Shown in pieces: positions 1 to 64,000 of a stretch of 64,000 bases of DNA. Both the position numbers and the translations under genes were made by a program. Under the pieces are notes generated by a model that saw nothing but the letters and a program-made list of their open reading frames with translations, made no database searches and was not told the origin of the DNA. The stretch covers positions 731,501 through 795,500 of the forward strand of contig NZ_CP086106.1 in the NCBI RefSeq assembly GCF_016765655.2. Direction: 5' to 3'. The DNA is from Skermanella mucosa (lineage in GTDB: Bacteria > Pseudomonadota > Alphaproteobacteria > Azospirillales > Azospirillaceae). Numbering within the stretch: the stretch's first letter is position 1; every line of letters starts with the position of its first letter.

Positions 1-2724
1 CGCAAGGCGGAGGCAGGCCCGACCACGCCGGGCGTCGAGATCGTCCGCAAGAAGAGCATCTGCACCCATTGCTCGGTCGGCTGCACCGTCACCGCCGAGG
101 TGCAGAACGGCGTCTGGGTCGGCCAGGAGCCGTCCTGGGACAGCCCGATCAATCTCGGCACCCACTGCGCCAAGGGCGCCTCGGTGCGCGAGCTGGTCCA
201 CGGCGACCGCCGCCTGAAATACCCCATGAAGCTGGAGAACGGGGAGTGGAAGCGCCTCTCCTGGACCCAGGCGATCGACGAGATCGGGGCCAAGCTGCTG
301 GAGATCCGCGAGAAGGCCGGACCTGAATCGGTCTTCTGGCTGGGCTCGGCCAAGTTCTCCAACGAGGGCGCCTACCTGTTCCGCAAGATGGCGGCATTCT
401 GGGGCACCAACACGGTGGACCACCAGGCGCGCATCTGCCACAGCACCACGGTCGCGGGCGTCGCGAACACGTGGGGCTACGGCGCCATGACCAACAGCTA
501 CAACGACATCCACAACGCCAAGGCGATCCTGATCATCGGCGGCAATCCGGCCGAGGCCCATCCCGTGTCGCTCCAGCACGTGCTGCGCGGGAAGGAGATC
601 AACCGGGCCCACCTGATCGTCGTCGATCCCCGCTTCACCCGCACGGCCGCCCACGCGACCGAGTACGTGCGGTTGCGCCCCGGCACGGACATCCCGCTGG
701 TCTGGGGCATGCTCTGGCACATCTTCGAGAACGGCTGGGAAGACAAGGACTACATCGCCAAGCGCGTGTTCGGCATGGACAAGATCCGCGCCGAAGTGAA
801 GAAGTGGGACCCGGCGGAGGTCGAGCGGGTCACCGGCGTGCCCGGCGCGCAGGTCCGCAAGGTCGCCGAGATCATGGCGAAGAACCGGCCGTCCACGCTG
901 ATCTGGTGCATGGGCGTCACCCAGCACACCGTCGGCACCGCCAACGTCCGGGCGCTCAGCATCCTCCAGCTGGCGCTCGGCAACATCGGCGTCGAGGGAG
1001 GAGGGGCGAACATCTTCCGCGGCCACTGCAACGTGCAGGGCGCCACCGACTTCGGCCTCGACGTCACCTCCCTGCCGGCCTACTACGGCCTGACCGAGGG
1101 CGCCTGGAAGCACTGGAGCCGGGTCTGGGGCGTCGACTACGAGTGGATGAAGGGCCGCTTCGTCTCCCAGAAGTTCATGGAAGCGAAGGGCATCCCGACC
1201 ACCCGCTGGTTCGACGCCGTGCTGGCCAAGCCGGACGAGATCGAGCAGCCGGCCCCCGTCAAGGCCATGATGGTGTTCGGCCACGGCGGCAACACCGTGA
1301 CCCGCATGCCGGAGATGCGGAAAGGGCTGGAAGCGCTGGACCTGCTGGTCGTCGCCGACCCGCACCCGACCACCTTCGCCTCCGTCAGCGGCCGCAGGAA
1401 CGGGACATACCTGCTGCCGATCTGCACCCAGTTCGAGGCCGAGGGCTCGCGCACCGCGTCCAACCGCTCGATCCAGTGGGGCGACCGCGTCGTCGATCCG
1501 ATCTTCGAATCGAAGAACGACTACGACGTGATGTACGCGCTGGCCGACCGGCTCGGCTTCGCGGCCGAGATGTTCAAGCGCATCAAGGTCGTGAACGGCG
1601 TGCCCGATCCCGAGGACATCCTGCGGGAGATCAATTACGGCTCGCTCTCCACCGGCTATTCCGGCCAGTCGCCGGAGCGCCTCAAGCTCCACATGCAGCA
1701 TCAGGCCGATTTCGACCGGACCACGCTGAAGGCCTCCACCGGACCGTGCGCCGGCGAATATTACGGCCTGCCCTGGCCCTGCTGGGGCACGCCGGAGATG
1801 AAGCATCCCGGCACCCACGTCCTGTACGACACATCCAAGCATGTGCTTGAGGGCGGCGGCACCTTCCGCGCCCGCTTCGGGGTGGAGAAGGACGGCGCCA
1901 CCCTGCTGGCCGAGGGCTCCTGGTCCAAGGGGTCGGAGATCGAGGACGGCTATCCCGAGTTCACCTACGGGATGCTGAAGAAGCTGGGCTGGAACGCCGA
2001 CCTGACGGACGCGGAGCGGGCGACCATCGAGAAGATCGGCGGCGCCAACCCCGACGGCGTGAGCTGGGCGACCGACCTGTCCTGCGGCATCATCCGGGTG
2101 GCGCTGAAGCACGGCTGCTCGCCGTTCGGCAACGCCAAGGCCCGGGCGGTCGCCTGGAACCTGCCGGACCCGGTGCCGGTCCACCGCGAGCCGATCTACA
2201 CCTCCCGGCGCGACCTGGTCGAGAAATACCCGACCCTGGACGACCGCCGCGACTTCCGCCTGGCCCACCTGGGCAAGACGGTGCAGGCCCGCGACGTCAC
2301 CAAGGACTTCCCGATCATCCTGACCTCCGGCCGTCTGGTCGAGTACGAGGGCGGCGGCGAGGAGACCCGGTCCAACAAGTGGCTGGCCGAGCTTCAGCAG
2401 GAGATGTTCGTCGAGGTCAATACCCAGGACGCGGCGCGCCTGGGCGTCAAGGACGGCGCCATGGTCTGGGTCCACGGTCCGGAAGGCAACGGCAAGGCCA
2501 AGGTCAAGGCGCTGGTCACCGACCGCGTCGGCCCGGGCGTCGCCTTCATGCCCTTCCACTTCGCGGGCTTCTGGGACGGCGAGAGCCAGCGCGGAGCCTA
2601 TCCGCCGGGCACCGACCCGATCGTGCTCGGCCACTCGGTGAATGCTCTGACGACCTACGGGTACGACCCGGTCACCTACATGCAGGAGACCAAGTGCACC
2701 CTGTGTCGGATTGTTGCGGCGTAA
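1..2724 (+). CDS. fdhA: Formate dehydrogenase catalytic (alpha) subunit, 5' truncated by window edge
   Basis: This is the molybdenum or tungsten bis-MGD subunit that oxidises formate to CO2. The reading frame is open from base 1, so the gene begins outside the window. The [4Fe-4S] motif CTHCSVGC lies at about bases 61-84. The metal-ligand motif ARICHSTTV follows, with the catalytic position a cysteine codon at 436-438 and its histidine next to it. It is therefore a Cys enzyme, not a selenocysteine one, and no in-frame TGA is present. The C-terminal molydopterin-dinucleotide-binding domain (about 2300-2700) is complete. The beta subunit gene starts 16 bases downstream and the cytochrome b gamma subunit follows, which fits a membrane-attached respiratory FDH. 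Any twin-arginine signal would lie off the left edge. Confidence 0.93.
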   Translation, partial: RKAEAGPTTPGVEIVRKKSICTHCSVGCTVTAEVQNGVWVGQEPSWDSPINLGTHCAKGASVRELVHGDRRLKYPMKLENGEWKRLSWTQAIDEIGAKLLEIREKAGPESVFWLGSAKFSNEGAYLFRKMAAFWGTNTVDHQARICHSTTVAGVANTWGYGAMTNSYNDIHNAKAILIIGGNPAEAHPVSLQHVLRGKEINRAHLIVVDPRFTRTAAHATEYVRLRPGTDIPLVWGMLWHIFENGWEDKDYIAKRVFGMDKIRAEVKKWDPAEVERVTGVPGAQVRKVAEIMAKNRPSTLIWCMGVTQHTVGTANVRALSILQLALGNIGVEGGGANIFRGHCNVQGATDFGLDVTSLPAYYGLTEGAWKHWSRVWGVDYEWMKGRFVSQKFMEAKGIPTTRWFDAVLAKPDEIEQPAPVKAMMVFGHGGNTVTRMPEMRKGLEALDLLVVADPHPTTFASVSGRRNGTYLLPICTQFEAEGSRTASNRSIQWGDRVVDPIFESKNDYDVMYALADRLGFAAEMFKRIKVVNGVPDPEDILREINYGSLSTGYSGQSPERLKLHMQHQADFDRTTLKASTGPCAGEYYGLPWPCWGTPEMKHPGTHVLYDTSKHVLEGGGTFRARFGVEKDGATLLAEGSWSKGSEIEDGYPEFTYGMLKKLGWNADLTDAERATIEKIGGANPDGVSWATDLSCGIIRVALKHGCSPFGNAKARAVAWNLPDPVPVHREPIYTSRRDLVEKYPTLDDRRDFRLAHLGKTVQARDVTKDFPIILTSGRLVEYEGGGEETRSNKWLAELQQEMFVEVNTQDAARLGVKDGAMVWVHGPEGNGKAKVKALVTDRVGPGVAFMPFHFAGFWDGESQRGAYPPGTDPIVLGHSVNALTTYGYDPVTYMQETKCTLCRIVAA

Positions 2725-2740
2725 GGCGGGGATCAAAGCA

Positions 2741-3337
2741 ATGGCAAGAATGAAGTTCCTGTGCGACGCCGAACGCTGCATCGAATGCAACGCCTGCGTC
2801 ACGGCCTGCAAGAACGAGCACGAGGTGCCCTGGGGCATCAACCGCCGGCGCGTCGTCACCCTCAACGACGGCAAGCCGGGCGAGCGGTCGATATCCATGG
2901 CCTGCATGCACTGCACCGACGCGCCCTGCATGGCGGTGTGCCCGGTGGACTGCTTCTACAAGACCGCCGAGGGCGTGGTTCTGCACTCCAAGGACCTGTG
3001 CATCGGCTGCGGCTACTGCTTCTACGCCTGTCCGTTCGGCGCGCCGCAGTACCCGCAGGTCGGCAACTTCGGCAGCCGCGGCAAGATGGACAAGTGCACC
3101 TTCTGCGCCGGCGGCCCGGAGGACGACGTCACCCCGGCGGAGTACCAGAAATACGGCTCCAACCGCCTCGCCGAGGGCAAGCTTCCGCTCTGCGCGGAGA
3201 TGTGCTCGACCAAGGCGCTGCTGGCCGGCGACGGCGACATCATCGCCGACATCTACAAGGAACGCGTCGTCCGGCGCGGTTACGGCTCCGGTGCCTGGGG
3301 CTGGTCGACCGCGTACAAGGACAAGGCGAGCGCCTAG
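2741..3337 (+). CDS. fdh3B: Formate dehydrogenase beta subunit, 4x[4Fe-4S] ferredoxin-like electron carrier
   Basis: This 198-residue protein moves electrons from the catalytic subunit to the cytochrome b subunit. Four cysteine clusters are visible: CIECNACVTAC near the N-terminus, CMHCTDAPCMAVCP, CIGCGYCFYACP, and a final split cluster CTFC...CAEMC. This is the set typical of FDH and DMSO-reductase type beta subunits, and it most resembles the FDH3 type. I chose the ATG at 2741, which is followed directly by conserved sequence. The upstream TTG at 2711 would overlap the alpha gene. There is no C-terminal membrane helix, unlike E. coli FdnH, so anchoring must come from the gamma subunit. Confidence 0.93.
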   Translation: MARMKFLCDAERCIECNACVTACKNEHEVPWGINRRRVVTLNDGKPGERSISMACMHCTDAPCMAVCPVDCFYKTAEGVVLHSKDLCIGCGYCFYACPFGAPQYPQVGNFGSRGKMDKCTFCAGGPEDDVTPAEYQKYGSNRLAEGKLPLCAEMCSTKALLAGDGDIIADIYKERVVRRGYGSGAWGWSTAYKDKASA

Positions 3338-3357
3338 GACCGGCTGGAGGAACGATC

Positions 3358-4416
3358 ATGTCCATGATGAATCTCGGGCGCGTCCTGCGCCTCGCCGCGC
3401 TGACGGTCCTGCTGCTGGTCCCGGCGGTCGGGGCGGGCGCCCAATCCACGACCGGCGCGACCCCGTCCGGCGCGACCCCGGTCCCGCCGGGGCCGAACGC
3501 CCTGACCGGGCCGGACATCAGCAACGAGCAGCTGCTGTTCCAGCAGCTCCAGGGCGGCTTCCAGGGGCGCGTCAGCATCCCCGACCAGAAGTCGGCCACG
3601 CTGATCCAGCCGGAAGGCCGCGACTGGCGGGAGTTCCGCCAGGGCACGCTGAAGACCATCGCCGCGGTGGTGCTGCTGGGCAGCATCGCCGGACTGGTGA
3701 TCTTCTACATGGTCCGGGGCAAGATCCGGATCGACGCCGGGCCGTCCCGGTTCCGGGTGCGGCGGTTCAACGGGCTGGAGCGGTTCGCCCACTGGATCAC
3801 CGCCGTCAGCTTCCTGGTGCTGGCGCTGACCGGGCTCAACCTCGTGTTCGGCCGCTACATCCTGATCCCGCTGCTGGGGCCGGAGGCGTTCACCACCCTG
3901 ACGATCTACGGCAAGCTGGCGCATAACTTCGTCAGCTTCCCGTTCGTCCTCGGCATCGTGCTGATGCTGCTGGTCTGGGTCCGTCACAACATCCCCGACG
4001 GCACCGACCTCGCTTGGCTCAAGGCGGCCGGCGGCCTGTTCTCCAAGGGCAAGCACCCGGCGGCGAAGAAGTTCAACGCCGGCCAGAAGATGATCTTCTG
4101 GCTGGTCGTGGCGGGCGGCGGCGTCGTGGCGGCCAGCGGCTACGTGCTGCTGTTCCCGTTCTACGTGACCGACGTCGCCGGCATGCAGCTCGCCCATCTG
4201 GTCCACGCGGTCCTGTCGGTGCTGCTGATCGCCGGCATCATCGGGCACATCTATATCGGCTCGGTCGGTATGGAAGGCGCCTTCGACGCCATGGGCAGCG
4301 GCGAGGTGGACGTCAACTGGGCGCGGGAACACCACAGCCTCTGGCTGGAGGAGGAGTCCCGCAAGGGCCGCGCGCCGCCGGCTCGCGGCGTCGGACACCG
4401 GGCGCCGGCGGAATGA
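3358..4416 (+). CDS. Formate dehydrogenase gamma subunit, membrane cytochrome b
   Basis: This 352-residue integral membrane protein should take electrons from the beta subunit and reduce quinone. An N-terminal signal-like helix (residues about 5-27) is followed by a Pro/Gly-rich periplasmic stretch. Then come four or five hydrophobic segments carrying histidines in the positions expected for two b hemes (RFAHWITA, KLAHNFVSF, LAHLVHAVL, IGHIYIG). The start at 3358 has a GGAGG-type ribosome site a few bases upstream, and ATG codons at 3364 and 3367 are alternatives. It is the last gene of the formate dehydrogenase cluster. The next gene is on the opposite strand and ends only 10 bases away. Confidence 0.9.
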   Translation: MSMMNLGRVLRLAALTVLLLVPAVGAGAQSTTGATPSGATPVPPGPNALTGPDISNEQLLFQQLQGGFQGRVSIPDQKSATLIQPEGRDWREFRQGTLKTIAAVVLLGSIAGLVIFYMVRGKIRIDAGPSRFRVRRFNGLERFAHWITAVSFLVLALTGLNLVFGRYILIPLLGPEAFTTLTIYGKLAHNFVSFPFVLGIVLMLLVWVRHNIPDGTDLAWLKAAGGLFSKGKHPAAKKFNAGQKMIFWLVVAGGGVVAASGYVLLFPFYVTDVAGMQLAHLVHAVLSVLLIAGIIGHIYIGSVGMEGAFDAMGSGEVDVNWAREHHSLWLEEESRKGRAPPARGVGHRAPAE

Positions 4417-4425
4417 CGCCGGAGC

Positions 4426-6029
<1,604 letters not shown>

Positions 6030-6033
<4 letters not shown>

Positions 6034-6569
6034 GAAGTCACCTGCGCTTCCGGTTCTGTTTTTCTGTCCGGGGCAGCGTAGGCAGGCGCCGGGGCGCTGG
6101 CAAGCATCCCGAACAGCCGGCCGGCGTCGGCCCTGGCGATCGGCGGGATCGGCGTGGACCAGTCAGGCAGGGCGAACAGCGGCCAGTCCGGCTCGACCCG
6201 GAGCCCATCCCGGAAGAAGACGTCATGGCCGCCGGCCTGCTCGTACCGCCAGCCTCCCGCCGCCTCGCACAGCGGCGGCAGCACGATGGTCCGCAGCGCC
6301 TGGGCGTAGTCGAGGCCCGGACCCGACCGGACCTGAAGCCCGATGAACAGCCCGACCGCGGCAAGGACCGGGGCGGCGGACCAGAGCAGCGGGTGCCCGA
6401 CCCAAGCCGCGAGGCCCAGCCAGCCCAGGCACAGGGTCCCGAACGCCAGGGCGCGCCGCCGCAGGCGGATGGCGTGATGCCGCCGGGCATCCTCCAGCGG
6501 CATCAGGTGCGGCGCGATGCGCGCTGCGAACATGTCGTCGAAATCGCTTGGCATGGTACTTTCCGCCAT
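6030..6569 (-). CDS. Short membrane protein, possibly DUF3137-like
   Basis: This 179-residue protein has an acidic N-terminus followed by an Arg-rich cytoplasmic helix (DARRHHAIRLRRRALAFG). Two adjacent transmembrane helices (about residues 38-85) lead into a soluble C-terminal domain containing WRYEQ and a Pro-rich tail. The arrangement resembles the N-terminal part of DUF3137 proteins, but those are usually near 300 residues, so this one may be a shortened relative. The function is unknown. Its stop codon overlaps the GTG start of the ThDP enzyme, suggesting one transcript. The start at 6569 is the first good ATG after an AT-poor leader, and a second ATG lies five codons later. Confidence 0.6.
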
Positions 6570-6749
6570 TATGGTGCGGCTGCGAAGAAACGTAGTATCC
6601 ACCGGCAGCGTGCCCGGCGGAATATCGCGCCTTCCGTACCGCACGCCATACCTGCCGCTTTCCGGATCAGGGAAGGCAGCTCCGATACCGCGACGGCGCG
6701 GCGACCCGGTCGCCCGACCGCGCGGCGACACTGTGATGGGGGAACAGCA

Positions 6750-7727
6750 ATGAGCTTCAAGATCGTCGAACAGGCTCCGGCCCGGCTCAACCGCAGCGAA
6801 CTGGCGGTTCCCGGGAGCAGCCCGAAGCTGTTCGAGAAGGCCGCCAAATCGGCCGCCGACGTCATCTTCCTGGACCTGGAGGACGCCGTGGCGCCGGACG
6901 ACAAGCCGCAGGCCCGCAAGAACATCGTCGAGGCGATCAACGACATCGACTGGGGCAACAAGACCCTGTCGGTCCGCATCAACGGCCTCGACACCCATTA
7001 CATGTACCGCGACGTGGTCGAGGTGCTGGAGCAGTGCGGCGACCGGCTCGACCTGATCATGATCCCCAAGGTCGGCACCGCCGCCGACGTCTACGCGGTC
7101 GACATGCTGGTCACCCAGATCGAGGCCGCCAAGGGCCGCAAGAAGCGGATCGGCTTCGAGCTGATCATCGAGACCGCGCTCGGCATGGCGAACATCGACG
7201 AGATCGCGACCGCGTCGAAGCGCAACGAAAGCCTGCATTTCGGTGTCGCCGACTATGCCGCCTCGACCAAGGCGCAGACCACCGGCATCGGCGGCCCCAA
7301 CCCGTCCTACGGCGTGCTGACCGACAAGGACGGCGACAAGCCGCGCGATTATCACTGGGGCGACATGTGGCATTACGCCACCGCGCGCATGGTGGTCGCG
7401 GCCCGCGCCGCCGGCCTGCGCCCGGTGGACGGCCCGTTCGGCGACTTCTCCGACGCCGACGGCTACAAGGCCCAGGGCCGGCGCGCCGCCGTGCTGGGCT
7501 GCGAGGGCAAGTGGGCCATCCACCCCTCCCAGATCCCCCTGGCGAACGAGGTGTTCAGCCCGTCCGAGGCCGAGATCACCAAGGCCAAGCGCATCCTGGA
7601 AGCGATGGAGCAGGCCCAGAAGGAAGGCCGCGGCGCCGTGGCCCTGGACGGCCGCCTGATCGACATCGCGTCGATCCGCCAGGCGGAAGTGATGGTCAAG
7701 AAGGCCGAGCAGATCGCCGGTTCGTAA
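6750..7727 (+). CDS. mcl1: L-malyl-CoA/beta-methylmalyl-CoA lyase (HpcH/HpaI aldolase family)
   Basis: This 325-residue protein closely matches the Mcl1 group. It reversibly cleaves malyl-CoA and beta-methylmalyl-CoA to glyoxylate plus acetyl-CoA or propionyl-CoA in the ethylmalonyl-CoA pathway. Visible family signatures are PARLNRSELAVPGSSPK at the N-terminus, the Mg-binding DLEDAVAPDDK with its acidic cluster, the substrate arginine in LSVRINGLDT, FELIIETALG, and the C-terminal GKWAIHPSQI. The ATG at 6750 follows a GGGGGAA ribosome site; the longer in-frame extension has no support. It is flanked by unrelated genes, so other pathway genes must lie elsewhere. Confidence 0.92.
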   Translation: MSFKIVEQAPARLNRSELAVPGSSPKLFEKAAKSAADVIFLDLEDAVAPDDKPQARKNIVEAINDIDWGNKTLSVRINGLDTHYMYRDVVEVLEQCGDRLDLIMIPKVGTAADVYAVDMLVTQIEAAKGRKKRIGFELIIETALGMANIDEIATASKRNESLHFGVADYAASTKAQTTGIGGPNPSYGVLTDKDGDKPRDYHWGDMWHYATARMVVAARAAGLRPVDGPFGDFSDADGYKAQGRRAAVLGCEGKWAIHPSQIPLANEVFSPSEAEITKAKRILEAMEQAQKEGRGAVALDGRLIDIASIRQAEVMVKKAEQIAGS

Positions 7728-7734
7728 GCGCAAG

Positions 7735-7762
7735 CCGGCGGCGCCCGCCCGGGTGCCGCCGG
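7735..7762 (+). terminator. GC-rich hairpin after mcl1
   Basis: An 8-bp perfect stem (CCGGCGGC with GCCGCCGG) has an inner CCCG/CGGG pairing and sits 7 bases after the mcl1 stop codon. No T-run follows, so it may be a weak or Rho-assisted terminator. It lies between two convergent genes and could serve both. Confidence 0.45.
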
Positions 7763-7784
7763 AACGCCGCGTCGGAGGCGGTCC

Positions 7785-8321
7785 TCAGCCTTCAAGTGAG
7801 TCCCGTTTCAAGGTCGGGAGCGCCAGGAACATCCGCCGCTCAGGTCCGAGCAGGGATCGGAAACCGAAAGCCTCATAGAACCGTCGGGCCGCATCATCGA
7901 TGGGATCGACGGCGATGACCGTCATGGCGACCGTTTGCGCTGCCAGCATGGTCTTCTTCACCGCGTCGGCGAGCAGCAGGCTTCCCAGGCCCCGCCTCGC
8001 GGCGGTCCGGTCAACGGCCAGCCGTCCGACCAGGGCTGCCGGGACGGGATATTTCGGCAGGCGTTGCGTCATGTCGGGCGGGAGATCTCCGGCCGAAACG
8101 GTCGCCGCGCTCAAGGTATAATAGCCGAGGATGCGGTCCGGATGATCGGCGGACACCGCGACGAACACGCGCGCCATTACCCGGCGCATGTCTTGCGATG
8201 CCTGCTGCCGGATATAGCGGTCCAGGGACTCCACGCCGCAGGCGAAGGCTGCCCGGTCGTGCCCCTGTCCCAGCGTTTCGATTCGCAATGATCCCGCTGC
8301 CCAGGAAACCCCCGTGTTCAC
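7785..8321 (-). CDS. GNAT acetyltransferase toxin (TacT-like)
   Basis: This 178-residue GNAT-fold protein has the TacT/AtaT layout: an N-terminal segment with FACGVESLDRYIRQQASQD, then LGYYTLSAATV, then the acetyl-CoA-binding LAVDRTAARRGLGSLLL, and the C-terminal FYEAFGFRSL. Toxins of this family acetylate the amino group of charged tRNAs and stop translation. The GTG start at 8321 overlaps the antitoxin stop (GTGA), the usual coupling for this pair. The open frame extends further upstream, but that stretch is the antitoxin gene read in another frame. The tRNA target cannot be read from the sequence. Confidence 0.87.
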   Translation of the reverse strand: MNTGVSWAAGSLRIETLGQGHDRAAFACGVESLDRYIRQQASQDMRRVMARVFVAVSADHPDRILGYYTLSAATVSAGDLPPDMTQRLPKYPVPAALVGRLAVDRTAARRGLGSLLLADAVKKTMLAAQTVAMTVIAVDPIDDAARRFYEAFGFRSLLGPERRMFLALPTLKRDSLEG

Positions 8322-8599
8322 GAACCGACGGCCCGCCCGTGCTCGGCAAGCGCCTGCCGCAGGCGTTCGTTCGGCTCGGGCGGATCGAGCAGCAGGTCCT
8401 GGAAGCGCGCCCATTCTTCGGCGGTAAGGGCGATCGTCTCGTGCTCGCGCACGATGGTTTCCGCTTTCTGCAAAGCCACGTCGATGACGAAGTCCGTCAG
8501 CGTCTTGTCGAGATAAGCGGCCGCGCGCTCCAGTTTCCGCTTGGATTGCGGGCTGAGACGCAGGCTGACGCGATCCTGGCGCTGGGCGACGCGGGGCAT
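8318..8599 (-). CDS. DUF1778 ribbon-helix-helix antitoxin (TacA-like)
   Basis: This 93-residue protein has an N-terminal RHH DNA-binding strand (QDRVSLRLSPQSKRKLERAA) followed by the typical LTDFVIDVALQKAE helix and a C-terminal toxin-neutralising tail (TAEEWARFQDLLLDPPEP). This is the DUF1778 family that pairs with GNAT toxins. The pair is expected to repress its own promoter, and a perfect inverted repeat lies 33 bases upstream of the start. The toxin gene begins on the antitoxin stop codon. Confidence 0.92.
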   Translation of the reverse strand: MPRVAQRQDRVSLRLSPQSKRKLERAAAYLDKTLTDFVIDVALQKAETIVREHETIALTAEEWARFQDLLLDPPEPNERLRQALAEHGRAVGS

Positions 8600-8631
8600 G
8601 ATGGCTTCTCCGGATAGTGCCGTCTCGAAAC

Positions 8632-8650
8632 GTACGCCTTTCAGGCGTAC
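8632..8650. promoter_or_regulatory. Palindromic operator in front of the toxin-antitoxin pair
   Basis: Perfect 8-bp arms GTACGCCT and AGGCGTAC flank a 3-base centre. The site lies 33 bases upstream of the antitoxin start codon, where the promoter should be. RHH antitoxins of the TacA type bind such repeats, so this is the probable autoregulatory operator. Confidence 0.7.
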
Positions 8651-8772
8651 ATTGCAACGTCTTATCCACTTGGTAGCAAACTAACCTTTCTGCGTCCTAT
8701 TAGCGCTGGCTCACCCTTGGGGCGTGTGGTAGGGAACCCGGTCATTTTTTCAGGCCGCCGTGAAGTCACCCC

Positions 8773-9729
8773 ATGCAGACCTTCCTTGAATTTGAAAAGC
8801 CGATCGCGGAACTCGAAGGCAAGATCGAGGAGCTGCGGCACCTGACCGACACCGGCGACATCAATATCGCCGAGGAAGTCTCCAAGCTCCAGGCCAAGGT
8901 CGACAAGCTGCTGCGCCAGACCTACGCCAAGCTCGCGCCGGCGCAGAAGGTCCAGGTGGCCCGCCATCCCAACCGGCCGCACTGCATGGACTATATCGAC
9001 GGTCTGGTCCGGGACTTCACGCCGCTCGCCGGCGACCGGGGCTACGCGGAGGATAGCGCCGTCATCGGCGGCATCGGGCGCTTCCGGGGCCGTTCCGTCA
9101 TGGTCATCGGCCAGGAAAAGGGCCATGACACCGAAAGCCGCGTCCGCCACAATTTCGGCATGGCGAAGCCGGAAGGCTACCGCAAGGCGATTCGCCTGAT
9201 GGAGCTTGCCGACCGTTTCAAGCTGCCGGTCATCACCCTGGTCGATACCGCGGGAGCATATCCCGGCGTCGGTGCCGAGGAGCGCGGGCAGGCCGAGGCG
9301 ATCGCCAAGTCGATCGATACCTGCCTGAGCCTCAAGGTGCCCCTGGTCGCCACGGTGATCGGCGAGGGCGGCTCCGGCGGGGCCATCGCGCTGGCCGCCG
9401 CCGACCGTGTCATGATGCTGGAACACGCGATCTACTCGGTCATCTCGCCGGAAGGCTGCGCCTCGATCCTGTGGCGGACCAACACGGCGGCGGCGGAAGC
9501 CGCGGCGGCGCTCAGGCTGACCGCCCAGGACCTGAAGGATCTCGGCGTGATCGACCGCGTCATAGCCGAGCCGATCGGCGGCGCCCACCGTGACCGGGAC
9601 GAGGTCATGACCGCCGTCGGCAATGCCATCGAGGACTGCCTGGACGAACTCCGCGGCCTCGAAGGCGGCGCCCTGCGCCTGAAGCGGCGCGACAAGTTCC
9701 TGGAAATGGGCCACAAGGGCCTGTCCTGA
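8773..9729 (+). CDS. accA: Acetyl-CoA carboxylase carboxyltransferase subunit alpha
   Basis: This 318-residue protein is the alpha half of the carboxyltransferase that makes malonyl-CoA for fatty acid synthesis. It begins with the typical coiled N-terminus ([20 protein letters not shown]). Family blocks include [15 protein letters not shown], the oxyanion-hole and CoA-binding region with [17 protein letters not shown], and [12 protein letters not shown]. Length matches the family (about 315-320). Its divergent neighbour is the toxin-antitoxin pair, so the 173 bases between them hold both promoters. The MAPEG gene follows after 4 bases. Confidence 0.97.
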
Positions 9730-9733
9730 CGCG

Positions 9734-10255
9734 ATGCTCGGGCTGGTGCTCGATCGCCGCCACCTGATTTCGGCCGCCGGGGTCGTCTTCGGGACGGCCC
9801 TGGCCTGGGGCGGACTCGCGCTGTTCTGGCCCGGACCCATGGCCGGCAGCGGCTCCGCGGCCGACCGGCTGGCCTTGGCCGCCGGCCTTCTGGTCTGGCC
9901 GGCGCTGCTGCTGGTGCACATGGTTTTCGCGGTGGCCCTGGCCCGTTTCTTCACGGCCGCGTTCGATCCCCTGAACGACCCGGAAAGCCGGTTCCAGCGG
10001 CGCGCCCAGCGGGCGCTGTCCAACTCGGTCGAGCAGGTCGCGGTCTACGTGCCGGCGATGCTCTCCGCAGCGGCGCTCGCCGATCCAGGCGATATCCGCT
10101 TCGCCGGCGTCATGACCGGGCTGTTCTGCGTGTCCCGCCTGTTGTTCTGGGTCGGATACCTGATCCACCCTTATCTGCGGGCGCCGGGAATGATCATGAC
10201 GCTCAACGTGAACGTCGCTATCGTCGGATACGCACTCTACCGGGCGCTGGGGTGA
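9734..10255 (+). CDS. MAPEG-family membrane protein
   Basis: This 173-residue protein has four predicted transmembrane helices. MAPEG landmarks are visible: the RFFTAAFDPLN loop, FQRRAQRALSNSVEQVAVYVP (the Asn-Glu pair conserved in the family) and the aromatic LLFWVGYLIHPY. MAPEG proteins are glutathione-related membrane enzymes or their uncharacterised bacterial relatives. The actual substrate here is unknown. It starts 4 bases after accA and probably shares its transcript. Confidence 0.83.
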   Translation: MLGLVLDRRHLISAAGVVFGTALAWGGLALFWPGPMAGSGSAADRLALAAGLLVWPALLLVHMVFAVALARFFTAAFDPLNDPESRFQRRAQRALSNSVEQVAVYVPAMLSAAALADPGDIRFAGVMTGLFCVSRLLFWVGYLIHPYLRAPGMIMTLNVNVAIVGYALYRALG

Positions 10256-10305
10256 TCGGATCACCCAGGGATGATCATCAAGAACGAGACCGGAGGAAAA
10301 ACCCC

Positions 10306-10833
10306 ATGGATGCCGAAACCCTCAAGGCCGTCCAGGCACCCTTGAAGCAGCGATACCGCGACACGCCCGAAAGCGCGGTCATTACCCTGAAGGCAGAAGG
10401 CACCGTCGGGGCCGAGGGCGTGACCTGCAAGGTGGACACCGGCCGGGCGCTGGTCGAGGCTGGTCTTCATCCCGCCGCCGGCGGCGACGGCATCGCGGCC
10501 TGCTCGGGCGACATGCTGCTGGAGGCGCTGGTCGCCTGCGCCGGCGTGACCCTGCGGGCTGTCGCCACGGCGCTGAACATCGATCTGCGCGGCGGTACCG
10601 TGCGGGCCGAAGGCGACCTGGACATGCGAGGCACCCTGGGCGTCTCGAAGGAGGCGCCGGTGGGCTTCCGCAGCATCCGCATGACCTTCGACCTGGATAC
10701 CGACGCCGACGACGAGAAACTCGCCAGCCTGCTCAAGCTGACGGAGCGCTATTGCGTGATCTATCAGACGCTGCGCAACCCGCCCGCAACCGAAGCCAGG
10801 ATCGTCCGGAGCAGCGACCATCCGGCACGGTAA
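10306..10833 (+). CDS. OsmC/Ohr-family protein
   Basis: This 175-residue protein has the OsmC fold signatures: an N-terminal beta-rich part with VDTGRALVEAGLHP, then AACSGDMLLEALVACAGVTLRAVA. The latter has two cysteines in the helix positions of thiol peroxidases, and LKLTERYCVIYQTL follows at the C-terminus. OsmC proteins detoxify organic hydroperoxides, but spacing of the cysteines differs among subgroups, so activity is inferred. I chose the ATG at 10306 because GGAGG lies 9 bases upstream. The longer frame from 10252 overlaps the MAPEG stop. Confidence 0.85.
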   Translation: MDAETLKAVQAPLKQRYRDTPESAVITLKAEGTVGAEGVTCKVDTGRALVEAGLHPAAGGDGIAACSGDMLLEALVACAGVTLRAVATALNIDLRGGTVRAEGDLDMRGTLGVSKEAPVGFRSIRMTFDLDTDADDEKLASLLKLTERYCVIYQTLRNPPATEARIVRSSDHPAR

Positions 10834-10837
10834 TCGC

Positions 10838-11035
10838 CAGTTCAATCAGGCGAGGCCTTTCCGGCAGGGCGCTAACCCTCTCACCGTCATGACCGGGTCA
10901 AGCCCGCGCATGAAGAAACAAGGGCGCCGCGTGGGACTGGTAGGGCCGGTCGCCGGTTCAATCAGGAGGGACTTTTCCGGCAGGGCTCCAATCCCCTCAC
11001 CGTCATGACCGGGCTTGACCCGGTCATCCACGCGC
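10838..11035. repeat. Direct repeat carrying CTTGA-loop palindromes
   Basis: Between the OsmC gene and the stress protein there is no gene. A segment beginning GCCAGTTCAATCAGG near 10840 recurs as GCCGGTTCAATCAGG near 10953. Each copy runs through a conserved TTTTCCGGCAGGG into a palindrome of the type ATGACCGGG-CTTGA-CCCGGTCAT. The best copy is 11005-11027, with perfect 9-bp arms. The same palindrome family occurs at 33374-33860 and 52171-52403. Confidence 0.75.
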
Positions 11036-11136
11036 GAACTCCATCACGCCGGTTTGCGCGTAAATGCGCGGGGACAAGCCCGCGCACGACGAAAGAGGGG
11101 CGCCGCGTAGGGCGGCCATGGCCCACCGATTCCGAC

Positions 11137-11637
11137 CTACATGTTAATCTTTTTGTTGTCGCCGGGATGGGGCGGCTCGCCGGTCAGCTTGGACTTCACA
11201 TAGCCGTAGGCATGGACCATCGTGCTGGACGGGCTATCCCAGTATTCTGCCTTCGTCACGTGGACGCGGATCAGGGCGATGTTCGGATCGTCCTTGCCCT
11301 TCGGGAACCAGGCGGCGAGTGGCTCGCTCCAGAGTTCCTCGATCTTCCCCTTGTCCCGGACGAGTTGGGCCGTGCCGGAGATCGAGACATAGTTCTGGTC
11401 GTCGGGATCGGCGTAGCTCAGGTTGACTTCATGGTGCTGGTTGACTTCGTCGACCTTGTGGGAATCGGCACCGGTGAAGAACCAGAGATCGCCGTCGAAA
11501 TCGGATTGCTGGGCGACCATCGGACGGCTGCGGAGGGTACCGTCATCATCGATGGTTGTCATCATCGTGAAGCGGATGTCCTTGATCATCCCCCAGAGCT
11601 TCTTGATGTCGTCTGAATTCTGGGTGCTGGTAGCCAT
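11137..11637 (-). CDS. Pyridoxamine 5'-phosphate oxidase-like FMN-binding general stress protein
   Basis: This 166-residue protein has the split-barrel flavin fold of the GSP26-type stress proteins. Signatures are WGMIKDIRFTMMTT, the SRPM motif (LRSRPMVAQ) and LWFFTGADSHKVDEV, followed by VNLSYADPDDQNYVSISGTA. Members bind FMN or F420-type cofactors and are induced by stress, but their substrates are unknown. The start at 11637 has GGAGAG about 8 bases upstream and gives the conserved family N-terminus. The longer frame adds 11 residues without support. Confidence 0.85.
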   Translation of the reverse strand: MATSTQNSDDIKKLWGMIKDIRFTMMTTIDDDGTLRSRPMVAQQSDFDGDLWFFTGADSHKVDEVNQHHEVNLSYADPDDQNYVSISGTAQLVRDKGKIEELWSEPLAAWFPKGKDDPNIALIRVHVTKAEYWDSPSSTMVHAYGYVKSKLTGEPPHPGDNKKINM

Positions 11638-11712
11638 CGTGGCTCTCTCCGTTCCAATTGAATATCGCACTTCAACAGGAGGAGAGCCTCGGTGTTCCCG
11701 CCGTACGGCGGC

Positions 11713-12117
11713 TCAGAGCATCAGCGTGGGGAACGCCAGCAGCACGCCCAGCGCCGCGATGCCCAGCAGGGCGGTGGCGCAGTGGCCGTATTCGCCCGCA
11801 AGGGGCGCCAGGGTGAACTCGACGCCGGCCCGCTTCAGCGCCTGTCGGGCGTACTTCTCGGGTTCCGGGCAACGTACGCCGTCGATCCGGAACTTGGTCA
11901 GCATGTCGGAGAGGTCCTGGACCGCGGCCTCGCCCGGCAGGGCCATCAGCCGGCGGGCGGTCGAGACCGGCTCGCGGCCGCAGGATTCCAGGGCGGAGCG
12001 CAGCGTGATCGGCTGGTTCGTGACGCGGGAATTGCCGATCCGGTGGGCGAGGAGCTTGCCGATGACGTCTTCGGATTGACGGGAAACTCCGGAAACACAC
12101 GGGAAGAACGCGCGCAT
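11713..12117 (-). CDS. Small protein of unknown function behind an FNR/FixK-type box
   Basis: This 134-residue protein was not recognised. It is mostly soluble and basic, with a hydrophobic C-terminal stretch of about 20 residues (ATALLGIAALGVLLAFPTL) that could anchor it in the membrane. A cysteine (VRCPEPEKYARQALKRAG) precedes that segment. A GGAGG ribosome site lies about 10 bases upstream of the ATG, which supports it as a real gene. An FNR/FixK-like palindrome lies 70 bases upstream, so expression may rise at low oxygen. It follows secA on the same strand, but a hairpin separates them. Confidence 0.6.
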   Translation of the reverse strand: MRAFFPCVSGVSRQSEDVIGKLLAHRIGNSRVTNQPITLRSALESCGREPVSTARRLMALPGEAAVQDLSDMLTKFRIDGVRCPEPEKYARQALKRAGVEFTLAPLAGEYGHCATALLGIAALGVLLAFPTLML

Positions 12118-12186
12118 GAACCTGCCCTCCGCTTGGGTGCATATGACTTATGGCGGAGATTGTGCGGCGCACAGACCGGTGCGACG

Positions 12187-12200
12187 TTGATCCATGTCAA
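12187..12200 (-). promoter_or_regulatory. FNR/FixK-type box
   Basis: The sequence TTGATCCATGTCAA fits the TTGA-N6-TCAA consensus of the Crp/FNR family (FNR, FixK, Anr). Its centre is about 76 bases upstream of the start at 12117. With the usual -41.5 placement, transcription would begin near 12152, leaving a short leader. The regulator itself is not in the window. Confidence 0.6.
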
Positions 12201-12257
12201 GTTTTTGGAAAATCGTCGCAGGTGGCTTCAGTTACATTTTAGACTGTATGTCCAAAC

Positions 12258-12289
12258 CCCCGGGGCGCCGTGTTCCGGACGCCCCGGGG
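12258..12289 (-). terminator. Hairpin after secA
   Basis: A perfect 10-bp GC stem (CCCCGGGGCG with CGCCCCGGGG) around a 12-base loop lies 13 bases past the secA stop. On the minus strand it is followed by only a short T run, so termination is likely but not a textbook case. Confidence 0.65.
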
Positions 12290-12301
12290 TTACCCGGCTA
12301 C

Positions 12302-15016
<2,715 letters not shown>

Positions 15017-15213
15017 TGAGACCTCGGGTTAGAGCAAAGGACGGTTTGAGCAAGAAACGGCTGGCGCACGATCCAGGGCGCCCGCTCGGCACAGGCCCGG
15101 GCATGGCACGGCCTTGACATAAGAGTGCGCGCAATGCCTGTCAACAAGCCTGCGGGTGCGCCACCCCTGCGCCCGGCGGCGCACCCGGCCGTCCGGCGGG
15201 TGCGGCTGGCGTC

Positions 15214-15228
15214 TTAAGCAATCGTTAA
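15214..15228. promoter_or_regulatory. CtrA-type box in the secA/calcium-binding intergenic region
   Basis: The sequence TTAAGCAATCGTTAA fits the TTAA-N7-TTAA full site bound by the alphaproteobacterial master regulator CtrA. It lies 105 bases before the start of the calcium-binding gene and 198 bases before secA. Chance occurrence is low in DNA this GC-rich, but binding is not demonstrated. The rest of the 15017-15332 gap shows no gene. Confidence 0.5.
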
Positions 15229-15332
15229 GCCGTATGGGACAAAGATAAGCCCGCGGAGATGCATTTCCAACCGCGCAGTAGGCGCAGGTACCCGCTCCCC
15301 CGTCATTGTTGGCCCTTAGAAAGAGGCAGCCG

Positions 15333-16490
15333 ATGGTTGGCACACTCGAAGTCCTCGCCCCGACTCTGCTCGCGGGCCTCAAGCGCTCCGATCGCCCCGA
15401 TCCGGCACCCGTCCAGCCCCGGGTCGCCGCGAAGTCCGAGGCGCCGCCGCGCCGGGACGCCGCCCCGAACGCGGCTCCCCGGACCCCGTCCAATTCGAAC
15501 TCCGGCGCCCCGGACGATGCCCCGAACGCCGGGAGCGTCAAGGTCGAGTTCTCCGCGACGGCGATGCGGCTCAGTCAGGTCGTCAGCGAGAATTCCCGCC
15601 TCGCGCGGACCCCGCTGTCGGTCGGACGGGCGCGCGAACCCGAACGGCCGCTCGACGCCGTGCTGGAAAAGGTGCGTGAGGACCTGATCAAGGTCCTCCG
15701 CATGTTCGGCCGCTCGGAGGAGGAAAGCCTCAAGGCTGCCGAGGCGGTCGCCGGCAAGGCTCGGGAGGCGACCGCCCGCGGCCCGCTGGCCGCGCGCTCG
15801 CCGGAGCCGGGCCAGGCGTCGGCCAACATCTCGCTGGTCTTCCAGTCGGTCAGCCTGAAGATCACCAGCGAGACCGGCAACATAGAGGCTTCCATCGAGA
15901 TGGTTCGCCTGGACGCCAGCATGACGACGGGGGCCGCCCTGGCGGTCGGGCTTCCGGGTGGTGGCGCTGGGGCTGGGGCTGGCGGCGGCGGCGCTGGCGG
16001 TGGTGGCCAGCAGGTCGATCCGCTGGTGCTGGACATGGACGGCAACGGCATCGACCTGACCACGGCGCAGTCCGGCATCCTGTTCGACATCGACGGCGAC
16101 GGCTCCCGCGACCGGACCGCCTGGGTGGCGGGTAAGGACGCGTTCCTGGCGCTCGACCGCGACGGCAACGGCAGGATCGACGACGGGCGCGAGCTGTTCG
16201 GCGAGCAGAACGGCGCCACCGGCGGGTTCGCCGAACTGGCCCGGTTCGACCAGGACGGCAACAGCGTCATCGATCGCCGCGATGCCGTGTTCAATTCGCT
16301 GATCCTGCTGCGCGGCGACGGTGCCATGACCCGCCTGCGGGACGAGGGCATCACCGAGATCCGCCTCGACCTCGCGATCCCGGTCGACCAGCGTCTGGCC
16401 GGCGGCAACGCGGTCGCCCAGAGCGAGTTCGGCCGGGCCGACGGCCGTCGGGGAATGCTCGCCGACGTCCTGCTCGACGTGACGGTCTGA
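15333..16490 (+). CDS. Calcium-binding EF-hand/RTX-adaptor-like domain protein
   Basis: This 385-residue protein begins with a disordered Pro/Arg/Ala-rich region and a helical middle part (about residues 70-190). A glycine-only linker of about 20 residues leads into a C-terminal domain. That domain carries repeated Dx(D/N)G calcium loops: LDMDGNGIDL, FDIDGDGSRD, LDRDGNGRIDDGRELFGE and FDQDGNSVIDRRD. The same domain is usually found inside very large secreted RTX or hemolysin-type proteins of alphaproteobacteria. Here it stands alone, without a signal peptide or adjacent type I secretion genes. The ATG at 15333 has an AAAGAGG site upstream. A surface or regulatory calcium role is inferred. Confidence 0.75.
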   Translation: MVGTLEVLAPTLLAGLKRSDRPDPAPVQPRVAAKSEAPPRRDAAPNAAPRTPSNSNSGAPDDAPNAGSVKVEFSATAMRLSQVVSENSRLARTPLSVGRAREPERPLDAVLEKVREDLIKVLRMFGRSEEESLKAAEAVAGKAREATARGPLAARSPEPGQASANISLVFQSVSLKITSETGNIEASIEMVRLDASMTTGAALAVGLPGGGAGAGAGGGGAGGGGQQVDPLVLDMDGNGIDLTTAQSGILFDIDGDGSRDRTAWVAGKDAFLALDRDGNGRIDDGRELFGEQNGATGGFAELARFDQDGNSVIDRRDAVFNSLILLRGDGAMTRLRDEGITEIRLDLAIPVDQRLAGGNAVAQSEFGRADGRRGMLADVLLDVTV

Positions 16491-16534
16491 TCCTTCCGCC
16501 GGGGGCCGGTATCCGGGGCCGCCGCATGCGAATG

Positions 16535-16562
16535 TGTCATGCGGCTGTCATCCTGCTGTAAT
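16535..16562 (+). promoter_or_regulatory. Pho box: three TGTCAT-type half-sites at 11-bp spacing
   Basis: TGTCAT at 16535, TGTCAT at 16546 and TGTAAT at 16557 recur at exactly 11 bases, the phasing of the PhoB consensus CTGTCAT-N4-CTGTCAT. The array ends 51 bases before the phytase-like gene. PhoB binding would switch the gene on under phosphate starvation. Confidence 0.8.
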
Positions 16563-16613
16563 CCGTTGCGCCTAAGTTCCGCAAAATTTTCCTGATTGCG
16601 GAGACCCGACGGA

Positions 16614-17942
16614 ATGCGCGCACCCCTGCTCCCGATACCGGCCCTCATGATCGGCGCGCTGGCCGCCGCTCCGCTTCCGGCCGCCGCCCAGGCGCCCGCG
16701 GCGGCCGTCCAGGTATATACGAGCAGCGATCCGATCCTGACCCTGCGCAAGGTCGCTTTCGAGGGCGGCAAGACTCTCGACCTCTCCGTCGGGATCGGCA
16801 GCGGCGCGTTCCGCGGCAAGGGCGATCCGGCCGGCATCTTCCACACGGTCAGCGACCGCGGCCCCAACTTCACCTGCGGCGACGCCGAGGACATCGTCGG
16901 CGTCAAGGGCGAGAAGATCTGCGGCGACGTCAAGCGCGGCCGCATCTACCCGGTGCCGGAATACAGCCCCTCGATCTACCGCATCCAGGTGCTGGACGGC
17001 GGCACCTTCCGCGTGCTCGACAGCATCTCGCTGAAGGATTCCCGGGGCAACCCGGTGGACGGCATGCTGAACCCGCTGACCGTGGCCTCGACCGAGCAGC
17101 CGCTGGACGCCGCCGGGAACAAGCTGAAGCAGAATCCCAATGCCGTGGACGCCGAGGGCATCGTGCGCCTGTCCGACGGCAGCTTCTGGATCGGCGACGA
17201 GAACGGGCCTTCCATCCTGCACGCGGCCGCCGACGGCCGAATCCAGGTCCGCCATGTCCCGGCCGGGACGGAAAAGGACTATGCCGGCGCCGGCTACGAG
17301 GTGAAGGGCACGCTGCCGGCCATCCTGGCCAAGCGGGCGCTGAACCGCGGCATCGAATCCATGGCGGTTTCCGAGGACGAAAACTTCCTCTATTTCGTCC
17401 TTCAGAACCCGCTGGCCAACCCGGGCAACGACGCCTACGCGGACGCCGCCAATACCCGGCTGTTCAAACTGGACCGCGCGACCATGCAGGTCGCGGGCGA
17501 GTATGTCTACGTGATGGAGCCGACCTCGGCCTACCGGGGCGAGGAGAAGAAGAAGCAGAACACCGTGCGCATCAGCGAGCTGATGCATCTCGCCGGCGAC
17601 GACCTGCTGATCCTGGAGCGGACGGAGCGGACCACCAAGATCTTCCGCATCTCCCTGGCCGGCGCCACCGACATCAAGGCCGGCAAGTGGGACGACGCGG
17701 CCACGGCCCCGTCGCTGGAACAGGCCGACCTCGCCAAGGAAGGCATCGTGCCGGCCGCCAAGGCCCTGGTGCTCGACACCGTGTCCCATCCGGAGATCGC
17801 GCCCAAGATCGAGGGCATGGCCCTGTTCGGCGACGGCGCGCTGATGCTGATCAACGACGACGATTTCGGCATCGACGGCAAGCGCACCGCGGTCTTCAAG
17901 GTGACCGGACTGGCCCTCGACGCCCCGGCCAAGGGCAAATAA
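16614..17942 (+). CDS. Secreted phytase-like/esterase-like beta-propeller protein
   Basis: This 442-residue protein belongs to the phytase-like family (Pfam PF13449 type). A signal peptide covers about residues 1-26 (hydrophobic core LPIPALMIGALAAAPL, AxA cleavage at AAAQA). The mature part shows family hallmarks: VSDRGPNFTC, DAEGIVRLSDGSFWIGDENGPS, NRGIESMAVS and KIEGMALFGDGALMLINDDDFG. The acidic clusters are probable calcium or phosphate ligands. It should act in the periplasm or outside the cell on phosphate esters. The Pho box just upstream strongly supports that role. ATG 16614 was preferred over TTG 16596 because it begins the signal peptide. Confidence 0.86.
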   Translation: MRAPLLPIPALMIGALAAAPLPAAAQAPAAAVQVYTSSDPILTLRKVAFEGGKTLDLSVGIGSGAFRGKGDPAGIFHTVSDRGPNFTCGDAEDIVGVKGEKICGDVKRGRIYPVPEYSPSIYRIQVLDGGTFRVLDSISLKDSRGNPVDGMLNPLTVASTEQPLDAAGNKLKQNPNAVDAEGIVRLSDGSFWIGDENGPSILHAAADGRIQVRHVPAGTEKDYAGAGYEVKGTLPAILAKRALNRGIESMAVSEDENFLYFVLQNPLANPGNDAYADAANTRLFKLDRATMQVAGEYVYVMEPTSAYRGEEKKKQNTVRISELMHLAGDDLLILERTERTTKIFRISLAGATDIKAGKWDDAATAPSLEQADLAKEGIVPAAKALVLDTVSHPEIAPKIEGMALFGDGALMLINDDDFGIDGKRTAVFKVTGLALDAPAKGK

Positions 17943-18129
17943 GGCGGCGGACCGGACGATCCATGGCCGGGATGTGGCGGGGTTCGGGCATTTGCCGGAC
18001 CCCGGCAGTCCCGCCTTGCAAGCCGCTCCAAGCCGTGCTTAATCGCTGCGAAAGGGAAAAAGTGCGTGCGACCGCGGATTGCTGGCGCATGTCGCCGCAC
18101 CCGTCATTCCGATGAATAAGGAACTTCTC

Positions 18130-19056
18130 ATGTTCGCACGAGTCCTCCGCGTCGCCGCCGTCTCGCTGGCGCTCGGCGGTGCCGGCTTCGCCGCCCTGGC
18201 CCAGACCGGCACGACTGCACCGGCGGGTGCCGGCGCCGGCGAAGATCCGGTGGTGGCCAAGGTCAACGGAGCCGAGATCAAGCGTTCCGAGGTCATGCGC
18301 ACGATCGCGTCGCTGCCGCCCCAGGTTCAGCAGATGCCCGTGCAGATGATCTTCCCCGCCGTGATCGACCAGATCATCAACGGCAAGCTGGTGGCCGAGG
18401 CCGGCTACAAGAACAACGTGCAGAACGATCCGGAAGTGGCGGAGCGGATGAAGCGCGCCGAGGAGCGCATCGTCCAGGAGCTCTACCTGACCAAGGAAGT
18501 CCAGAAGCGCATCACCGCCGAGCGCCTCCAGGAAGCCTACAACCAGTTCAAGCAGGAGAACCCGCCGCAGGACGAGGTCAAGGCCAGCCACATCCTGGTC
18601 GAGTCCGAGGACGCCGCCAAGGCGATCATCGCCGACCTGAAGAATGGCGGCGACTTCGCCAAGATCGCGGGCGAGAAGTCGACCGACAAGGCCGCGGCCC
18701 AGCAGGGCGGCGACCTCGGCTTCTTCACCAAGGACCAGATGGTCGAGCCGTTCGCCAACGCCGCCTTCGCCATGAAGCCGGGCGACGTCAGCGAGACCCC
18801 CGTCCAGACCCAGTTCGGCTGGCACGTGATCAAGGTCGTCGAGCGCCGCCAGAGCACTCCGCCGACTTTCGAGGAGGTGCAGGAGCAGCTCCGCAGCCAG
18901 GTCTCCGAGCAGGTGATCGGCGAGCTGGTCGAGGACCTGCGCAGCGACGCCAAGGTCGAGCGCTTCCAGATGGACGGCTCGCCGATGCCCGAACAGCCCG
19001 CCGCCACGCCCGGCGCCGCTCCGGCTCCCGGCGCCGCCCCCGCGCCGAAACCGTAA
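18130..19056 (+). CDS. Parvulin-type peptidyl-prolyl isomerase (PpiC/SurA-like)
   Basis: This 308-residue exported foldase has a signal peptide (about residues 1-24) and a SurA-like N-terminal helical chaperone region with VNGAEIKRSEVMR. One parvulin domain follows, with VKASHILVES, FAKIAGEKSTDKAAAQQGGDLGFF and FGWHVIKVVERR. A Pro/Ala-rich tail ends the protein. It should help outer-membrane proteins fold in the periplasm. The start at 18130 is set by AAGGAA 7 bases upstream; ATG 18112 is an alternative that would lengthen the signal peptide. Confidence 0.92.
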   Translation: MFARVLRVAAVSLALGGAGFAALAQTGTTAPAGAGAGEDPVVAKVNGAEIKRSEVMRTIASLPPQVQQMPVQMIFPAVIDQIINGKLVAEAGYKNNVQNDPEVAERMKRAEERIVQELYLTKEVQKRITAERLQEAYNQFKQENPPQDEVKASHILVESEDAAKAIIADLKNGGDFAKIAGEKSTDKAAAQQGGDLGFFTKDQMVEPFANAAFAMKPGDVSETPVQTQFGWHVIKVVERRQSTPPTFEEVQEQLRSQVSEQVIGELVEDLRSDAKVERFQMDGSPMPEQPAATPGAAPAPGAAPAPKP

Positions 19057-19095
19057 CCCAAGTCAAACTTCCACGACCCGAAAGCCACGACCACC

Positions 19096-20328
19096 ATGGC
19101 ACCGACCATCTCTCCCCTTGCACCCGGCGACTTCCCTTGGATGCCGGCAATACCCGGTGTCCGGCTGGCTACGACCAATTGCGGCATTCGCTACCAGGGC
19201 CGCGACGACCTGATGGTGGCGCTCCTCGATCCCGGCACGACGGTGGCCGGCGTGGTCACGCGGTCGCTGACCGCTTCGGCGCCGGTCCACTGGTGCAAGA
19301 AGAACCTGGCGGGCGGCGGCGCCCGCGCGATCGTGGTGAATTCGGGTAATTCCAACGCCTTCACCGGCAAGGCCGGCGAGGCGTTCGTCCAGGCCACGGT
19401 GGAGGCGGCGGCCACGCTCGCCGGCTGCGAGCCCGGCGAGGTGTTCGTCGCGTCCACCGGCGTGATCGGCCAGCCGATCCCGGCCGACGCCATCGCCCGG
19501 CACCTGCCGGGGCTGGCCAACTCCTTCGACGCCGACGGCTGGTTCCCGGCCGCCAAGGCGATCATGACGACCGACACCTTCGCCAAGGGCGTCACCCGCA
19601 CGGCGAGGATCGGCGACACCGCCGTGACCATCAACGGGTTCGCCAAGGGCTCCGGGATGATCGCGCCCGACATGGCGACCATGCTGGGCTTCATCTTCAC
19701 CGACGCGGCGATCGCCGCCCCGGTGCTCCAGAAACTGCTGGCCGAGGCCAACGAGCGGTCGTTCAACTGCATCACGGTCGACGGCGACACCTCGACCAGC
19801 GACACCGTTCTGCTGTGCGCCACCGGCCAGGCCGGCAACAAGCCGGTCACCAAGGCCGGCGACAAGGCCCTGGCCGACTTCAAGGCGCAGCTCAACGCCC
19901 TGATGGTCGATCTCGCCCAGCAGATCGTCCGCGACGGCGAGGGGGTGACCAAGTTCGTCACCGTCCGAGTCGAGGGCGCCGCGTCGGACAAGGCGGCCAA
20001 GCGGATCGCTCTCAGCATCGCCAACTCCCCGCTGGTCAAGACCGCCATCGCCGGCGAGGACGCCAATTGGGGCCGCATCGTCATGGCGGTCGGCAAGGCG
20101 GGCGAGAAGGCCGACCGCGACAAGCTTCGGATCTCCGCCGGCGGCGTGCTGATCGCGGCCGACGGCATGGAGGTTCCGGGCTACGACGAGACGCCGGTGG
20201 TCGAGCACATGAAGGGCCGCTACATCGACTTCCTGGTCGAACTGGGCATCGGGTCCGGCGCCGCGACGGTCTGGACCTGCGACCTGACCCACGGCTACAT
20301 CGACATCAACGGCAGCTACCGGAGCTGA
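19096..20328 (+). CDS. argJ: Bifunctional ornithine acetyltransferase/N-acetylglutamate synthase
   Basis: This 410-residue enzyme carries out the first and fifth steps of arginine synthesis by cycling the acetyl group from N-acetylornithine to glutamate. The autocleavage site KGSGMIAPDMATMLGF is intact, with the nucleophilic threonine at residue 195. Also visible are VVNSGNSNAFTGKAGE, the acceptor region TVDGDTSTSDTVLL and the C-terminal DLTHGYIDINGSYRS. Length is normal for the family. The mutT gene follows 33 bases later, an arrangement common in alphaproteobacteria. Confidence 0.97.
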   Translation: MAPTISPLAPGDFPWMPAIPGVRLATTNCGIRYQGRDDLMVALLDPGTTVAGVVTRSLTASAPVHWCKKNLAGGGARAIVVNSGNSNAFTGKAGEAFVQATVEAAATLAGCEPGEVFVASTGVIGQPIPADAIARHLPGLANSFDADGWFPAAKAIMTTDTFAKGVTRTARIGDTAVTINGFAKGSGMIAPDMATMLGFIFTDAAIAAPVLQKLLAEANERSFNCITVDGDTSTSDTVLLCATGQAGNKPVTKAGDKALADFKAQLNALMVDLAQQIVRDGEGVTKFVTVRVEGAASDKAAKRIALSIANSPLVKTAIAGEDANWGRIVMAVGKAGEKADRDKLRISAGGVLIAADGMEVPGYDETPVVEHMKGRYIDFLVELGIGSGAATVWTCDLTHGYIDINGSYRS

Positions 20329-20361
20329 TCCGGCGGTGACGCTCCTTCCGGCTGGATCCCC

Positions 20362-20799
20362 ATGAACTGCTTCGACCCGAACTCCACCCCCGAGCCCGGC
20401 AAGCCGATCCTGCTGGTGGTCGCGGTGGCCCTGGTCGATCCGGACGGTCGCGTCCTCCTGGCCCAGCGGCCGGAGGGCAAGGCTCTCGCCGGCCTGTGGG
20501 AGTTCCCCGGGGGCAAGGTCCATGAGGGCGAAAGCCCGGAATACGCGCTGGTCCGCGAACTGCGGGAGGAGTTGGGGATCGAGACGGCGGGAAGCTGCCT
20601 CGCCCCCTTCACCTTCGCCTCGCACCGCTACGAGAGCTTCCACCTCCTGATGCCGCTCTATGTCTGCCGCGTCTGGCAGGGCACGGTCGCCCCGCTGGAA
20701 GGCCAGTCCCTGGCCTGGGTGCGGCCCAACGACATGGGCAAATACCCCATGCCCCCGGCCGACAAGCCCCTGGTCGCGATGCTGCGGGACCTGCTGTAG
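20362..20799 (+). CDS. mutT: 8-oxo-dGTP diphosphatase (Nudix)
   Basis: This 145-residue protein cleans oxidised guanine nucleotides from the pool. The Nudix box G-x5-E-x7-REUxEExGU is complete, running from GGKVHEGESPEYALVRELRE through ELG. Upstream, LVDPDGRVLLAQRPEGK and WEFPGG are typical MutT strands. It probably shares a transcript with argJ. Confidence 0.93.
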   Translation: MNCFDPNSTPEPGKPILLVVAVALVDPDGRVLLAQRPEGKALAGLWEFPGGKVHEGESPEYALVRELREELGIETAGSCLAPFTFASHRYESFHLLMPLYVCRVWQGTVAPLEGQSLAWVRPNDMGKYPMPPADKPLVAMLRDLL

Positions 20800-20879
20800 G
20801 GCGGCATAGCCCATCGACCCGCCGGGTTCGATCGGCTAAGTTCCCGCCTCCCGTGTCCACAGAAGCGCCCGATTCCATC

Positions 20880-22040
20880 ATGACCGCCAAAGTCGGCAAT
20901 CCTCTCTTCCGCGATATGCCCACCACCGTGTTCGAGGTGATGTCCCAACTGGCCCTCAAGCATCAGACGATCAATCTGGGGCAGGGTTTTCCCGACGACC
21001 GCGGGCCGGCCGACGTGCTCCGGGCGGCGGCCGACGCGCTGCTGGACGGCTACAACCAGTATCCCTCCATGATGGGAACGCCGGAGCTGCGCCAGGCCGT
21101 GGCCGCCCACGCCGGCCGTTTCTACGGGCTGGAGGTGGACTGGGCGCGCGAGGTCATGGTGACCTCCGGCGCCACCGAGGCGCTGGGCGCCTGCCTGCTG
21201 GGGCTGATCGAGCCGGGCGACGAGGTGGTCCTGTTCGAGCCGATGTACGACAGCTACCTGCCCATCGTCCGGCTGGCCGGCGGCATCCCCCGCATCGTGA
21301 CGCTGAAGGCGCCGGACTGGAGCTTCACCCGCGAGGACCTGGAGCGGGTGTTCGGCCCGAAGACCAAGGCGCTGGTGCTGAACAATCCGCTGAACCCCGT
21401 GGGCAAGGTCTATTCCCGCGCCGAGCTGGAGCTGATCGGCGAGTTCATGCGGCGCTTCGACGCGTACGCGGTCTGCGACGAGGTGTACGAGCACCTGGTG
21501 TTCGACGGCGCCCGCCACATCCCGCTGATCACCATACCGGGATTGCGCGACCGCTGCCTGCGGGTCGGCTCGGCCGGCAAGACCTTCTCCCTGACCGGCT
21601 GGAAGATCGGCTACGTGACGGGGGCGCCCGAGCTGCTCCAGCCCGTCGCCAAGGCGCACCAGTTCATGACCTTCACGACCGCGCCCAACCTCCAGGCCGG
21701 AGTAGCCTACGGCCTCGCCAAGGAGGAGGCGTATTTCACCGGCCTCGCCACCTCGATGCAGGCCAAGCGCGACCGGCTGGCTGCCGGCCTGCGCGAGGCC
21801 GGGCTGTCCGTGCTGCACAGCGGCGGCACCTATTTCCTGATCGCCGACATCTCCTCCACCGGATTCGACGGCGACGACGTGGCGTTCTGCCTGAACCTGA
21901 CGGAGGCGGCCGGCGTCACCGCGATCCCGGTCAGCGCCTTCTTCGCCGAAAGCCCGGTGCGCAACTTCATCCGCTTCTGCTTCTGCAAGCAGGATGCGCT
22001 GCTGGACGAGGCCGTCGCCCGACTCAAGCGCTATTTCTAA
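20880..22040 (+). CDS. PLP-dependent class I/II aminotransferase (methionine/kynurenine aminotransferase type)
   Basis: This 386-residue enzyme has the fold-type I aminotransferase pattern: NLGQGFPDD near the N-terminus, TSGATEALGACLLGL, LNNPLNPVGKVYS, and CDEVYEHLVFDG. The Schiff-base lysine is in GSAGKTFSLTGWKIGY, and the carboxylate-binding arginine is in VRNFIRFCF. It resembles YbdL-type enzymes that use methionine or aromatic 2-oxo acids; the substrate is not fixed by sequence. ATG 20880 was chosen over GTG 20853. A strong hairpin terminator follows. Confidence 0.85.
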   Translation: MTAKVGNPLFRDMPTTVFEVMSQLALKHQTINLGQGFPDDRGPADVLRAAADALLDGYNQYPSMMGTPELRQAVAAHAGRFYGLEVDWAREVMVTSGATEALGACLLGLIEPGDEVVLFEPMYDSYLPIVRLAGGIPRIVTLKAPDWSFTREDLERVFGPKTKALVLNNPLNPVGKVYSRAELELIGEFMRRFDAYAVCDEVYEHLVFDGARHIPLITIPGLRDRCLRVGSAGKTFSLTGWKIGYVTGAPELLQPVAKAHQFMTFTTAPNLQAGVAYGLAKEEAYFTGLATSMQAKRDRLAAGLREAGLSVLHSGGTYFLIADISSTGFDGDDVAFCLNLTEAAGVTAIPVSAFFAESPVRNFIRFCFCKQDALLDEAVARLKRYF

Positions 22041-22081
22041 GGCAATTGTATAGAACTTGCGCCATAATCCGGCGCCATGCT

Positions 22082-22109
22082 CCAGCAGGCGCCGCTCGGC
22101 GCCTGCTGG
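22082..22109 (+). terminator. Strong hairpin between the aminotransferase and macroglobulin genes
   Basis: Perfect 12-bp arms (CCAGCAGGCGCC and GGCGCCTGCTGG) flank a 4-base loop, followed by TTATTC. It lies 42 bases after the aminotransferase stop and before the macroglobulin start at 22142, so translation from 22046 is unlikely. Confidence 0.75.
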
Positions 22110-22141
22110 TTATTCATGTCGGCATCGGGGTTTGTCGTTTC

Positions 22142-25100
22142 ATGCGCATACTGCGTCCGTTCGGGCTCGCTCTCGCCGTGGCCCTTGGGTGTTCGACGGC
22201 AGCTCCGGCACAGCAACCCGCACCGGAACCGATCCCCGAAGCGCCGCCCTTCGGCGTCGCCGGGGTCGAGGTCCTGGCGGAACGCGACGTCCCCCAGGCC
22301 TGCTTCACCTTCACCCGCCCGCTGGAGAAATCCTCCCCGACCGACTACGCCGCGCAGGTGGAGGTCGAGCCGCCCGTGCGCGTGATCGCGATCGCCCGCG
22401 GCGCCACCCTCTGCCTCGAAGGGCTGAGCCACGGCGCCGGCTACGGCGTGACACTGAAAAGGGGGCTGCCGGGAGCCAACTCGGCGGCGCTCGGGGAACC
22501 CGCGCGCTACGAGGTGGCGGTGCCGGACCGCAAGCCCGTGCTGGCCTTCCGGGGCGCCGGCTACGTCCTTCCCCAGGTCGGCGCCGAGGGGCTGCCGCTG
22601 CGCACCGTCAACGTCGCCCGCGCCCGGCTGCAGGTGCTGCGCATCGAGGACCGCTCCCTGGTCGAGCAGATCTATTACGGCCGGATCAGCCAGGCGCTGA
22701 CCGAACTGGACGTCGGCGGCATCGTGGAGCGGAGCGGCACCCAGGTCTGGCAGGGGGAGATGGCGATCGGCGAAAGGCGGAACCAGGCCGTCGTCACGCC
22801 CTTCCCGGTGGAGGCGGTCATCGGCGCCTCGGGCGGCGCGCTGAAGCCGGGCGTCTATCTCGCCGTCGCGGGCAATGCCGACCGGGAGGGCGAGTCGTGG
22901 GAGGCCAAGGCCACCCAGTGGTTCGTCGTCTCCGACCTGGGGCTGACCACCTTCGCGGGGGAGGACGGGCTGCTGGTGTTCGCCCGCAGCCTGACCACCG
23001 CCGAGCCCGTGCCTGGGGTCGAGCTTCGGCTGCTGGCGCGCAGCAACGCCGAGCTGGGCAAGCTCTCGACCGGGCCGGACGGAATCGCCCGCTTCCCGCG
23101 CGAGGCCCTGGGCGGCACCGGCGGCGGCGCGCCCCAGGCGGTCTTCGCCTATGGCGCGTCCGGCGACATGGCGTTCCTGGACGTGGCCGCGGCGACCGAC
23201 CCGTCCGAACGCGCCGGCCCCGGCGCGGACGGGTCGCCCCTGGACGCCTGGCTCTATACCGACCGCGGCTTCTACCAGCCGGGGGAGACGGTCTTCCTCA
23301 ACGCCCTGCTGCGCGACGCCGGCGCGGTCGCGGCCGAAGGGCGCGCCCTGACCCTGAGGATCCTCCGCCCCGACGGGTTCGAGGTGGATCGGCGGCAGGT
23401 GGCCGACTCGGGCGCGGGAAGCTACCATCTCGGCCTGGAGCTGCCGCGTCCCGCCGCGGCCGGGCAATGGTCCGTCACCGCCCACCTGGAGCCGGACGGC
23501 GCGCCGATCGGCCGCGTCGATTTCGCGGTGGAGGACTTCGTGCCGCCGCGCCTCGACGTCGAGCTGGCGGCCGACCGCGACCAGGCGGATGCCGGCGCCG
23601 CCCTGGCGCTCCGGATCGACGGCCGGTACCGCAGGGCGGGACCGGCGGCGAAGCTGCCGGGCGAGCTGGCGGTGACCCTGCGCCGCGCGGCCGAGCCGTA
23701 CCCCCGCTTCGCCGGCTACCGCTTCGGCCTGGTCCAGCAGCCGTTCGAGCCGCTGCGGACCGATGCGCCGGGCTTCGTCACGGGTCCCGACGGCGTCGCG
23801 CGGGTGGACATCCGCCTGCCCGAGCCGCCCGACACCAGCCACGCGCTGGAAGCCGTCATCCAGGGCACGCTCTACGACATCGGCGGCCGTCCGGCGGTGC
23901 GCGAGATCGCCCTCCCGGTCCGGCACCAACCCTTCGCGATCGGGATCAAGCCCCGCTTCGGCGGCGATGCCGTGCCGGAGGGGGCCACCGCCGCCTTCGA
24001 CGTGGTCGCGGTCGGGCCGGACGGCGCGCCGCTCGACCGGCCCTCCCTGTCCTACGAGCTGTACGAGGAGGAATACGACTACGCGTGGTTCGAGGCGGAC
24101 GGCCACTGGGACTACCGGGCCCAGGTCAAGGACAAGCGCGTGACCGGCGGCACGCTGGCGGTCATGGCGGAACCGCCGGCCGACGGCCGCGCCGCGATCG
24201 AGCAGCCGGTCGGCTCCGGCCGCTACCGGCTGGAGGTTTTCGATACCGGAACGGGCGTCGCGACCAGCCTGCGGTTCTCGGCCGGCTGGTGGGTCACGCC
24301 GACCGCGGGCGAGCGGCCGGACCAGGTGGACGTGGCGGTCATGCTGCCGAAATATTCCGGTGGCGAAACGGCCAAGGTCTTCGTCAGGCCGCCCTACCAG
24401 GCCCAGGTGCTGGTCGCCGTCGCCGGCCGGGCCGTCCACCAGACGGTGCTGCGCCGGATCGGGCCGGAGGGCGCGTTCCTGGACGTTCCCGTGGACCCGT
24501 CCTGGACCGCAGGCGTCCATGTGGTCGCCACCGCCTTCGCGCCGGCCGAGCCGGCCCACGGCGCCCCGTCGCGCCGGGCAGTCGGCAGCGCGTGGCTCGC
24601 GGTCGATCCCGCGCCCCGGCGTCTCGACGTCTCGATCGCCGCCCCGGCCGATCTCGCCCCCCGCGGCCGGGTCCGCGTCCCGGTCACCGTGCGCGGGGCG
24701 GAGGAAGGCGCCCAGGTCCGCCTGACCCTGTCGGCGGTGGACGACGCCATGCTCCGGCTGACCGACTTCGCCGCTCCCGATCCGGCGATGCATTTTCTCG
24801 GCCGGCGCCCGCTCGAAGTCGACCTGCGGGACGTGGGGGGACCGCTGGTGGACCGTGACGGCGCCGCCGCCCCGCGGGGCATCCGGTCCGTCATGGTTCC
24901 GCCGGTGCGGCGCCGGCCGGGCGACCCGCCGCCGCCGCGCCGGAGAGAAATGACGGCGCTTCATTCCGGCATCGTCACGGTCGGCGCCGACGGCACGGCG
25001 GAGGTCCCGCTGGAGATTCCGGATTTCGACGGCCGCCTGCGCCTGATGGCGGTCGCCTGGACGCCGGCCAAGGTCGGCAGCGCCACCGCGACCGCCGCCG

Positions 25101-26939
25101 TCCGCGATCCCGTCCTGGTCGAGCTGGGTCTGCCCCGCTTCCTGGCGCCGGACGACGTGGCGCAGGTCCCGCTGACCGTGACCGACCGGGGCCGGAAAGG
25201 CGGGGACTATTCGGTTCGCTTCGCCGCCGAGGGAATGGTCGCCCTGCGCGACGGCGGCGAGGTGGCGCTCCGCGATGTCCGGCCCGGCAAGCCGGTCACG
25301 GTGCCGCTGACCATCGCCGGCACCGGCGTCGGCGCGGGGCTGGTCCGGGCCGAGGTCATCGGGCCCGACGGGTTCGCCGTCACCCGGGAATGGCAGGTCG
25401 GCGTGCGCCGCCTCCAGCCCGCCGTCTCGCGCCGCCACGTCGAACTGATCGAGCCGGGCCGGAAATCGACCGTCTCGCCCGACGCGGTGCCCGAACTGGT
25501 GGCACTCCGCCGCGAGACGGTCGCCGTCATGCTGGCGATCGGGACGATGCCCGACCTGGACGTGCCGGGATTGCTGCTGTCGCTCGACCGCTACCCCTAT
25601 GCCAGCGCCGAGCAGATCACCAGCCGGGCGATGCCGCTGCTCCGGCTCGGCCCCGTGATGGCGGCCCTGGACATCGCCCCGGAGGCCGAGGTCCGCCAGC
25701 GTGTCCAGCGCGCGATCGACCGGCTGATCTCGGTCCAACGGTCCGACGGCGCCTTCGCCATGTGGTCGTCCCAGGGGCCGGGGGAGCTCTGGCTGACCTC
25801 CTACGCGCTGGACTTCCTCGGCCGCGCGCGCGAGGCGGGCTACCGGGTGCCCGAGGCGCCCTGGCGGAAGGGGGGGCGAATGGCTGAACGGCGTGCTCGA
25901 CAACGCCTGGCTCGACGAGGCGGAACTGGCTGCGCGCGCCTATGCCCTTTACACGCTGGCAGGTAGCAAGGCGGTTGATTTGGCCGAGGCGCGCTATTTC
26001 CAGGAGACCCATTGGGACGCCCTGCCGACCCGGCTGGCCCGCGCCCAGGTCGCGGGGGCGCTCGCCCGGCTGGGCGACGCCGACCGCGCCGCCGAGGCCT
26101 TCGGCCGTCTCGACCGCGCCCGGGTAGAGCCCGGGGGAATGCGCGATTTCGGCTCGGAACTGCGCGACCAGGCAGCATTGATCGCGCTCCTGGCGGAAGC
26201 CGGGGGTGGCCGCGACCGGCTGACCGGCCCGGCCCGGCAGCTCGCCACCATGCTGGCCGACGCCGAGGCGACCAGCACCCAGGAGCGGGCCTGGGTGCTG
26301 AACGCCGCCGCCGCCCTGGCCTCCAAGGCCGGGGAGACGAAGCTGGCCCTGGACGGCCAGCCCGTGGCGGAGTCCGGCCCGCTGTACCGCCGGCTCCAGC
26401 CCGGCGACCGGGCGATGCCGATCGAGAACACCGGCCCGGCGCCGCTCTACCGGTCCGTCACGCTGGCGGGAGTGCCGGCGAACCCGCTGCCGGCCGATGC
26501 CGAAGGCTTCCGCATCCAGCGCACCATCCTCGGAACCGACGGCACCCCCGTCGATCCGGCCGGGGTGGAGAAGGGCCGGGTGCTGGTGATGATCCTCGAG
26601 GGCGAGAGCCTGCGGCGGGAGAACCACCAGGCGCTGGTCGTGGACATGCTTCCGGCCGGGTTGGAGATCGAGAATGTCCGGCTGGCCGACAGCGGGCAGC
26701 TCGGCGACCTGTCCTGGCTCGGCGATCTCAGCGCCGCCAACCACGTGGAGTTCCGCGACGACCGGTTCGTCGCCGAGCTGGACCTGACGCCCGACCGGCC
26801 CGCGTTCCGGCTGGTCTATCTGGCGCGGGCCGTGGTCCCGGGCGACTACGCCCTGCCCGGAGCCTATGTGGAGGACATGTACAGCCCCAACCTGTTCGCC
26901 CGCGGCCCCGCCGGGCGGATGGTGGTCGGGGAGGAGTAG
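22142..26939 (+). pseudogene. Bacterial alpha-2-macroglobulin family protein, interrupted by a +1 frameshift
   Basis: One large gene of about 1,600 codons is split into two frames. The first runs from ATG 22142 to a stop at 25966. The second continues from about 25878 to 26939. Homology passes from one to the other at a run of seven G at 25870-25876; removing one G restores WRKGGEWLNGVLDNAWLDE. The N-terminus is a signal peptide (RPFGLALAVALGCSTAAPA). Macroglobulin (MG) domains follow, then a bait-type region and the TED helical domain. The usual thioester motif CxEQ is replaced by SAEQ (serine codon 25604-25606), so this is the thioester-free type. Such proteins are thought to trap proteases in the periplasm. 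No pbpC gene accompanies it. A sequencing error is as likely as a true pseudogene. Confidence 0.82.
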
Positions 26940-26954
26940 GGCGCGCCGCCGGGA

Positions 26955-27152
26955 CTACGCCCCCCTGGGGCGGGCGCCGGCGTGCCGTCCGCCGGCCCTC
27001 CTGCGGGAGGCGATGAAGAGGATCGCCGCCAGCGCCGCCATCATCGTGCCGAGGCCGATGTAGAAGGCGATGGCGATCCCGATCGTGGCGGTGCCCATGA
27101 GTACGAGCGATAGGAGCCACACTCCCAGCGCCACGATAGCGCGGTCGGACAT
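26955..27152 (-). CDS. Small two-helix membrane protein of unknown function
   Basis: This 65-residue protein has two hydrophobic helices (about residues 5-24 and 28-48) and a basic Arg/Gly-rich tail. An AGGGG ribosome site lies about 8 bases upstream of its ATG. It ends 15 bases from the stop of the convergent macroglobulin gene. No family was recognised, and the gene call rests on the ribosome site and the membrane pattern. Confidence 0.45.
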   Translation of the reverse strand: MSDRAIVALGVWLLSLVLMGTATIGIAIAFYIGLGTMMAALAAILFIASRRRAGGRHAGARPRGA

Positions 27153-27386
27153 CTAACACCCCTGCAACTCTGTCTCTCTTGCCTCGACTATAGGCGTACG
27201 GATTTCGGCTCGCCCGTGGCAAGCTGTCGCTGGCCCGACTGAAGGGGAGGATTCTTAAAATGCAAATAAAACCCGCGCGGTTGAAACAAGCGGGCCGAGC
27301 CCCATATAGCGCCAGTCTTTTTGAATGAAATCAACAGCCAGCCGGTGGGCAGGGGGAAGCATGGAACCCGCGGAGGAACTCCGCCG

Positions 27387-29753
27387 ATGCTGAGTGCTAT
27401 TCTCGGCATCTTTGCATGGGCGCTGGTAGCACCAATTGTCGCAGGCAGATCGCCGAAACTGGGCGGATGGATCCTGGCCATCGTCCCGGCGGCTCTGACC
27501 GTCTGGTTCGCGGGATTCGTCCCCGAAATCGCCGCCGGCGGCGTGGTCCGCGAGGTGGTGCCCTGGATTCCGGGCCTCGACGTCAACCTGTCGTTCTATC
27601 TCGACGGCCTAAGCCTGACCTTCGCGCTGATGGTCTGCGGCATCGGCACGCTGATCGTGATCTATTGCGGCGGCTACCTGCATGGCGATCCCATGCTGCC
27701 CCGGTTCTTCCTGTACATCCTGGCCTTCATGGCCTCGATGCTCGGCGTAGTGCTGGCCGACAACGTGATCTCGCTGATCGTGTTCTGGGAACTGACCAGC
27801 GTCACGTCGTTCCTGCTGATCGGCTACCTGCACGACAGCCCCAAGTCGCGCCGGTCGGCGCTCCAGGCGCTGCTGGTGACCTCGCTGGGCGGACTGGTCA
27901 TGATGGCCGGGCTGATCCTGCTCGGGATCGTGGGCGGCAGCTTCGAGTTGAGCGAACTGGCCGGGCAGAGCGACCTGCTGCGCGAGCATCCGCTCTATCT
28001 CGCGATCCTGATCCTGATCCTGGTCGGCACCTTCACCAAGTCGGCCCAGTTCCCGTTCCATTTCTGGTTGCCCAACGCGATGGACGCGCCGACCCCGGTC
28101 AGCGCCTACCTGCACTCGGCCACCATGGTCAAGGCGGGCGTCTACCTGATGGCGCGACTCGCCCCGACCCTGGGCGGGACGGAGGTCTGGATCTACACGC
28201 TGGTGAGCTTCGGCGCCTTCACCTCGCTGCTGGGCGCCATCCTGGCGGTCCGGCAGACCGACCTGAAGAGGATCCTCGCCTACACCACGATCACGGCGCT
28301 GGGCCAGCTGACCATGCTGATCGGTATCGGCAGCACCTACGCCGTGGAGACCTTCGCCGTCTACCTGCTCGCCCATGCCTGCTACAAGGGCGCGCTCTTC
28401 ATGGGCGTCGGGGCCATCGACCACGAGACCGGCACGCGGGAGGTCGGCCAGCTCGGCGGCCTGTTGAAGCTGATGCCGGTCACCGCCGCCGCGGTCGGCC
28501 TGGCGGCCATGTCCAATGCCGGGCTGCCGCCGTTCCTGGGCTTCCTCGGCAAGGAATTCATGTATTCCAGCACGGTGGGCATGGCCGGGGACGGCATGGC
28601 GGCGCTCGGCTGGATCGCCACCCTGGCGATGCTGGCGTCCAACGCCCTGATGCTGGTCACCGCCGGCCTCGTCTTCGTCAAGCCCTTCCTGGGACCCAAG
28701 GTCGAGACGCCGAAGCATGCCCACGAGGCGCCGGTCAGCCTGTGGCTCGGCCCCGTCGTCCTGTCCGCGGTCGGCCTGGGCCTCGGCGTGTTCCACGGGG
28801 TGCTGGAGCGCCTGTTCGTGGCGCCCGTGGCCGCCTCGCTGGCGGGGCAGGCGGTCGATGTCCACATCTATCTCTGGGGCGGCTTCACCACCCCGCTGGG
28901 GCTCAGCATCGTGACCGTGGCGCTCGGCGCGGCACTCTATGTCGGCTGGTCCCGGGTCAAGGCGGCGCTCGACGGCGTCGCGCGCGCGCTGGGCTACGAC
29001 TCCGACGGCGGGTGGGACCGCATCCTCAAGGGGCTGGTCGGCGTCGCCTGGTGGCAGACGCGGGTTATCCAGTCCGGCTATCTGCGCCACTACGTGATGT
29101 TCACCATCGGCTTCACGACTGTGGCGATCGGCGCCACCATGGTGATCCACCGGGCCTTCACCATGCCCTCCGTCTCGGTGCTGGAGGCGCCCTATACCGC
29201 CTGGGTCCTGGCATTGACCGTGATCGCGGCGACCTCCGCCGCGGTCGTGGCCAAGTCGCGCCTCGTCGCGATCCTGTCGCTGGGCGTGGTCGGCGTCGTC
29301 ATCGCGCTGATCTTCCTGCTCTACGGCGCCCCGGACGTCGCGATCACACAATTCATGGTCGAGACCCTGGTGGTCATCATCGTGGCGCTGGTCCTGGCCC
29401 GCCTGCCGCGGCTGACCGCGTTCCAGCGGCCCAGCCGGCGAAGCGCCGCCCGCGACGCCGTCATCTCGATCGCCTTCGGCGCAGTCGTCACGGCGGTGAT
29501 GCTGGCGGTCATCGACCTGCCCATCCCGCTGGACCTCAGCGAGTATTTCGCGACCCGCAGCTATGTCGAGGGCTTCGGCCGCAACGTGGTCAACGTGATC
29601 CTGGTGGATTTCCGGGCGGTCGATACCCTGGGCGAGATCCTGGTGGTGGCGACCGCGGGGCTGGGGGCCTTCGCCCTGCTGAAGGCCCGCCCCCGGGGCA
29701 AGATGCCCGGGACGGCCCTTCCCCAAACCGAACGGACCGGAGAACGGCCATGA
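27387..29753 (+). CDS. mrpA: Na+/H+ antiporter Mrp subunit A
   Basis: This 788-residue membrane protein is the largest Mrp subunit, homologous to complex I NuoL with an extra C-terminal part. Visible features are the antiporter core with its conserved Lys/Glu helices ([55 protein letters not shown]). The C-terminal DUF4040/MbhE-like segment has [15 protein letters not shown] and [16 protein letters not shown]. The Mrp complex exchanges Na+ for H+ and supports pH and salt tolerance. ATG 27387 has GGAGG 10 bases upstream; TTG 27321 is unsupported. Genes A to G overlap by 1-4 bases or abut, so this is one operon. Confidence 0.93.
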
Positions 29754-30169
29754 TGGACAGCCTGATCCTGAGGACGGCGACCCGGCTCCTGCTCAGCCTG
29801 ATGCTGCTCTTCTCCTTTTTCATCCTGCTGCGCGGGCACAACGAGCCGGGCGGCGGCTTCATCGGCGGCCTGATCGCCGCCAGCGCCTTCGCGCTCCATT
29901 CCATCGCCTATGGTCCCGCCGCCCTCCGCCAGGTGCTGGTCTTCGATCCCAAGGCGATCGTCGGCGCCGGGATGCTGTGCGCCATCGCCGCCGGCCTGTG
30001 GTCGGCGTTCCTGGGCGATGCCTTCCTGACCGGCCAGTGGCTGCACTGGGGCGAGGGGGATGCGGCGTTCCATGTCGGCACGCCGCTGCTGTTCGACGTC
30101 GGCGTCTTCCTGGTGGTGATCGGCGCGGTGCTGACCATCGTGCTGTCCCTGGAAGAGGAGGACGTGTAG
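29750..30169 (+). CDS. mrpB: Na+/H+ antiporter Mrp subunit B
   Basis: This 139-residue subunit has four transmembrane helices and the MnhB signature [14 protein letters not shown] near residue 30, followed by [16 protein letters not shown]. It starts on the mrpA stop codon (ATGA overlap), a sign of coupled translation. A second ATG follows at once. Its role is structural in the Mrp complex. Confidence 0.93.
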
Positions 30170-30654
30170 GTGGAAACCCTCATGGCCTTCACCCTGGGAT
30201 TCATGGCGGCCGGCAGCGTCTACCTGCTGCTCAGCCACAACCTCGTGCGCGTCCTGTTCGGCCTCATCCTGCTCAGCAACGCGGCCAATTTCGTGATCTT
30301 CGCGGCCGGCGGCATGACCGAGGGGCTGCCGCCGCTGATCGCCCCGGGCGCCAAGGAGCTGACCGGCGTCTACTCCAACCCGCTGCCCCAGGCCCTGATC
30401 CTGACCGCCATCGTGATCAGCTTCGGCCTGCTGGCCTTCGCGCTGGTGCTGGTCTATCGCGGCTACCAGGAGCTGGGCACGGTCGACAGCGACCGGATGC
30501 GCCTGGCCGAGCCGCCGCACCCCGACCAGGACATCCCCGAACCCGAGGAGCCGCGCCGCCCCCAGGTCCGGGACGCCTCGCACCGTGTAGAGAACATACG
30601 TGAGTCTGTCGGGAGTGAACCCGCCGGGCGTGAACCGGCCGGGAGCGACGCATC

Positions 30655-30658
<4 letters not shown>
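30170..30658 (+). CDS. mrpC: Na+/H+ antiporter Mrp subunit C with an extended hydrophilic tail
   Basis: This 162-residue NuoK-like subunit has three transmembrane helices with the conserved LLSHNLVRVLFGLILLSNAANF and LPQALILTAIVISFG. MrpC is usually about 110-125 residues. Here about 50 extra residues, rich in Pro, Glu and Arg, follow the last helix. The tail may be cytoplasmic and disordered. It starts with GTG directly after the mrpB stop, and its own stop overlaps the mrpD start (GTGA). Confidence 0.92.
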
Positions 30659-32195
<1,537 letters not shown>

Positions 32196-32199
<4 letters not shown>

Positions 32200-32669
32200 C
32201 CATGTTCATGTTCAACCTGGCCCTGGCGATCGTCTGGCAGGCCGTCACGGCCAGTTTCAGCATGGGCGGCCTGATGATCGGGTTCGTCGTCGGCTACGCC
32301 GTGCTGTGGATCGCGCGGCCGGTGTTCGGCAACGACCCGTATTTTTGGAAGCTGTGGCGCATCATCGGCTTCTTCTTCTATTTCCTGAAAGAGCTGGTGG
32401 TGTCCAGCCTGAAGGTCGCCTGGGACGTGGTGACCCCGCCGATCTATGCCCGGCCGGGGGTGGTGCGGGTGCCGATCGACGCCAGGACCGACCTGGAGAT
32501 CACCCTCCTCGCCAACCTGATCACGCTGACGCCGGGCACCCTGACGCTCGACGTGGCGCCCGACCGCAAGTCCCTGTACGTCCACGCCATGTTCATCGAC
32601 GACCCGGAGAAGGTGCGGGCCGAGATCAAGAACGGCATGGAGCGCCGCCTGCTGGAGCTGACGCGATGA
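32196..32669 (+). CDS. mrpE: Na+/H+ antiporter Mrp subunit E
   Basis: This 157-residue protein has two N-terminal helices and a soluble C-terminal domain with LANLITLTPGTLTLDV, the MnhE signature. The DPEKVRAEIKNGMERRLLEL end is typical of the family. It starts on the mrpD stop (ATGA) and ends on the mrpF start. Confidence 0.92.
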
Positions 32670-32980
32670 GAAGCGACCTGTCGCCCTTCCTCAACTGGTC
32701 TATCGAGATCACCTTCATCGTCCTGCTGATATCGATCCTGATCGCCTTCGTCCGGCTGGTCCGCGGACCCTCGCTGCCCGACCGCATCGTGGCGCTGGAC
32801 CTGCTGACCCTGCTGGCGGTCGGCGTCATCGCCCTGTTCGCGATCCGGGAGGACAAGCCCGTTTTCCTGGACGCCGCCATCGCGCTGGCCCTGGTGGCTT
32901 TCCTCGGCACCGTCGCCTATGCCCGTTTCCTGGAACGGCGCGGACGCCATGAACGCAAGATCGAGGAGCCCGGACCATGA
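32666..32980 (+). CDS. mrpF: Na+/H+ antiporter Mrp subunit F
   Basis: This 104-residue subunit has three transmembrane helices and the family motif RLVRGPSLPDRIVALDLL. A short charged C-terminus ends it. Both ends overlap their neighbours by four bases (ATGA), consistent with strict stoichiometric translation of the operon. Confidence 0.92.
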   Translation: MRSDLSPFLNWSIEITFIVLLISILIAFVRLVRGPSLPDRIVALDLLTLLAVGVIALFAIREDKPVFLDAAIALALVAFLGTVAYARFLERRGRHERKIEEPGP

Positions 32981-33357
32981 TCGGCACCGTCCTGGAGATC
33001 CTGGCCGGCGTTCTGCTGCTGGGCGGCGCCGCCTTCTCCCTGATCAGCGCGCTCGGCGTCCTGCGCCTGCCGGACGTCCTGATCCGCATGCACGCCTCCA
33101 GCAAGGCCGGCACCCTGGGCGCCGGCATGATCCTGCTGGCGGTGGCGGTCCTGTACGGCACCGACGAGATCATCGCCCGCGCCGTCGCCGCCATCTTCTT
33201 CCTGCTCCTGACCGTCCCGGTCGCCTCCCACATGATCGGCCGCGCCGCCTACATCACCGGCGTCAAGCTGTGGTCGGGCACCGTGGTGGACGAGGTCCGC
33301 GGGGAATACGAGAGCCGCGCCGCCGACCGCCCGAAGGTCTATCCCGAGAACCAATGA
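32977..33357 (+). CDS. mrpG: Na+/H+ antiporter Mrp subunit G
   Basis: This 126-residue, three-helix subunit shows the MnhG signatures GVLRLPDVLIRMHASSKAGTLG and TVPVASHMIGRAAYITG. It closes the seven-gene operon. Immediately downstream begins a repeat array rather than an obvious T-rich terminator. Confidence 0.93.
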   Translation: MIGTVLEILAGVLLLGGAAFSLISALGVLRLPDVLIRMHASSKAGTLGAGMILLAVAVLYGTDEIIARAVAAIFFLLLTVPVASHMIGRAAYITGVKLWSGTVVDEVRGEYESRAADRPKVYPENQ

Positions 33358-33364
33358 GGGAGCT

Positions 33365-33890
33365 TGCGCGTGGATGCGCGGGTCAAGCCCGCGCATGGAG
33401 GAAAAGAACATCCCCGGCTGTCCGGCACGGTTTCGCTCGGACCGCAAAGGCGATCGTCACGGGCGGCGACACTCCCTTTTCGTCATGACCGGACTTGATC
33501 CGATCATCCACGTGCAAACTCCATCACGCCGGTTTGCGCGTGGATGCGCGGGTCAAGCCCGCGCATGGAGGAAAAGAGCATCCCCGGCTGTCCGGCAGGG
33601 TTTCGCTCGGACCGCGCAAGCGATCGTCACGGGCCGCGACACTCCCTTTTCGTCATGACCGGACTTGATCCGGTCATCCACGTGCAAACTCCCTCATGCC
33701 GGTTTGCGCGTGGATGCGCGGGTCAAGCCCGCGCATGAAGGAAAAGAACATCCCCGGCTGTCCGGCACGGTTTCGCTCGGACCGCAAAGGCGATCATCAC
33801 GGGCAGCGACACTCCCTCTTCGTCATGACCGGACTTGATCCGGTCATCCACGTGCAAACTCCCTCATGCCGGTTTGCGCATGAACGAAAA
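33365..33890. repeat. Tandem array of a 170-bp unit, three copies plus a partial fourth
   Basis: The block TGGATGCGCGGGTCAAGCCC starts at 33371, 33541 and 33711, exactly 170 bases apart, and the array tapers off near 33881. Each unit contains two hairpins: ATGCGCGGG-TCAAG-CCCGCGCAT and ATGACCGGA-CTTGA-TCCGGTCAT (the second has a mismatch in the first unit). Copies differ by only a few bases. Short ORFs across it are artefacts of the repeat. Confidence 0.9.
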
Positions 33891-33903
33891 AGGGGTGCCC
33901 CGT

Positions 33904-33979
33904 AGGTCGGGTAGAGCGAAGCGGCACCCGACATCAACTCGCCGGATTGCGTCGGGTGCCGCTTCGCTCTACCCGACCT
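33904..33979. repeat. Perfect 29-bp inverted repeat
   Basis: Bases 33904-33932 (AGGTCGGGTAGAGCGAAGCG and nine more) are the exact reverse complement of 33951-33979, with an 18-base spacer. A related element is at 57597-57677. It lies between the 170-bp array and the OmpW gene and could form a long RNA hairpin. The arm sequence is of a type that recurs in many proteobacterial genomes. Confidence 0.88.
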
Positions 33980-34052
33980 GCATTTTTCTCCACGACGGTG
34001 AAGCCGTGCCGATCCGTATTCATCCTTGAAAGGACCGGCGGCCCAAACGAAA

Positions 34053-34074
34053 AATGCGGGCCGAAGCCCGCATT
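34053..34074 (-). terminator. Intrinsic terminator of the OmpW gene
   Basis: On the minus strand, AATGCGGGC and GCCCGCATT pair around a TTCG tetraloop and are followed by TTTTCGTTT. It lies 27 bases after the OmpW stop codon and is a textbook Rho-independent terminator. Confidence 0.88.
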
Positions 34075-34101
34075 CTCCGCGATCCGACGGTGCGGTCCGG
34101 C

Positions 34102-34776
34102 TTAGAAGCGGTAGCCGAGGCCGACGCCGAAGATCCAGGGGTTGATGTCCACGTCGGCCTTCAGCGCGGTGCCGCCCAGGTTGGCCTTGACGTCGGTGCT
34201 CAGCCACAGCTTCTTGACGTCGACGTTCAGCGACCACGGGCCGGAGATCGCGTAGTCGATGCCGGCCTGGAGGGCGAAGCCGAAGCCGTCCTCGTAGCTG
34301 ATCGAACGCAGCGCACCCTTCGACTCGTTGTAGAAGATGGTGTAGTTGACGCCGGCGCCGACATAGGGGCTGAACCGCTCCTTCGGGGCGAAGTGGTACT
34401 GCGCCGTCAGGGTCGGCGGCAGCAGCCAGACACTGCCCAGGTCCAGGCCGTTGGAGGCGTCCACGTCGTGCTTCGTGGTCGCGGCGATCAGTTCCAGGGC
34501 GATGTTGTCCGTAATGAAGTAGGAAACGTCGACTTCCGGAACATAGGCGTTGCCGAGCCGGGTGTTCAGGGTGGTGTCGACACCGCCCGCCGTCTTGATG
34601 TCGCCGCGCTCGGTCGGGATCACGCCGATGCCGCGCAGGCGGATGTTGATGTCGCCGGCGGCCTTGGGCTTGAAGGCGGCGGCTTCCTGGGCGCTGACCG
34701 GGGCCGGGGTGCCGGCGGCGAACAGGGCTGCAGTCAGGGCAGAAACGGCACAGGCGACACGCCAGGAACGAACCAT
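34102..34776 (-). CDS. OmpW-family outer membrane beta-barrel protein
   Basis: This 224-residue protein has a signal peptide of about 29 residues (ACAVSALTAALFAAGTPAPVSA) and an eight-stranded barrel pattern. OmpW landmarks are INIRLRGIGVIPTE, YVPEVDVSYFITDNIALELIA, LPPTLTAQYHF and FSPYVGAGVNYT, with a C-terminal phenylalanine (GLGYRF) for BAM recognition. Such proteins form narrow hydrophobic channels and respond to stress. The start at 34776 has GGAG 8 bases upstream; the longer frame is not supported. Confidence 0.92.
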   Translation of the reverse strand: MVRSWRVACAVSALTAALFAAGTPAPVSAQEAAAFKPKAAGDINIRLRGIGVIPTERGDIKTAGGVDTTLNTRLGNAYVPEVDVSYFITDNIALELIAATTKHDVDASNGLDLGSVWLLPPTLTAQYHFAPKERFSPYVGAGVNYTIFYNESKGALRSISYEDGFGFALQAGIDYAISGPWSLNVDVKKLWLSTDVKANLGGTALKADVDINPWIFGVGLGYRF

Positions 34777-35295
34777 TCTCAGTACTCCATTGTTCTTCGA
34801 ATTTCTTGGAACGAAACTTCTCTCGTAAGAATGGCTCTCTATCACAATCGGCATATCGTGACTAGAAAGGCATATTTGTTTGGCACGCATACAGTTTGCG
34901 TCATGAGCTTTTGCAGCGGGATAGGGGAAAGCACGCCGGGTCGGCGGAATTCGGCGAAAATGGCCGATCGCGCCGCAGCATTTCTAAAATGTATGTTTTT
35001 TGTGCAGCAGGGATCAGGATGCACACATAGTAAACGGCTGATCTTTACCGCCCTGATAACTTTGGAGCCCGGTGGTGCGCATCGGATTCGGTAGTTTTTA
35101 CTATCAAGGCAGACGGCGCATACTGCGTCGGTGTCTTTCGAACCTAATTGCCCGCAATGTGTTTAAGCTGTGACCGAGCACCGAAACGTGCTTCCGCTGC
35201 CCCGGTGTTGCCCGCGACAGGGTGACGCTCCCCTTGACCAGAGGTGCTTTCGACATCGTCGCGGGCCGACCAACAAGCAGGAGATCAGACAACCC
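34777..35295. other. 519-base intergenic region, divergent promoters of ompW and the NAGGN operon
   Basis: No gene is seen here. The stretch is clearly richer in A and T than its neighbours, especially 34850-35170, as expected for two divergent promoters. One inverted repeat, TGTGCA at 35001 with TGCACA at 35020, could be a regulator site. No confident -35/-10 pair was chosen. Confidence 0.5.
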
Positions 35296-37068
35296 ATGTG
35301 TGGCATTTGCGGTGAGATAAGGCTCGATCGAAGCGCCGCCGACGGCAGGGCGGTCAATGCCATGGCCGACGTGCTGGCGCCGCGCGGCCCCGACAGCGCG
35401 GGTGCCTTCGCGCAGGGCCGGGTGGCGTTCGGCCACCGCCGCCTCAAGATCATCGACCTGTCCGACGCCGCCCAGCAGCCCATGGTCGACCCGGCCCTGG
35501 GCCTGACCATCGTGTTCAACGGCTGCATCTACAATTACCCGGAACTGCGCGCCCAGTTGGAGGGGGAGGGCTACCGGTTCTTCTCCCACGGCGACACCGA
35601 GGTGATGCTGAAGGCCTATCATGCCTGGGGGCCACGCTTCGTCGAGAAGCTGTACGGCATGTTCGCCTTCGCGATCTGGGAACGCGAGAGCGGCCGGGTC
35701 GTGATGGGCCGCGACCGGCTCGGCATCAAGCCGCTGTATCTGGCCGAGACGCCGGGCATGATCCGGTTCGCCTCGACCCTGCCGGCCCTGGTCGCCGCGG
35801 GCGGCATCGACACCGACATCGATCCGGTGGCGCTCCACCACTACATGAGCTTCCACGCCGTCGTGCCGGCTCCCATGACCATCCTGAAGGGCGTGCGCAA
35901 GCTGCCGCCCGCGACGCTGCTGACCGTCGAGCCCGACGGCACGAAGCGCGAGGAGGTCTACTGGACCGTGAATTACGGCCCGCGGGCGGGTGACGGGAGC
36001 CTGTCCGAGAGCGACTGGCAGGACCTCGTCCTGGAGACCCTGCGCAAGGCGGTGGAGCGGCGGCTGGTGTCCGACGTGCCGGTCGGCGTGCTGCTGTCGG
36101 GCGGGCTGGACAGCTCGATCATCGTGGCGCTGCTGGCCGAGGCCGGGCAGCACGGCCTCCAGACCTTCTCGATCGGGTTCGAGACCGTCGGCAACGAGCG
36201 CGGCGACGAGTTCCAGTATTCCGACATCATCGCCGAGCGGTTCGAGACCGACCACCACAAGCTGTTCGTGGACAGCAGCCGGACCCTGCCGGAACTTCAG
36301 AACTGCGTCCGCGCCATGGCGGAGCCGATGGTCAGCCACGACGCGATCGGCTTCTACCTGCTGTCGCAGGAGGTGGCGAAGCACGTCAAGGTCGTGCAGA
36401 GCGGGCAGGGGGCCGACGAGATCTTCGGCGGCTACCACTGGTATCCGCCCATGTTGGAGAGCCGCGACCCGGTGTCCGACTATGCGCGCGTCTTCTTCGA
36501 CCGCGACCAGTCGGAGATGGCCCGGGTGCTCGATCCGCGCATGCTGGGCGACGACCACAGCCGCGCCTTCGTCGAGCGCCACTTCGCCCAGCCCGGCGCC
36601 GACCGGCCGATCGACAAGGCGATGCGGCTCGACACCAGCGTCATGCTCGTGGATGACCCGGTCAAGCGGGTGGACAACATGACCATGGCCTGGGGGCTGG
36701 AAGGCCGCGTCCCGTTCCTCGACCACGATCTGGTCGAGCTGGCGGCCCGTGTCCCGCCCGAGCTGAAGATCGCCGAGGGCGGCAAATACGTGCTGAAGGA
36801 GGCCGGGCGCCGAGTCGTCCCGTCGGAGGTGATCGACCGGCCCAAGGGCTATTTCCCCATGCCGGCGCTGAAATACCTGCGCGGACCGTACCTGGACCTC
36901 GTCCGCGACGTGCTGAACGAACCCAAGGCGCGGCAGCGCGGGCTGTTCCAGCGGGACTACGTGGATCGCCTGCTGGCCGAGCCCGACAGCCACATCACGC
37001 CGCTGCGCGGTTCCAAGCTCTGGCAGGTCGCCCTCTTGGAATTCTGGCTCCAGACACACGGCATCTGA
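35296..37068 (+). CDS. asnO: N-acetylglutaminylglutamine amidotransferase (asparagine-synthetase-like)
   Basis: This 590-residue enzyme performs the last step of synthesis of the osmolyte N-acetylglutaminylglutamine amide. The class II glutaminase domain starts with the catalytic Cys2 (MCGICGEIRLD), which fixes the start at 35296. The C-terminal synthetase domain has the ATP pyrophosphatase loop LLSGGLDSS and KVVQSGQGADEIFGGY. It resembles AsnB, but the two downstream genes are those of the NAGGN cluster, which identifies its role. The product lets the cell survive salt and drought stress. Confidence 0.93.
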   Translation: MCGICGEIRLDRSAADGRAVNAMADVLAPRGPDSAGAFAQGRVAFGHRRLKIIDLSDAAQQPMVDPALGLTIVFNGCIYNYPELRAQLEGEGYRFFSHGDTEVMLKAYHAWGPRFVEKLYGMFAFAIWERESGRVVMGRDRLGIKPLYLAETPGMIRFASTLPALVAAGGIDTDIDPVALHHYMSFHAVVPAPMTILKGVRKLPPATLLTVEPDGTKREEVYWTVNYGPRAGDGSLSESDWQDLVLETLRKAVERRLVSDVPVGVLLSGGLDSSIIVALLAEAGQHGLQTFSIGFETVGNERGDEFQYSDIIAERFETDHHKLFVDSSRTLPELQNCVRAMAEPMVSHDAIGFYLLSQEVAKHVKVVQSGQGADEIFGGYHWYPPMLESRDPVSDYARVFFDRDQSEMARVLDPRMLGDDHSRAFVERHFAQPGADRPIDKAMRLDTSVMLVDDPVKRVDNMTMAWGLEGRVPFLDHDLVELAARVPPELKIAEGGKYVLKEAGRRVVPSEVIDRPKGYFPMPALKYLRGPYLDLVRDVLNEPKARQRGLFQRDYVDRLLAEPDSHITPLRGSKLWQVALLEFWLQTHGI

Positions 37069-37070
37069 CC

Positions 37071-38831
37071 ATGACCCAGCCTCCCAACCCAAGGTCGCAG
37101 CATCGTCTGGAGCGGCGCAATGCGCCGTCGCTCCGCAACTGGTACTCGCGCGACCAGCACCATCCCGACCAGACCGGCTACGAGGAGAACGCGACGGTCG
37201 ATTGCGGCTGGGGCCGGCTGCTTTTCGCCCACACCTTCCCCGACCTGCCCGAGCTGGCCAAGGCGCTGCGGGAGGAGACGCAGGGCCGGCGCGACATCGC
37301 GCTGTACCTGCGCGATCCCCACGTGGCGCTGTCGCTGGCGCCGCAGGAGCTGTTCCTCGACCCGTCGCACACCTACCGGCTCTGGCTGGAGAACTACCGG
37401 CCGAGCCGGCGCCGGCCGCGCGGCTTCACGGTGCGCCGGCTGCGCACGGTGGAGGATGCCGAGGCGATCAACCGCATCTATGCCGCCCGCAACATGGTGC
37501 AGGTCCCGCCCCACTTCTTCCACGACAAGCGCAACAGCCGGGTGCTCACCTATTTCGTCGCGGTCGACCAGGCGACCAACAGCGTGATCGGCTCGGTCAC
37601 CGGCGTCGATCACGGGCGCGCCTTCAACGACCCGGAGAACGGCTCGTCCCTGTGGTGCCTGGCTGTCGATCCGCAGGCCTCGTTCCCCGGCATCGGCGAG
37701 AACCTGGTCCGGACGCTGGCCGAGCATTTCCAGGCGCGCGGCCGCAGCTTCATGGACCTGTCCGTGATGCACGACAACGTCAATGCCATAGCCCTCTACG
37801 AGAAGCTGGGGTTCCAGCGGGTGCCGGTGTTCGCCTTGAAGACGAAGAACTCGATCAACGAGAAGCTCTATGTCGGGCCGCCGCCCGACGAGACGCTCAA
37901 TCCCTACGCCATGATCATCATCAACGAGGCCCGGCGCCGCGGCATCGGGGTGGACGTGGTGGACGCCGAGGGCGGCTACTTCGCGCTCAGCTACGGCGGA
38001 CGGTCGATCATCTGCCGGGAGAGCCTCAGCGAATTGACCACGGCGGTCGCCATGAGCCGCTGCGACGACAAGGCGGTCACCCGCCGGCTGATGGTCAAGG
38101 CGGGGCTGAGGGTGCCGGCCCAGCAGGCGGCCGGCAAACCGGAGGACGACGCCGCCTTCCTGGAAAATCACGGCTCGATCGTGGTCAAGCCGGCGCGGGG
38201 CGAGCAGGGCAAGGGCATCACCGTCGACGTCCGCACGCCGGAAGCGGTCGCCAAGGCGGTGGCGGAGGCCCGAAACCACGCGGAGACCGTGCTGCTGGAG
38301 CAGTTCTTCCAGGGCGACGACCTGCGGATCATCGTGATCGACTATCGCGTCGTGGCCGCGGCGATCCGCCGGCCGGCCGAAGTGACGGGAACCGGCGAGC
38401 ATACCGTCCGGGAGCTGATCGAGGCCCAGAGCCGGCGCCGTGCCGCCGCGACCGGCGGCGAGAGCCGCATCCCCATGGATGCCGAGACCGAGCGCTGCGT
38501 CGCCGCCAACGGCTTCTCCATGACCGACGTGCTGCCGGAAGGACAGGTCCTGCCGGTCCGCAAGACCGCCAACCTCCACACCGGCGGCACTATTCACGAT
38601 GTCACGGACCGCCTGCACAGGACGCTGGTGGATGCCGCCATCGCCGGCGCCAAGGCCTTGGATATACCCGTGGTCGGTTTCGACTTCCTCGTGCCGTCGG
38701 TGACCGAGCCCGACTATGTCATCATTGAGGCGAACGAGCGGCCGGGCCTCGCCAATCATGAACCTCAGCCGACGGCCGAACGTTTCGTTGACCTTCTGTT
38801 TCCCAATACCAAGCTACTGTCCAATGGATAG
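37071..38831 (+). CDS. ngg: N-acetylglutaminylglutamine synthetase (GNAT plus ATP-grasp fusion)
   Basis: This 586-residue protein joins an N-terminal GNAT acetyltransferase (about residues 110-270, with SSLWCLAVDPQASFPGIGENLVRTL) to a C-terminal ATP-grasp ligase (about 320-580, with IVVKPARGEQGKGITVDV and IEANERPGL). Together they would acetylate glutamine and ligate a second glutamine. It begins 2 bases after the asnO stop, so the two are co-translated. This is the known NggN/ngg architecture. Confidence 0.93.
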   Translation: MTQPPNPRSQHRLERRNAPSLRNWYSRDQHHPDQTGYEENATVDCGWGRLLFAHTFPDLPELAKALREETQGRRDIALYLRDPHVALSLAPQELFLDPSHTYRLWLENYRPSRRRPRGFTVRRLRTVEDAEAINRIYAARNMVQVPPHFFHDKRNSRVLTYFVAVDQATNSVIGSVTGVDHGRAFNDPENGSSLWCLAVDPQASFPGIGENLVRTLAEHFQARGRSFMDLSVMHDNVNAIALYEKLGFQRVPVFALKTKNSINEKLYVGPPPDETLNPYAMIIINEARRRGIGVDVVDAEGGYFALSYGGRSIICRESLSELTTAVAMSRCDDKAVTRRLMVKAGLRVPAQQAAGKPEDDAAFLENHGSIVVKPARGEQGKGITVDVRTPEAVAKAVAEARNHAETVLLEQFFQGDDLRIIVIDYRVVAAAIRRPAEVTGTGEHTVRELIEAQSRRRAAATGGESRIPMDAETERCVAANGFSMTDVLPEGQVLPVRKTANLHTGGTIHDVTDRLHRTLVDAAIAGAKALDIPVVGFDFLVPSVTEPDYVIIEANERPGLANHEPQPTAERFVDLLFPNTKLLSNG

Positions 38832-38858
38832 AGATAACGAAGCGAGAAGCTCAATCTG

Positions 38859-40061
38859 ATGCAAGGCATACCTTCCGATAGGCCGCAGGCGGTGGCTTCG
38901 AACCGGCCTGACGGCCAGGCGCCCCTGCCCCCGGCCCGGCCGGCGATCGACATGGATTACGTCCTGTCCATGCTGGAAAGCCTGCTGAAGATCCCGAGCC
39001 CGACCGGCTACACCGACGAGATCGTGCATTTCTGCGGGCGCGAGTTGAAGCGGCTGGGGATTCCCTTCGAGCTGACCCGGCGCGGCGCCATCCGCGCCGA
39101 CATCAAGGGCCGGCTCAACAGCCCGGACCGGGCGATCGTCGCCCATGTCGACACGCTGGGCGCCCAGGTGAAGGGCCTGAAGTCCAACGGTCGGCTGGAG
39201 GTGGTCGCCATCGGCACCTGGTCCGCCCGGTTCGCCGAGGGTGCCCGCTGCACCATCTTGACCGACCACGGCTCCTACCGTGGGACGATCCTGCCGCTGA
39301 AGGCGTCGGGCCACACCTACAACGAGGAGATCGACACCCAGCCCGTCGCCTGGACCAACCTGGAGGTCCGGGTGGACGCGGTCTGCTCCAACACGGCTGA
39401 TCTGATCCGGCACGGCTTCAATGTCGGCGACTTCGTCGCGATCGACCCGCAGCCCGAGTTCCAGCCCAACGGCTTCATCAATTCCCGCCACCTGGACGAC
39501 AAGGCGGGCGTCGCCGTGCTGTTCGGGGCGGCCAAGGCGGTGATCGACTCGGGCGTGGAATTGCCGGTCGATTGCCACCTGCTCCTGACCATCTCCGAGG
39601 AAGTCGGGTCCGGCGCCTCGTCGGTCCTGCACGGCGACGTGGCCGAGATGGTCTCCATCGATAACGCGACCCCGGCGCCGGGGCAGAACAGCCGCGAATC
39701 GGGCGTCACCATCGCGATGGCGGACAGCACCGGCCCGTTCGACTATCACCTGACCCACAAGCTGCTGGACCTGTGCTCCGACCACGATATCCGGCACCAG
39801 CGCGACATCTTCCGCTTCTACCGGTGCGACAGCGCCGCCGCGATCGAAGCCGGCAACGACATCCGCACCGCCCTGGTCTGCTTCGGCGTTGACAGCTCCC
39901 ACGGCTACGAGCGCACCCATGTCCACGCGCTGCGCTCCCTGGCCGAGCTGGTGGCGCTCTACATGCAGAGCGACGTCACCTTCGAGCGCGACCGCCATGC
40001 CATGGGCCCGCTGACCGGCTTTCCGCACCAGAAGACCGAACCGGCCGAAGCGGCCGAGTAG
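38859..40061 (+). CDS. M42-family peptidase of the NAGGN osmoprotectant system
   Basis: This 400-residue protein has the M42/M18-type metallopeptidase core. Metal ligands are seen in VAHVDTLG, RHLDDKAG, ISEEVGSG and VSIDNATP, and in the late SSHGYERTH. It is the third gene of the standard NAGGN cluster, where it may break down the osmolyte when stress ends. It starts 27 bases after ngg. A strong terminator follows after about 110 bases. Confidence 0.92.
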   Translation: MQGIPSDRPQAVASNRPDGQAPLPPARPAIDMDYVLSMLESLLKIPSPTGYTDEIVHFCGRELKRLGIPFELTRRGAIRADIKGRLNSPDRAIVAHVDTLGAQVKGLKSNGRLEVVAIGTWSARFAEGARCTILTDHGSYRGTILPLKASGHTYNEEIDTQPVAWTNLEVRVDAVCSNTADLIRHGFNVGDFVAIDPQPEFQPNGFINSRHLDDKAGVAVLFGAAKAVIDSGVELPVDCHLLLTISEEVGSGASSVLHGDVAEMVSIDNATPAPGQNSRESGVTIAMADSTGPFDYHLTHKLLDLCSDHDIRHQRDIFRFYRCDSAAAIEAGNDIRTALVCFGVDSSHGYERTHVHALRSLAELVALYMQSDVTFERDRHAMGPLTGFPHQKTEPAEAAE

Positions 40062-40171
40062 GCCGCGCCCTCCGTCCCCGGGTACTGCGGCATTCCCGCC
40101 GCCCCAGGGGCGTCGGCAGATATCCGCCAGCGTTCGGCTTCTATTTTCAAAGAGATAGCGAATTGTCGCCA

Positions 40172-40199
40172 CCATCCTGCGTTTCGCAGGATGGTTTTT
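40172..40199 (+). terminator. Intrinsic terminator of the NAGGN operon
   Basis: A perfect 10-bp stem (CCATCCTGCG and CGCAGGATGG) with a TTT loop is followed by five T. It lies 110 bases after the M42 gene stop. Confidence 0.9.
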
Positions 40200-40339
40200 C
40201 TCTGCCGGAGTATAAAAAATCTATCCGTTCGGGGAAGGGATTTCCGGCCTCTTGTGTTCTATTTCCCATTCGGTACGAGTTTTACTGAGGCGATGGGTAA
40301 CTCTTTGTTTGAGTTTTTTGGAAAATTCAAGGGTGTCTC

Positions 40340-41566
40340 TTGACGATTGAGCCAGGCCTGTTCGGCCAAGGCGCGGTGTCCCGGGAACCCGATCGATCCC
40401 AGCTGCTGGCGCGCTCCCTGACCCGGCGGCTGCGGTTCGTGGCAGTCCTGACGGTGGTCTTCGTATCTGGGCTCACCGCGGTCTTCCTGCTGCTGTTCCA
40501 CGAGGTGGAATCCCGGGAACAGGCGATCCGGACCACCTACGAGGCGCGCGTCGCCCTGGAGGCCCTGCGGGGCGCCTTCGACCTGGCGGCGGTTCCCGAA
40601 GCGGAGCGGCCGGACCTCCGCCGCTCGCGCATCGCCGAAGCCGGGGAGGCGCTTTCGACCCTCTCCCTGGTGGCGGCCGACGACGACGCGAACCGCCCGG
40701 AACTGGAGCGGCTCGTCCGGTTCGTCCGGGAGAGGCTGGAGGCGCCCGACGGACCCGACGATGCCGACGCCGTCGACCGGCGCATCGAGGCGTTTCAGGC
40801 CGACCAGGAGGCGGATCTCCGCGAGCGGGTCGCCTGGATCGATCTGCTGGGCGACGGCGTCCTGTATGGCGGAGGGGCGCTCGGTTTCGCCAAGGTCCTG
40901 ATCCTGGGCGTCCTGCTCGGCCAGGCGGCCCGCATGGCGCGGCGGGAAACCGACATGATCGACGAGCGGACGATCCTGCTGCGGGAGCTGAACCACAGGG
41001 TCGGGAACAGCCTCGCGATCGCGGTCGCGTTCCTTCAGCTCCAGGCGGCGCAGATCAGGGATCCCCGGCTGCTCGGGACCTTCCGGGAAGCCCAGAACCG
41101 CATCATGGCGCTGGGCGAAGTCCATCGGCGGCTGCTCCAGGCGGAAGCCGTCACGGCCCTCGACCTCTCGACCTTGCTGCCCGGCCTCGCCGGCGAACTG
41201 GCGCGGACGCTGGCGGCCGAGGATCGCGTCTCGGTCCGCGCCGCGCCGGCCGTCGTCCCGGTGGAGACCGCCGTCGCGCTGGCCATCATCATGACCGAGC
41301 TGACGACCAATGCCGTGCTGCATGGCTGCCGGGGCGACGCCGGCTGCGACGTCCTGGTCCGGCTCGACTCGGAGGCGGACGGCAGCCTTGGATTGTCGGT
41401 GAGGGACTCGGGGGGAAGGCTTCCGAAGGATTTCGACCCGCAGGCGTCCGGCAAGGCCGGACTCCGGATCGTCACCGCGCTGGTGGAACAGGTCGGGGGA
41501 AGCTTGAGCTATCGGGCAGACGGTTTCACCGAGGCCCGGGTGCGCGTGCCCGCGGGGCTTCCGTGA
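40340..41566 (+). CDS. Membrane sensor histidine kinase, HisKA_2/HWE type
   Basis: This 408-residue kinase has one transmembrane helix near residues 33-54, then a mainly helical periplasmic region of about 115 residues. A second helix lies near 170-195. The dimerisation/phosphoacceptor segment is LLRELNHRVGNSLAIAVAFLQLQA, with the histidine after ELN. The ATPase domain shows IIMTELTTNAVLHG (N-box), SVRDSGGRLP and GKAGLRIVTALVEQ. No response regulator is adjacent. The TTG start at 40340 has AAGGG 6 bases upstream, and no better in-frame start exists nearby. The signal is unknown. Confidence 0.87.
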   Translation: MTIEPGLFGQGAVSREPDRSQLLARSLTRRLRFVAVLTVVFVSGLTAVFLLLFHEVESREQAIRTTYEARVALEALRGAFDLAAVPEAERPDLRRSRIAEAGEALSTLSLVAADDDANRPELERLVRFVRERLEAPDGPDDADAVDRRIEAFQADQEADLRERVAWIDLLGDGVLYGGGALGFAKVLILGVLLGQAARMARRETDMIDERTILLRELNHRVGNSLAIAVAFLQLQAAQIRDPRLLGTFREAQNRIMALGEVHRRLLQAEAVTALDLSTLLPGLAGELARTLAAEDRVSVRAAPAVVPVETAVALAIIMTELTTNAVLHGCRGDAGCDVLVRLDSEADGSLGLSVRDSGGRLPKDFDPQASGKAGLRIVTALVEQVGGSLSYRADGFTEARVRVPAGLP

Positions 41567-41612
41567 GGCCGGCCGGCCCCCGACAGGTCCGGCCGGCCCC
41601 CGGCGCAAAGAC

Positions 41613-42260
41613 TCAGAGCGGCATGATCCAGGTCGCTTCGCGGCCCTTGGCGGCGTCCTGGACCCGCATCTGCACGCGCTGGCCGGCTTCCAGCTGCATC
41701 AGGCCGCAGCGGCGCAGCACGCTCTTATGGACGAAGACATCCTTGCTCGCGTCGTCGGCGGTGACGAAGCCGAAGCCCTTGTCCGGCTTGAACCACTTGA
41801 CCGTGCCCGACATCTCGACCTCCGGCCCGCCCGAGGACGCGCCGTAGTCGCTGTCGCCATAGCGGTCGCCGCCGCCGTAACCGCCGCCATAGCCGCCGCG
41901 GTCGCTGCCGTAGCGGTCGCCGCCGCCATAGCTGTCGCGGTCGCCGTAGCGGTCGCCTCCGCCGTAGCCGCGGTCGCCGCCACGGTCGCCGTAGCGGTCG
42001 CCGCCGGCGGGACGGGCCGAGACGGGCGCGCCGCCGACCACTTCGACGATCCGGGTGACCTGGGGACCCTTCGGCCCCTGGCTGATCGTGCACAGGATCT
42101 CGGTGCCGTCGCTCAGCTCCTGCAGGCCTGCCCTGTTCAACACCGAGATGTGGAGGAATGCGTCCGGAGAGCCGTCAACCGGAGCGACGAAACCAAAGCC
42201 CTTGGTTACATTGAACCATTTCACCAGGGCCCGAGCCTGGGCGCCATCGTCGAACGACAT
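41613..42260 (-). CDS. Twin cold-shock-domain protein with Gly/Asp/Arg/Tyr-rich linker
   Basis: This 215-residue protein has two cold-shock domains. The first (about 10-70) has VKWFNVTKGFGFVAP and DAFLHISVL. The second (about 150-215) has VKWFKPDKGFGFVTA and DVFVHKSVL. Both RNP1- and RNP2-like motifs are intact, so both should bind single-stranded RNA or DNA. Between them lies a low-complexity linker of about 65 residues built from repeats of GGDRYGDR and GGYGGG. The start at 42260 gives the normal domain N-terminus, although its ribosome site is weak. Confidence 0.9.
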   Translation of the reverse strand: MSFDDGAQARALVKWFNVTKGFGFVAPVDGSPDAFLHISVLNRAGLQELSDGTEILCTISQGPKGPQVTRIVEVVGGAPVSARPAGGDRYGDRGGDRGYGGGDRYGDRDSYGGGDRYGSDRGGYGGGYGGGDRYGDSDYGASSGGPEVEMSGTVKWFKPDKGFGFVTADDASKDVFVHKSVLRRCGLMQLEAGQRVQMRVQDAAKGREATWIMPL

Positions 42261-42522
42261 GGCGTTGTGCTGACTGAAGCGAGACAAGTGTGCAGAACCT
42301 TCGAATCCAGCGCCGCGCGCGGTTAACACCTTCGAGGGCAGCACCGGTTGTTCCCCCTGGCTTGCCCCCGCAATGATTTTATGCACAGAAAAATTTGAGT
42401 CTCCAGTGTAATTTTTTGTTCACCCTACTCTGTCCGCTGGTTCTTTTCTTCTTTGGACAGACCGGTCCATACGATTTCAGCCGAATTCCGCGAAAAATCG
42501 ACGGTTCGGGTTGATCTTGACC

Positions 42523-42535
42523 TTTACGTAAACGG
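42523..42535 (+). promoter_or_regulatory. MerR-type operator TTTACGTAAACGG in the acyl-CoA ligase promoter
   Basis: The 13-mer TTTACGTAAACGG has a perfect TTTACGTAAA palindrome core. It starts right after TTGACC (42517-42522), a good -35 element, so it lies in the spacer, the usual place for MerR-family sites. The identical 13-mer is upstream of the MerR gene at 51712. The 409-base gap 42261-42669 otherwise holds only the divergent cold-shock and ligase leaders. Confidence 0.7.
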
Positions 42536-42669
42536 CAATTAGCCTGAAACCACCTGGACCGGCCCGGAAAGCGGAAAGCCCGCTCCCGGGCCGGGGACGG
42601 CAAGCGGCGGCGACCCGGAGGGCGCGTTATAAGGCCGCGGCGACGATGGGCAGCAGGGAGACAGATGGA

Positions 42670-44385
42670 ATGGCCGATCCGGCAGCGAAGCTCGCAGAGC
42701 ACCCGTGGGCGCGTTCGTACCCCGCGGACATCGACTGGAACGCCGAGATCCCGACGGCGCCGCTCCACCGCCTCATGGACGATGCGGTCGCCCGATTCGG
42801 CGACCGGCCGTGCATCGACTTCATGGACAAGCGCTACACCTACGCACAGGTCGGCGCCCTGGTCGACAAGGCGGCGAAGGGCTTCCAGGACATGGGCGTG
42901 GGGAAGGGCAGCAAGGTCGGGCTGTTCCTGCCCAACACGCCTTACTTCGTGATCTGCTACTACGCGGTGCTGAAGGCCGGCGGCACGGTGGTCAACTTCA
43001 ACCCGCTCTACGCCGAGCGGGAGATCGCCAAGCAGATCGAGGACAGCGACACCGACATCATGGTCACGCTCGACCTGGCGGTGCTCTACGGCAAGATCGC
43101 CAAGATGCTCGGGCAGACCCGGCTGAAGCGGGTCGTCGTCGCCCGCATGGCCGACATCCTGCCCTTCCCGAAGAACTGGCTGTTTCCGATCGTCAAGCGC
43201 AAGGACGTCGCGCGCATCCCGTCCGACGACCGGCACCTCGCCTTCGCCAGGCTGATCGCCAATGCCGGCCGGCCCGCCCCGGTGGAGATCGACCCGGCGG
43301 AGGACGTGGCCGTGCTCCAGTACACCGGCGGGACCACCGGCGTGCCCAAGGGCGCCATGCTGACCCACGCCAACATCTACGCCAACGCCATCCAGTCGCG
43401 CCTGTGGTGCACCGACGCCAAGCCGGGGCAGGAGCGCATGCTGGGCGTGCTGCCGCTGTTCCACGTCTTCGCCATGACCGGCGTGATGAACCTGCCGCTG
43501 GTGCTCGGCGCCGAGATGGTGCTGGTTCCCCGGTTCGAGCTGGACACCGTGATCCGGCTGATCCAGTCCAAGAAGCCGACGCTGTTCCCCGCGGTGCCGA
43601 CCATCTACACCGCGATCGTCAACCACAAGGACATCGGCTCCTACGACCTGTCGTCGATCCGCTTCTGCCTGTCGGGCGGGGCGCCCCTGCCGGTGGAGGT
43701 CAAGCACGCGTTCGAGACCAAGACCGGCTGCAAGCTGGTCGAGGGCTACGGCCTGTCGGAAAGCTCCCCGGTCGCCACGGCCAACCCGATGTACGGGGTC
43801 AACAAGGCCGGCTCGATCGGCATCCCGCTGCCCGGCACCGTGATCGAGATCGTCAGCCTGGACGACCGCTCCCGCCTGGTTCCCCTGGGCGAGAAGGGCG
43901 AGGTCTGCATCCGCGGCCCGCAGGTGATGAAGGGATACTGGAAGCGCCCGGCCGAGACCGCGGACGCGCTGGCCGACGGCCGCCTGCATACCGGCGACGT
44001 CGGGTACCTGGACGAGGACGGCTACACCTTCATCGTCGACCGGATCAAGGACATGATCCTGTGCGGCGGCTACAACGTCTATCCGCGCAACGTGGAGGAG
44101 GCGATCTACCTGCATCCCGCCGTCGCGGAATGCGTGGTCGCCGGCGTGCCGGACCCCTACCGGGGCCAGACCGTCAAGGCCTATGTCAAGCTGACCGAGG
44201 GCCACGGGCTGACGCGCGAGGACCTGACGGAGTTCCTGCGCGACAAACTGTCGCCCATCGAGATCCCCAAGCACCTGGAGATCCGCGACGAGCTGCCGAA
44301 GACCATGATCGGCAAGCTGTCCCGCAAGGCGCTGCTGGAGGAGGAGGAAGCCCGCCGTTCCAGCCGTCAGGTCCCGGAGGGCTGA
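42670..44385 (+). CDS. fadD: Long-chain fatty acid--CoA ligase (AMP-binding)
   Basis: This 571-residue enzyme activates fatty acids to acyl-CoA with ATP. The AMP-binding P-loop is YTGGTTGVPKGAMLTH. The A5 motif is EGYGLSESSPV, then HTGDVGYLDEDGYTFIVDRIKDMI follows in the hinge region, split as two adjacent motifs, and the catalytic lysine is in PKTMIGKLSRKAL. Length and motifs match FadD-type ligases. ATG 42670 was taken because AGGGAGA lies about 10 bases before it; 42646 is possible. The operator upstream connects it to the beta-oxidation operon at 45296-51663. Confidence 0.92.
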   Translation: MADPAAKLAEHPWARSYPADIDWNAEIPTAPLHRLMDDAVARFGDRPCIDFMDKRYTYAQVGALVDKAAKGFQDMGVGKGSKVGLFLPNTPYFVICYYAVLKAGGTVVNFNPLYAEREIAKQIEDSDTDIMVTLDLAVLYGKIAKMLGQTRLKRVVVARMADILPFPKNWLFPIVKRKDVARIPSDDRHLAFARLIANAGRPAPVEIDPAEDVAVLQYTGGTTGVPKGAMLTHANIYANAIQSRLWCTDAKPGQERMLGVLPLFHVFAMTGVMNLPLVLGAEMVLVPRFELDTVIRLIQSKKPTLFPAVPTIYTAIVNHKDIGSYDLSSIRFCLSGGAPLPVEVKHAFETKTGCKLVEGYGLSESSPVATANPMYGVNKAGSIGIPLPGTVIEIVSLDDRSRLVPLGEKGEVCIRGPQVMKGYWKRPAETADALADGRLHTGDVGYLDEDGYTFIVDRIKDMILCGGYNVYPRNVEEAIYLHPAVAECVVAGVPDPYRGQTVKAYVKLTEGHGLTREDLTEFLRDKLSPIEIPKHLEIRDELPKTMIGKLSRKALLEEEEARRSSRQVPEG

Positions 44386-44416
44386 CGGCAGGACCGGAGA
44401 GGGGCGGGGGCGTCGG

Positions 44417-45070
44417 TCAGCGCATCGCGTAGCGGGATGCGCTGATCACCGCCTGGGTGCGGTTCTTGACGCCGAGCGACTTGAAGATCGCGGTCACGTG
44501 GATCTTCACCGTGCCCTCGGACAGGCCCAGCTCGTAGGCGATCTGCTTGTTGGACTTGCCCTCGCGCAGGCAGCCCAGCACGTCGCGCTGGCGCTGGGTC
44601 AGGCTGACGCCGGGGGCCGGCTCGGCCACGACGGCGTGGTCGCGCGGCACGCTGGTCAGGCCGCTGGTCCCGGACGCGTTCATCAGGGCGTGCGGCACGT
44701 AGACGCCGCCGGCCAGCACCAGCTGCAGCGCGCTGACCATGATCTGGACGCTCGACGACTTGGGGATGAAACCGCCGGCGCCGTGCTCGATCGCCTGCCG
44801 GGCGTCGGCGCCGCTCTCGGACGCGGACACCACCACCAGGGCGGTCTTGGGCAGCAGCGCCTTGATCTGGCGGATGCCGTCGAAACCGGGCCAGCCCGGC
44901 ATCTGGAGGTCGGTCAGGATCAGGTCGGGCGGCTCGCTTCCCGAGCATTGCGCCATGACGTCCTGGTAGGTCGCCGCCTGGATATAGTCTGCGTCCGAAA
45001 AAATCTGCTCCAGCAGACGATTCAGTCCTTCGCGGAACAGCGCGTGGTCGTCCCCGATCAAAATACGCAT
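44417..45070 (-). CDS. NarL/FixJ-type response regulator (REC plus LuxR HTH)
   Basis: This 217-residue regulator has a receiver domain with the acidic pair GDD at residues 6-8, phosphoacceptor Asp54 in LILTDLQMPG, and Lys in FIPKSSS. The C-terminal LuxR helix-turn-helix is LTQRQRDVLGCLREGKSNKQIAYEL followed by LSEGTVKIHVTAIFK, split here at the turn. No kinase is adjacent. The 225 bases upstream are AT-rich and include a possible small ORF. Confidence 0.92.
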   Translation of the reverse strand: MRILIGDDHALFREGLNRLLEQIFSDADYIQAATYQDVMAQCSGSEPPDLILTDLQMPGWPGFDGIRQIKALLPKTALVVVSASESGADARQAIEHGAGGFIPKSSSVQIMVSALQLVLAGGVYVPHALMNASGTSGLTSVPRDHAVVAEPAPGVSLTQRQRDVLGCLREGKSNKQIAYELGLSEGTVKIHVTAIFKSLGVKNRTQAVISASRYAMR

Positions 45071-45207
45071 CTCTTTGCCCCTTTCCCGTTTTGGCCCACT
45101 ATCGCATACGCAATTATGAGGTATCCACGTTCGGAAGCATACTATTTTGTTCGTTAATAAACTCTGCCAATCCTACTTGTGCAATTTTATCATAGGAGGG
45201 TTGGTTA

Positions 45208-45282
45208 ATGTGGCAGTTAAATCACAGATTAATGCAGCCAAAGGAATATGCCTGTAGTCGGGAGGATATCGGATGGGGCTGA
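45208..45282 (+). CDS. Possible 24-codon small ORF with strong ribosome site
   Basis: An AGGAGGG site at 45194-45200 lies 7 bases before ATG 45208, which opens a 24-codon frame (starting MWQLNHRLMQ) ending at TGA 45280. It is divergent from the NarL-type regulator and sits in an AT-rich gap. It might be a small protein, a leader peptide or chance. There is no family evidence. Confidence 0.2.
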   Translation: MWQLNHRLMQPKEYACSREDIGWG

Positions 45283-45295
45283 TTTTATCTTATGA

Positions 45296-45811
45296 TCATA
45301 TCTCTTCGGTCATAGGGGCGGGCAGGGGGAACGGCCGGGTCATAGGCGGAGATTCGACGTCCCGGCCCAGGAGTCGCAGTATTTCGGCCGGTTCGACCGT
45401 TCCTGCGCGGGATTTGAACAGCCCGCGCACCGTCGCGTGCGCCGCGACTCGGCCGTCCATCGACTCGATGCGGTGTTCCATGTAGACCCACTTCGCATCC
45501 CAGCCCAGCACGCGGGTGTGCAGCCTGAACCGCTCGAACGGCTTCAGCGACCGCCGGAACCGGACGCTGGCCCCGCCCAGCACCGGCATCCAGCGGTTCC
45601 TGATGATCGGCCGCGCCAGCCCGCAGCGGATCATCAGGTCCATCCGGCCGAGATCCATGATGGTCAGGTACCGGCCGTTGTTCATGTGCAGGTTGACGTC
45701 CAGGTCGTTCGGCCACACCCGGAACGTCAGGACCGACTCGTCCATCAGGTCCCGCCGCCGCCCGAACAGGGCGGCCAGCAGGACCTTGATCATGCGGAAG
45801 ACCAGGTTCAT
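45296..45811 (-). CDS. Hotdog-fold acyl-CoA thioesterase (THEM6/4HBT-like)
   Basis: This 171-residue protein has a membrane-like N-terminus (MNLVFRMIKVLLAALFG) and a hotdog domain. The hallmark WPNDLDVNLHMNNGRYLTIMDLGR has the catalytic Asp and the Asn-rich loop. It should hydrolyse acyl-CoA. It is the last gene of the acyl-CoA degradation operon, starting 13 bases after the dehydrogenase stop. Confidence 0.87.
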   Translation of the reverse strand: MNLVFRMIKVLLAALFGRRRDLMDESVLTFRVWPNDLDVNLHMNNGRYLTIMDLGRMDLMIRCGLARPIIRNRWMPVLGGASVRFRRSLKPFERFRLHTRVLGWDAKWVYMEHRIESMDGRVAAHATVRGLFKSRAGTVEPAEILRLLGRDVESPPMTRPFPLPAPMTEEI

Positions 45812-45824
45812 CTCGGCGCCGCCC

Positions 45825-47621
45825 TCAGAAAGCGTCGGCGTCCATGTCCATCAGCACCTGGGAGCCGGCCATGATGGTCAGGAACAGGCCGTTGACCTGG
45901 GGCAGCAGCTTGGTCATGTAGAACCGCCCGGTCTTGACCTTGCTGTCGTAGAACCCGGCGCGGCCGTCCGCCTCGGGCAGCTTCTCCTTCGCCGCCTTGA
46001 CCATGCGAAGCCACATGTAGCCCAGCGCCACCAGCGCGAACATCCGCAGATAATCGGTGGAGGCGGCCCCCGCCTCGTCCGCGTTCTTCATGCCCCTCTG
46101 GGCGACCAGCGCGGTCGCCTGCTGGAGCTTGCCGAACGCCTTGGCCAGCGGGATCACGAATTCCAGCAGTTCCGGATCCTCCTGGGTCTCCTCCAGGAAT
46201 TCCGAGACGGGGTGGAAGAACCGGCGCAGCAGCCGTCCCATGTCCTGGGGCAGCTTGCGCCCGACCAGGTCCAGCGCCTGGATCGCGTTGGTTCCCTCGT
46301 AGATCTGGGCGATCCGGGCGTCGCGCACGAACTGCTCCATCCCGTATTCCCGGATATAGCCGTGCCCGCCGTACAGCTGCATGCCCATGTTGGTCGCGTC
46401 GAACCCGTGGTCGGTGAAGAACGCCTTCACCACCGGGGTCATCAGCGCCACCAGGTCGTCGGCCTCGCGCCGAACCTCCGGGTCGGGATGCTTGATGGAC
46501 ACGTCGATGTTCATGCCGACCCAGGCGGCCAGCGCCCTGCACCCCTCGGTGTGGGCCCGCATGGTCAGCAGGGTCTTGCGCACGTCGGGATGGACGATGA
46601 TCGGGTCCGCCGGCTTGTCCGGCGCCTTGGCCCCCGTCAGCGACCGCCCCTGGAGCCGCTCGCGGGCATAGGTCACGGCGTTCTGGTAGCTGACCTCGGC
46701 GAGGCCCAGCCCCTGGATGCCGACGCCCAGCCGGGCCGCGTTCATCATGGTGAACATGGCGCGCATGCCCTTGTGCGGCTGCCCGACCAGCCAGCCCTTG
46801 GCGCCCTCGAAGTTCATCACGCAAGTCGAGGACGCCTTGATGCCCATCTTGTGCTCGATCGAGCCGCACATCACGCCGTTCCGCATGCCCGGCGTGCCGT
46901 CCTCGCGCGGCAGGAACTTGGGCACCAGGAACAGGCTGATGCCCCGCGTCCCGGCCGGCGCGTCCGGCAGCTTCGCCAGCACCAGGTGCAGGATGTTCTC
47001 GGTCAGGTCATGCTCCCCGGCCGAGATGAAGATCTTGGTGCCGGTGATCGAATAGCTGCCGTCGCCCGACCCGTCGGGCACCGCGCGGGTGCGGATCATG
47101 CCCAGGTCGGTGCCGCAGTGGGGCTCGGTCAGGCACATGGTGCCCGACCAGGTGCCGTCCACCAGCTTCGGCAGGTAGGCCCGCTTCAGCTCGTCCGTCC
47201 CGTGAAGCGACAGCGCGTTGTAGGCGCCGTGGCTGAGGCCGGGATACATGCCGAACGACAGGTTGGCCGAGCAGATGAACTCCTCCAGGATGAAGTTCAC
47301 CACATGCGGCAGCCCCTGGCCGCCATAGTCCGGATCGCAGGAAACCCCCGTCCAGCCGCCCTCGATGAACCGCGCATAGGCTTCCTTGAAGCCCGTGGGC
47401 GTCCGCACCACGCCGTTCTCGTAGTGGCAGCCCTCCTCGTCGCCGGAGCGGTTGAGCGGCTGGAGCTCGTTCTCGGCGAACTTCGCCCCTTCCTCCAGCA
47501 CCGCCTCGATCAGGTCGGGCGTATGGTCCTCATGGCCCGGCAGCTCGGCGAGCCTGCCGACCGCGAAGACTTCGTTGAGCACGAAACGGACATCGTCCAG
47601 AGGCGCCTTGTAGGTCGGCAT
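45825..47621 (-). CDS. Acyl-CoA dehydrogenase, 600-residue DmdC/FadE-like type
   Basis: This 598-residue flavoprotein introduces the first double bond in acyl-CoA oxidation. The N-terminal extension YKAPLDDVRFVLNEVF is typical of the large subclass that includes 3-methylmercaptopropionyl-CoA dehydrogenases. Flavin and substrate motifs include CLTEPHCGTDLG, QLYGGHGYIREYGMEQ and RIAQIYEGTNAIQALDL, the last carrying the catalytic glutamate. The substrate cannot be fixed, but operon neighbours suggest straight-chain fatty acids. Confidence 0.91.
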   Translation of the reverse strand: MPTYKAPLDDVRFVLNEVFAVGRLAELPGHEDHTPDLIEAVLEEGAKFAENELQPLNRSGDEEGCHYENGVVRTPTGFKEAYARFIEGGWTGVSCDPDYGGQGLPHVVNFILEEFICSANLSFGMYPGLSHGAYNALSLHGTDELKRAYLPKLVDGTWSGTMCLTEPHCGTDLGMIRTRAVPDGSGDGSYSITGTKIFISAGEHDLTENILHLVLAKLPDAPAGTRGISLFLVPKFLPREDGTPGMRNGVMCGSIEHKMGIKASSTCVMNFEGAKGWLVGQPHKGMRAMFTMMNAARLGVGIQGLGLAEVSYQNAVTYARERLQGRSLTGAKAPDKPADPIIVHPDVRKTLLTMRAHTEGCRALAAWVGMNIDVSIKHPDPEVRREADDLVALMTPVVKAFFTDHGFDATNMGMQLYGGHGYIREYGMEQFVRDARIAQIYEGTNAIQALDLVGRKLPQDMGRLLRRFFHPVSEFLEETQEDPELLEFVIPLAKAFGKLQQATALVAQRGMKNADEAGAASTDYLRMFALVALGYMWLRMVKAAKEKLPEADGRAGFYDSKVKTGRFYMTKLLPQVNGLFLTIMAGSQVLMDMDADAF

Positions 47622-47668
47622 GGTTCAAGTCCCTTGGTATCTCGATGGTGGTCTGACCCCGGTTTCCC

Positions 47669-50014
47669 TCAGTTGCGCAGCGGCTTGCCGGTGGTCAGCA
47701 TGTGTTCGATCCGGGCGACCGTGGCGCGGCTCCGGACCAGCTTCATGAAGCTCTCGCGCTCCAGCTCCAGCAGCCGGTCCTCGTCCACCTCCTCCGTGAT
47801 GTCGGTGTCGCCGCCGCTCAGCACCTCGGCCAGCGCGCCCGACACGACGACATCGTGGTCCGTCGCCTTGCCCTGCTGGTGGAACCCGTCCACCGCCATC
47901 CGCAACGCAGCCCGCGCAGTCGGCCCCGGCAGCCGCAGCGTCACCGGCTCCGGCGGGGCGTAGTTCTCCGCCAGTTCCAGCGCCTTCGCCTTGGCGTCGG
48001 CCAGCAGCCGGTCGCGGTTCATGGTGATGCCGTCGGTCGGGCGCAGGAACATCAGGTCGCGCGCCTCGTCCGCCGACTTCGCCACCTTGGCCATGCTGAT
48101 CGTCTCGAACACCTGGGCGATCGGCGGCATCGGCCCGCCCGGCCGCTTCCTGTTCAAGGTCGCGCGGGTCAGCATCTCCTTGCAGCCGCCCCAGCCGGGG
48201 ATCACCCCGACGCCGACCTCGACCAGCCCCATGTAGGTCTCGGCATGGGCCTGCACCGCGTCGCAATGCAACAGGATCTCGCAGCCGCCGCCCAGCGCCA
48301 TGCCCGACGGCGCCGCGACCACGGGGAAGGGGGCGTATTTCAGCGCCTTGTAGGTCTCCTGTCCCTCCTGGACCGACTGCTCCACCTGCGGCCACAGGGC
48401 GATGTTGACCGCGAACAGCGCCAGCCCGAGATTGACGCCGACCGAGAAATTGTCGCCCTCGTTATGGACGACCAGCGCCTTCCACTCGCCCGTGCCGTCG
48501 CCGATCATGCCGATCGCCTTCTGGATCAGCGCCATCACGTCGCCGTCCAGCGCGTTCATCTTGCCGGTGAACTCCAGGCACGCGACCCCGTCGCCGATGT
48601 CCCACAGCGCGGCCGAACCGTTCCGCTTGATCGGCTTCGACCCGCGCTTGATGTCGGACAGCAGCAGCACGCCCTCGGGCCGCACCACCTCGGCATAGCT
48701 CCCGTCCACCGTCAGGAACTCCAGCCTGCCGCCCTCGGTCCGGTAGAATCCCTTGCCCGCGGCCTTCTCCAGCAGCGCCGGCACCGGCTTGCCCTCGTCC
48801 CTCAGCGCCCCGGCCAGCCAGTCCGCCCCCAGCTGGTCGATCAGCTCGAACGGCCCGAACTTCCAGTTGTAGCCCAGCCGCATCGCCTGATCGACCGAGG
48901 TCACGTCGTCTGCGATCTCCGGCACCAGCGAGGCGGCATAGGCCAGCAGGTCCACCAGCACCCGGCGGGCATAGGTGCCGCCCCGGTCCGGATGCTCGAC
49001 CAGCGCCCGGAGCCCCTGCTTCGCCGCACCCACGCTCTCCAGCGAAGGTTTCTCCGACGGGCGGTACTGCCCCGTCGCCAGGTCGATCGCCTCCTTCACC
49101 CGGCCGCCGCCAGCCTTGTTCAGCCGGTAGAAGCCGCCCTTGCCCTTCCGCCCGGTATAGCCTTCGGCGATCATGCGGGTGAACAGCTCCGGCTCCCGGT
49201 GGATCGCCCGGTACGGGTCGTCCGCCGGCAGGGTGTTCAGCAGCGAGCGGCTGACATAGGGCATCAGGTCCAGCCCGACGAGATCGACCAGCCCGAACAC
49301 GCCCGTCTTGGGAATGCCCATGGGCCGCCCCACGACGGCGTCGGCCTCCTCCACGGTCAGCCCCAGGTCCATCGCCTGGTTGATCGCGGCCTGGATCCAG
49401 TAAGTCCCGATCCGGTTGGCGATGAAGCCCGGCCGGTCCTTGCACCGGACCACGCCCTTGCCCAGCCGCACGTCGGCGAAGCGGCTCAGGGCCTCGACCG
49501 CCTCGGGCCGCGTGTCCGGCCCGGCGACCAATTCCAGCAGCCGCATATAGCGCGGCGGGTTGAAGAAGTGGGTGATCATGAAGTCCCGGGCGAACCCGTC
49601 GCCCCGCCCCTCGACCAAATTCTTCAGCGGGATGGTCGAGGTGTTGGAGGAAACGATCGACCCCGGCTTCCGCACCGCGTCCAGCCGGGCATAGAGGTCC
49701 GCCTTGACCGCCGGGTTCTCGACCACGGCCTCGACGATCCAGTCCACCCCGGCCAGCTTCTCCAGGTCGTCCTCGATGTTGCCGGGCGTCACCAGCCGAG
49801 CGTTGCGCTTGTGCATGAAGGGCGCCGGCTCGGTCTTCAGCATCCTGTCGATCGCGGTGCGGGCGACCACACTGCGATCATTACCCCGCCCGTCCTTGAC
49901 CTCCTGCGGCACGATGTCGAGCAGGAAGACCGGAATGCCGGCATTGGCGATGTGCGCGGCGATGCCGCTGCCCATCACGCCGGCGCCGATCACGGCGGCG
50001 CTGCGGATTTCCAT
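47669..50014 (-). CDS. fadB: 3-hydroxyacyl-CoA dehydrogenase/enoyl-CoA hydratase fusion (FadB-like)
   Basis: This 781-residue enzyme performs two steps of beta-oxidation. The N-terminal NAD domain has AAVIGAGVMGSGIAAHIANAG and the catalytic His in MITHFFNPP. The C-terminal hydratase domain keeps both catalytic glutamates (ALGGGCEILL and LVEVGVGVIPGWGG). The domain order is dehydrogenase first, the reverse of E. coli FadB. ATG 50014 follows a GGAGGAG ribosome site, whereas the longer frame overlaps the thiolase gene. Confidence 0.93.
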   Translation of the reverse strand: MEIRSAAVIGAGVMGSGIAAHIANAGIPVFLLDIVPQEVKDGRGNDRSVVARTAIDRMLKTEPAPFMHKRNARLVTPGNIEDDLEKLAGVDWIVEAVVENPAVKADLYARLDAVRKPGSIVSSNTSTIPLKNLVEGRGDGFARDFMITHFFNPPRYMRLLELVAGPDTRPEAVEALSRFADVRLGKGVVRCKDRPGFIANRIGTYWIQAAINQAMDLGLTVEEADAVVGRPMGIPKTGVFGLVDLVGLDLMPYVSRSLLNTLPADDPYRAIHREPELFTRMIAEGYTGRKGKGGFYRLNKAGGGRVKEAIDLATGQYRPSEKPSLESVGAAKQGLRALVEHPDRGGTYARRVLVDLLAYAASLVPEIADDVTSVDQAMRLGYNWKFGPFELIDQLGADWLAGALRDEGKPVPALLEKAAGKGFYRTEGGRLEFLTVDGSYAEVVRPEGVLLLSDIKRGSKPIKRNGSAALWDIGDGVACLEFTGKMNALDGDVMALIQKAIGMIGDGTGEWKALVVHNEGDNFSVGVNLGLALFAVNIALWPQVEQSVQEGQETYKALKYAPFPVVAAPSGMALGGGCEILLHCDAVQAHAETYMGLVEVGVGVIPGWGGCKEMLTRATLNRKRPGGPMPPIAQVFETISMAKVAKSADEARDLMFLRPTDGITMNRDRLLADAKAKALELAENYAPPEPVTLRLPGPTARAALRMAVDGFHQQGKATDHDVVVSGALAEVLSGGDTDITEEVDEDRLLELERESFMKLVRSRATVARIEHMLTTGKPLRN

Positions 50015-50043
50015 GGGGGCTCTCCTCCGTTTCCGCTCTTGGC

Positions 50044-51180
50044 TCAGACCGCTTCCAGGACGGTGGCGATGCCCTGACCGCCGCCGATGCACTGGGTGGA
50101 CAGCGCGAACTGCCCGCCCTCGCGCTTCAGAAGCTGCGCCGCCTTGCCGGTGATGCGGGCACCCGTGGCGCCCAGCGGATGGCCCAGCGCCAGCGCGCCG
50201 CCGTCCAGGTTCACCTTGGCCCCGTCGAAGCCCAGCGCCTGCGCCACCGACAGGGCCTGCACCGCGAAGGCCTCGTTGCTCTCCACGATGTCCAGGTCCT
50301 TCACGGTGATGCCGGCCCGCTTCAGCGCCTTCTCGGTGGACGGCACCGGGCCGTAGCCCATGATGGTCGGGTCGCAGCCGGACACGGCGATCGACCTGAT
50401 CCGGGCCAGCACCGGCAGCCCGTGGGCGCGGGCGAACTCCTCCGACGTGACCAGCGTTGCCGACGATCCGTCGGTCAGCGGGCTCGCGGTGCCCGCCGTG
50501 ACCGTCCCCTCCGCCAGGAAGGCGGCCTTCAGCGACTTCAGGCTCTCGGCGCTGGTGTCGGCGCGGATGCAGCCGTCCTTGTCCACGATGCCGTCGGGCG
50601 TCTCGATCGCCACGATCTCGTCGTCGAACCGGCCGGACTCCTGCGCCGCCGCCGCCTTGCGGTGGCTCTCCACGGCGAAGGCCTCCTGGGCCTCGCGGGT
50701 GAACTGGAACTTCATCGCCAGGTTCTCGGCGGTGATGCCCATGGGCATGTAGGCGCCGGGGTTGCTCTCGGCCAGCTTCGGGTTGGGCATCGGGTTGAAG
50801 CCCAGCATGGGCACCCGGCTCATGCTCTCGATTCCGCCGGCGATGAAGGCGTGCCCGGCATCCATCTGGATGGCGCCCGCCGCCATGTGGATCGCCTGCA
50901 TGGACGAGCCGCAGAAGCGGTTGATCGTGGTCCCCGCGACGCTCTGGGGCAGCTCCGACAGCATGCCGACCAGCTTGGCGATATTGAAGCCCTGCTCGCC
51001 CTCCGGGAAGGCGCAGCCCAGGATGATGTCCTCGATCTCGTTCGGATCGACGCCGGTTCTCTTCAGCAGGCCGTTGACCACCTGGGACGCCAGATCGTCC
51101 GGCCGGATGCGGGCCAGCTTGCCCTTGCTGGCGAAGTGGAACGGCGACCGGACGTACCCGGCAATGACCACGTTCTTCAT
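50044..51180 (-). CDS. fadA: Acetyl-CoA C-acyltransferase (thiolase, FadA-like)
   Basis: This 378-residue thiolase cleaves 3-ketoacyl-CoA to release acetyl-CoA. The acyl-accepting cysteine is Cys90 (TINRFCGSSMQ). The catalytic histidine and second cysteine are in GGALALGHPLGATGARI and STQCIGGGQGIA. It lies between the MerR regulator and the FadB-like gene on one strand, so the operon encodes the full beta-oxidation spiral. Confidence 0.95.
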   Translation of the reverse strand: MKNVVIAGYVRSPFHFASKGKLARIRPDDLASQVVNGLLKRTGVDPNEIEDIILGCAFPEGEQGFNIAKLVGMLSELPQSVAGTTINRFCGSSMQAIHMAAGAIQMDAGHAFIAGGIESMSRVPMLGFNPMPNPKLAESNPGAYMPMGITAENLAMKFQFTREAQEAFAVESHRKAAAAQESGRFDDEIVAIETPDGIVDKDGCIRADTSAESLKSLKAAFLAEGTVTAGTASPLTDGSSATLVTSEEFARAHGLPVLARIRSIAVSGCDPTIMGYGPVPSTEKALKRAGITVKDLDIVESNEAFAVQALSVAQALGFDGAKVNLDGGALALGHPLGATGARITGKAAQLLKREGGQFALSTQCIGGGQGIATVLEAV

Positions 51181-51222
51181 GGTGCTAGCTCCTCACCGAC
51201 TGTTCGGATTCTGGTTTGGCGT

Positions 51223-51663
51223 TTACTTCTTGGTTTTCTTGTCCGGCTCGACGCCGGCGGCATCCAGGTGGTCCAGGATCTGGCGCTCCAGCGCGCGCAG
51301 CTCGTGCAGCGTCTGCTTGACGTCCTCCAGCTGGGTCTCCAGCGACCGGATCCGCTCCCGCCCGCGGCCCAGCGCATAGCGCATCTGCTCGATCTGCCTG
51401 TCGTCCGTGTCGTACAGGTCCAGGAAGTCCTTGATCTCCGCCAGGCTGAAGCCCAGCCGCTTGCCCCGGCAGATCAGCGTCAGCCGCGCCCGGTCGCGGT
51501 GGCTGTAGATCCGGTTCAGCCCGTCCCGCGTCGGCGCCAGCAGCCCCTGGTCCTCATAGAACCGGATCGTCCGCGGCGTCACCCTGAACTCCTCCGCCAG
51601 CTCGCTGATCGAGAAGGTCCGGGCGTTGGTGGAGCCGTTGGGCGGATCGATCATGCTGAGCAT
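51223..51663 (-). CDS. MerR-family regulator of acyl-CoA/fatty acid degradation (LiuR-like)
   Basis: This 146-residue regulator has the MerR winged HTH (FSISELAEEFRVTPRTIRFYEDQGLL, shown in two parts by its FSISELAEEF and RTIRFYEDQG motifs), then a long coiled-coil and a Lys-rich tail. There is no metal-binding cysteine set. It heads the beta-oxidation operon and has a perfect palindrome (GTTTACGTAAAC) 48 bases upstream, so it probably regulates itself. LiuR-type regulators of acyl-CoA pathways bind similar boxes. The start at 51663 lacks a clear ribosome site; ATG 51654 is an alternative. Confidence 0.88.
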   Translation of the reverse strand: MLSMIDPPNGSTNARTFSISELAEEFRVTPRTIRFYEDQGLLAPTRDGLNRIYSHRDRARLTLICRGKRLGFSLAEIKDFLDLYDTDDRQIEQMRYALGRGRERIRSLETQLEDVKQTLHELRALERQILDHLDAAGVEPDKKTKK

Positions 51664-51710
51664 AGGAGGACACCGCGCAGGGAAACAGGGACCGGGAACC
51701 GGGATATGAC

Positions 51711-51724
51711 GTTTACGTAAACGG
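51711..51724 (-). promoter_or_regulatory. MerR-type operator upstream of the beta-oxidation operon
   Basis: The palindrome GTTTACGTAAAC (51711-51722) extends to the 13-mer TTTACGTAAACGG (51712-51724), identical to 42523-42535. It is the probable self-binding site of the MerR regulator. Confidence 0.75.
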
Positions 51725-51900
51725 AAGGTACGCGACCCGGCCCGCCGCGTCAAGCCCGCGATGCCGGCCGCCCAACTCGCCGCCCCCTGCGGAGGGGCGG
51801 CGTCCCGCCGCCCAAGGTGCGCGGGACGCGCACCCTCCCAAATGCCGCTTCCCTTAAGGTCCGAACGGATCGCGGCATGCCGCAACAGCCGGATCGATGC

Positions 51901-51982
51901 GTTGGGCCATGGCCCAACCGACGATCGACGGTCCGCATCAACTCCGCCCTGCATCAAGCCGTAGGTTGGGCCGTGGCCCAAC
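51901..51982. repeat. Two 18-bp palindromes GTTGGGCCRTGGCCCAAC
   Basis: GTTGGGCCATGGCCCAAC at 51901-51918 is a perfect palindrome, and GTTGGGCCGTGGCCCAAC recurs at 51965-51982. They lie in the 818-base gene-free stretch 51664-52481, which holds only the MerR operator and repeats. Confidence 0.75.
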
Positions 51983-52170
51983 ACGACGCGACGCGTGGAA
52001 CGGCAGGCCGCATGGACCACGTCAACCCGGCAGGAAACCCTCCCGAATCCTACGCCTCGCTCCGAACCAAGCAGGATCATCCGACCCGCCGGCTTCCTCC
52101 CACGGCGCCTTTCGCGACAGCGACTCGACCATAGGAAGCATTTTGGCAGATCATTCCTCTATTTATCGTC

Positions 52171-52403
52171 ATGACCGGGCTTGACCCGGTCATCGCTTGC
52201 AGACTCCATCAGTGCCGCCGTGCGGGGAAATGCCCGGATCAAGTCCACCGCTGTCCGGCACGGTATTTGCCGATCAACCATCGAGAACATTCCTGGCGAC
52301 TGTTCTCTCCTCCGGTTCGTCATCCGCGGGCTTGACCCGCGGATCGCAAGGCACGGAGGCTTCGATGCTTCCCGCGAACGATGGCCGGATCAAGTCCGGC
52401 CAT
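52171..52403. repeat. Three CTTGA-loop palindromes with different arms
   Basis: ATGACCGGG-CTTGA-CCCGGTCAT lies at 52171-52193, ATCCGCGGG-CTTGA-CCCGCGGAT at 52322-52344, and ATGGCCGGA-TCAAG-TCCGGCCAT at 52381-52403. Each has perfect 9-bp arms. The loop is kept while both arms change together. They belong to the family at 11005 and 33374-33860. Confidence 0.85.
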
Positions 52404-52481
52404 GACGAAAAGGGAGTGTTTCTGCCCGCGATCTACCCTTTCGCAGAATGGGCAGTCACCGTGCCGCACCGGCGCCCGCCG

Positions 52482-53552
52482 TCACCGGCGCGCCTCTCCG
52501 TCCCCATGCCCGGCGGCGGCGCCGATTTCGCCGTCTCCCCAGTCCGAGACGATCGCCAGGACCGAGTCGTGATGGGCCTTCCCCGACTTGGCACCCTTCG
52601 CCGCCAGCTCGCGCACCGCGGGATCGCGTCCGTGGATCGACGCATGCTCGTAGCGATAGAACCATTCGTAATGATGGATCACCTGGGACATGATGTATTC
52701 CCGGTCGAACGCCGGGCCGGACAGCCCCTCCAGCCGATCGCGCGTCCGCCGCTGGACCGGCCCGACCGTCTCCAGCGGCGCCACGCCATTGGCGCCGGCG
52801 GCCTGCCGGAACTGCTCGCCCGAGCGGCCATGTTCCTCGACCATGCGGCGCGCGAACGCGCGGACCGGTTCCGTCACGGCTTTCTCCGCCGCCATTTCGC
52901 CCAGGCGCACCTGCGACAGTTCGACGTTCATGGCATAGACCAGGAACATCCGATCCTCCGGCGCCAACCCTTCCAACTGGCCCTCCGGCAGGCCGCCCCC
53001 CAGTTCCTCGGCGAGCCGCCCGGCCTGCTCCCGGAAAGCCTCGTTGGCATCGACCTCCCCGGCGGCGGCACTCCGCACCGCGGGATCGGTGCCGTGCCGC
53101 GCCTCCCGCCGGTAGATCCAGCCCGCGGTATAGAGAGCCGGTTCCTGAATGCCCACATACACGGCGTCGAAAGCGGCGCCGTCCAGGCTCCGAAGCCAGT
53201 CGATCGACCGTTGCGTAACCGGATCGATTTCCCGCACGGGCTCGACACCGTTGCTTCCGGCAAGGCCGGCCAGCTCTTCACCGGTCTCCGAATGATGGGC
53301 GAGGATCCGGCGGGCAAGGTCGCGCACCCGCTCGTCCCGGGCATGTTCCGCGGCGAGCGTGCCGATCGCGATCTGGCCGGCGCTGGTGGACGTCGCCGAA
53401 AGAAGGTAGTTCACTTCCTCCGCATGGGGCTCTGCGGCCCGCGGGGGAGTCTGCGCCTGGGCCGCGCCGGCCAAGGCCGCCTGGGCGACCGATGCGAGGA
53501 GGGCGATTCCGCGGATCGTGGACCCAATCGTTGCTGGTCTGGCTCGGTGCAT
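52482..53552 (-). CDS. Secreted protein with two DUF4142 domains
   Basis: This 356-residue protein has a signal peptide (about residues 1-33, ending AGAAQAQ). Two ferritin-like helical DUF4142 domains follow (about 45-185 and 200-335). Each has the repeated pattern of helix, ERVRDLARRILAHHSE-type motif (second copy VRAFARRMVEEHGRSGEQF), and a terminal His-rich helix. The function of DUF4142 is unknown; a periplasmic metal or stress role is often suspected. The left end of an insertion sequence lies only 33 bases upstream of the start, so the native promoter may be displaced. Confidence 0.8.
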   Translation of the reverse strand: MHRARPATIGSTIRGIALLASVAQAALAGAAQAQTPPRAAEPHAEEVNYLLSATSTSAGQIAIGTLAAEHARDERVRDLARRILAHHSETGEELAGLAGSNGVEPVREIDPVTQRSIDWLRSLDGAAFDAVYVGIQEPALYTAGWIYRREARHGTDPAVRSAAAGEVDANEAFREQAGRLAEELGGGLPEGQLEGLAPEDRMFLVYAMNVELSQVRLGEMAAEKAVTEPVRAFARRMVEEHGRSGEQFRQAAGANGVAPLETVGPVQRRTRDRLEGLSGPAFDREYIMSQVIHHYEWFYRYEHASIHGRDPAVRELAAKGAKSGKAHHDSVLAIVSDWGDGEIGAAAGHGDGEARR

Positions 53553-53616
53553 CTTTCTCTCCGGTATAAGGTTCGTGCCCTGACCTCGACTTTGGCCATC
53601 CTAAATGGGACTTTGA

Positions 53617-53898
53617 TCAGGCCCTGATCCAGAAGAAGGGTTCCTCGGCGATGAAGTCGAGGGCGTCATCAAGGGGCATGATGGCGCCGAAGGGACCGGC
53701 GGGTCCCCAGGCGTCGCGTCGCCACCAGAGGACCTCGACCTCGTCGTCCTCGCCGGTCGGGCACAGGCGGGCGACCGGCGCGCCGGTGCGGGTGCTGACC
53801 AGCGAGTAGCCGTGACCGGCGCGCCGGGCGCGGACGCCACCTTGCGGCCAGGGGTGGGCGTGGATGCGCTGGAGCACGGGGTCGGTCTTGGCGGCCAT
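53617..53898 (-). CDS. Small divergent ORF inside IS copy 1
   Basis: This 93-residue frame runs opposite to the transposase, starting 58 bases from it. It encodes a compact acidic protein with two WW/WGPAG motifs (EVLWWRRDAWGPAGPFG) and an aromatic C-terminus (EEPFFWIRA). It is kept intact in both copies. It could be a passenger or regulator of transposition. No family was recognised. Confidence 0.5.
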   Translation of the reverse strand: MAAKTDPVLQRIHAHPWPQGGVRARRAGHGYSLVSTRTGAPVARLCPTGEDDEVEVLWWRRDAWGPAGPFGAIMPLDDALDFIAEEPFFWIRA

Positions 53899-53956
53899 GG
53901 CGATCTCCGCGGGGCGGGACTGTTGGGTCCAACACTCCAACCGCCCGGAGGGGACC

Positions 53957-55321
53957 ATGGACCGCCCTGACCCGCCGCTGCCCGAGGCGTTCTGCCGCTG
54001 GCTCGCCCCGGCGCTCGCTGTGTTCTCGCCGACCTGCCGGCCCCAGGCCGCCGCGCTGGCGGTCGGCGCCCTGCTGGCGCTTGGCCCGCGCACCGTGGCC
54101 GGCGCGCTACGCGCGCTCGGCCTGGCCGGACGGGCCGATTTCGCCACCTTCCACCGGGTGCTCAGCCGCGACGTGTGGTCCGGGCTGGCGCTGGCCCGGC
54201 GGCTCACCCGGGCGCTGGTGCGCGTGTTCGCCCCGCTCGGCCCGGTGGTGGTCGGGCTCGACCACACCCTGGAGCGCCGGCGCGGTCCCCGGGTCCGGCC
54301 GGCGGCACACTACTACGACCCGGTGCGCTCCTCGCGCGGGCGCAAGGTCACCAGCCGCGGCCTGCGCTGGGTCTCGGCCATGCTGCTGGCCGAGGTGCCG
54401 TTCGCCCGCAAGGTCTGGGCGCTGCCGATGCTCAGCGCGCTGGCGCCGAGCCAAGCCTTCTGCCAGGCCGAGGGCCGGCGATACCGGCCGGTCACGGCGT
54501 GGGCGCTCAGCCTGCTGCGCCTGGTGCGGCGCTGGCTGCCGGGGCGCGCCATGGTCGCGGTGATGGACGGCGAGTTCGCCTCGGTCGGCCTGCTGCGCGA
54601 GTTGGGCCGCGCAATGACCGTGGTGACCCGGCTCCGCCTGGACGCCCGGCTGTTCGACTTCCCGGCCCCGCGCCCGCCCGGCCGGGGCGGTCGGCCCGCC
54701 ACCAAGGGCAAGGCCCAAACCAAGCTGGCCAAGCGGCGGCACGACGCGGGCGAGCCCTGGCAGCGCTTCGCCCTGCTGGTCCGCACCGGGCGTCGCCACG
54801 CGCGGGAGGCGGAGTTCATCTCCGGCACCGCGCTGTGGCACCACCCGGGGGAGCCGCCGGTCGCGGTCCGCTGGATCCTGGTGCGCTATCCCGGGTCCAA
54901 GCGCGACCCCGACGCGTTGGCGTGCACCGACTTGACGGCCGACCCGCTGGTCATCCTCGGCTGGTTCTCCAGGCGCTGGCTGATGGAACTCACCTATGAA
55001 GAGGCGCGCGCCCACCTCGGCGTCGAGACCCAGCGCCAGCACGCCGACAAGGCGGTGTTCCGCACCACCCCGGTGCTGTTCGGCCTGTACTCGCTGGTCG
55101 CGCTCCATGTCCAGGCCTTCGCCGGCCAACTCGACCTGACCCCGCGCCGGGCGGCCTGGTACCCCAAGACCGCCCCGACCTTCGCCGACGCCCTGGCTGC
55201 CGTACGCATCGCCCTGTGGACCGACCTGAATTTCGTCACAGCCCTGGATCCCGGCGAAACCGTCCAAATTCCTCGCACCGTCTACGTCAGGCTCGTCCAG
55301 GCCGCCGCTTATGCCCCCTGA
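53957..55321 (+). CDS. IS transposase, DDE superfamily (IS4/IS701-like), copy 1
   Basis: This 454-residue transposase has the expected DDE acids: first Asp in VVVGLDHTLERRRG, second Asp in VAVMDGEFASVGLL, and Glu in RRWLMELTYEEARAHLG. The N-terminus (RPDPPLPEAFCRWL) resembles IS701/IS4-type helical domains. IS701 elements usually make 4-bp duplications, while this makes 5 bp, so family assignment is tentative. ATG 53957 is preceded by GGAGGGG. Confidence 0.88.
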   Translation: MDRPDPPLPEAFCRWLAPALAVFSPTCRPQAAALAVGALLALGPRTVAGALRALGLAGRADFATFHRVLSRDVWSGLALARRLTRALVRVFAPLGPVVVGLDHTLERRRGPRVRPAAHYYDPVRSSRGRKVTSRGLRWVSAMLLAEVPFARKVWALPMLSALAPSQAFCQAEGRRYRPVTAWALSLLRLVRRWLPGRAMVAVMDGEFASVGLLRELGRAMTVVTRLRLDARLFDFPAPRPPGRGGRPATKGKAQTKLAKRRHDAGEPWQRFALLVRTGRRHAREAEFISGTALWHHPGEPPVAVRWILVRYPGSKRDPDALACTDLTADPLVILGWFSRRWLMELTYEEARAHLGVETQRQHADKAVFRTTPVLFGLYSLVALHVQAFAGQLDLTPRRAAWYPKTAPTFADALAAVRIALWTDLNFVTALDPGETVQIPRTVYVRLVQAAAYAP

Positions 55322-55378
55322 CCTATCAAAACCAATCCGAAGCCGCTCGTAGTCCCATTTAGGATGGCCAAAGTCGAG

Positions 55379-55718
55379 CTGACCAGAGATGACCACCGAA
55401 CGGCGCGGAAGTTCCAATCTGCGCAAGCCCCGGTCGGCTCCGCAGGAAAAGGATCGGCCCGGAAAAGCGTTCACCGCGCTTCTCGCCAGCATCACCCCGA
55501 TGCCGACGCCGCGTCCTTCGGAGTTCTCTCGGCCTGGAAGCCCTTCATGCGTCTCGTTCCGAACGCAAGCGCCTACAGTGCCGTGCGCTGAATCTGATGC
55601 ACCCAGACCGTTGCCTTGGCATTGCTGGGCGATATCAAGCTCTCAACCGATCCGATTTTAACGCAATCCGCTAGATTGTTTTCTCTATAAGGTTTGTCCT
55701 TCAACCAACGTCGCGATC
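55379..55718. other. Gene-free stretch right of IS copy 1
   Basis: The 340 bases between the IS and the nuclease-like gene contain only short frames without recognisable motifs. The last 120 bases are AT-rich, including TATAAG at 55686-55691, and may hold the promoter of the next gene. A G/C hairpin lies further on at 55769-55795. Confidence 0.4.
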
Positions 55719-56810
55719 ATGCGCCTGCCGCGAGGATTTGCGACCAGCCTGGAACCATCGACCCCCTGGCCGCCCCCCATCGAGGGGGGGGCGGCGCCAG
55801 CACCAAGCAGATGGCAAGTCGGTCTGGATATCTTTGGTAACCCCTTGACGAAGGATTCGGTTGGTGTTGTATCCGCTGGTACCTCGACCTTGAACAGATG
55901 GCGCACAGTGGAAGCCTATAGAATCAACGAGATCCGCCGGATCTGCGGTGAGTCCGCTGCTGCCTACGCACGGAATAAGAACCGCGGCGGCCGCTCCAGT
56001 GCGCAAGGGCGCGACTATGAGTTGCTGTACGGCACGTACCGCATCACCATGAAAGCGGCGAAGGAGGTCGAGGCTGAACGGTTCGGTGACGACATTTTCT
56101 TCGGCGACCAGCTGCTGTGCTTCGTCGATGACCTAGTGGTCCAGACGGCCGAGGGGCGCGTGCATAGCCAGCTGAAAAGTGGCGGAGTCTGGTGGAATGG
56201 CGGGGATCACCCTGTCGCTGAGGACTTCCGGCTCCAGAAGATGCTTGATGACGCGATCGGCGCCGCACCGCAGTACGAACTCGTGGTTTCTGATGCCGAC
56301 CGGCGTGGCGCCCTTGAGGATGCTCGGCCGGACGACGTCGCCGCGGTCAAGGTGGTAATGTTCAGCAGTGACAAGAGCTTCGACGCCCTTGCGACCGCGC
56401 ACCCCGAGCTTGTGGATGCCCTGGACTGCATCTCTGCACGCCGGGAGCACAGGGCCGTGTCGCGCGAGCAGATGTTCCAGCTGCTCCTCGGAGCGTGGAC
56501 GCAATCTACTGGATCGGTGAACCTCAGGAATTTCATCAACAAGGCTGCGGCCGCACCTCTTGCCCTCGTCGCTCCCATGGAGCCGCCGTATATCATGCCC
56601 GAAGAGGCTGCCGAGGTCCTTTCTGCCATCGCTGGCTTCAGCTTTGAGATCCACCGCAACCAATTTTCCTACCGTATCCGTGGTCTCAGCGGCTATGCCG
56701 CCTACCACTGCCATACGAAATGGTTCTCTGATTTCGTGCAGTTTCTTCTTGCCAAGCGCCCCGGTACCATCGAGGAGTTGGCTCTGGCCTTGAGGGATGA
56801 ACGCCAGTGA
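55719..56810 (+). CDS. Predicted nuclease-like protein (DUF4297/Cap4-type N-domain), first gene of a two-gene module
   Basis: This 363-residue protein was not firmly recognised. Residues 91-155 have the layout of dsDNA-nuclease domains found in defence effectors: GRSSAQGRDYELLYGTYRIT, then acidic CFVDDLVVQ (Asp137/138), then HSQLKSG (Gln151, Lys153), a D...QxK catalytic-like motif. A helical C-terminal region of about 200 residues follows and may sense or recruit. The first 63 residues are Pro/Gly-rich, contain a GC hairpin (55769-55795) and may not be translated; GTG 55908 is an in-frame alternative start. GC is visibly lower than in flanking genes. Its stop overlaps the next gene. Confidence 0.65.
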   Translation: MRLPRGFATSLEPSTPWPPPIEGGAAPAPSRWQVGLDIFGNPLTKDSVGVVSAGTSTLNRWRTVEAYRINEIRRICGESAAAYARNKNRGGRSSAQGRDYELLYGTYRITMKAAKEVEAERFGDDIFFGDQLLCFVDDLVVQTAEGRVHSQLKSGGVWWNGGDHPVAEDFRLQKMLDDAIGAAPQYELVVSDADRRGALEDARPDDVAAVKVVMFSSDKSFDALATAHPELVDALDCISARREHRAVSREQMFQLLLGAWTQSTGSVNLRNFINKAAAAPLALVAPMEPPYIMPEEAAEVLSAIAGFSFEIHRNQFSYRIRGLSGYAAYHCHTKWFSDFVQFLLAKRPGTIEELALALRDERQ

Positions 56811-57550
56811 GCGATGGGCGGAAATTGACCGATGTCGGATCGGCTGCCGGGGGGACCGTCACGGCGAGGCTGGCTGAGCTTGCGGACGCTCAGACTGACG
56901 TTGACCACTACCGCGAGGCCATGCGGGAAATCGGGAGGATCCTTGGGTATAGCTTCGGGAGCCGTGCGGATGTCTCTCAGGAGAGCTTGTATGTCGCGAT
57001 GACGGTCGAGGATGCGGACTTCCTGGGAGCCGGGTTTCTAGAGGCTTTGGCTGCACACGGAGCACAAGACATCGGCATCGCGTGCTTCTGGAATCGGCGA
57101 GACCGTCCGTTCAACGTGAAGTGGCTCGAAATCGCGCCGATCGTGCAGGAGTACCGTGATCCGCTGCCGGAGCATTTGGACCACCTCATTGTACTGAAGT
57201 CCATTATCTCGGGCGGGTGCGTGGTGAAGACTAACCTCATGCACCTCCTTGAGGATGTTGATCCCGAACGGATGCATGTGATCGCGCCGGTGATGCTGGA
57301 AGGTTCCGAGGAACGGCTCAAGAGCGAATTCCCGCCTGAGACTGCTGCCCGGTTCGAGTACCTGACACTGGCCCACGACACGGTGCATGATCCCGATGGG
57401 ATGGTGCGGCCCGGCATCGGCGGGGAAGTCTATGGACGACTCGGGCTCGGAAGCCAAGCCGACAAGAACATGTACTTACCTGAAATCGTTCGTCGCCACA
57501 TGGAGAGCTACGAGGAGCGCCACACTCCGCTTAGAGGACCTGCCATCTAG
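56807..57550 (+). CDS. Degenerate uracil-phosphoribosyltransferase-like protein, second gene of the module
   Basis: This 247-residue protein matches the UPRTase fold along its length: HYREAMREIGRILGYSF (like the N-terminal helix), IACFWNRRDRPFNVKW, APVMLEGSEERLKSEFP, and PGIGGEVYGRLGLG (like the PGLGDAGDR uracil loop). At the PRPP-binding site, where UPRTases have VDPMLATGGS, it has VLKSIISGGC, so the acidic residues are missing. It may bind a nucleotide or PRPP-like ligand without normal catalysis. The GTG start at 56807 overlaps the nuclease-like stop (GTGA), so the two are coupled. Confidence 0.6.
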   Translation: MSDGRKLTDVGSAAGGTVTARLAELADAQTDVDHYREAMREIGRILGYSFGSRADVSQESLYVAMTVEDADFLGAGFLEALAAHGAQDIGIACFWNRRDRPFNVKWLEIAPIVQEYRDPLPEHLDHLIVLKSIISGGCVVKTNLMHLLEDVDPERMHVIAPVMLEGSEERLKSEFPPETAARFEYLTLAHDTVHDPDGMVRPGIGGEVYGRLGLGSQADKNMYLPEIVRRHMESYEERHTPLRGPAI

Positions 57551-57596
57551 TTGTCCGGATGCACAAAATCCCCGTCCGGCGCTAACTCTCGAAAAG

Positions 57597-57677
57597 CCGT
57601 AGGTCGGATAGAACGAAGCGGCATCCGACATCGACCCGTCTGCTTATCGGTGCCGCTTCGTTCTACCCGACCTACGG
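57597..57677. repeat. Imperfect 27-bp inverted repeat
   Basis: 57597-57623 (CCGTAGGTCGGATAGAACGA and seven more) pairs with 57651-57677, with one mismatch that is a G-T pair in RNA. It is a diverged relative of 33904-33979. It sits 46 bases after the UPRT-like gene. Confidence 0.85.
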
Positions 57678-57733
57678 AGCCGGCCGAAATTCCTATAAAA
57701 TTCTCAATAGGATTGCTTTCCTGCCCGTTTCGA

Positions 57734-57750
57734 GGATAGTATACCTATCC
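57734..57750. promoter_or_regulatory. Palindrome GGATAG-TATAC-CTATCC before the terminase-like gene
   Basis: Perfect 6-bp arms flank a 5-base centre 29 bases before the start codon at 57779. A second inverted repeat, TCCTAT at 57691 with ATAGGA at 57707, lies just upstream. Both sit in AT-rich DNA expected for a promoter and could be repressor sites. Confidence 0.4.
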
Positions 57751-57778
57751 CTCGTCCATCCGCACGAAAGCCGCAGCC

Positions 57779-58786
57779 ATGACCCAGCCCGCCGCCGCCC
57801 CGACAGCCTCCGCATACTCCCCCCTCCCGCACCGCCAGGAAGCCTTCGCCCGCCACGTCGCGGCCGGCCGAAGCTTCAGCCAAGCGGCCCGGCTCTCCGG
57901 CTATGCGTGGAACAGCGCGCGCCAGACCGGCTCCCGCCTGATGCGGGACCCCGGCATCGCCGCCCGCGTGGTCGAGCTCACCGCCATCGAGGATACCCGC
58001 CGCCATGCCGAGCTGGACGAACTGGTCGCGGCGGCCAAGCGGGTGCTGCTCGACGCCATGGAGAAGCAGCAGCATTTCGCGGCCCTGCGCGCGATCGACC
58101 AGATCGCCCGCCTGCGCAGCCTGGACGGCCCGCAGGCCGACACCCGCCGCGCCGCCTTCAACGACGATCCCGACGACGCGGAAGAGGCCGGCGGACCCGT
58201 CAGCAGCATCGCCGACCCCGACGCCCTGTTCGAGCCGCCGATGCCCCCCGCCGTCGCGGCCCCGGTCGAACCCGCGCCCGAGGACCCGGAGAAGGCGTAC
58301 GCCAAGGCCGTCAAGCTGCAGAACCGGCGCTACAGCAAATGCTACGACCTGGTCATGTCCAGGCATCCCGACATCAAGGCGAGGCTCCGCGACGCCCAGG
58401 ACGTGTCGCTCTACTTCGACTCGGAATACCGCCTGCTGCCGCCCGAACTCTGGCCCGCCGGCAAGTCCCCGGCCGTGCCGGCCCTTTCGCCCGCGCCGGC
58501 TGTGCCGGCCGTTTCGCCCGCGCCGGCTGTGCCGGCCGCGCCGAAGATGACGAATGTTGACCTCGACTTTGGCCATCCTAAATGGGACTTTGATCAGGCC
58601 CTGATCCAGAAGAAGGGTTCCTCGGCGATGAAGTCGAGGGCGTCATCAAGGGGCATGATGGCGCCGAAGGGACCGGCGGGTCCCCAGGCGTCGCGTCGCC
58701 ACCAGAGGACCTCGACCTCGTCGTCCTCGCCGGTCGGGCACAGGCGGGCGACCGGCGCGCCGGTGCGGGTGCTGACCAGCGAGTAG
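57779..58786 (+). CDS. Terminase-small-subunit-like protein, C-terminus replaced by IS sequence
   Basis: The N-terminal part (residues about 15-75) has the terminase small subunit pattern HRQEAFARHVAAGRSFSQAARLSGY and ARQTGSRLMRDPGIAARV, an HTH DNA-binding fold. A helical middle and a Pro/Ala repeat (VPALSPAPAVPAVSPAPAVP) follow. At Asp261 the frame runs into IS copy 2 and adds about 75 IS-derived residues. Without the IS it would continue GSGHAPGGRAA and stop at 60394-60396. No other phage genes are adjacent. Confidence 0.68.
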   Translation: MTQPAAAPTASAYSPLPHRQEAFARHVAAGRSFSQAARLSGYAWNSARQTGSRLMRDPGIAARVVELTAIEDTRRHAELDELVAAAKRVLLDAMEKQQHFAALRAIDQIARLRSLDGPQADTRRAAFNDDPDDAEEAGGPVSSIADPDALFEPPMPPAVAAPVEPAPEDPEKAYAKAVKLQNRRYSKCYDLVMSRHPDIKARLRDAQDVSLYFDSEYRLLPPELWPAGKSPAVPALSPAPAVPAVSPAPAVPAAPKMTNVDLDFGHPKWDFDQALIQKKGSSAMKSRASSRGMMAPKGPAGPQASRRHQRTSTSSSSPVGHRRATGAPVRVLTSE

Positions 58787-58875
58787 CCGTGACCGGCGCG
58801 CCGGGCGCGGACGCCACCTTGCGGCCAGGGGTGGGCGTGGATGCGCTGGAGCACGGGGTCGGTCTTGGCGGCCAT
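58594..58875 (-). CDS. Small divergent ORF inside IS copy 2
   Basis: This is the same 93-residue protein as at 53617-53898. Retention in both copies is expected if they are recent, so it does not by itself prove selection. Confidence 0.5.
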   Translation of the reverse strand: MAAKTDPVLQRIHAHPWPQGGVRARRAGHGYSLVSTRTGAPVARLCPTGEDDEVEVLWWRRDAWGPAGPFGAIMPLDDALDFIAEEPFFWIRA

Positions 58876-58933
58876 GGCGATCTCCGCGGGGCGGGACTGT
58901 TGGGTCCAACACTCCAACCGCCCGGAGGGGACC

Positions 58934-60298
58934 ATGGACCGCCCTGACCCGCCGCTGCCCGAGGCGTTCTGCCGCTGGCTCGCCCCGGCGCTCGCTGTGT
59001 TCTCGCCGACCTGCCGGCCCCAGGCCGCCGCGCTGGCGGTCGGCGCCCTGCTGGCGCTTGGCCCGCGCACCGTGGCCGGCGCGCTACGCGCGCTCGGCCT
59101 GGCCGGACGGGCCGATTTCGCCACCTTCCACCGGGTGCTCAGCCGCGACGTGTGGTCCGGGCTGGCGCTGGCCCGGCGGCTCACCCGGGCGCTGGTGCGC
59201 GTGTTCGCCCCGCTCGGCCCGGTGGTGGTCGGGCTCGACCACACCCTGGAGCGCCGGCGCGGTCCCCGGGTCCGGCCGGCGGCACACTACTACGACCCGG
59301 TGCGCTCCTCGCGCGGGCGCAAGGTCACCAGCCGCGGCCTGCGCTGGGTCTCGGCCATGCTGCTGGCCGAGGTGCCGTTCGCCCGCAAGGTCTGGGCGCT
59401 GCCGATGCTCAGCGCGCTGGCGCCGAGCCAAGCCTTCTGCCAGGCCGAGGGCCGGCGATACCGGCCGGTCACGGCGTGGGCGCTCAGCCTGCTGCGCCTG
59501 GTGCGGCGCTGGCTGCCGGGGCGCGCCATGGTCGCGGTGATGGACGGCGAGTTCGCCTCGGTCGGCCTGCTGCGCGAGTTGGGCCGCGCAATGACCGTGG
59601 TGACCCGGCTCCGCCTGGACGCCCGGCTGTTCGACTTCCCGGCCCCGCGCCCGCCCGGCCGGGGCGGTCGGCCCGCCACCAAGGGCAAGGCCCAAACCAA
59701 GCTGGCCAAGCGGCGGCACGACGCGGGCGAGCCCTGGCAGCGCTTCGCCCTGCTGGTCCGCACCGGGCGTCGCCACGCGCGGGAGGCGGAGTTCATCTCC
59801 GGCACCGCGCTGTGGCACCACCCGGGGGAGCCGCCGGTCGCGGTCCGCTGGATCCTGGTGCGCTATCCCGGGTCCAAGCGCGACCCCGACGCGTTGGCGT
59901 GCACCGACTTGACGGCCGACCCGCTGGTCATCCTCGGCTGGTTCTCCAGGCGCTGGCTGATGGAACTCACCTATGAAGAGGCGCGCGCCCACCTCGGCGT
60001 CGAGACCCAGCGCCAGCACGCCGACAAGGCGGTGTTCCGCACCACCCCGGTGCTGTTCGGCCTGTACTCGCTGGTCGCGCTCCATGTCCAGGCCTTCGCC
60101 GGCCAACTCGACCTGACCCCGCGCCGGGCGGCCTGGTACCCCAAGACCGCCCCGACCTTCGCCGACGCCCTGGCTGCCGTACGCATCGCCCTGTGGACCG
60201 ACCTGAATTTCGTCACAGCCCTGGATCCCGGCGAAACCGTCCAAATTCCTCGCACCGTCTACGTCAGGCTCGTCCAGGCCGCCGCTTATGCCCCCTGA
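58934..60298 (+). CDS. IS transposase, copy 2
   Basis: This is the same 454-residue DDE transposase as at 53957-55321, with no amino-acid change in the translated frame. Both copies look intact and could still be active. All three catalytic acids are present. Confidence 0.88.
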   Translation: MDRPDPPLPEAFCRWLAPALAVFSPTCRPQAAALAVGALLALGPRTVAGALRALGLAGRADFATFHRVLSRDVWSGLALARRLTRALVRVFAPLGPVVVGLDHTLERRRGPRVRPAAHYYDPVRSSRGRKVTSRGLRWVSAMLLAEVPFARKVWALPMLSALAPSQAFCQAEGRRYRPVTAWALSLLRLVRRWLPGRAMVAVMDGEFASVGLLRELGRAMTVVTRLRLDARLFDFPAPRPPGRGGRPATKGKAQTKLAKRRHDAGEPWQRFALLVRTGRRHAREAEFISGTALWHHPGEPPVAVRWILVRYPGSKRDPDALACTDLTADPLVILGWFSRRWLMELTYEEARAHLGVETQRQHADKAVFRTTPVLFGLYSLVALHVQAFAGQLDLTPRRAAWYPKTAPTFADALAAVRIALWTDLNFVTALDPGETVQIPRTVYVRLVQAAAYAP

Positions 60299-60434
60299 CC
60301 TATCAAAACCAATCCGAAGCCGCTCGTAGTCCCATTTAGGATGGCCAAAGTCGAGTTGACGGAAGCGGCCATGCCCCGGGGGGCCGCGCGGCCTGATCCC
60401 CCGCCGCCGGCCCCCCCCCAGCCTCCCAACCCCC

Positions 60435-60923
60435 TCAGTGGTGCGCCGATCCCGACGCCCCCAGGGCCTCCACCACGAACTCGACCTCGACCGTCCCGGC
60501 CTTCTCGAAGGTCAGGGTACCGGCGAAGCTCTCGCCCTGCTTCAGGGGCCGTTTCAGGTCCATGAACATCAGGTGGTAGCTCCCGGGCTTGAACTCGACC
60601 TTGCCCCCGGCCGGCACGGCGATGCCGTCGGGCAGGTGGCGCATGGTCATGATGCTGTCCTTCATCGCCATCTCGTGGATCTCCGTCCGGCCGGCGATCT
60701 CCGCCGTGGCGGAAACCAGCCGGTCGGCCTCGGTCCCGGTGTTGGCGACGGCAAGGTAGCCCCCGGCCACCCGGGCGCCGCCCGGCGTGGCGCGGGACCA
60801 GGGATGGTCGATCTCCAGAGGACCCGCCTTGGTGCCGTGGGCGAAAGCCGGGATCGCGGAAGGGCCGGCGGATGAAAACAGGACGGCGACCGCCAGCGCG
60901 GCGGCGCGGAAAGACTTGGACAT
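60435..60923 (-). CDS. Periplasmic copper chaperone PCu(A)C
   Basis: This 162-residue protein has a signal peptide (about residues 1-28, ending AFA) and a cupredoxin-like PCu(A)C domain. Copper ligands are His83, Met94, His117 and Met119 ([19 protein letters not shown]). It delivers Cu(I) to the CuA site of cytochrome oxidase. A small cysteine-rich gene lies 38 bases upstream in the same direction, as expected for a copper operon. Confidence 0.92.
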
Positions 60924-60961
60924 GCGGATACTCCACGCGAAAGGGAACGGGTTTCGGTCGT

Positions 60962-61357
60962 TCAGTCGACCGCCGGGGGCGCCCGCGTCCTGCGTGGAGT
61001 CTGGTCGAGCGGAAGCAGGACGGGGCCGGCCGCCGGAACCGCCGAAGCCGCCCCGCGCGCCGGGACCGGGGCGGCGACCGCGACATCCCCCGGCGGCGGA
61101 GCGGTGCCCCCACCGAACATCGCGCAGCCGGCGAGGCAGCAGTCCGGCAGATGCGGCCCGCCATCCTGTCCGCCGTCGGGATCGGAAGCCGCACCCCCCG
61201 TACACAGCGAGTCGCCATAGATCCGCTCCGGGGAGGCCGCCGCGGCGCCGATCGCCATGCCGGACAGCAGCATCTGGACGGCAAGCAGCAAGGCGGCGCC
61301 CAGCGCCACCCAGAAACCCGCAGCCCGTCCCTGGGCCTGTCGCCGCGATCCCGCCAT
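60962..61357 (-). CDS. DUF2946-like cysteine-rich membrane-anchored protein
   Basis: This 131-residue protein has an N-terminal transmembrane helix (about 14-40), then a cysteine cluster [13 protein letters not shown] and a Pro/Ala-rich tail. The CC..GC pattern after a single helix is typical of DUF2946 proteins next to copper genes. A copper-binding or delivery role with the neighbouring PCu(A)C is inferred. Confidence 0.75.
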
Positions 61358-61553
61358 CCCGTCCTTCCCGTGCCGGCCCGCGCACTATCATGCTTTCCAC
61401 GCTCCGGCAACCTGCTTAAACTCCGGGCAGCCGGTGCCCGGCCGGAAGGCAGCGGCGGGCGGCGGGACAGCGCGCGGGACGGAAGCGACGGGGCCGCCGG
61501 CATGGCACCAACCTTGCGTCCAAGAACGATAAGCACGCCTTACAGGGAGCATC

Positions 61554-62825
61554 ATGCACAACCTTCAGATCAACGCCCAGCGGCTGTGGGACAGCATCAT
61601 GGAGACGGCGAAGATCGGCGGCACGGCCAAGGGCGGCATCTGCCGGCTGACGCTGACCGACCTGGACCGCCAGGTGCGGGACTGGTTCGTCGCCGCCTGC
61701 GAGGAGGCCGGCTGCACCGTCACCGTGGACGAGATGGGCAACATCTTCGCGCGCCGCCCGGGCAAGGACAATTCGCTGCCGCCCATCGCCATGGGCAGCC
61801 ACCTCGACACCCAGCCGACCGGCGGAAAGTTCGACGGCGTCCTGGGCGTCCTGTCCGGGCTGGAAGTCCTGCGCACGCTGAAGGATACGGGGTACGAAAC
61901 CAACGCCCCGATCGAGGTGATCAACTGGACCAACGAGGAAGGCTCCCGCTTCGCGCCGGCCATGCTGGCCTCGGGCGTCTTCGCCGGGGTCTTCACCCGC
62001 GACTATGCCGACGGCCGCAAGGACCGGGAAGGCAAGAGCTTCGGGGAGGAGCTGGACCGCATCGGCTACCGGGGCACGGAGAAATGCGGCGACCGCAAGC
62101 TCGGCGCCTTCTTCGAGATCCATATCGAGCAGGGCCCCATCCTGGAGGACGAGGAGAAGGTGATCGGCGTCGTCACCGGCGTCCAGGGCATCCGCTGGTA
62201 CGAGGTGACCGTCACCGGGTTCGAGAGCCACGCCGGCACCACGCCCATGCATCTGCGCCGCGACGCGCTGGTCGGTGCCGCCCGGATGGTCGAGGCCGTC
62301 AACAAGGTGGCGCTCGCCCACCCGCCGCTGGCGGTCTCCACCGTCGGGCTGATGGAGGTCAGGCCCAACAGCCGCAACATCCTGCCGGGCGAGGTCTTCT
62401 TCTCCATCGACCTGCGCCACCCCGACGACGAGGTCGTCGCCGCCATGGATGCCGAGGTCCGCGAGGCGATCGGCCGGATCGCGGCGGAGTTGAAGCTGGA
62501 GGCCGCGATCGAGCAGGTCTGGGACTCGCCGGCCGTCAAGTTCGACCCGGCCTGCGTCGGGGCTGTAAGCACCGCCGCGAAGGAGAACGGCTACAGCCAC
62601 CGGGAGATCGTCTCGGGCGCCGGCCACGACGCCGCCTACATGGCGCGCGTGGCGCCGACCGCCATGATCTTCATCCCGTGCGAGAAGGGCATCAGCCACA
62701 ACGAGGTCGAGAACGCCGAGTTCGACCATGTCGCCGCCGGCGCCAACGTGCTTCTGCGCGCGGTGCTGGAATACGACAACCGCGACGGCGCCGGCGGCCC
62801 GGCCCCCGGTACCGAGGCGGCGTGA
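61554..62825 (+). CDS. Zn-dependent amidohydrolase (beta-ureidopropionase/N-carbamoyl amino acid hydrolase type)
   Basis: This 423-residue M20-family enzyme has the metal ligands of the carbamoylase/allantoate subgroup: AMGSHLDTQPTGGKFDG, WTNEEGSRFAPAM, EIHIEQGPILE and the late GAGHDAAYMA. The substrate arginine region is PNSRNILPGE. It releases ammonia and CO2 from N-carbamoyl compounds. The linked ABC transporter suggests a role in pyrimidine, hydantoin or ureide use. The ATP-binding gene starts on its stop (TGATG). Confidence 0.88.
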   Translation: MHNLQINAQRLWDSIMETAKIGGTAKGGICRLTLTDLDRQVRDWFVAACEEAGCTVTVDEMGNIFARRPGKDNSLPPIAMGSHLDTQPTGGKFDGVLGVLSGLEVLRTLKDTGYETNAPIEVINWTNEEGSRFAPAMLASGVFAGVFTRDYADGRKDREGKSFGEELDRIGYRGTEKCGDRKLGAFFEIHIEQGPILEDEEKVIGVVTGVQGIRWYEVTVTGFESHAGTTPMHLRRDALVGAARMVEAVNKVALAHPPLAVSTVGLMEVRPNSRNILPGEVFFSIDLRHPDDEVVAAMDAEVREAIGRIAAELKLEAAIEQVWDSPAVKFDPACVGAVSTAAKENGYSHREIVSGAGHDAAYMARVAPTAMIFIPCEKGISHNEVENAEFDHVAAGANVLLRAVLEYDNRDGAGGPAPGTEAA

Positions 62826-63670
62826 TGCCTGCCTCCGGGGCCGTCGTGGCCGAGAAGGCCGGCACCGCCGCGCGGCCCGACCCCGCCAAGGACCGGGCGC
62901 CGGTGGTGGAGGCCAGGGACCTGTCCCTGGTCTTCCAGACCGCCGACGCGCCGGTCACCGCGCTGAGCGGGATCGACCTGACGATCCGGCGGGGCGATTT
63001 CGTCTCGCTGATCGGGCCGTCCGGCTGCGGCAAGACCACCCTGATGCGGGCCGTGGCCGACCTCGTCAGGCCGACCTCCGGGACGCTGCTGGTCAACGGC
63101 GGCACCGCCGGGCAGGCAAGGCTGGACCGCGCCTACGGCTACGTCTTCCAGGCGCCGGCCCTCTATCCGTGGCGCTCGATCGAGCGCAACATCATGCTGC
63201 CGCTGGAGATCATGGGCATGCCCCGGGCCGAGCGGAAGGAGCGGGCGGCGCGCTACCTGGACCTGGTCGGGCTGAAGGGGTTCGAGCGCAAGTTCCCCTG
63301 GCAGCTTTCCGGCGGCATGCAGCAGCGGGTGTCGATCGCCCGCGCCCTCAGCTTCGAGCCGGCGCTCCTCCTGATGGACGAGCCGTTCGGCGCCCTGGAC
63401 GAGATCACCCGCGACAACCTCAACGTCCACCTGCTGCGGCTGTGGGAGAAGACCGGCATCACCGTGATCTTCGTGACCCACTCGATCCCGGAGGCGGTGT
63501 TCCTGTCCTCCCGGATCGTCGTGATGTCGCCGCGGCCCGGCCGCATCCTGGAGGTGATCGACGGCGACCTCCCCCGCGACCGCGACCTGGACGTACGGGA
63601 AACGCCCGAATTCCTGGAGATCGCCCACCGCGTCCGCGTCGCCCTGCGGGCGGGCCACAGCTATGACTGA
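62825..63670 (+). CDS. ABC transporter ATP-binding protein (TauB/SsuB type)
   Basis: This 281-residue ATPase has Walker A GPSGCGKTTL, Q-loop YVFQAPALYPW, signature LSGGMQQRVSIARAL, Walker B LLLMDEPFGALDE and H-loop FVTHSIPEA. It belongs to the nitrate/sulfonate/taurine family. Its start overlaps the amidohydrolase stop, and its stop overlaps the permease start, so the three form one operon. Confidence 0.94.
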   Translation: MPASGAVVAEKAGTAARPDPAKDRAPVVEARDLSLVFQTADAPVTALSGIDLTIRRGDFVSLIGPSGCGKTTLMRAVADLVRPTSGTLLVNGGTAGQARLDRAYGYVFQAPALYPWRSIERNIMLPLEIMGMPRAERKERAARYLDLVGLKGFERKFPWQLSGGMQQRVSIARALSFEPALLLMDEPFGALDEITRDNLNVHLLRLWEKTGITVIFVTHSIPEAVFLSSRIVVMSPRPGRILEVIDGDLPRDRDLDVRETPEFLEIAHRVRVALRAGHSYD

Positions 63671-64000
63671 CGCCGCCGCCCCCGCCGCCCCCGCCGTCCA
63701 TCGCGTGCCGGCGCGCGACGGCGCGGCCCTGCCGATCCTGACCGTGCTGGCGGCCCTGCTGCTGGTCTGGTACGCCGCCTCGGTCTGGCTGAACGCGCCG
63801 CAGGTGCAGGAAAGGCTGGAGCGCGCCTCGCCGGACTGGTCGGTCTCCGACCTCGTCGCCGGCGCCTGGGCGATGGACCGGCCGGTGCTGCCGGCTCCCC
63901 ACCAGATCGGCGTCGAACTGTACGAGTCCGTCCTGGGCCGCCCGGTCACGTCCAAGCGCAGCCTGGCCTTCCATGCCGGGGTGACCCTGTCGGCGACGCT
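63663..64000 (+). CDS. ABC transporter permease, truncated by window edge
   Basis: Starting at ATG 63663, which overlaps the ATPase stop, the frame stays open to the right edge (about 112 codons). An N-terminal Ala/Pro-rich stretch is followed by a transmembrane helix (ILTVLAALLLVWYAASVWL), a periplasmic part, and SLAFHAGVTLSAT, as in SsuC/TauC-type permeases. It would be the channel of the transporter. Confidence 0.82.
   Translation, partial: MTDAAAPAAPAVHRVPARDGAALPILTVLAALLLVWYAASVWLNAPQVQERLERASPDWSVSDLVAGAWAMDRPVLPAPHQIGVELYESVLGRPVTSKRSLAFHAGVTLSAT

Follow-up and report, generated by a model that had tools for sequence, protein, structure and literature searches.

The palindromic box that occurs twice in the analyzed 64-kb stretch of Skermanella mucosa DNA (the window) is very probably the operator of the MerR-type regulator encoded at positions 51223-51654. 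A MerR dimer would bind the pattern TTACSTTTACGTAAASGTAA and, when bound, would repress its own beta-oxidation operon, an acyl-CoA ligase gene and a FadL-type porin gene, and probably also a peptide-type ABC transporter and a DUF2889 gene; an acyl-CoA produced by the ligase would then release MerR from the operator. This model is built on the positions of the sites, their conservation, the gene context and the candidate promoter layout; from these we infer binding, repression and the acyl-CoA ligand. For Skermanella and related bacteria, it would provide a concrete fatty-acid regulon with candidate operators at defined promoters, and it adds the DUF2889 gene and the peptide-type transporter as candidate members.

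Genes and box of the window

A first-pass annotation of this DNA had described an operon of a MerR gene with thiolase, FadB-like, acyl-CoA dehydrogenase and thioesterase genes, as well as a distant acyl-CoA ligase. The Pfam content of the operon agrees with this description (MerR HTH, thiolase, 3HCDH plus enoyl-CoA hydratase, acyl-CoA dehydrogenase plus C-terminal domain, 4HBT_2). The ligase is an AMP-binding enzyme according to Pfam, and its best NCBIfam models are long-chain-fatty-acid-CoA ligases, with scores below the curated cut-offs. The MerR protein contains the Pfam domains MerR_1 and MerR-DNA-bind and a single Cys at residue 62. A metal-sensing MerR protein (ZntR, CueR, MerR) was rejected, as the best model, ZntR, reached 61.7 bits against a cut-off of 143 and only one Cys is present. 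Elsewhere in the window, identical ORFs of 485 amino acids lie in the same orientation at 53864-55321 and 58841-60298, and the ORFs overlapping them are identical as well; from their appearance, these are two copies of one insertion element.

Table 1. Boxes and genes of the window, and loci with a different recurrent upstream stretch
Feature	Position or locus	Strand	Remark
Box 1, TTGACCTTTACGTAAACGGCAA	42517..42538	+	ligase promoter: over the -35 hexamer and most of the spacer
FadD-like acyl-CoA ligase gene	42646..44385	+	AMP-binding, E = 1.7e-100
4HBT_2-type thioesterase gene	45296..45811	-	last gene of the presumed operon (Pfam)
Acyl-CoA dehydrogenase gene	45825..47621	-	with Acyl-CoA_dh_C domain (Pfam)
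3-Hydroxyacyl-CoA dehydrogenase/enoyl-CoA hydratase fusion gene	47669..50014	-	dehydrogenase part first (Pfam and NCBIfam)
Thiolase (acetyl-CoA acyltransferase) gene	50044..51180	-	TIGR01930 above cut-off
MerR-type regulator gene	51223..51654	-	143 amino acids, LiuR-like, fatty-acid side of the tree
Box 2, core TTTACGTAAA at 51712-51721	51707..51726	-	merR promoter: overlap with the -10 candidate
GTGACGTATAGGGAA-like stretch upstream of MerR	L262, L268, L271-L273, L276, L279-L281, L283-L287, L290

The 13-mer TTTACGTAAACGG, which had been reported to join the ligase to the MerR operon, was found exactly at 42523-42535 and 51712-51724. Allowing up to two mismatches, the window contains four matches as compared to 0.17 expected, a number that was attained in 0 of 100 shuffled windows. 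Since each site is palindromic, it matches on both strands, and the four matches represent two sites. A genome-wide scan, judged by the flanking letters, placed the full 13-mer at the two window sites only. However, the 13-mer is not the unit: at both sites it is embedded in a palindrome of about 20 bp with the pattern given above. Both sites share the palindromic core TTTACGTAAA, which is extended at the 51712 site to the longer palindrome CGTTTACGTAAACG.

Promoter layout

The first site had been assigned to the spacer of a TTGACC promoter, and this hexamer (42517-42522) indeed directly precedes the box; it is followed after a 17-bp spacer by the -10 candidate TAGCCT (42540-42545). The candidate merR promoter consists of TTGACG (51748-51753), a 17-bp spacer and TACCTT (51725-51730). 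Promoter pairs had first been scored with a bonus of 0.5 for spacers of 16 to 18 bp and were rescored without it; all following results refer to the scoring without the bonus. Among the ligase promoters of S. mucosa and the relatives G001-G004 and G007, the 17-bp pair was best or tied in six of six cases (alone in three, tied in three), the best pairs being TTGACC-17-TAGCCT, TAGCGT or TAACCT with the -35 hexamer directly before the core. For merR, the 17-bp pair was best in 10 and tied in 3 of 15 promoters, together 13; these pairs read TTGACR (once TTGACT, once TTGTCA)-17-TACSTT and carry the box on the -10 hexamer. Exceptions were an 18-bp pair in G007 and the promoter of G008, which has no clear pair. 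The FadL promoters were less clear: the 17-bp pair was tied best in three of five, S. mucosa itself prefers an 18-bp pair elsewhere, and G003 prefers 15 bp. A 15-bp spacer was also preferred before a FadH-like gene.

Classical MerR activation by untwisting needs spacers of 19-20 bp. We consider it unlikely that the window MerR is such an activator, which would untwist the promoter between the -35 and -10 hexamers. The protein has the MerR-type fold with CueR at the top of its solved relatives (E = 2e-9), and spacers of 18 to 20 bp tie or win at the ligase promoters of G002 and G004, the FadL promoters of S. mucosa and G004, and the merR promoter of G007. Nevertheless, the 17-bp pairs predominate at both the ligase and the merR promoters, and the box is centered near -35 (ligase) or -10 (merR) and not in mid-spacer. 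Judged by these candidate promoters, the layout fits a blocked promoter, i.e. repression, better than classical activation. Since the operator sits on the -35 hexamer and spacer in the ligase promoter and on the -10 hexamer in the merR promoter, binding should block RNA polymerase.

Further sites in the S. mucosa genome

The sequence TTTACGTAAACG occurs exactly at five distinct places of the S. mucosa genome (six matches, one place being matched on both strands; 7,840,710 bases, five contigs). Four of these lie before the acyl-CoA ligase gene, the MerR operon, a FadL-type porin gene and a gene for a peptide-type ABC binding protein; the fifth, C2:12577, is near a transposase-like fragment recognized by eye. 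The exact core was present at six places of the genome as compared to two for the reversed pattern, and a 22-letter pattern with up to three mismatches was found at four places in G000 as compared to none reversed. The model R1 was built from sites that it later ranked first, and its ranking is thus partly circular.

The site at C1:995242 is located about 82 bp before the gene of an OMPP1/FadL/TodX porin (Pfam E = 5e-107), and the site at C1:5176242 about 16 bp before the gene of a family-5 solute-binding protein, next to which a permease-like gene was seen by eye on the same strand. An exact core shortly before the start of this peptide-type substrate-binding gene (L005/L368) was observed in four of five Skermanella genomes. 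The site at C1:3514928 (L089) lies within an ORF.

Furthermore, a weaker site, TTTACGTATACG, precedes a DUF2889 gene. This site is kept in G001 and G002, G003 has another variant, and G012 has the exact core. A DUF2889 gene with the box or a variant was thus seen in five genomes (L010 1501-1533, L366, L367, L143 and L100), which may be taken as a hint that the gene belongs to fatty-acid metabolism. Membership of the solute-binding protein and DUF2889 genes in the regulon does not follow from a role in beta-oxidation. Another box-like palindrome (L148/L145, near 1501) is weaker and kept in S. mucosa and G001, where it precedes a sensor-like gene by about 150 bp; it was excluded from the regulon because the neighboring genes could not be linked to fatty acids.

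Conservation of the box

The nearest named relatives by MerR identity are Skermanella stibiiresistens (88%) and S. aerolata (78%). In five Skermanella genomes (S. mucosa and G001-G004), exact sites were found before merR, the ligase gene and the FadL gene in five of five each, and before the solute-binding protein gene in four, G003 lacking it. The joint regulon of ligase and MerR operon proposed in the first-pass annotation is thereby supported in silico, with the FadL-type porin gene as a further target.

Including S. mucosa, 27 of 39 relatives encode the MerR protein at E ≤1e-20; in 19 of these 27, the exact core lies no more than 350 bp upstream of the encoding gene. In G007 the ligase and MerR genes adjoin, each with its own box. 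Apart from the merR, ligase and genus-level FadL and solute-binding protein sites, 21 further core sites of the relatives were fetched; 2 were read by comparison and 13 by their ORFs, and L088, L106, L110, L118, L120 and L121 were left out. By comparison, cores precede a second acyl-CoA dehydrogenase gene (L091) and a FadL gene (L101), both in other genera, and the DUF2889 gene of L100. According to Pfam, core sites in other genera belong to an Oxidored_FMN/Pyr_redox_2 enzyme resembling FadH (L092) and an SCP2 gene (L097), and others to an alpha/beta hydrolase (L114) and a 4HBT thioesterase (L124). At 8 of the 13 sites read by their ORFs, no fatty-acid target was evident (L083, L089, L102, L103, L108, L111, L115 and L126).

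A sample of 241 alphaproteobacterial genomes with a completeness of at least 90 was analyzed, in which 83 genomes encode the MerR protein at E ≤1e-25. Of 109 distinct matches from this sample and the 39 relatives taken together, 107 were examined (omitted: G239:C4:938160 and G020:C1:1419247). The exact 10-bp core was located within 350 bp upstream of MerR in 41 of these 107 loci, and all 838,655 bases of these loci, the 64-kb window included, hold 46 cores. Among the 66 loci without an exact core, 38 match at least 16 of 20 letters. The same search in 80 named loci, seven of which (four with a core) duplicate records of the former set, revealed the exact core upstream of MerR in 18; these are just 18 of the 44 cores in 1,414,460 bases, and 20 of the 62 remaining loci match at least 16 of 20 letters.

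In place of the core, a different stretch near GTGACGTATAGGGAA upstream of MerR recurs in many Telmatospirillum and Siculibacillus and some Magnetospirillum loci (Table 1) and is possibly a changed operator. At most loci with this stretch, the MerR gene has a ligase gene of the same orientation a short distance upstream. Since ligase and MerR cluster in these genera, the ligase lying 9 kb off in Skermanella can be understood to carry the same box.

That the box belongs to another fatty-acid regulator, with merR being controlled from above and lacking autoregulation, appears very improbable. A palindrome can serve any dimer, and MerR as the binder is a prediction. The box, however, accompanies the MerR gene across many families and in both the fatty-acid and the leucine-degradation context. 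Moreover, in the family of the window (23 genomes), the 19 genomes with MerR hold 46 cores as compared to 18 for the reversed pattern, whereas the four without MerR at E 1e-20 hold one as compared to six. In other families, a number of small genomes that lack MerR are rich in cores (G024, 5; G028, 7; G030, 5; reversed pattern 1, 11 and 8). Chance repeats or parts of a mobile element can practically be dismissed: one of the five sites is near a transposase fragment, but the matches in the window far exceed expectation, the 22-letter pattern is absent in reversed form, the flanks of the sites are unlike each other, and the sites are kept at the same genes across five genomes.

Relationship to LiuR

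Besides one regulon, the first-pass annotation had proposed control of the LiuR type. Both are supported by the same kind of box, which precedes MerR genes in many alphaproteobacteria and, in some beta- and gammaproteobacteria, MerR genes linked to liu genes. The window MerR is not LiuR itself, as its place in the tree is on the fatty-acid side. LiuR, the regulator of leucine/isoleucine/valine degradation, has the same size and fold, and MerR proteins in liu context from beta- and gammaproteobacteria are 48-55% identical to the window MerR. Like the genes of these proteins, with which it was compared rather than with the published LiuR motif, the window merR is preceded by a palindromic box. 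LiuR is encoded next to liu/ivd genes or controls them; the neighbors of the window MerR are fatty-acid genes instead.

Loci were labeled by their neighboring genes, as fad when a thiolase (55% identity) and HAD-ECH (50%), or an acyl-CoA dehydrogenase (45%), were encoded, liu when an isovaleryl-CoA dehydrogenase (65%) was encoded, and other in the remaining cases, all thresholds being set by us. In the window, MerR lies directly before thiolase, HAD-ECH and acyl-CoA dehydrogenase, which corresponds to the fad context. Labeling of 187 loci resulted in 108 fad, 29 liu and 50 other, with 40, 13 and 6 exact cores, respectively; after removal of seven repeats, cores were present in 37 of 103, 12 of 28 and 6 of 49. 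Hence, the same kind of box is carried by MerR genes of both contexts, and the collection may be used to compare the roles of one MerR box in two acyl-CoA pathways. Among the liu loci are those of beta- and gammaproteobacteria in which methylcrotonyl-CoA carboxylase genes lie close by, and by context their MerR proteins are LiuR.

A FastTree phylogeny with a midpoint root was calculated from 186 rows, 174 of them different; the program had omitted one liu row. A single change suffices to separate the fad from the liu labels when rows labeled other are uncounted, and 15 (fad) and 7 (liu) changes are needed when these are counted. The window MerR lies opposite the liu-context proteins across the fad/liu branch, which has a support of 92, is not starred, and carries the program's warning of few columns and long branches. 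At least 90% conservation in both groups was found for 19 residues.

LiuR proper was ruled out for S. mucosa, in which the leucine-degradation cluster is boxless and faces a TetR-family gene. This cluster encodes an isovaleryl-CoA dehydrogenase (C1:3683281, 74% identity), and within 16 kb its best match to the box was 12 of 20 letters. No MerR copy of the LiuR side was found in Skermanella; the next best MerR of S. mucosa is 34% identical (E = 5e-7). The TetR gene facing the cluster (L176 7279-9287) is a candidate regulator of it.

Kazakov et al. (2009, J Bacteriol 191:52) reportedly attributed alphaproteobacterial fatty-acid degradation to orthologues of LiuR in 22 species; these share regulator family, bacterial class and pathway with the window MerR. 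That work may or may not already contain the promoter layout, the split into two clades and the regulon members FadL, peptide transporter and DUF2889; the regulon looks like a real one of an already described kind, here in Skermanella. Beyond this study, our search of the accessible literature found no paper on a fatty-acid MerR of alphaproteobacteria, and the accessible parts of PMC5343134, PMC3223726, PMC7238569, PMC3840689, PMC9023270 and PMC5045206 do not state the assignment of LiuR to fatty acids in this class. LiuR is described as a MerR-family repressor (PMC3223726), and for Rhodospirillum rubrum an ILV box before LiuR and more LiuR on butyrate are described (PMC7238569). FadR, PsrA and FadP share control of fatty-acid degradation with the window MerR and differ from it in belonging to the GntR and TetR families (PMC5343134); FadR and PsrA repress fatty-acid degradation genes (in part from PMC3223726).

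An old duplication may have given rise to two MerR repressors, the fatty-acid regulator of alphaproteobacteria then being a paralogue and not an orthologue of LiuR, an idea to which we assign somewhat less than an even chance. Three genomes (G161, G201 and G241) each encode one fad and one liu MerR copy. Upstream of their fad copies a palindrome centered on ACGTATACGT was found; upstream of the liu copy, the center was ACGTTAACGT in one of them, and no palindrome was found in the other two. It looks as if the boxes of the two copies are kept apart in these genomes. Neither G246, in which the fad copy has ACGTTAACGT, nor the ACGTATACGT variant before the DUF2889 gene in Skermanella agrees with a simple split of boxes.
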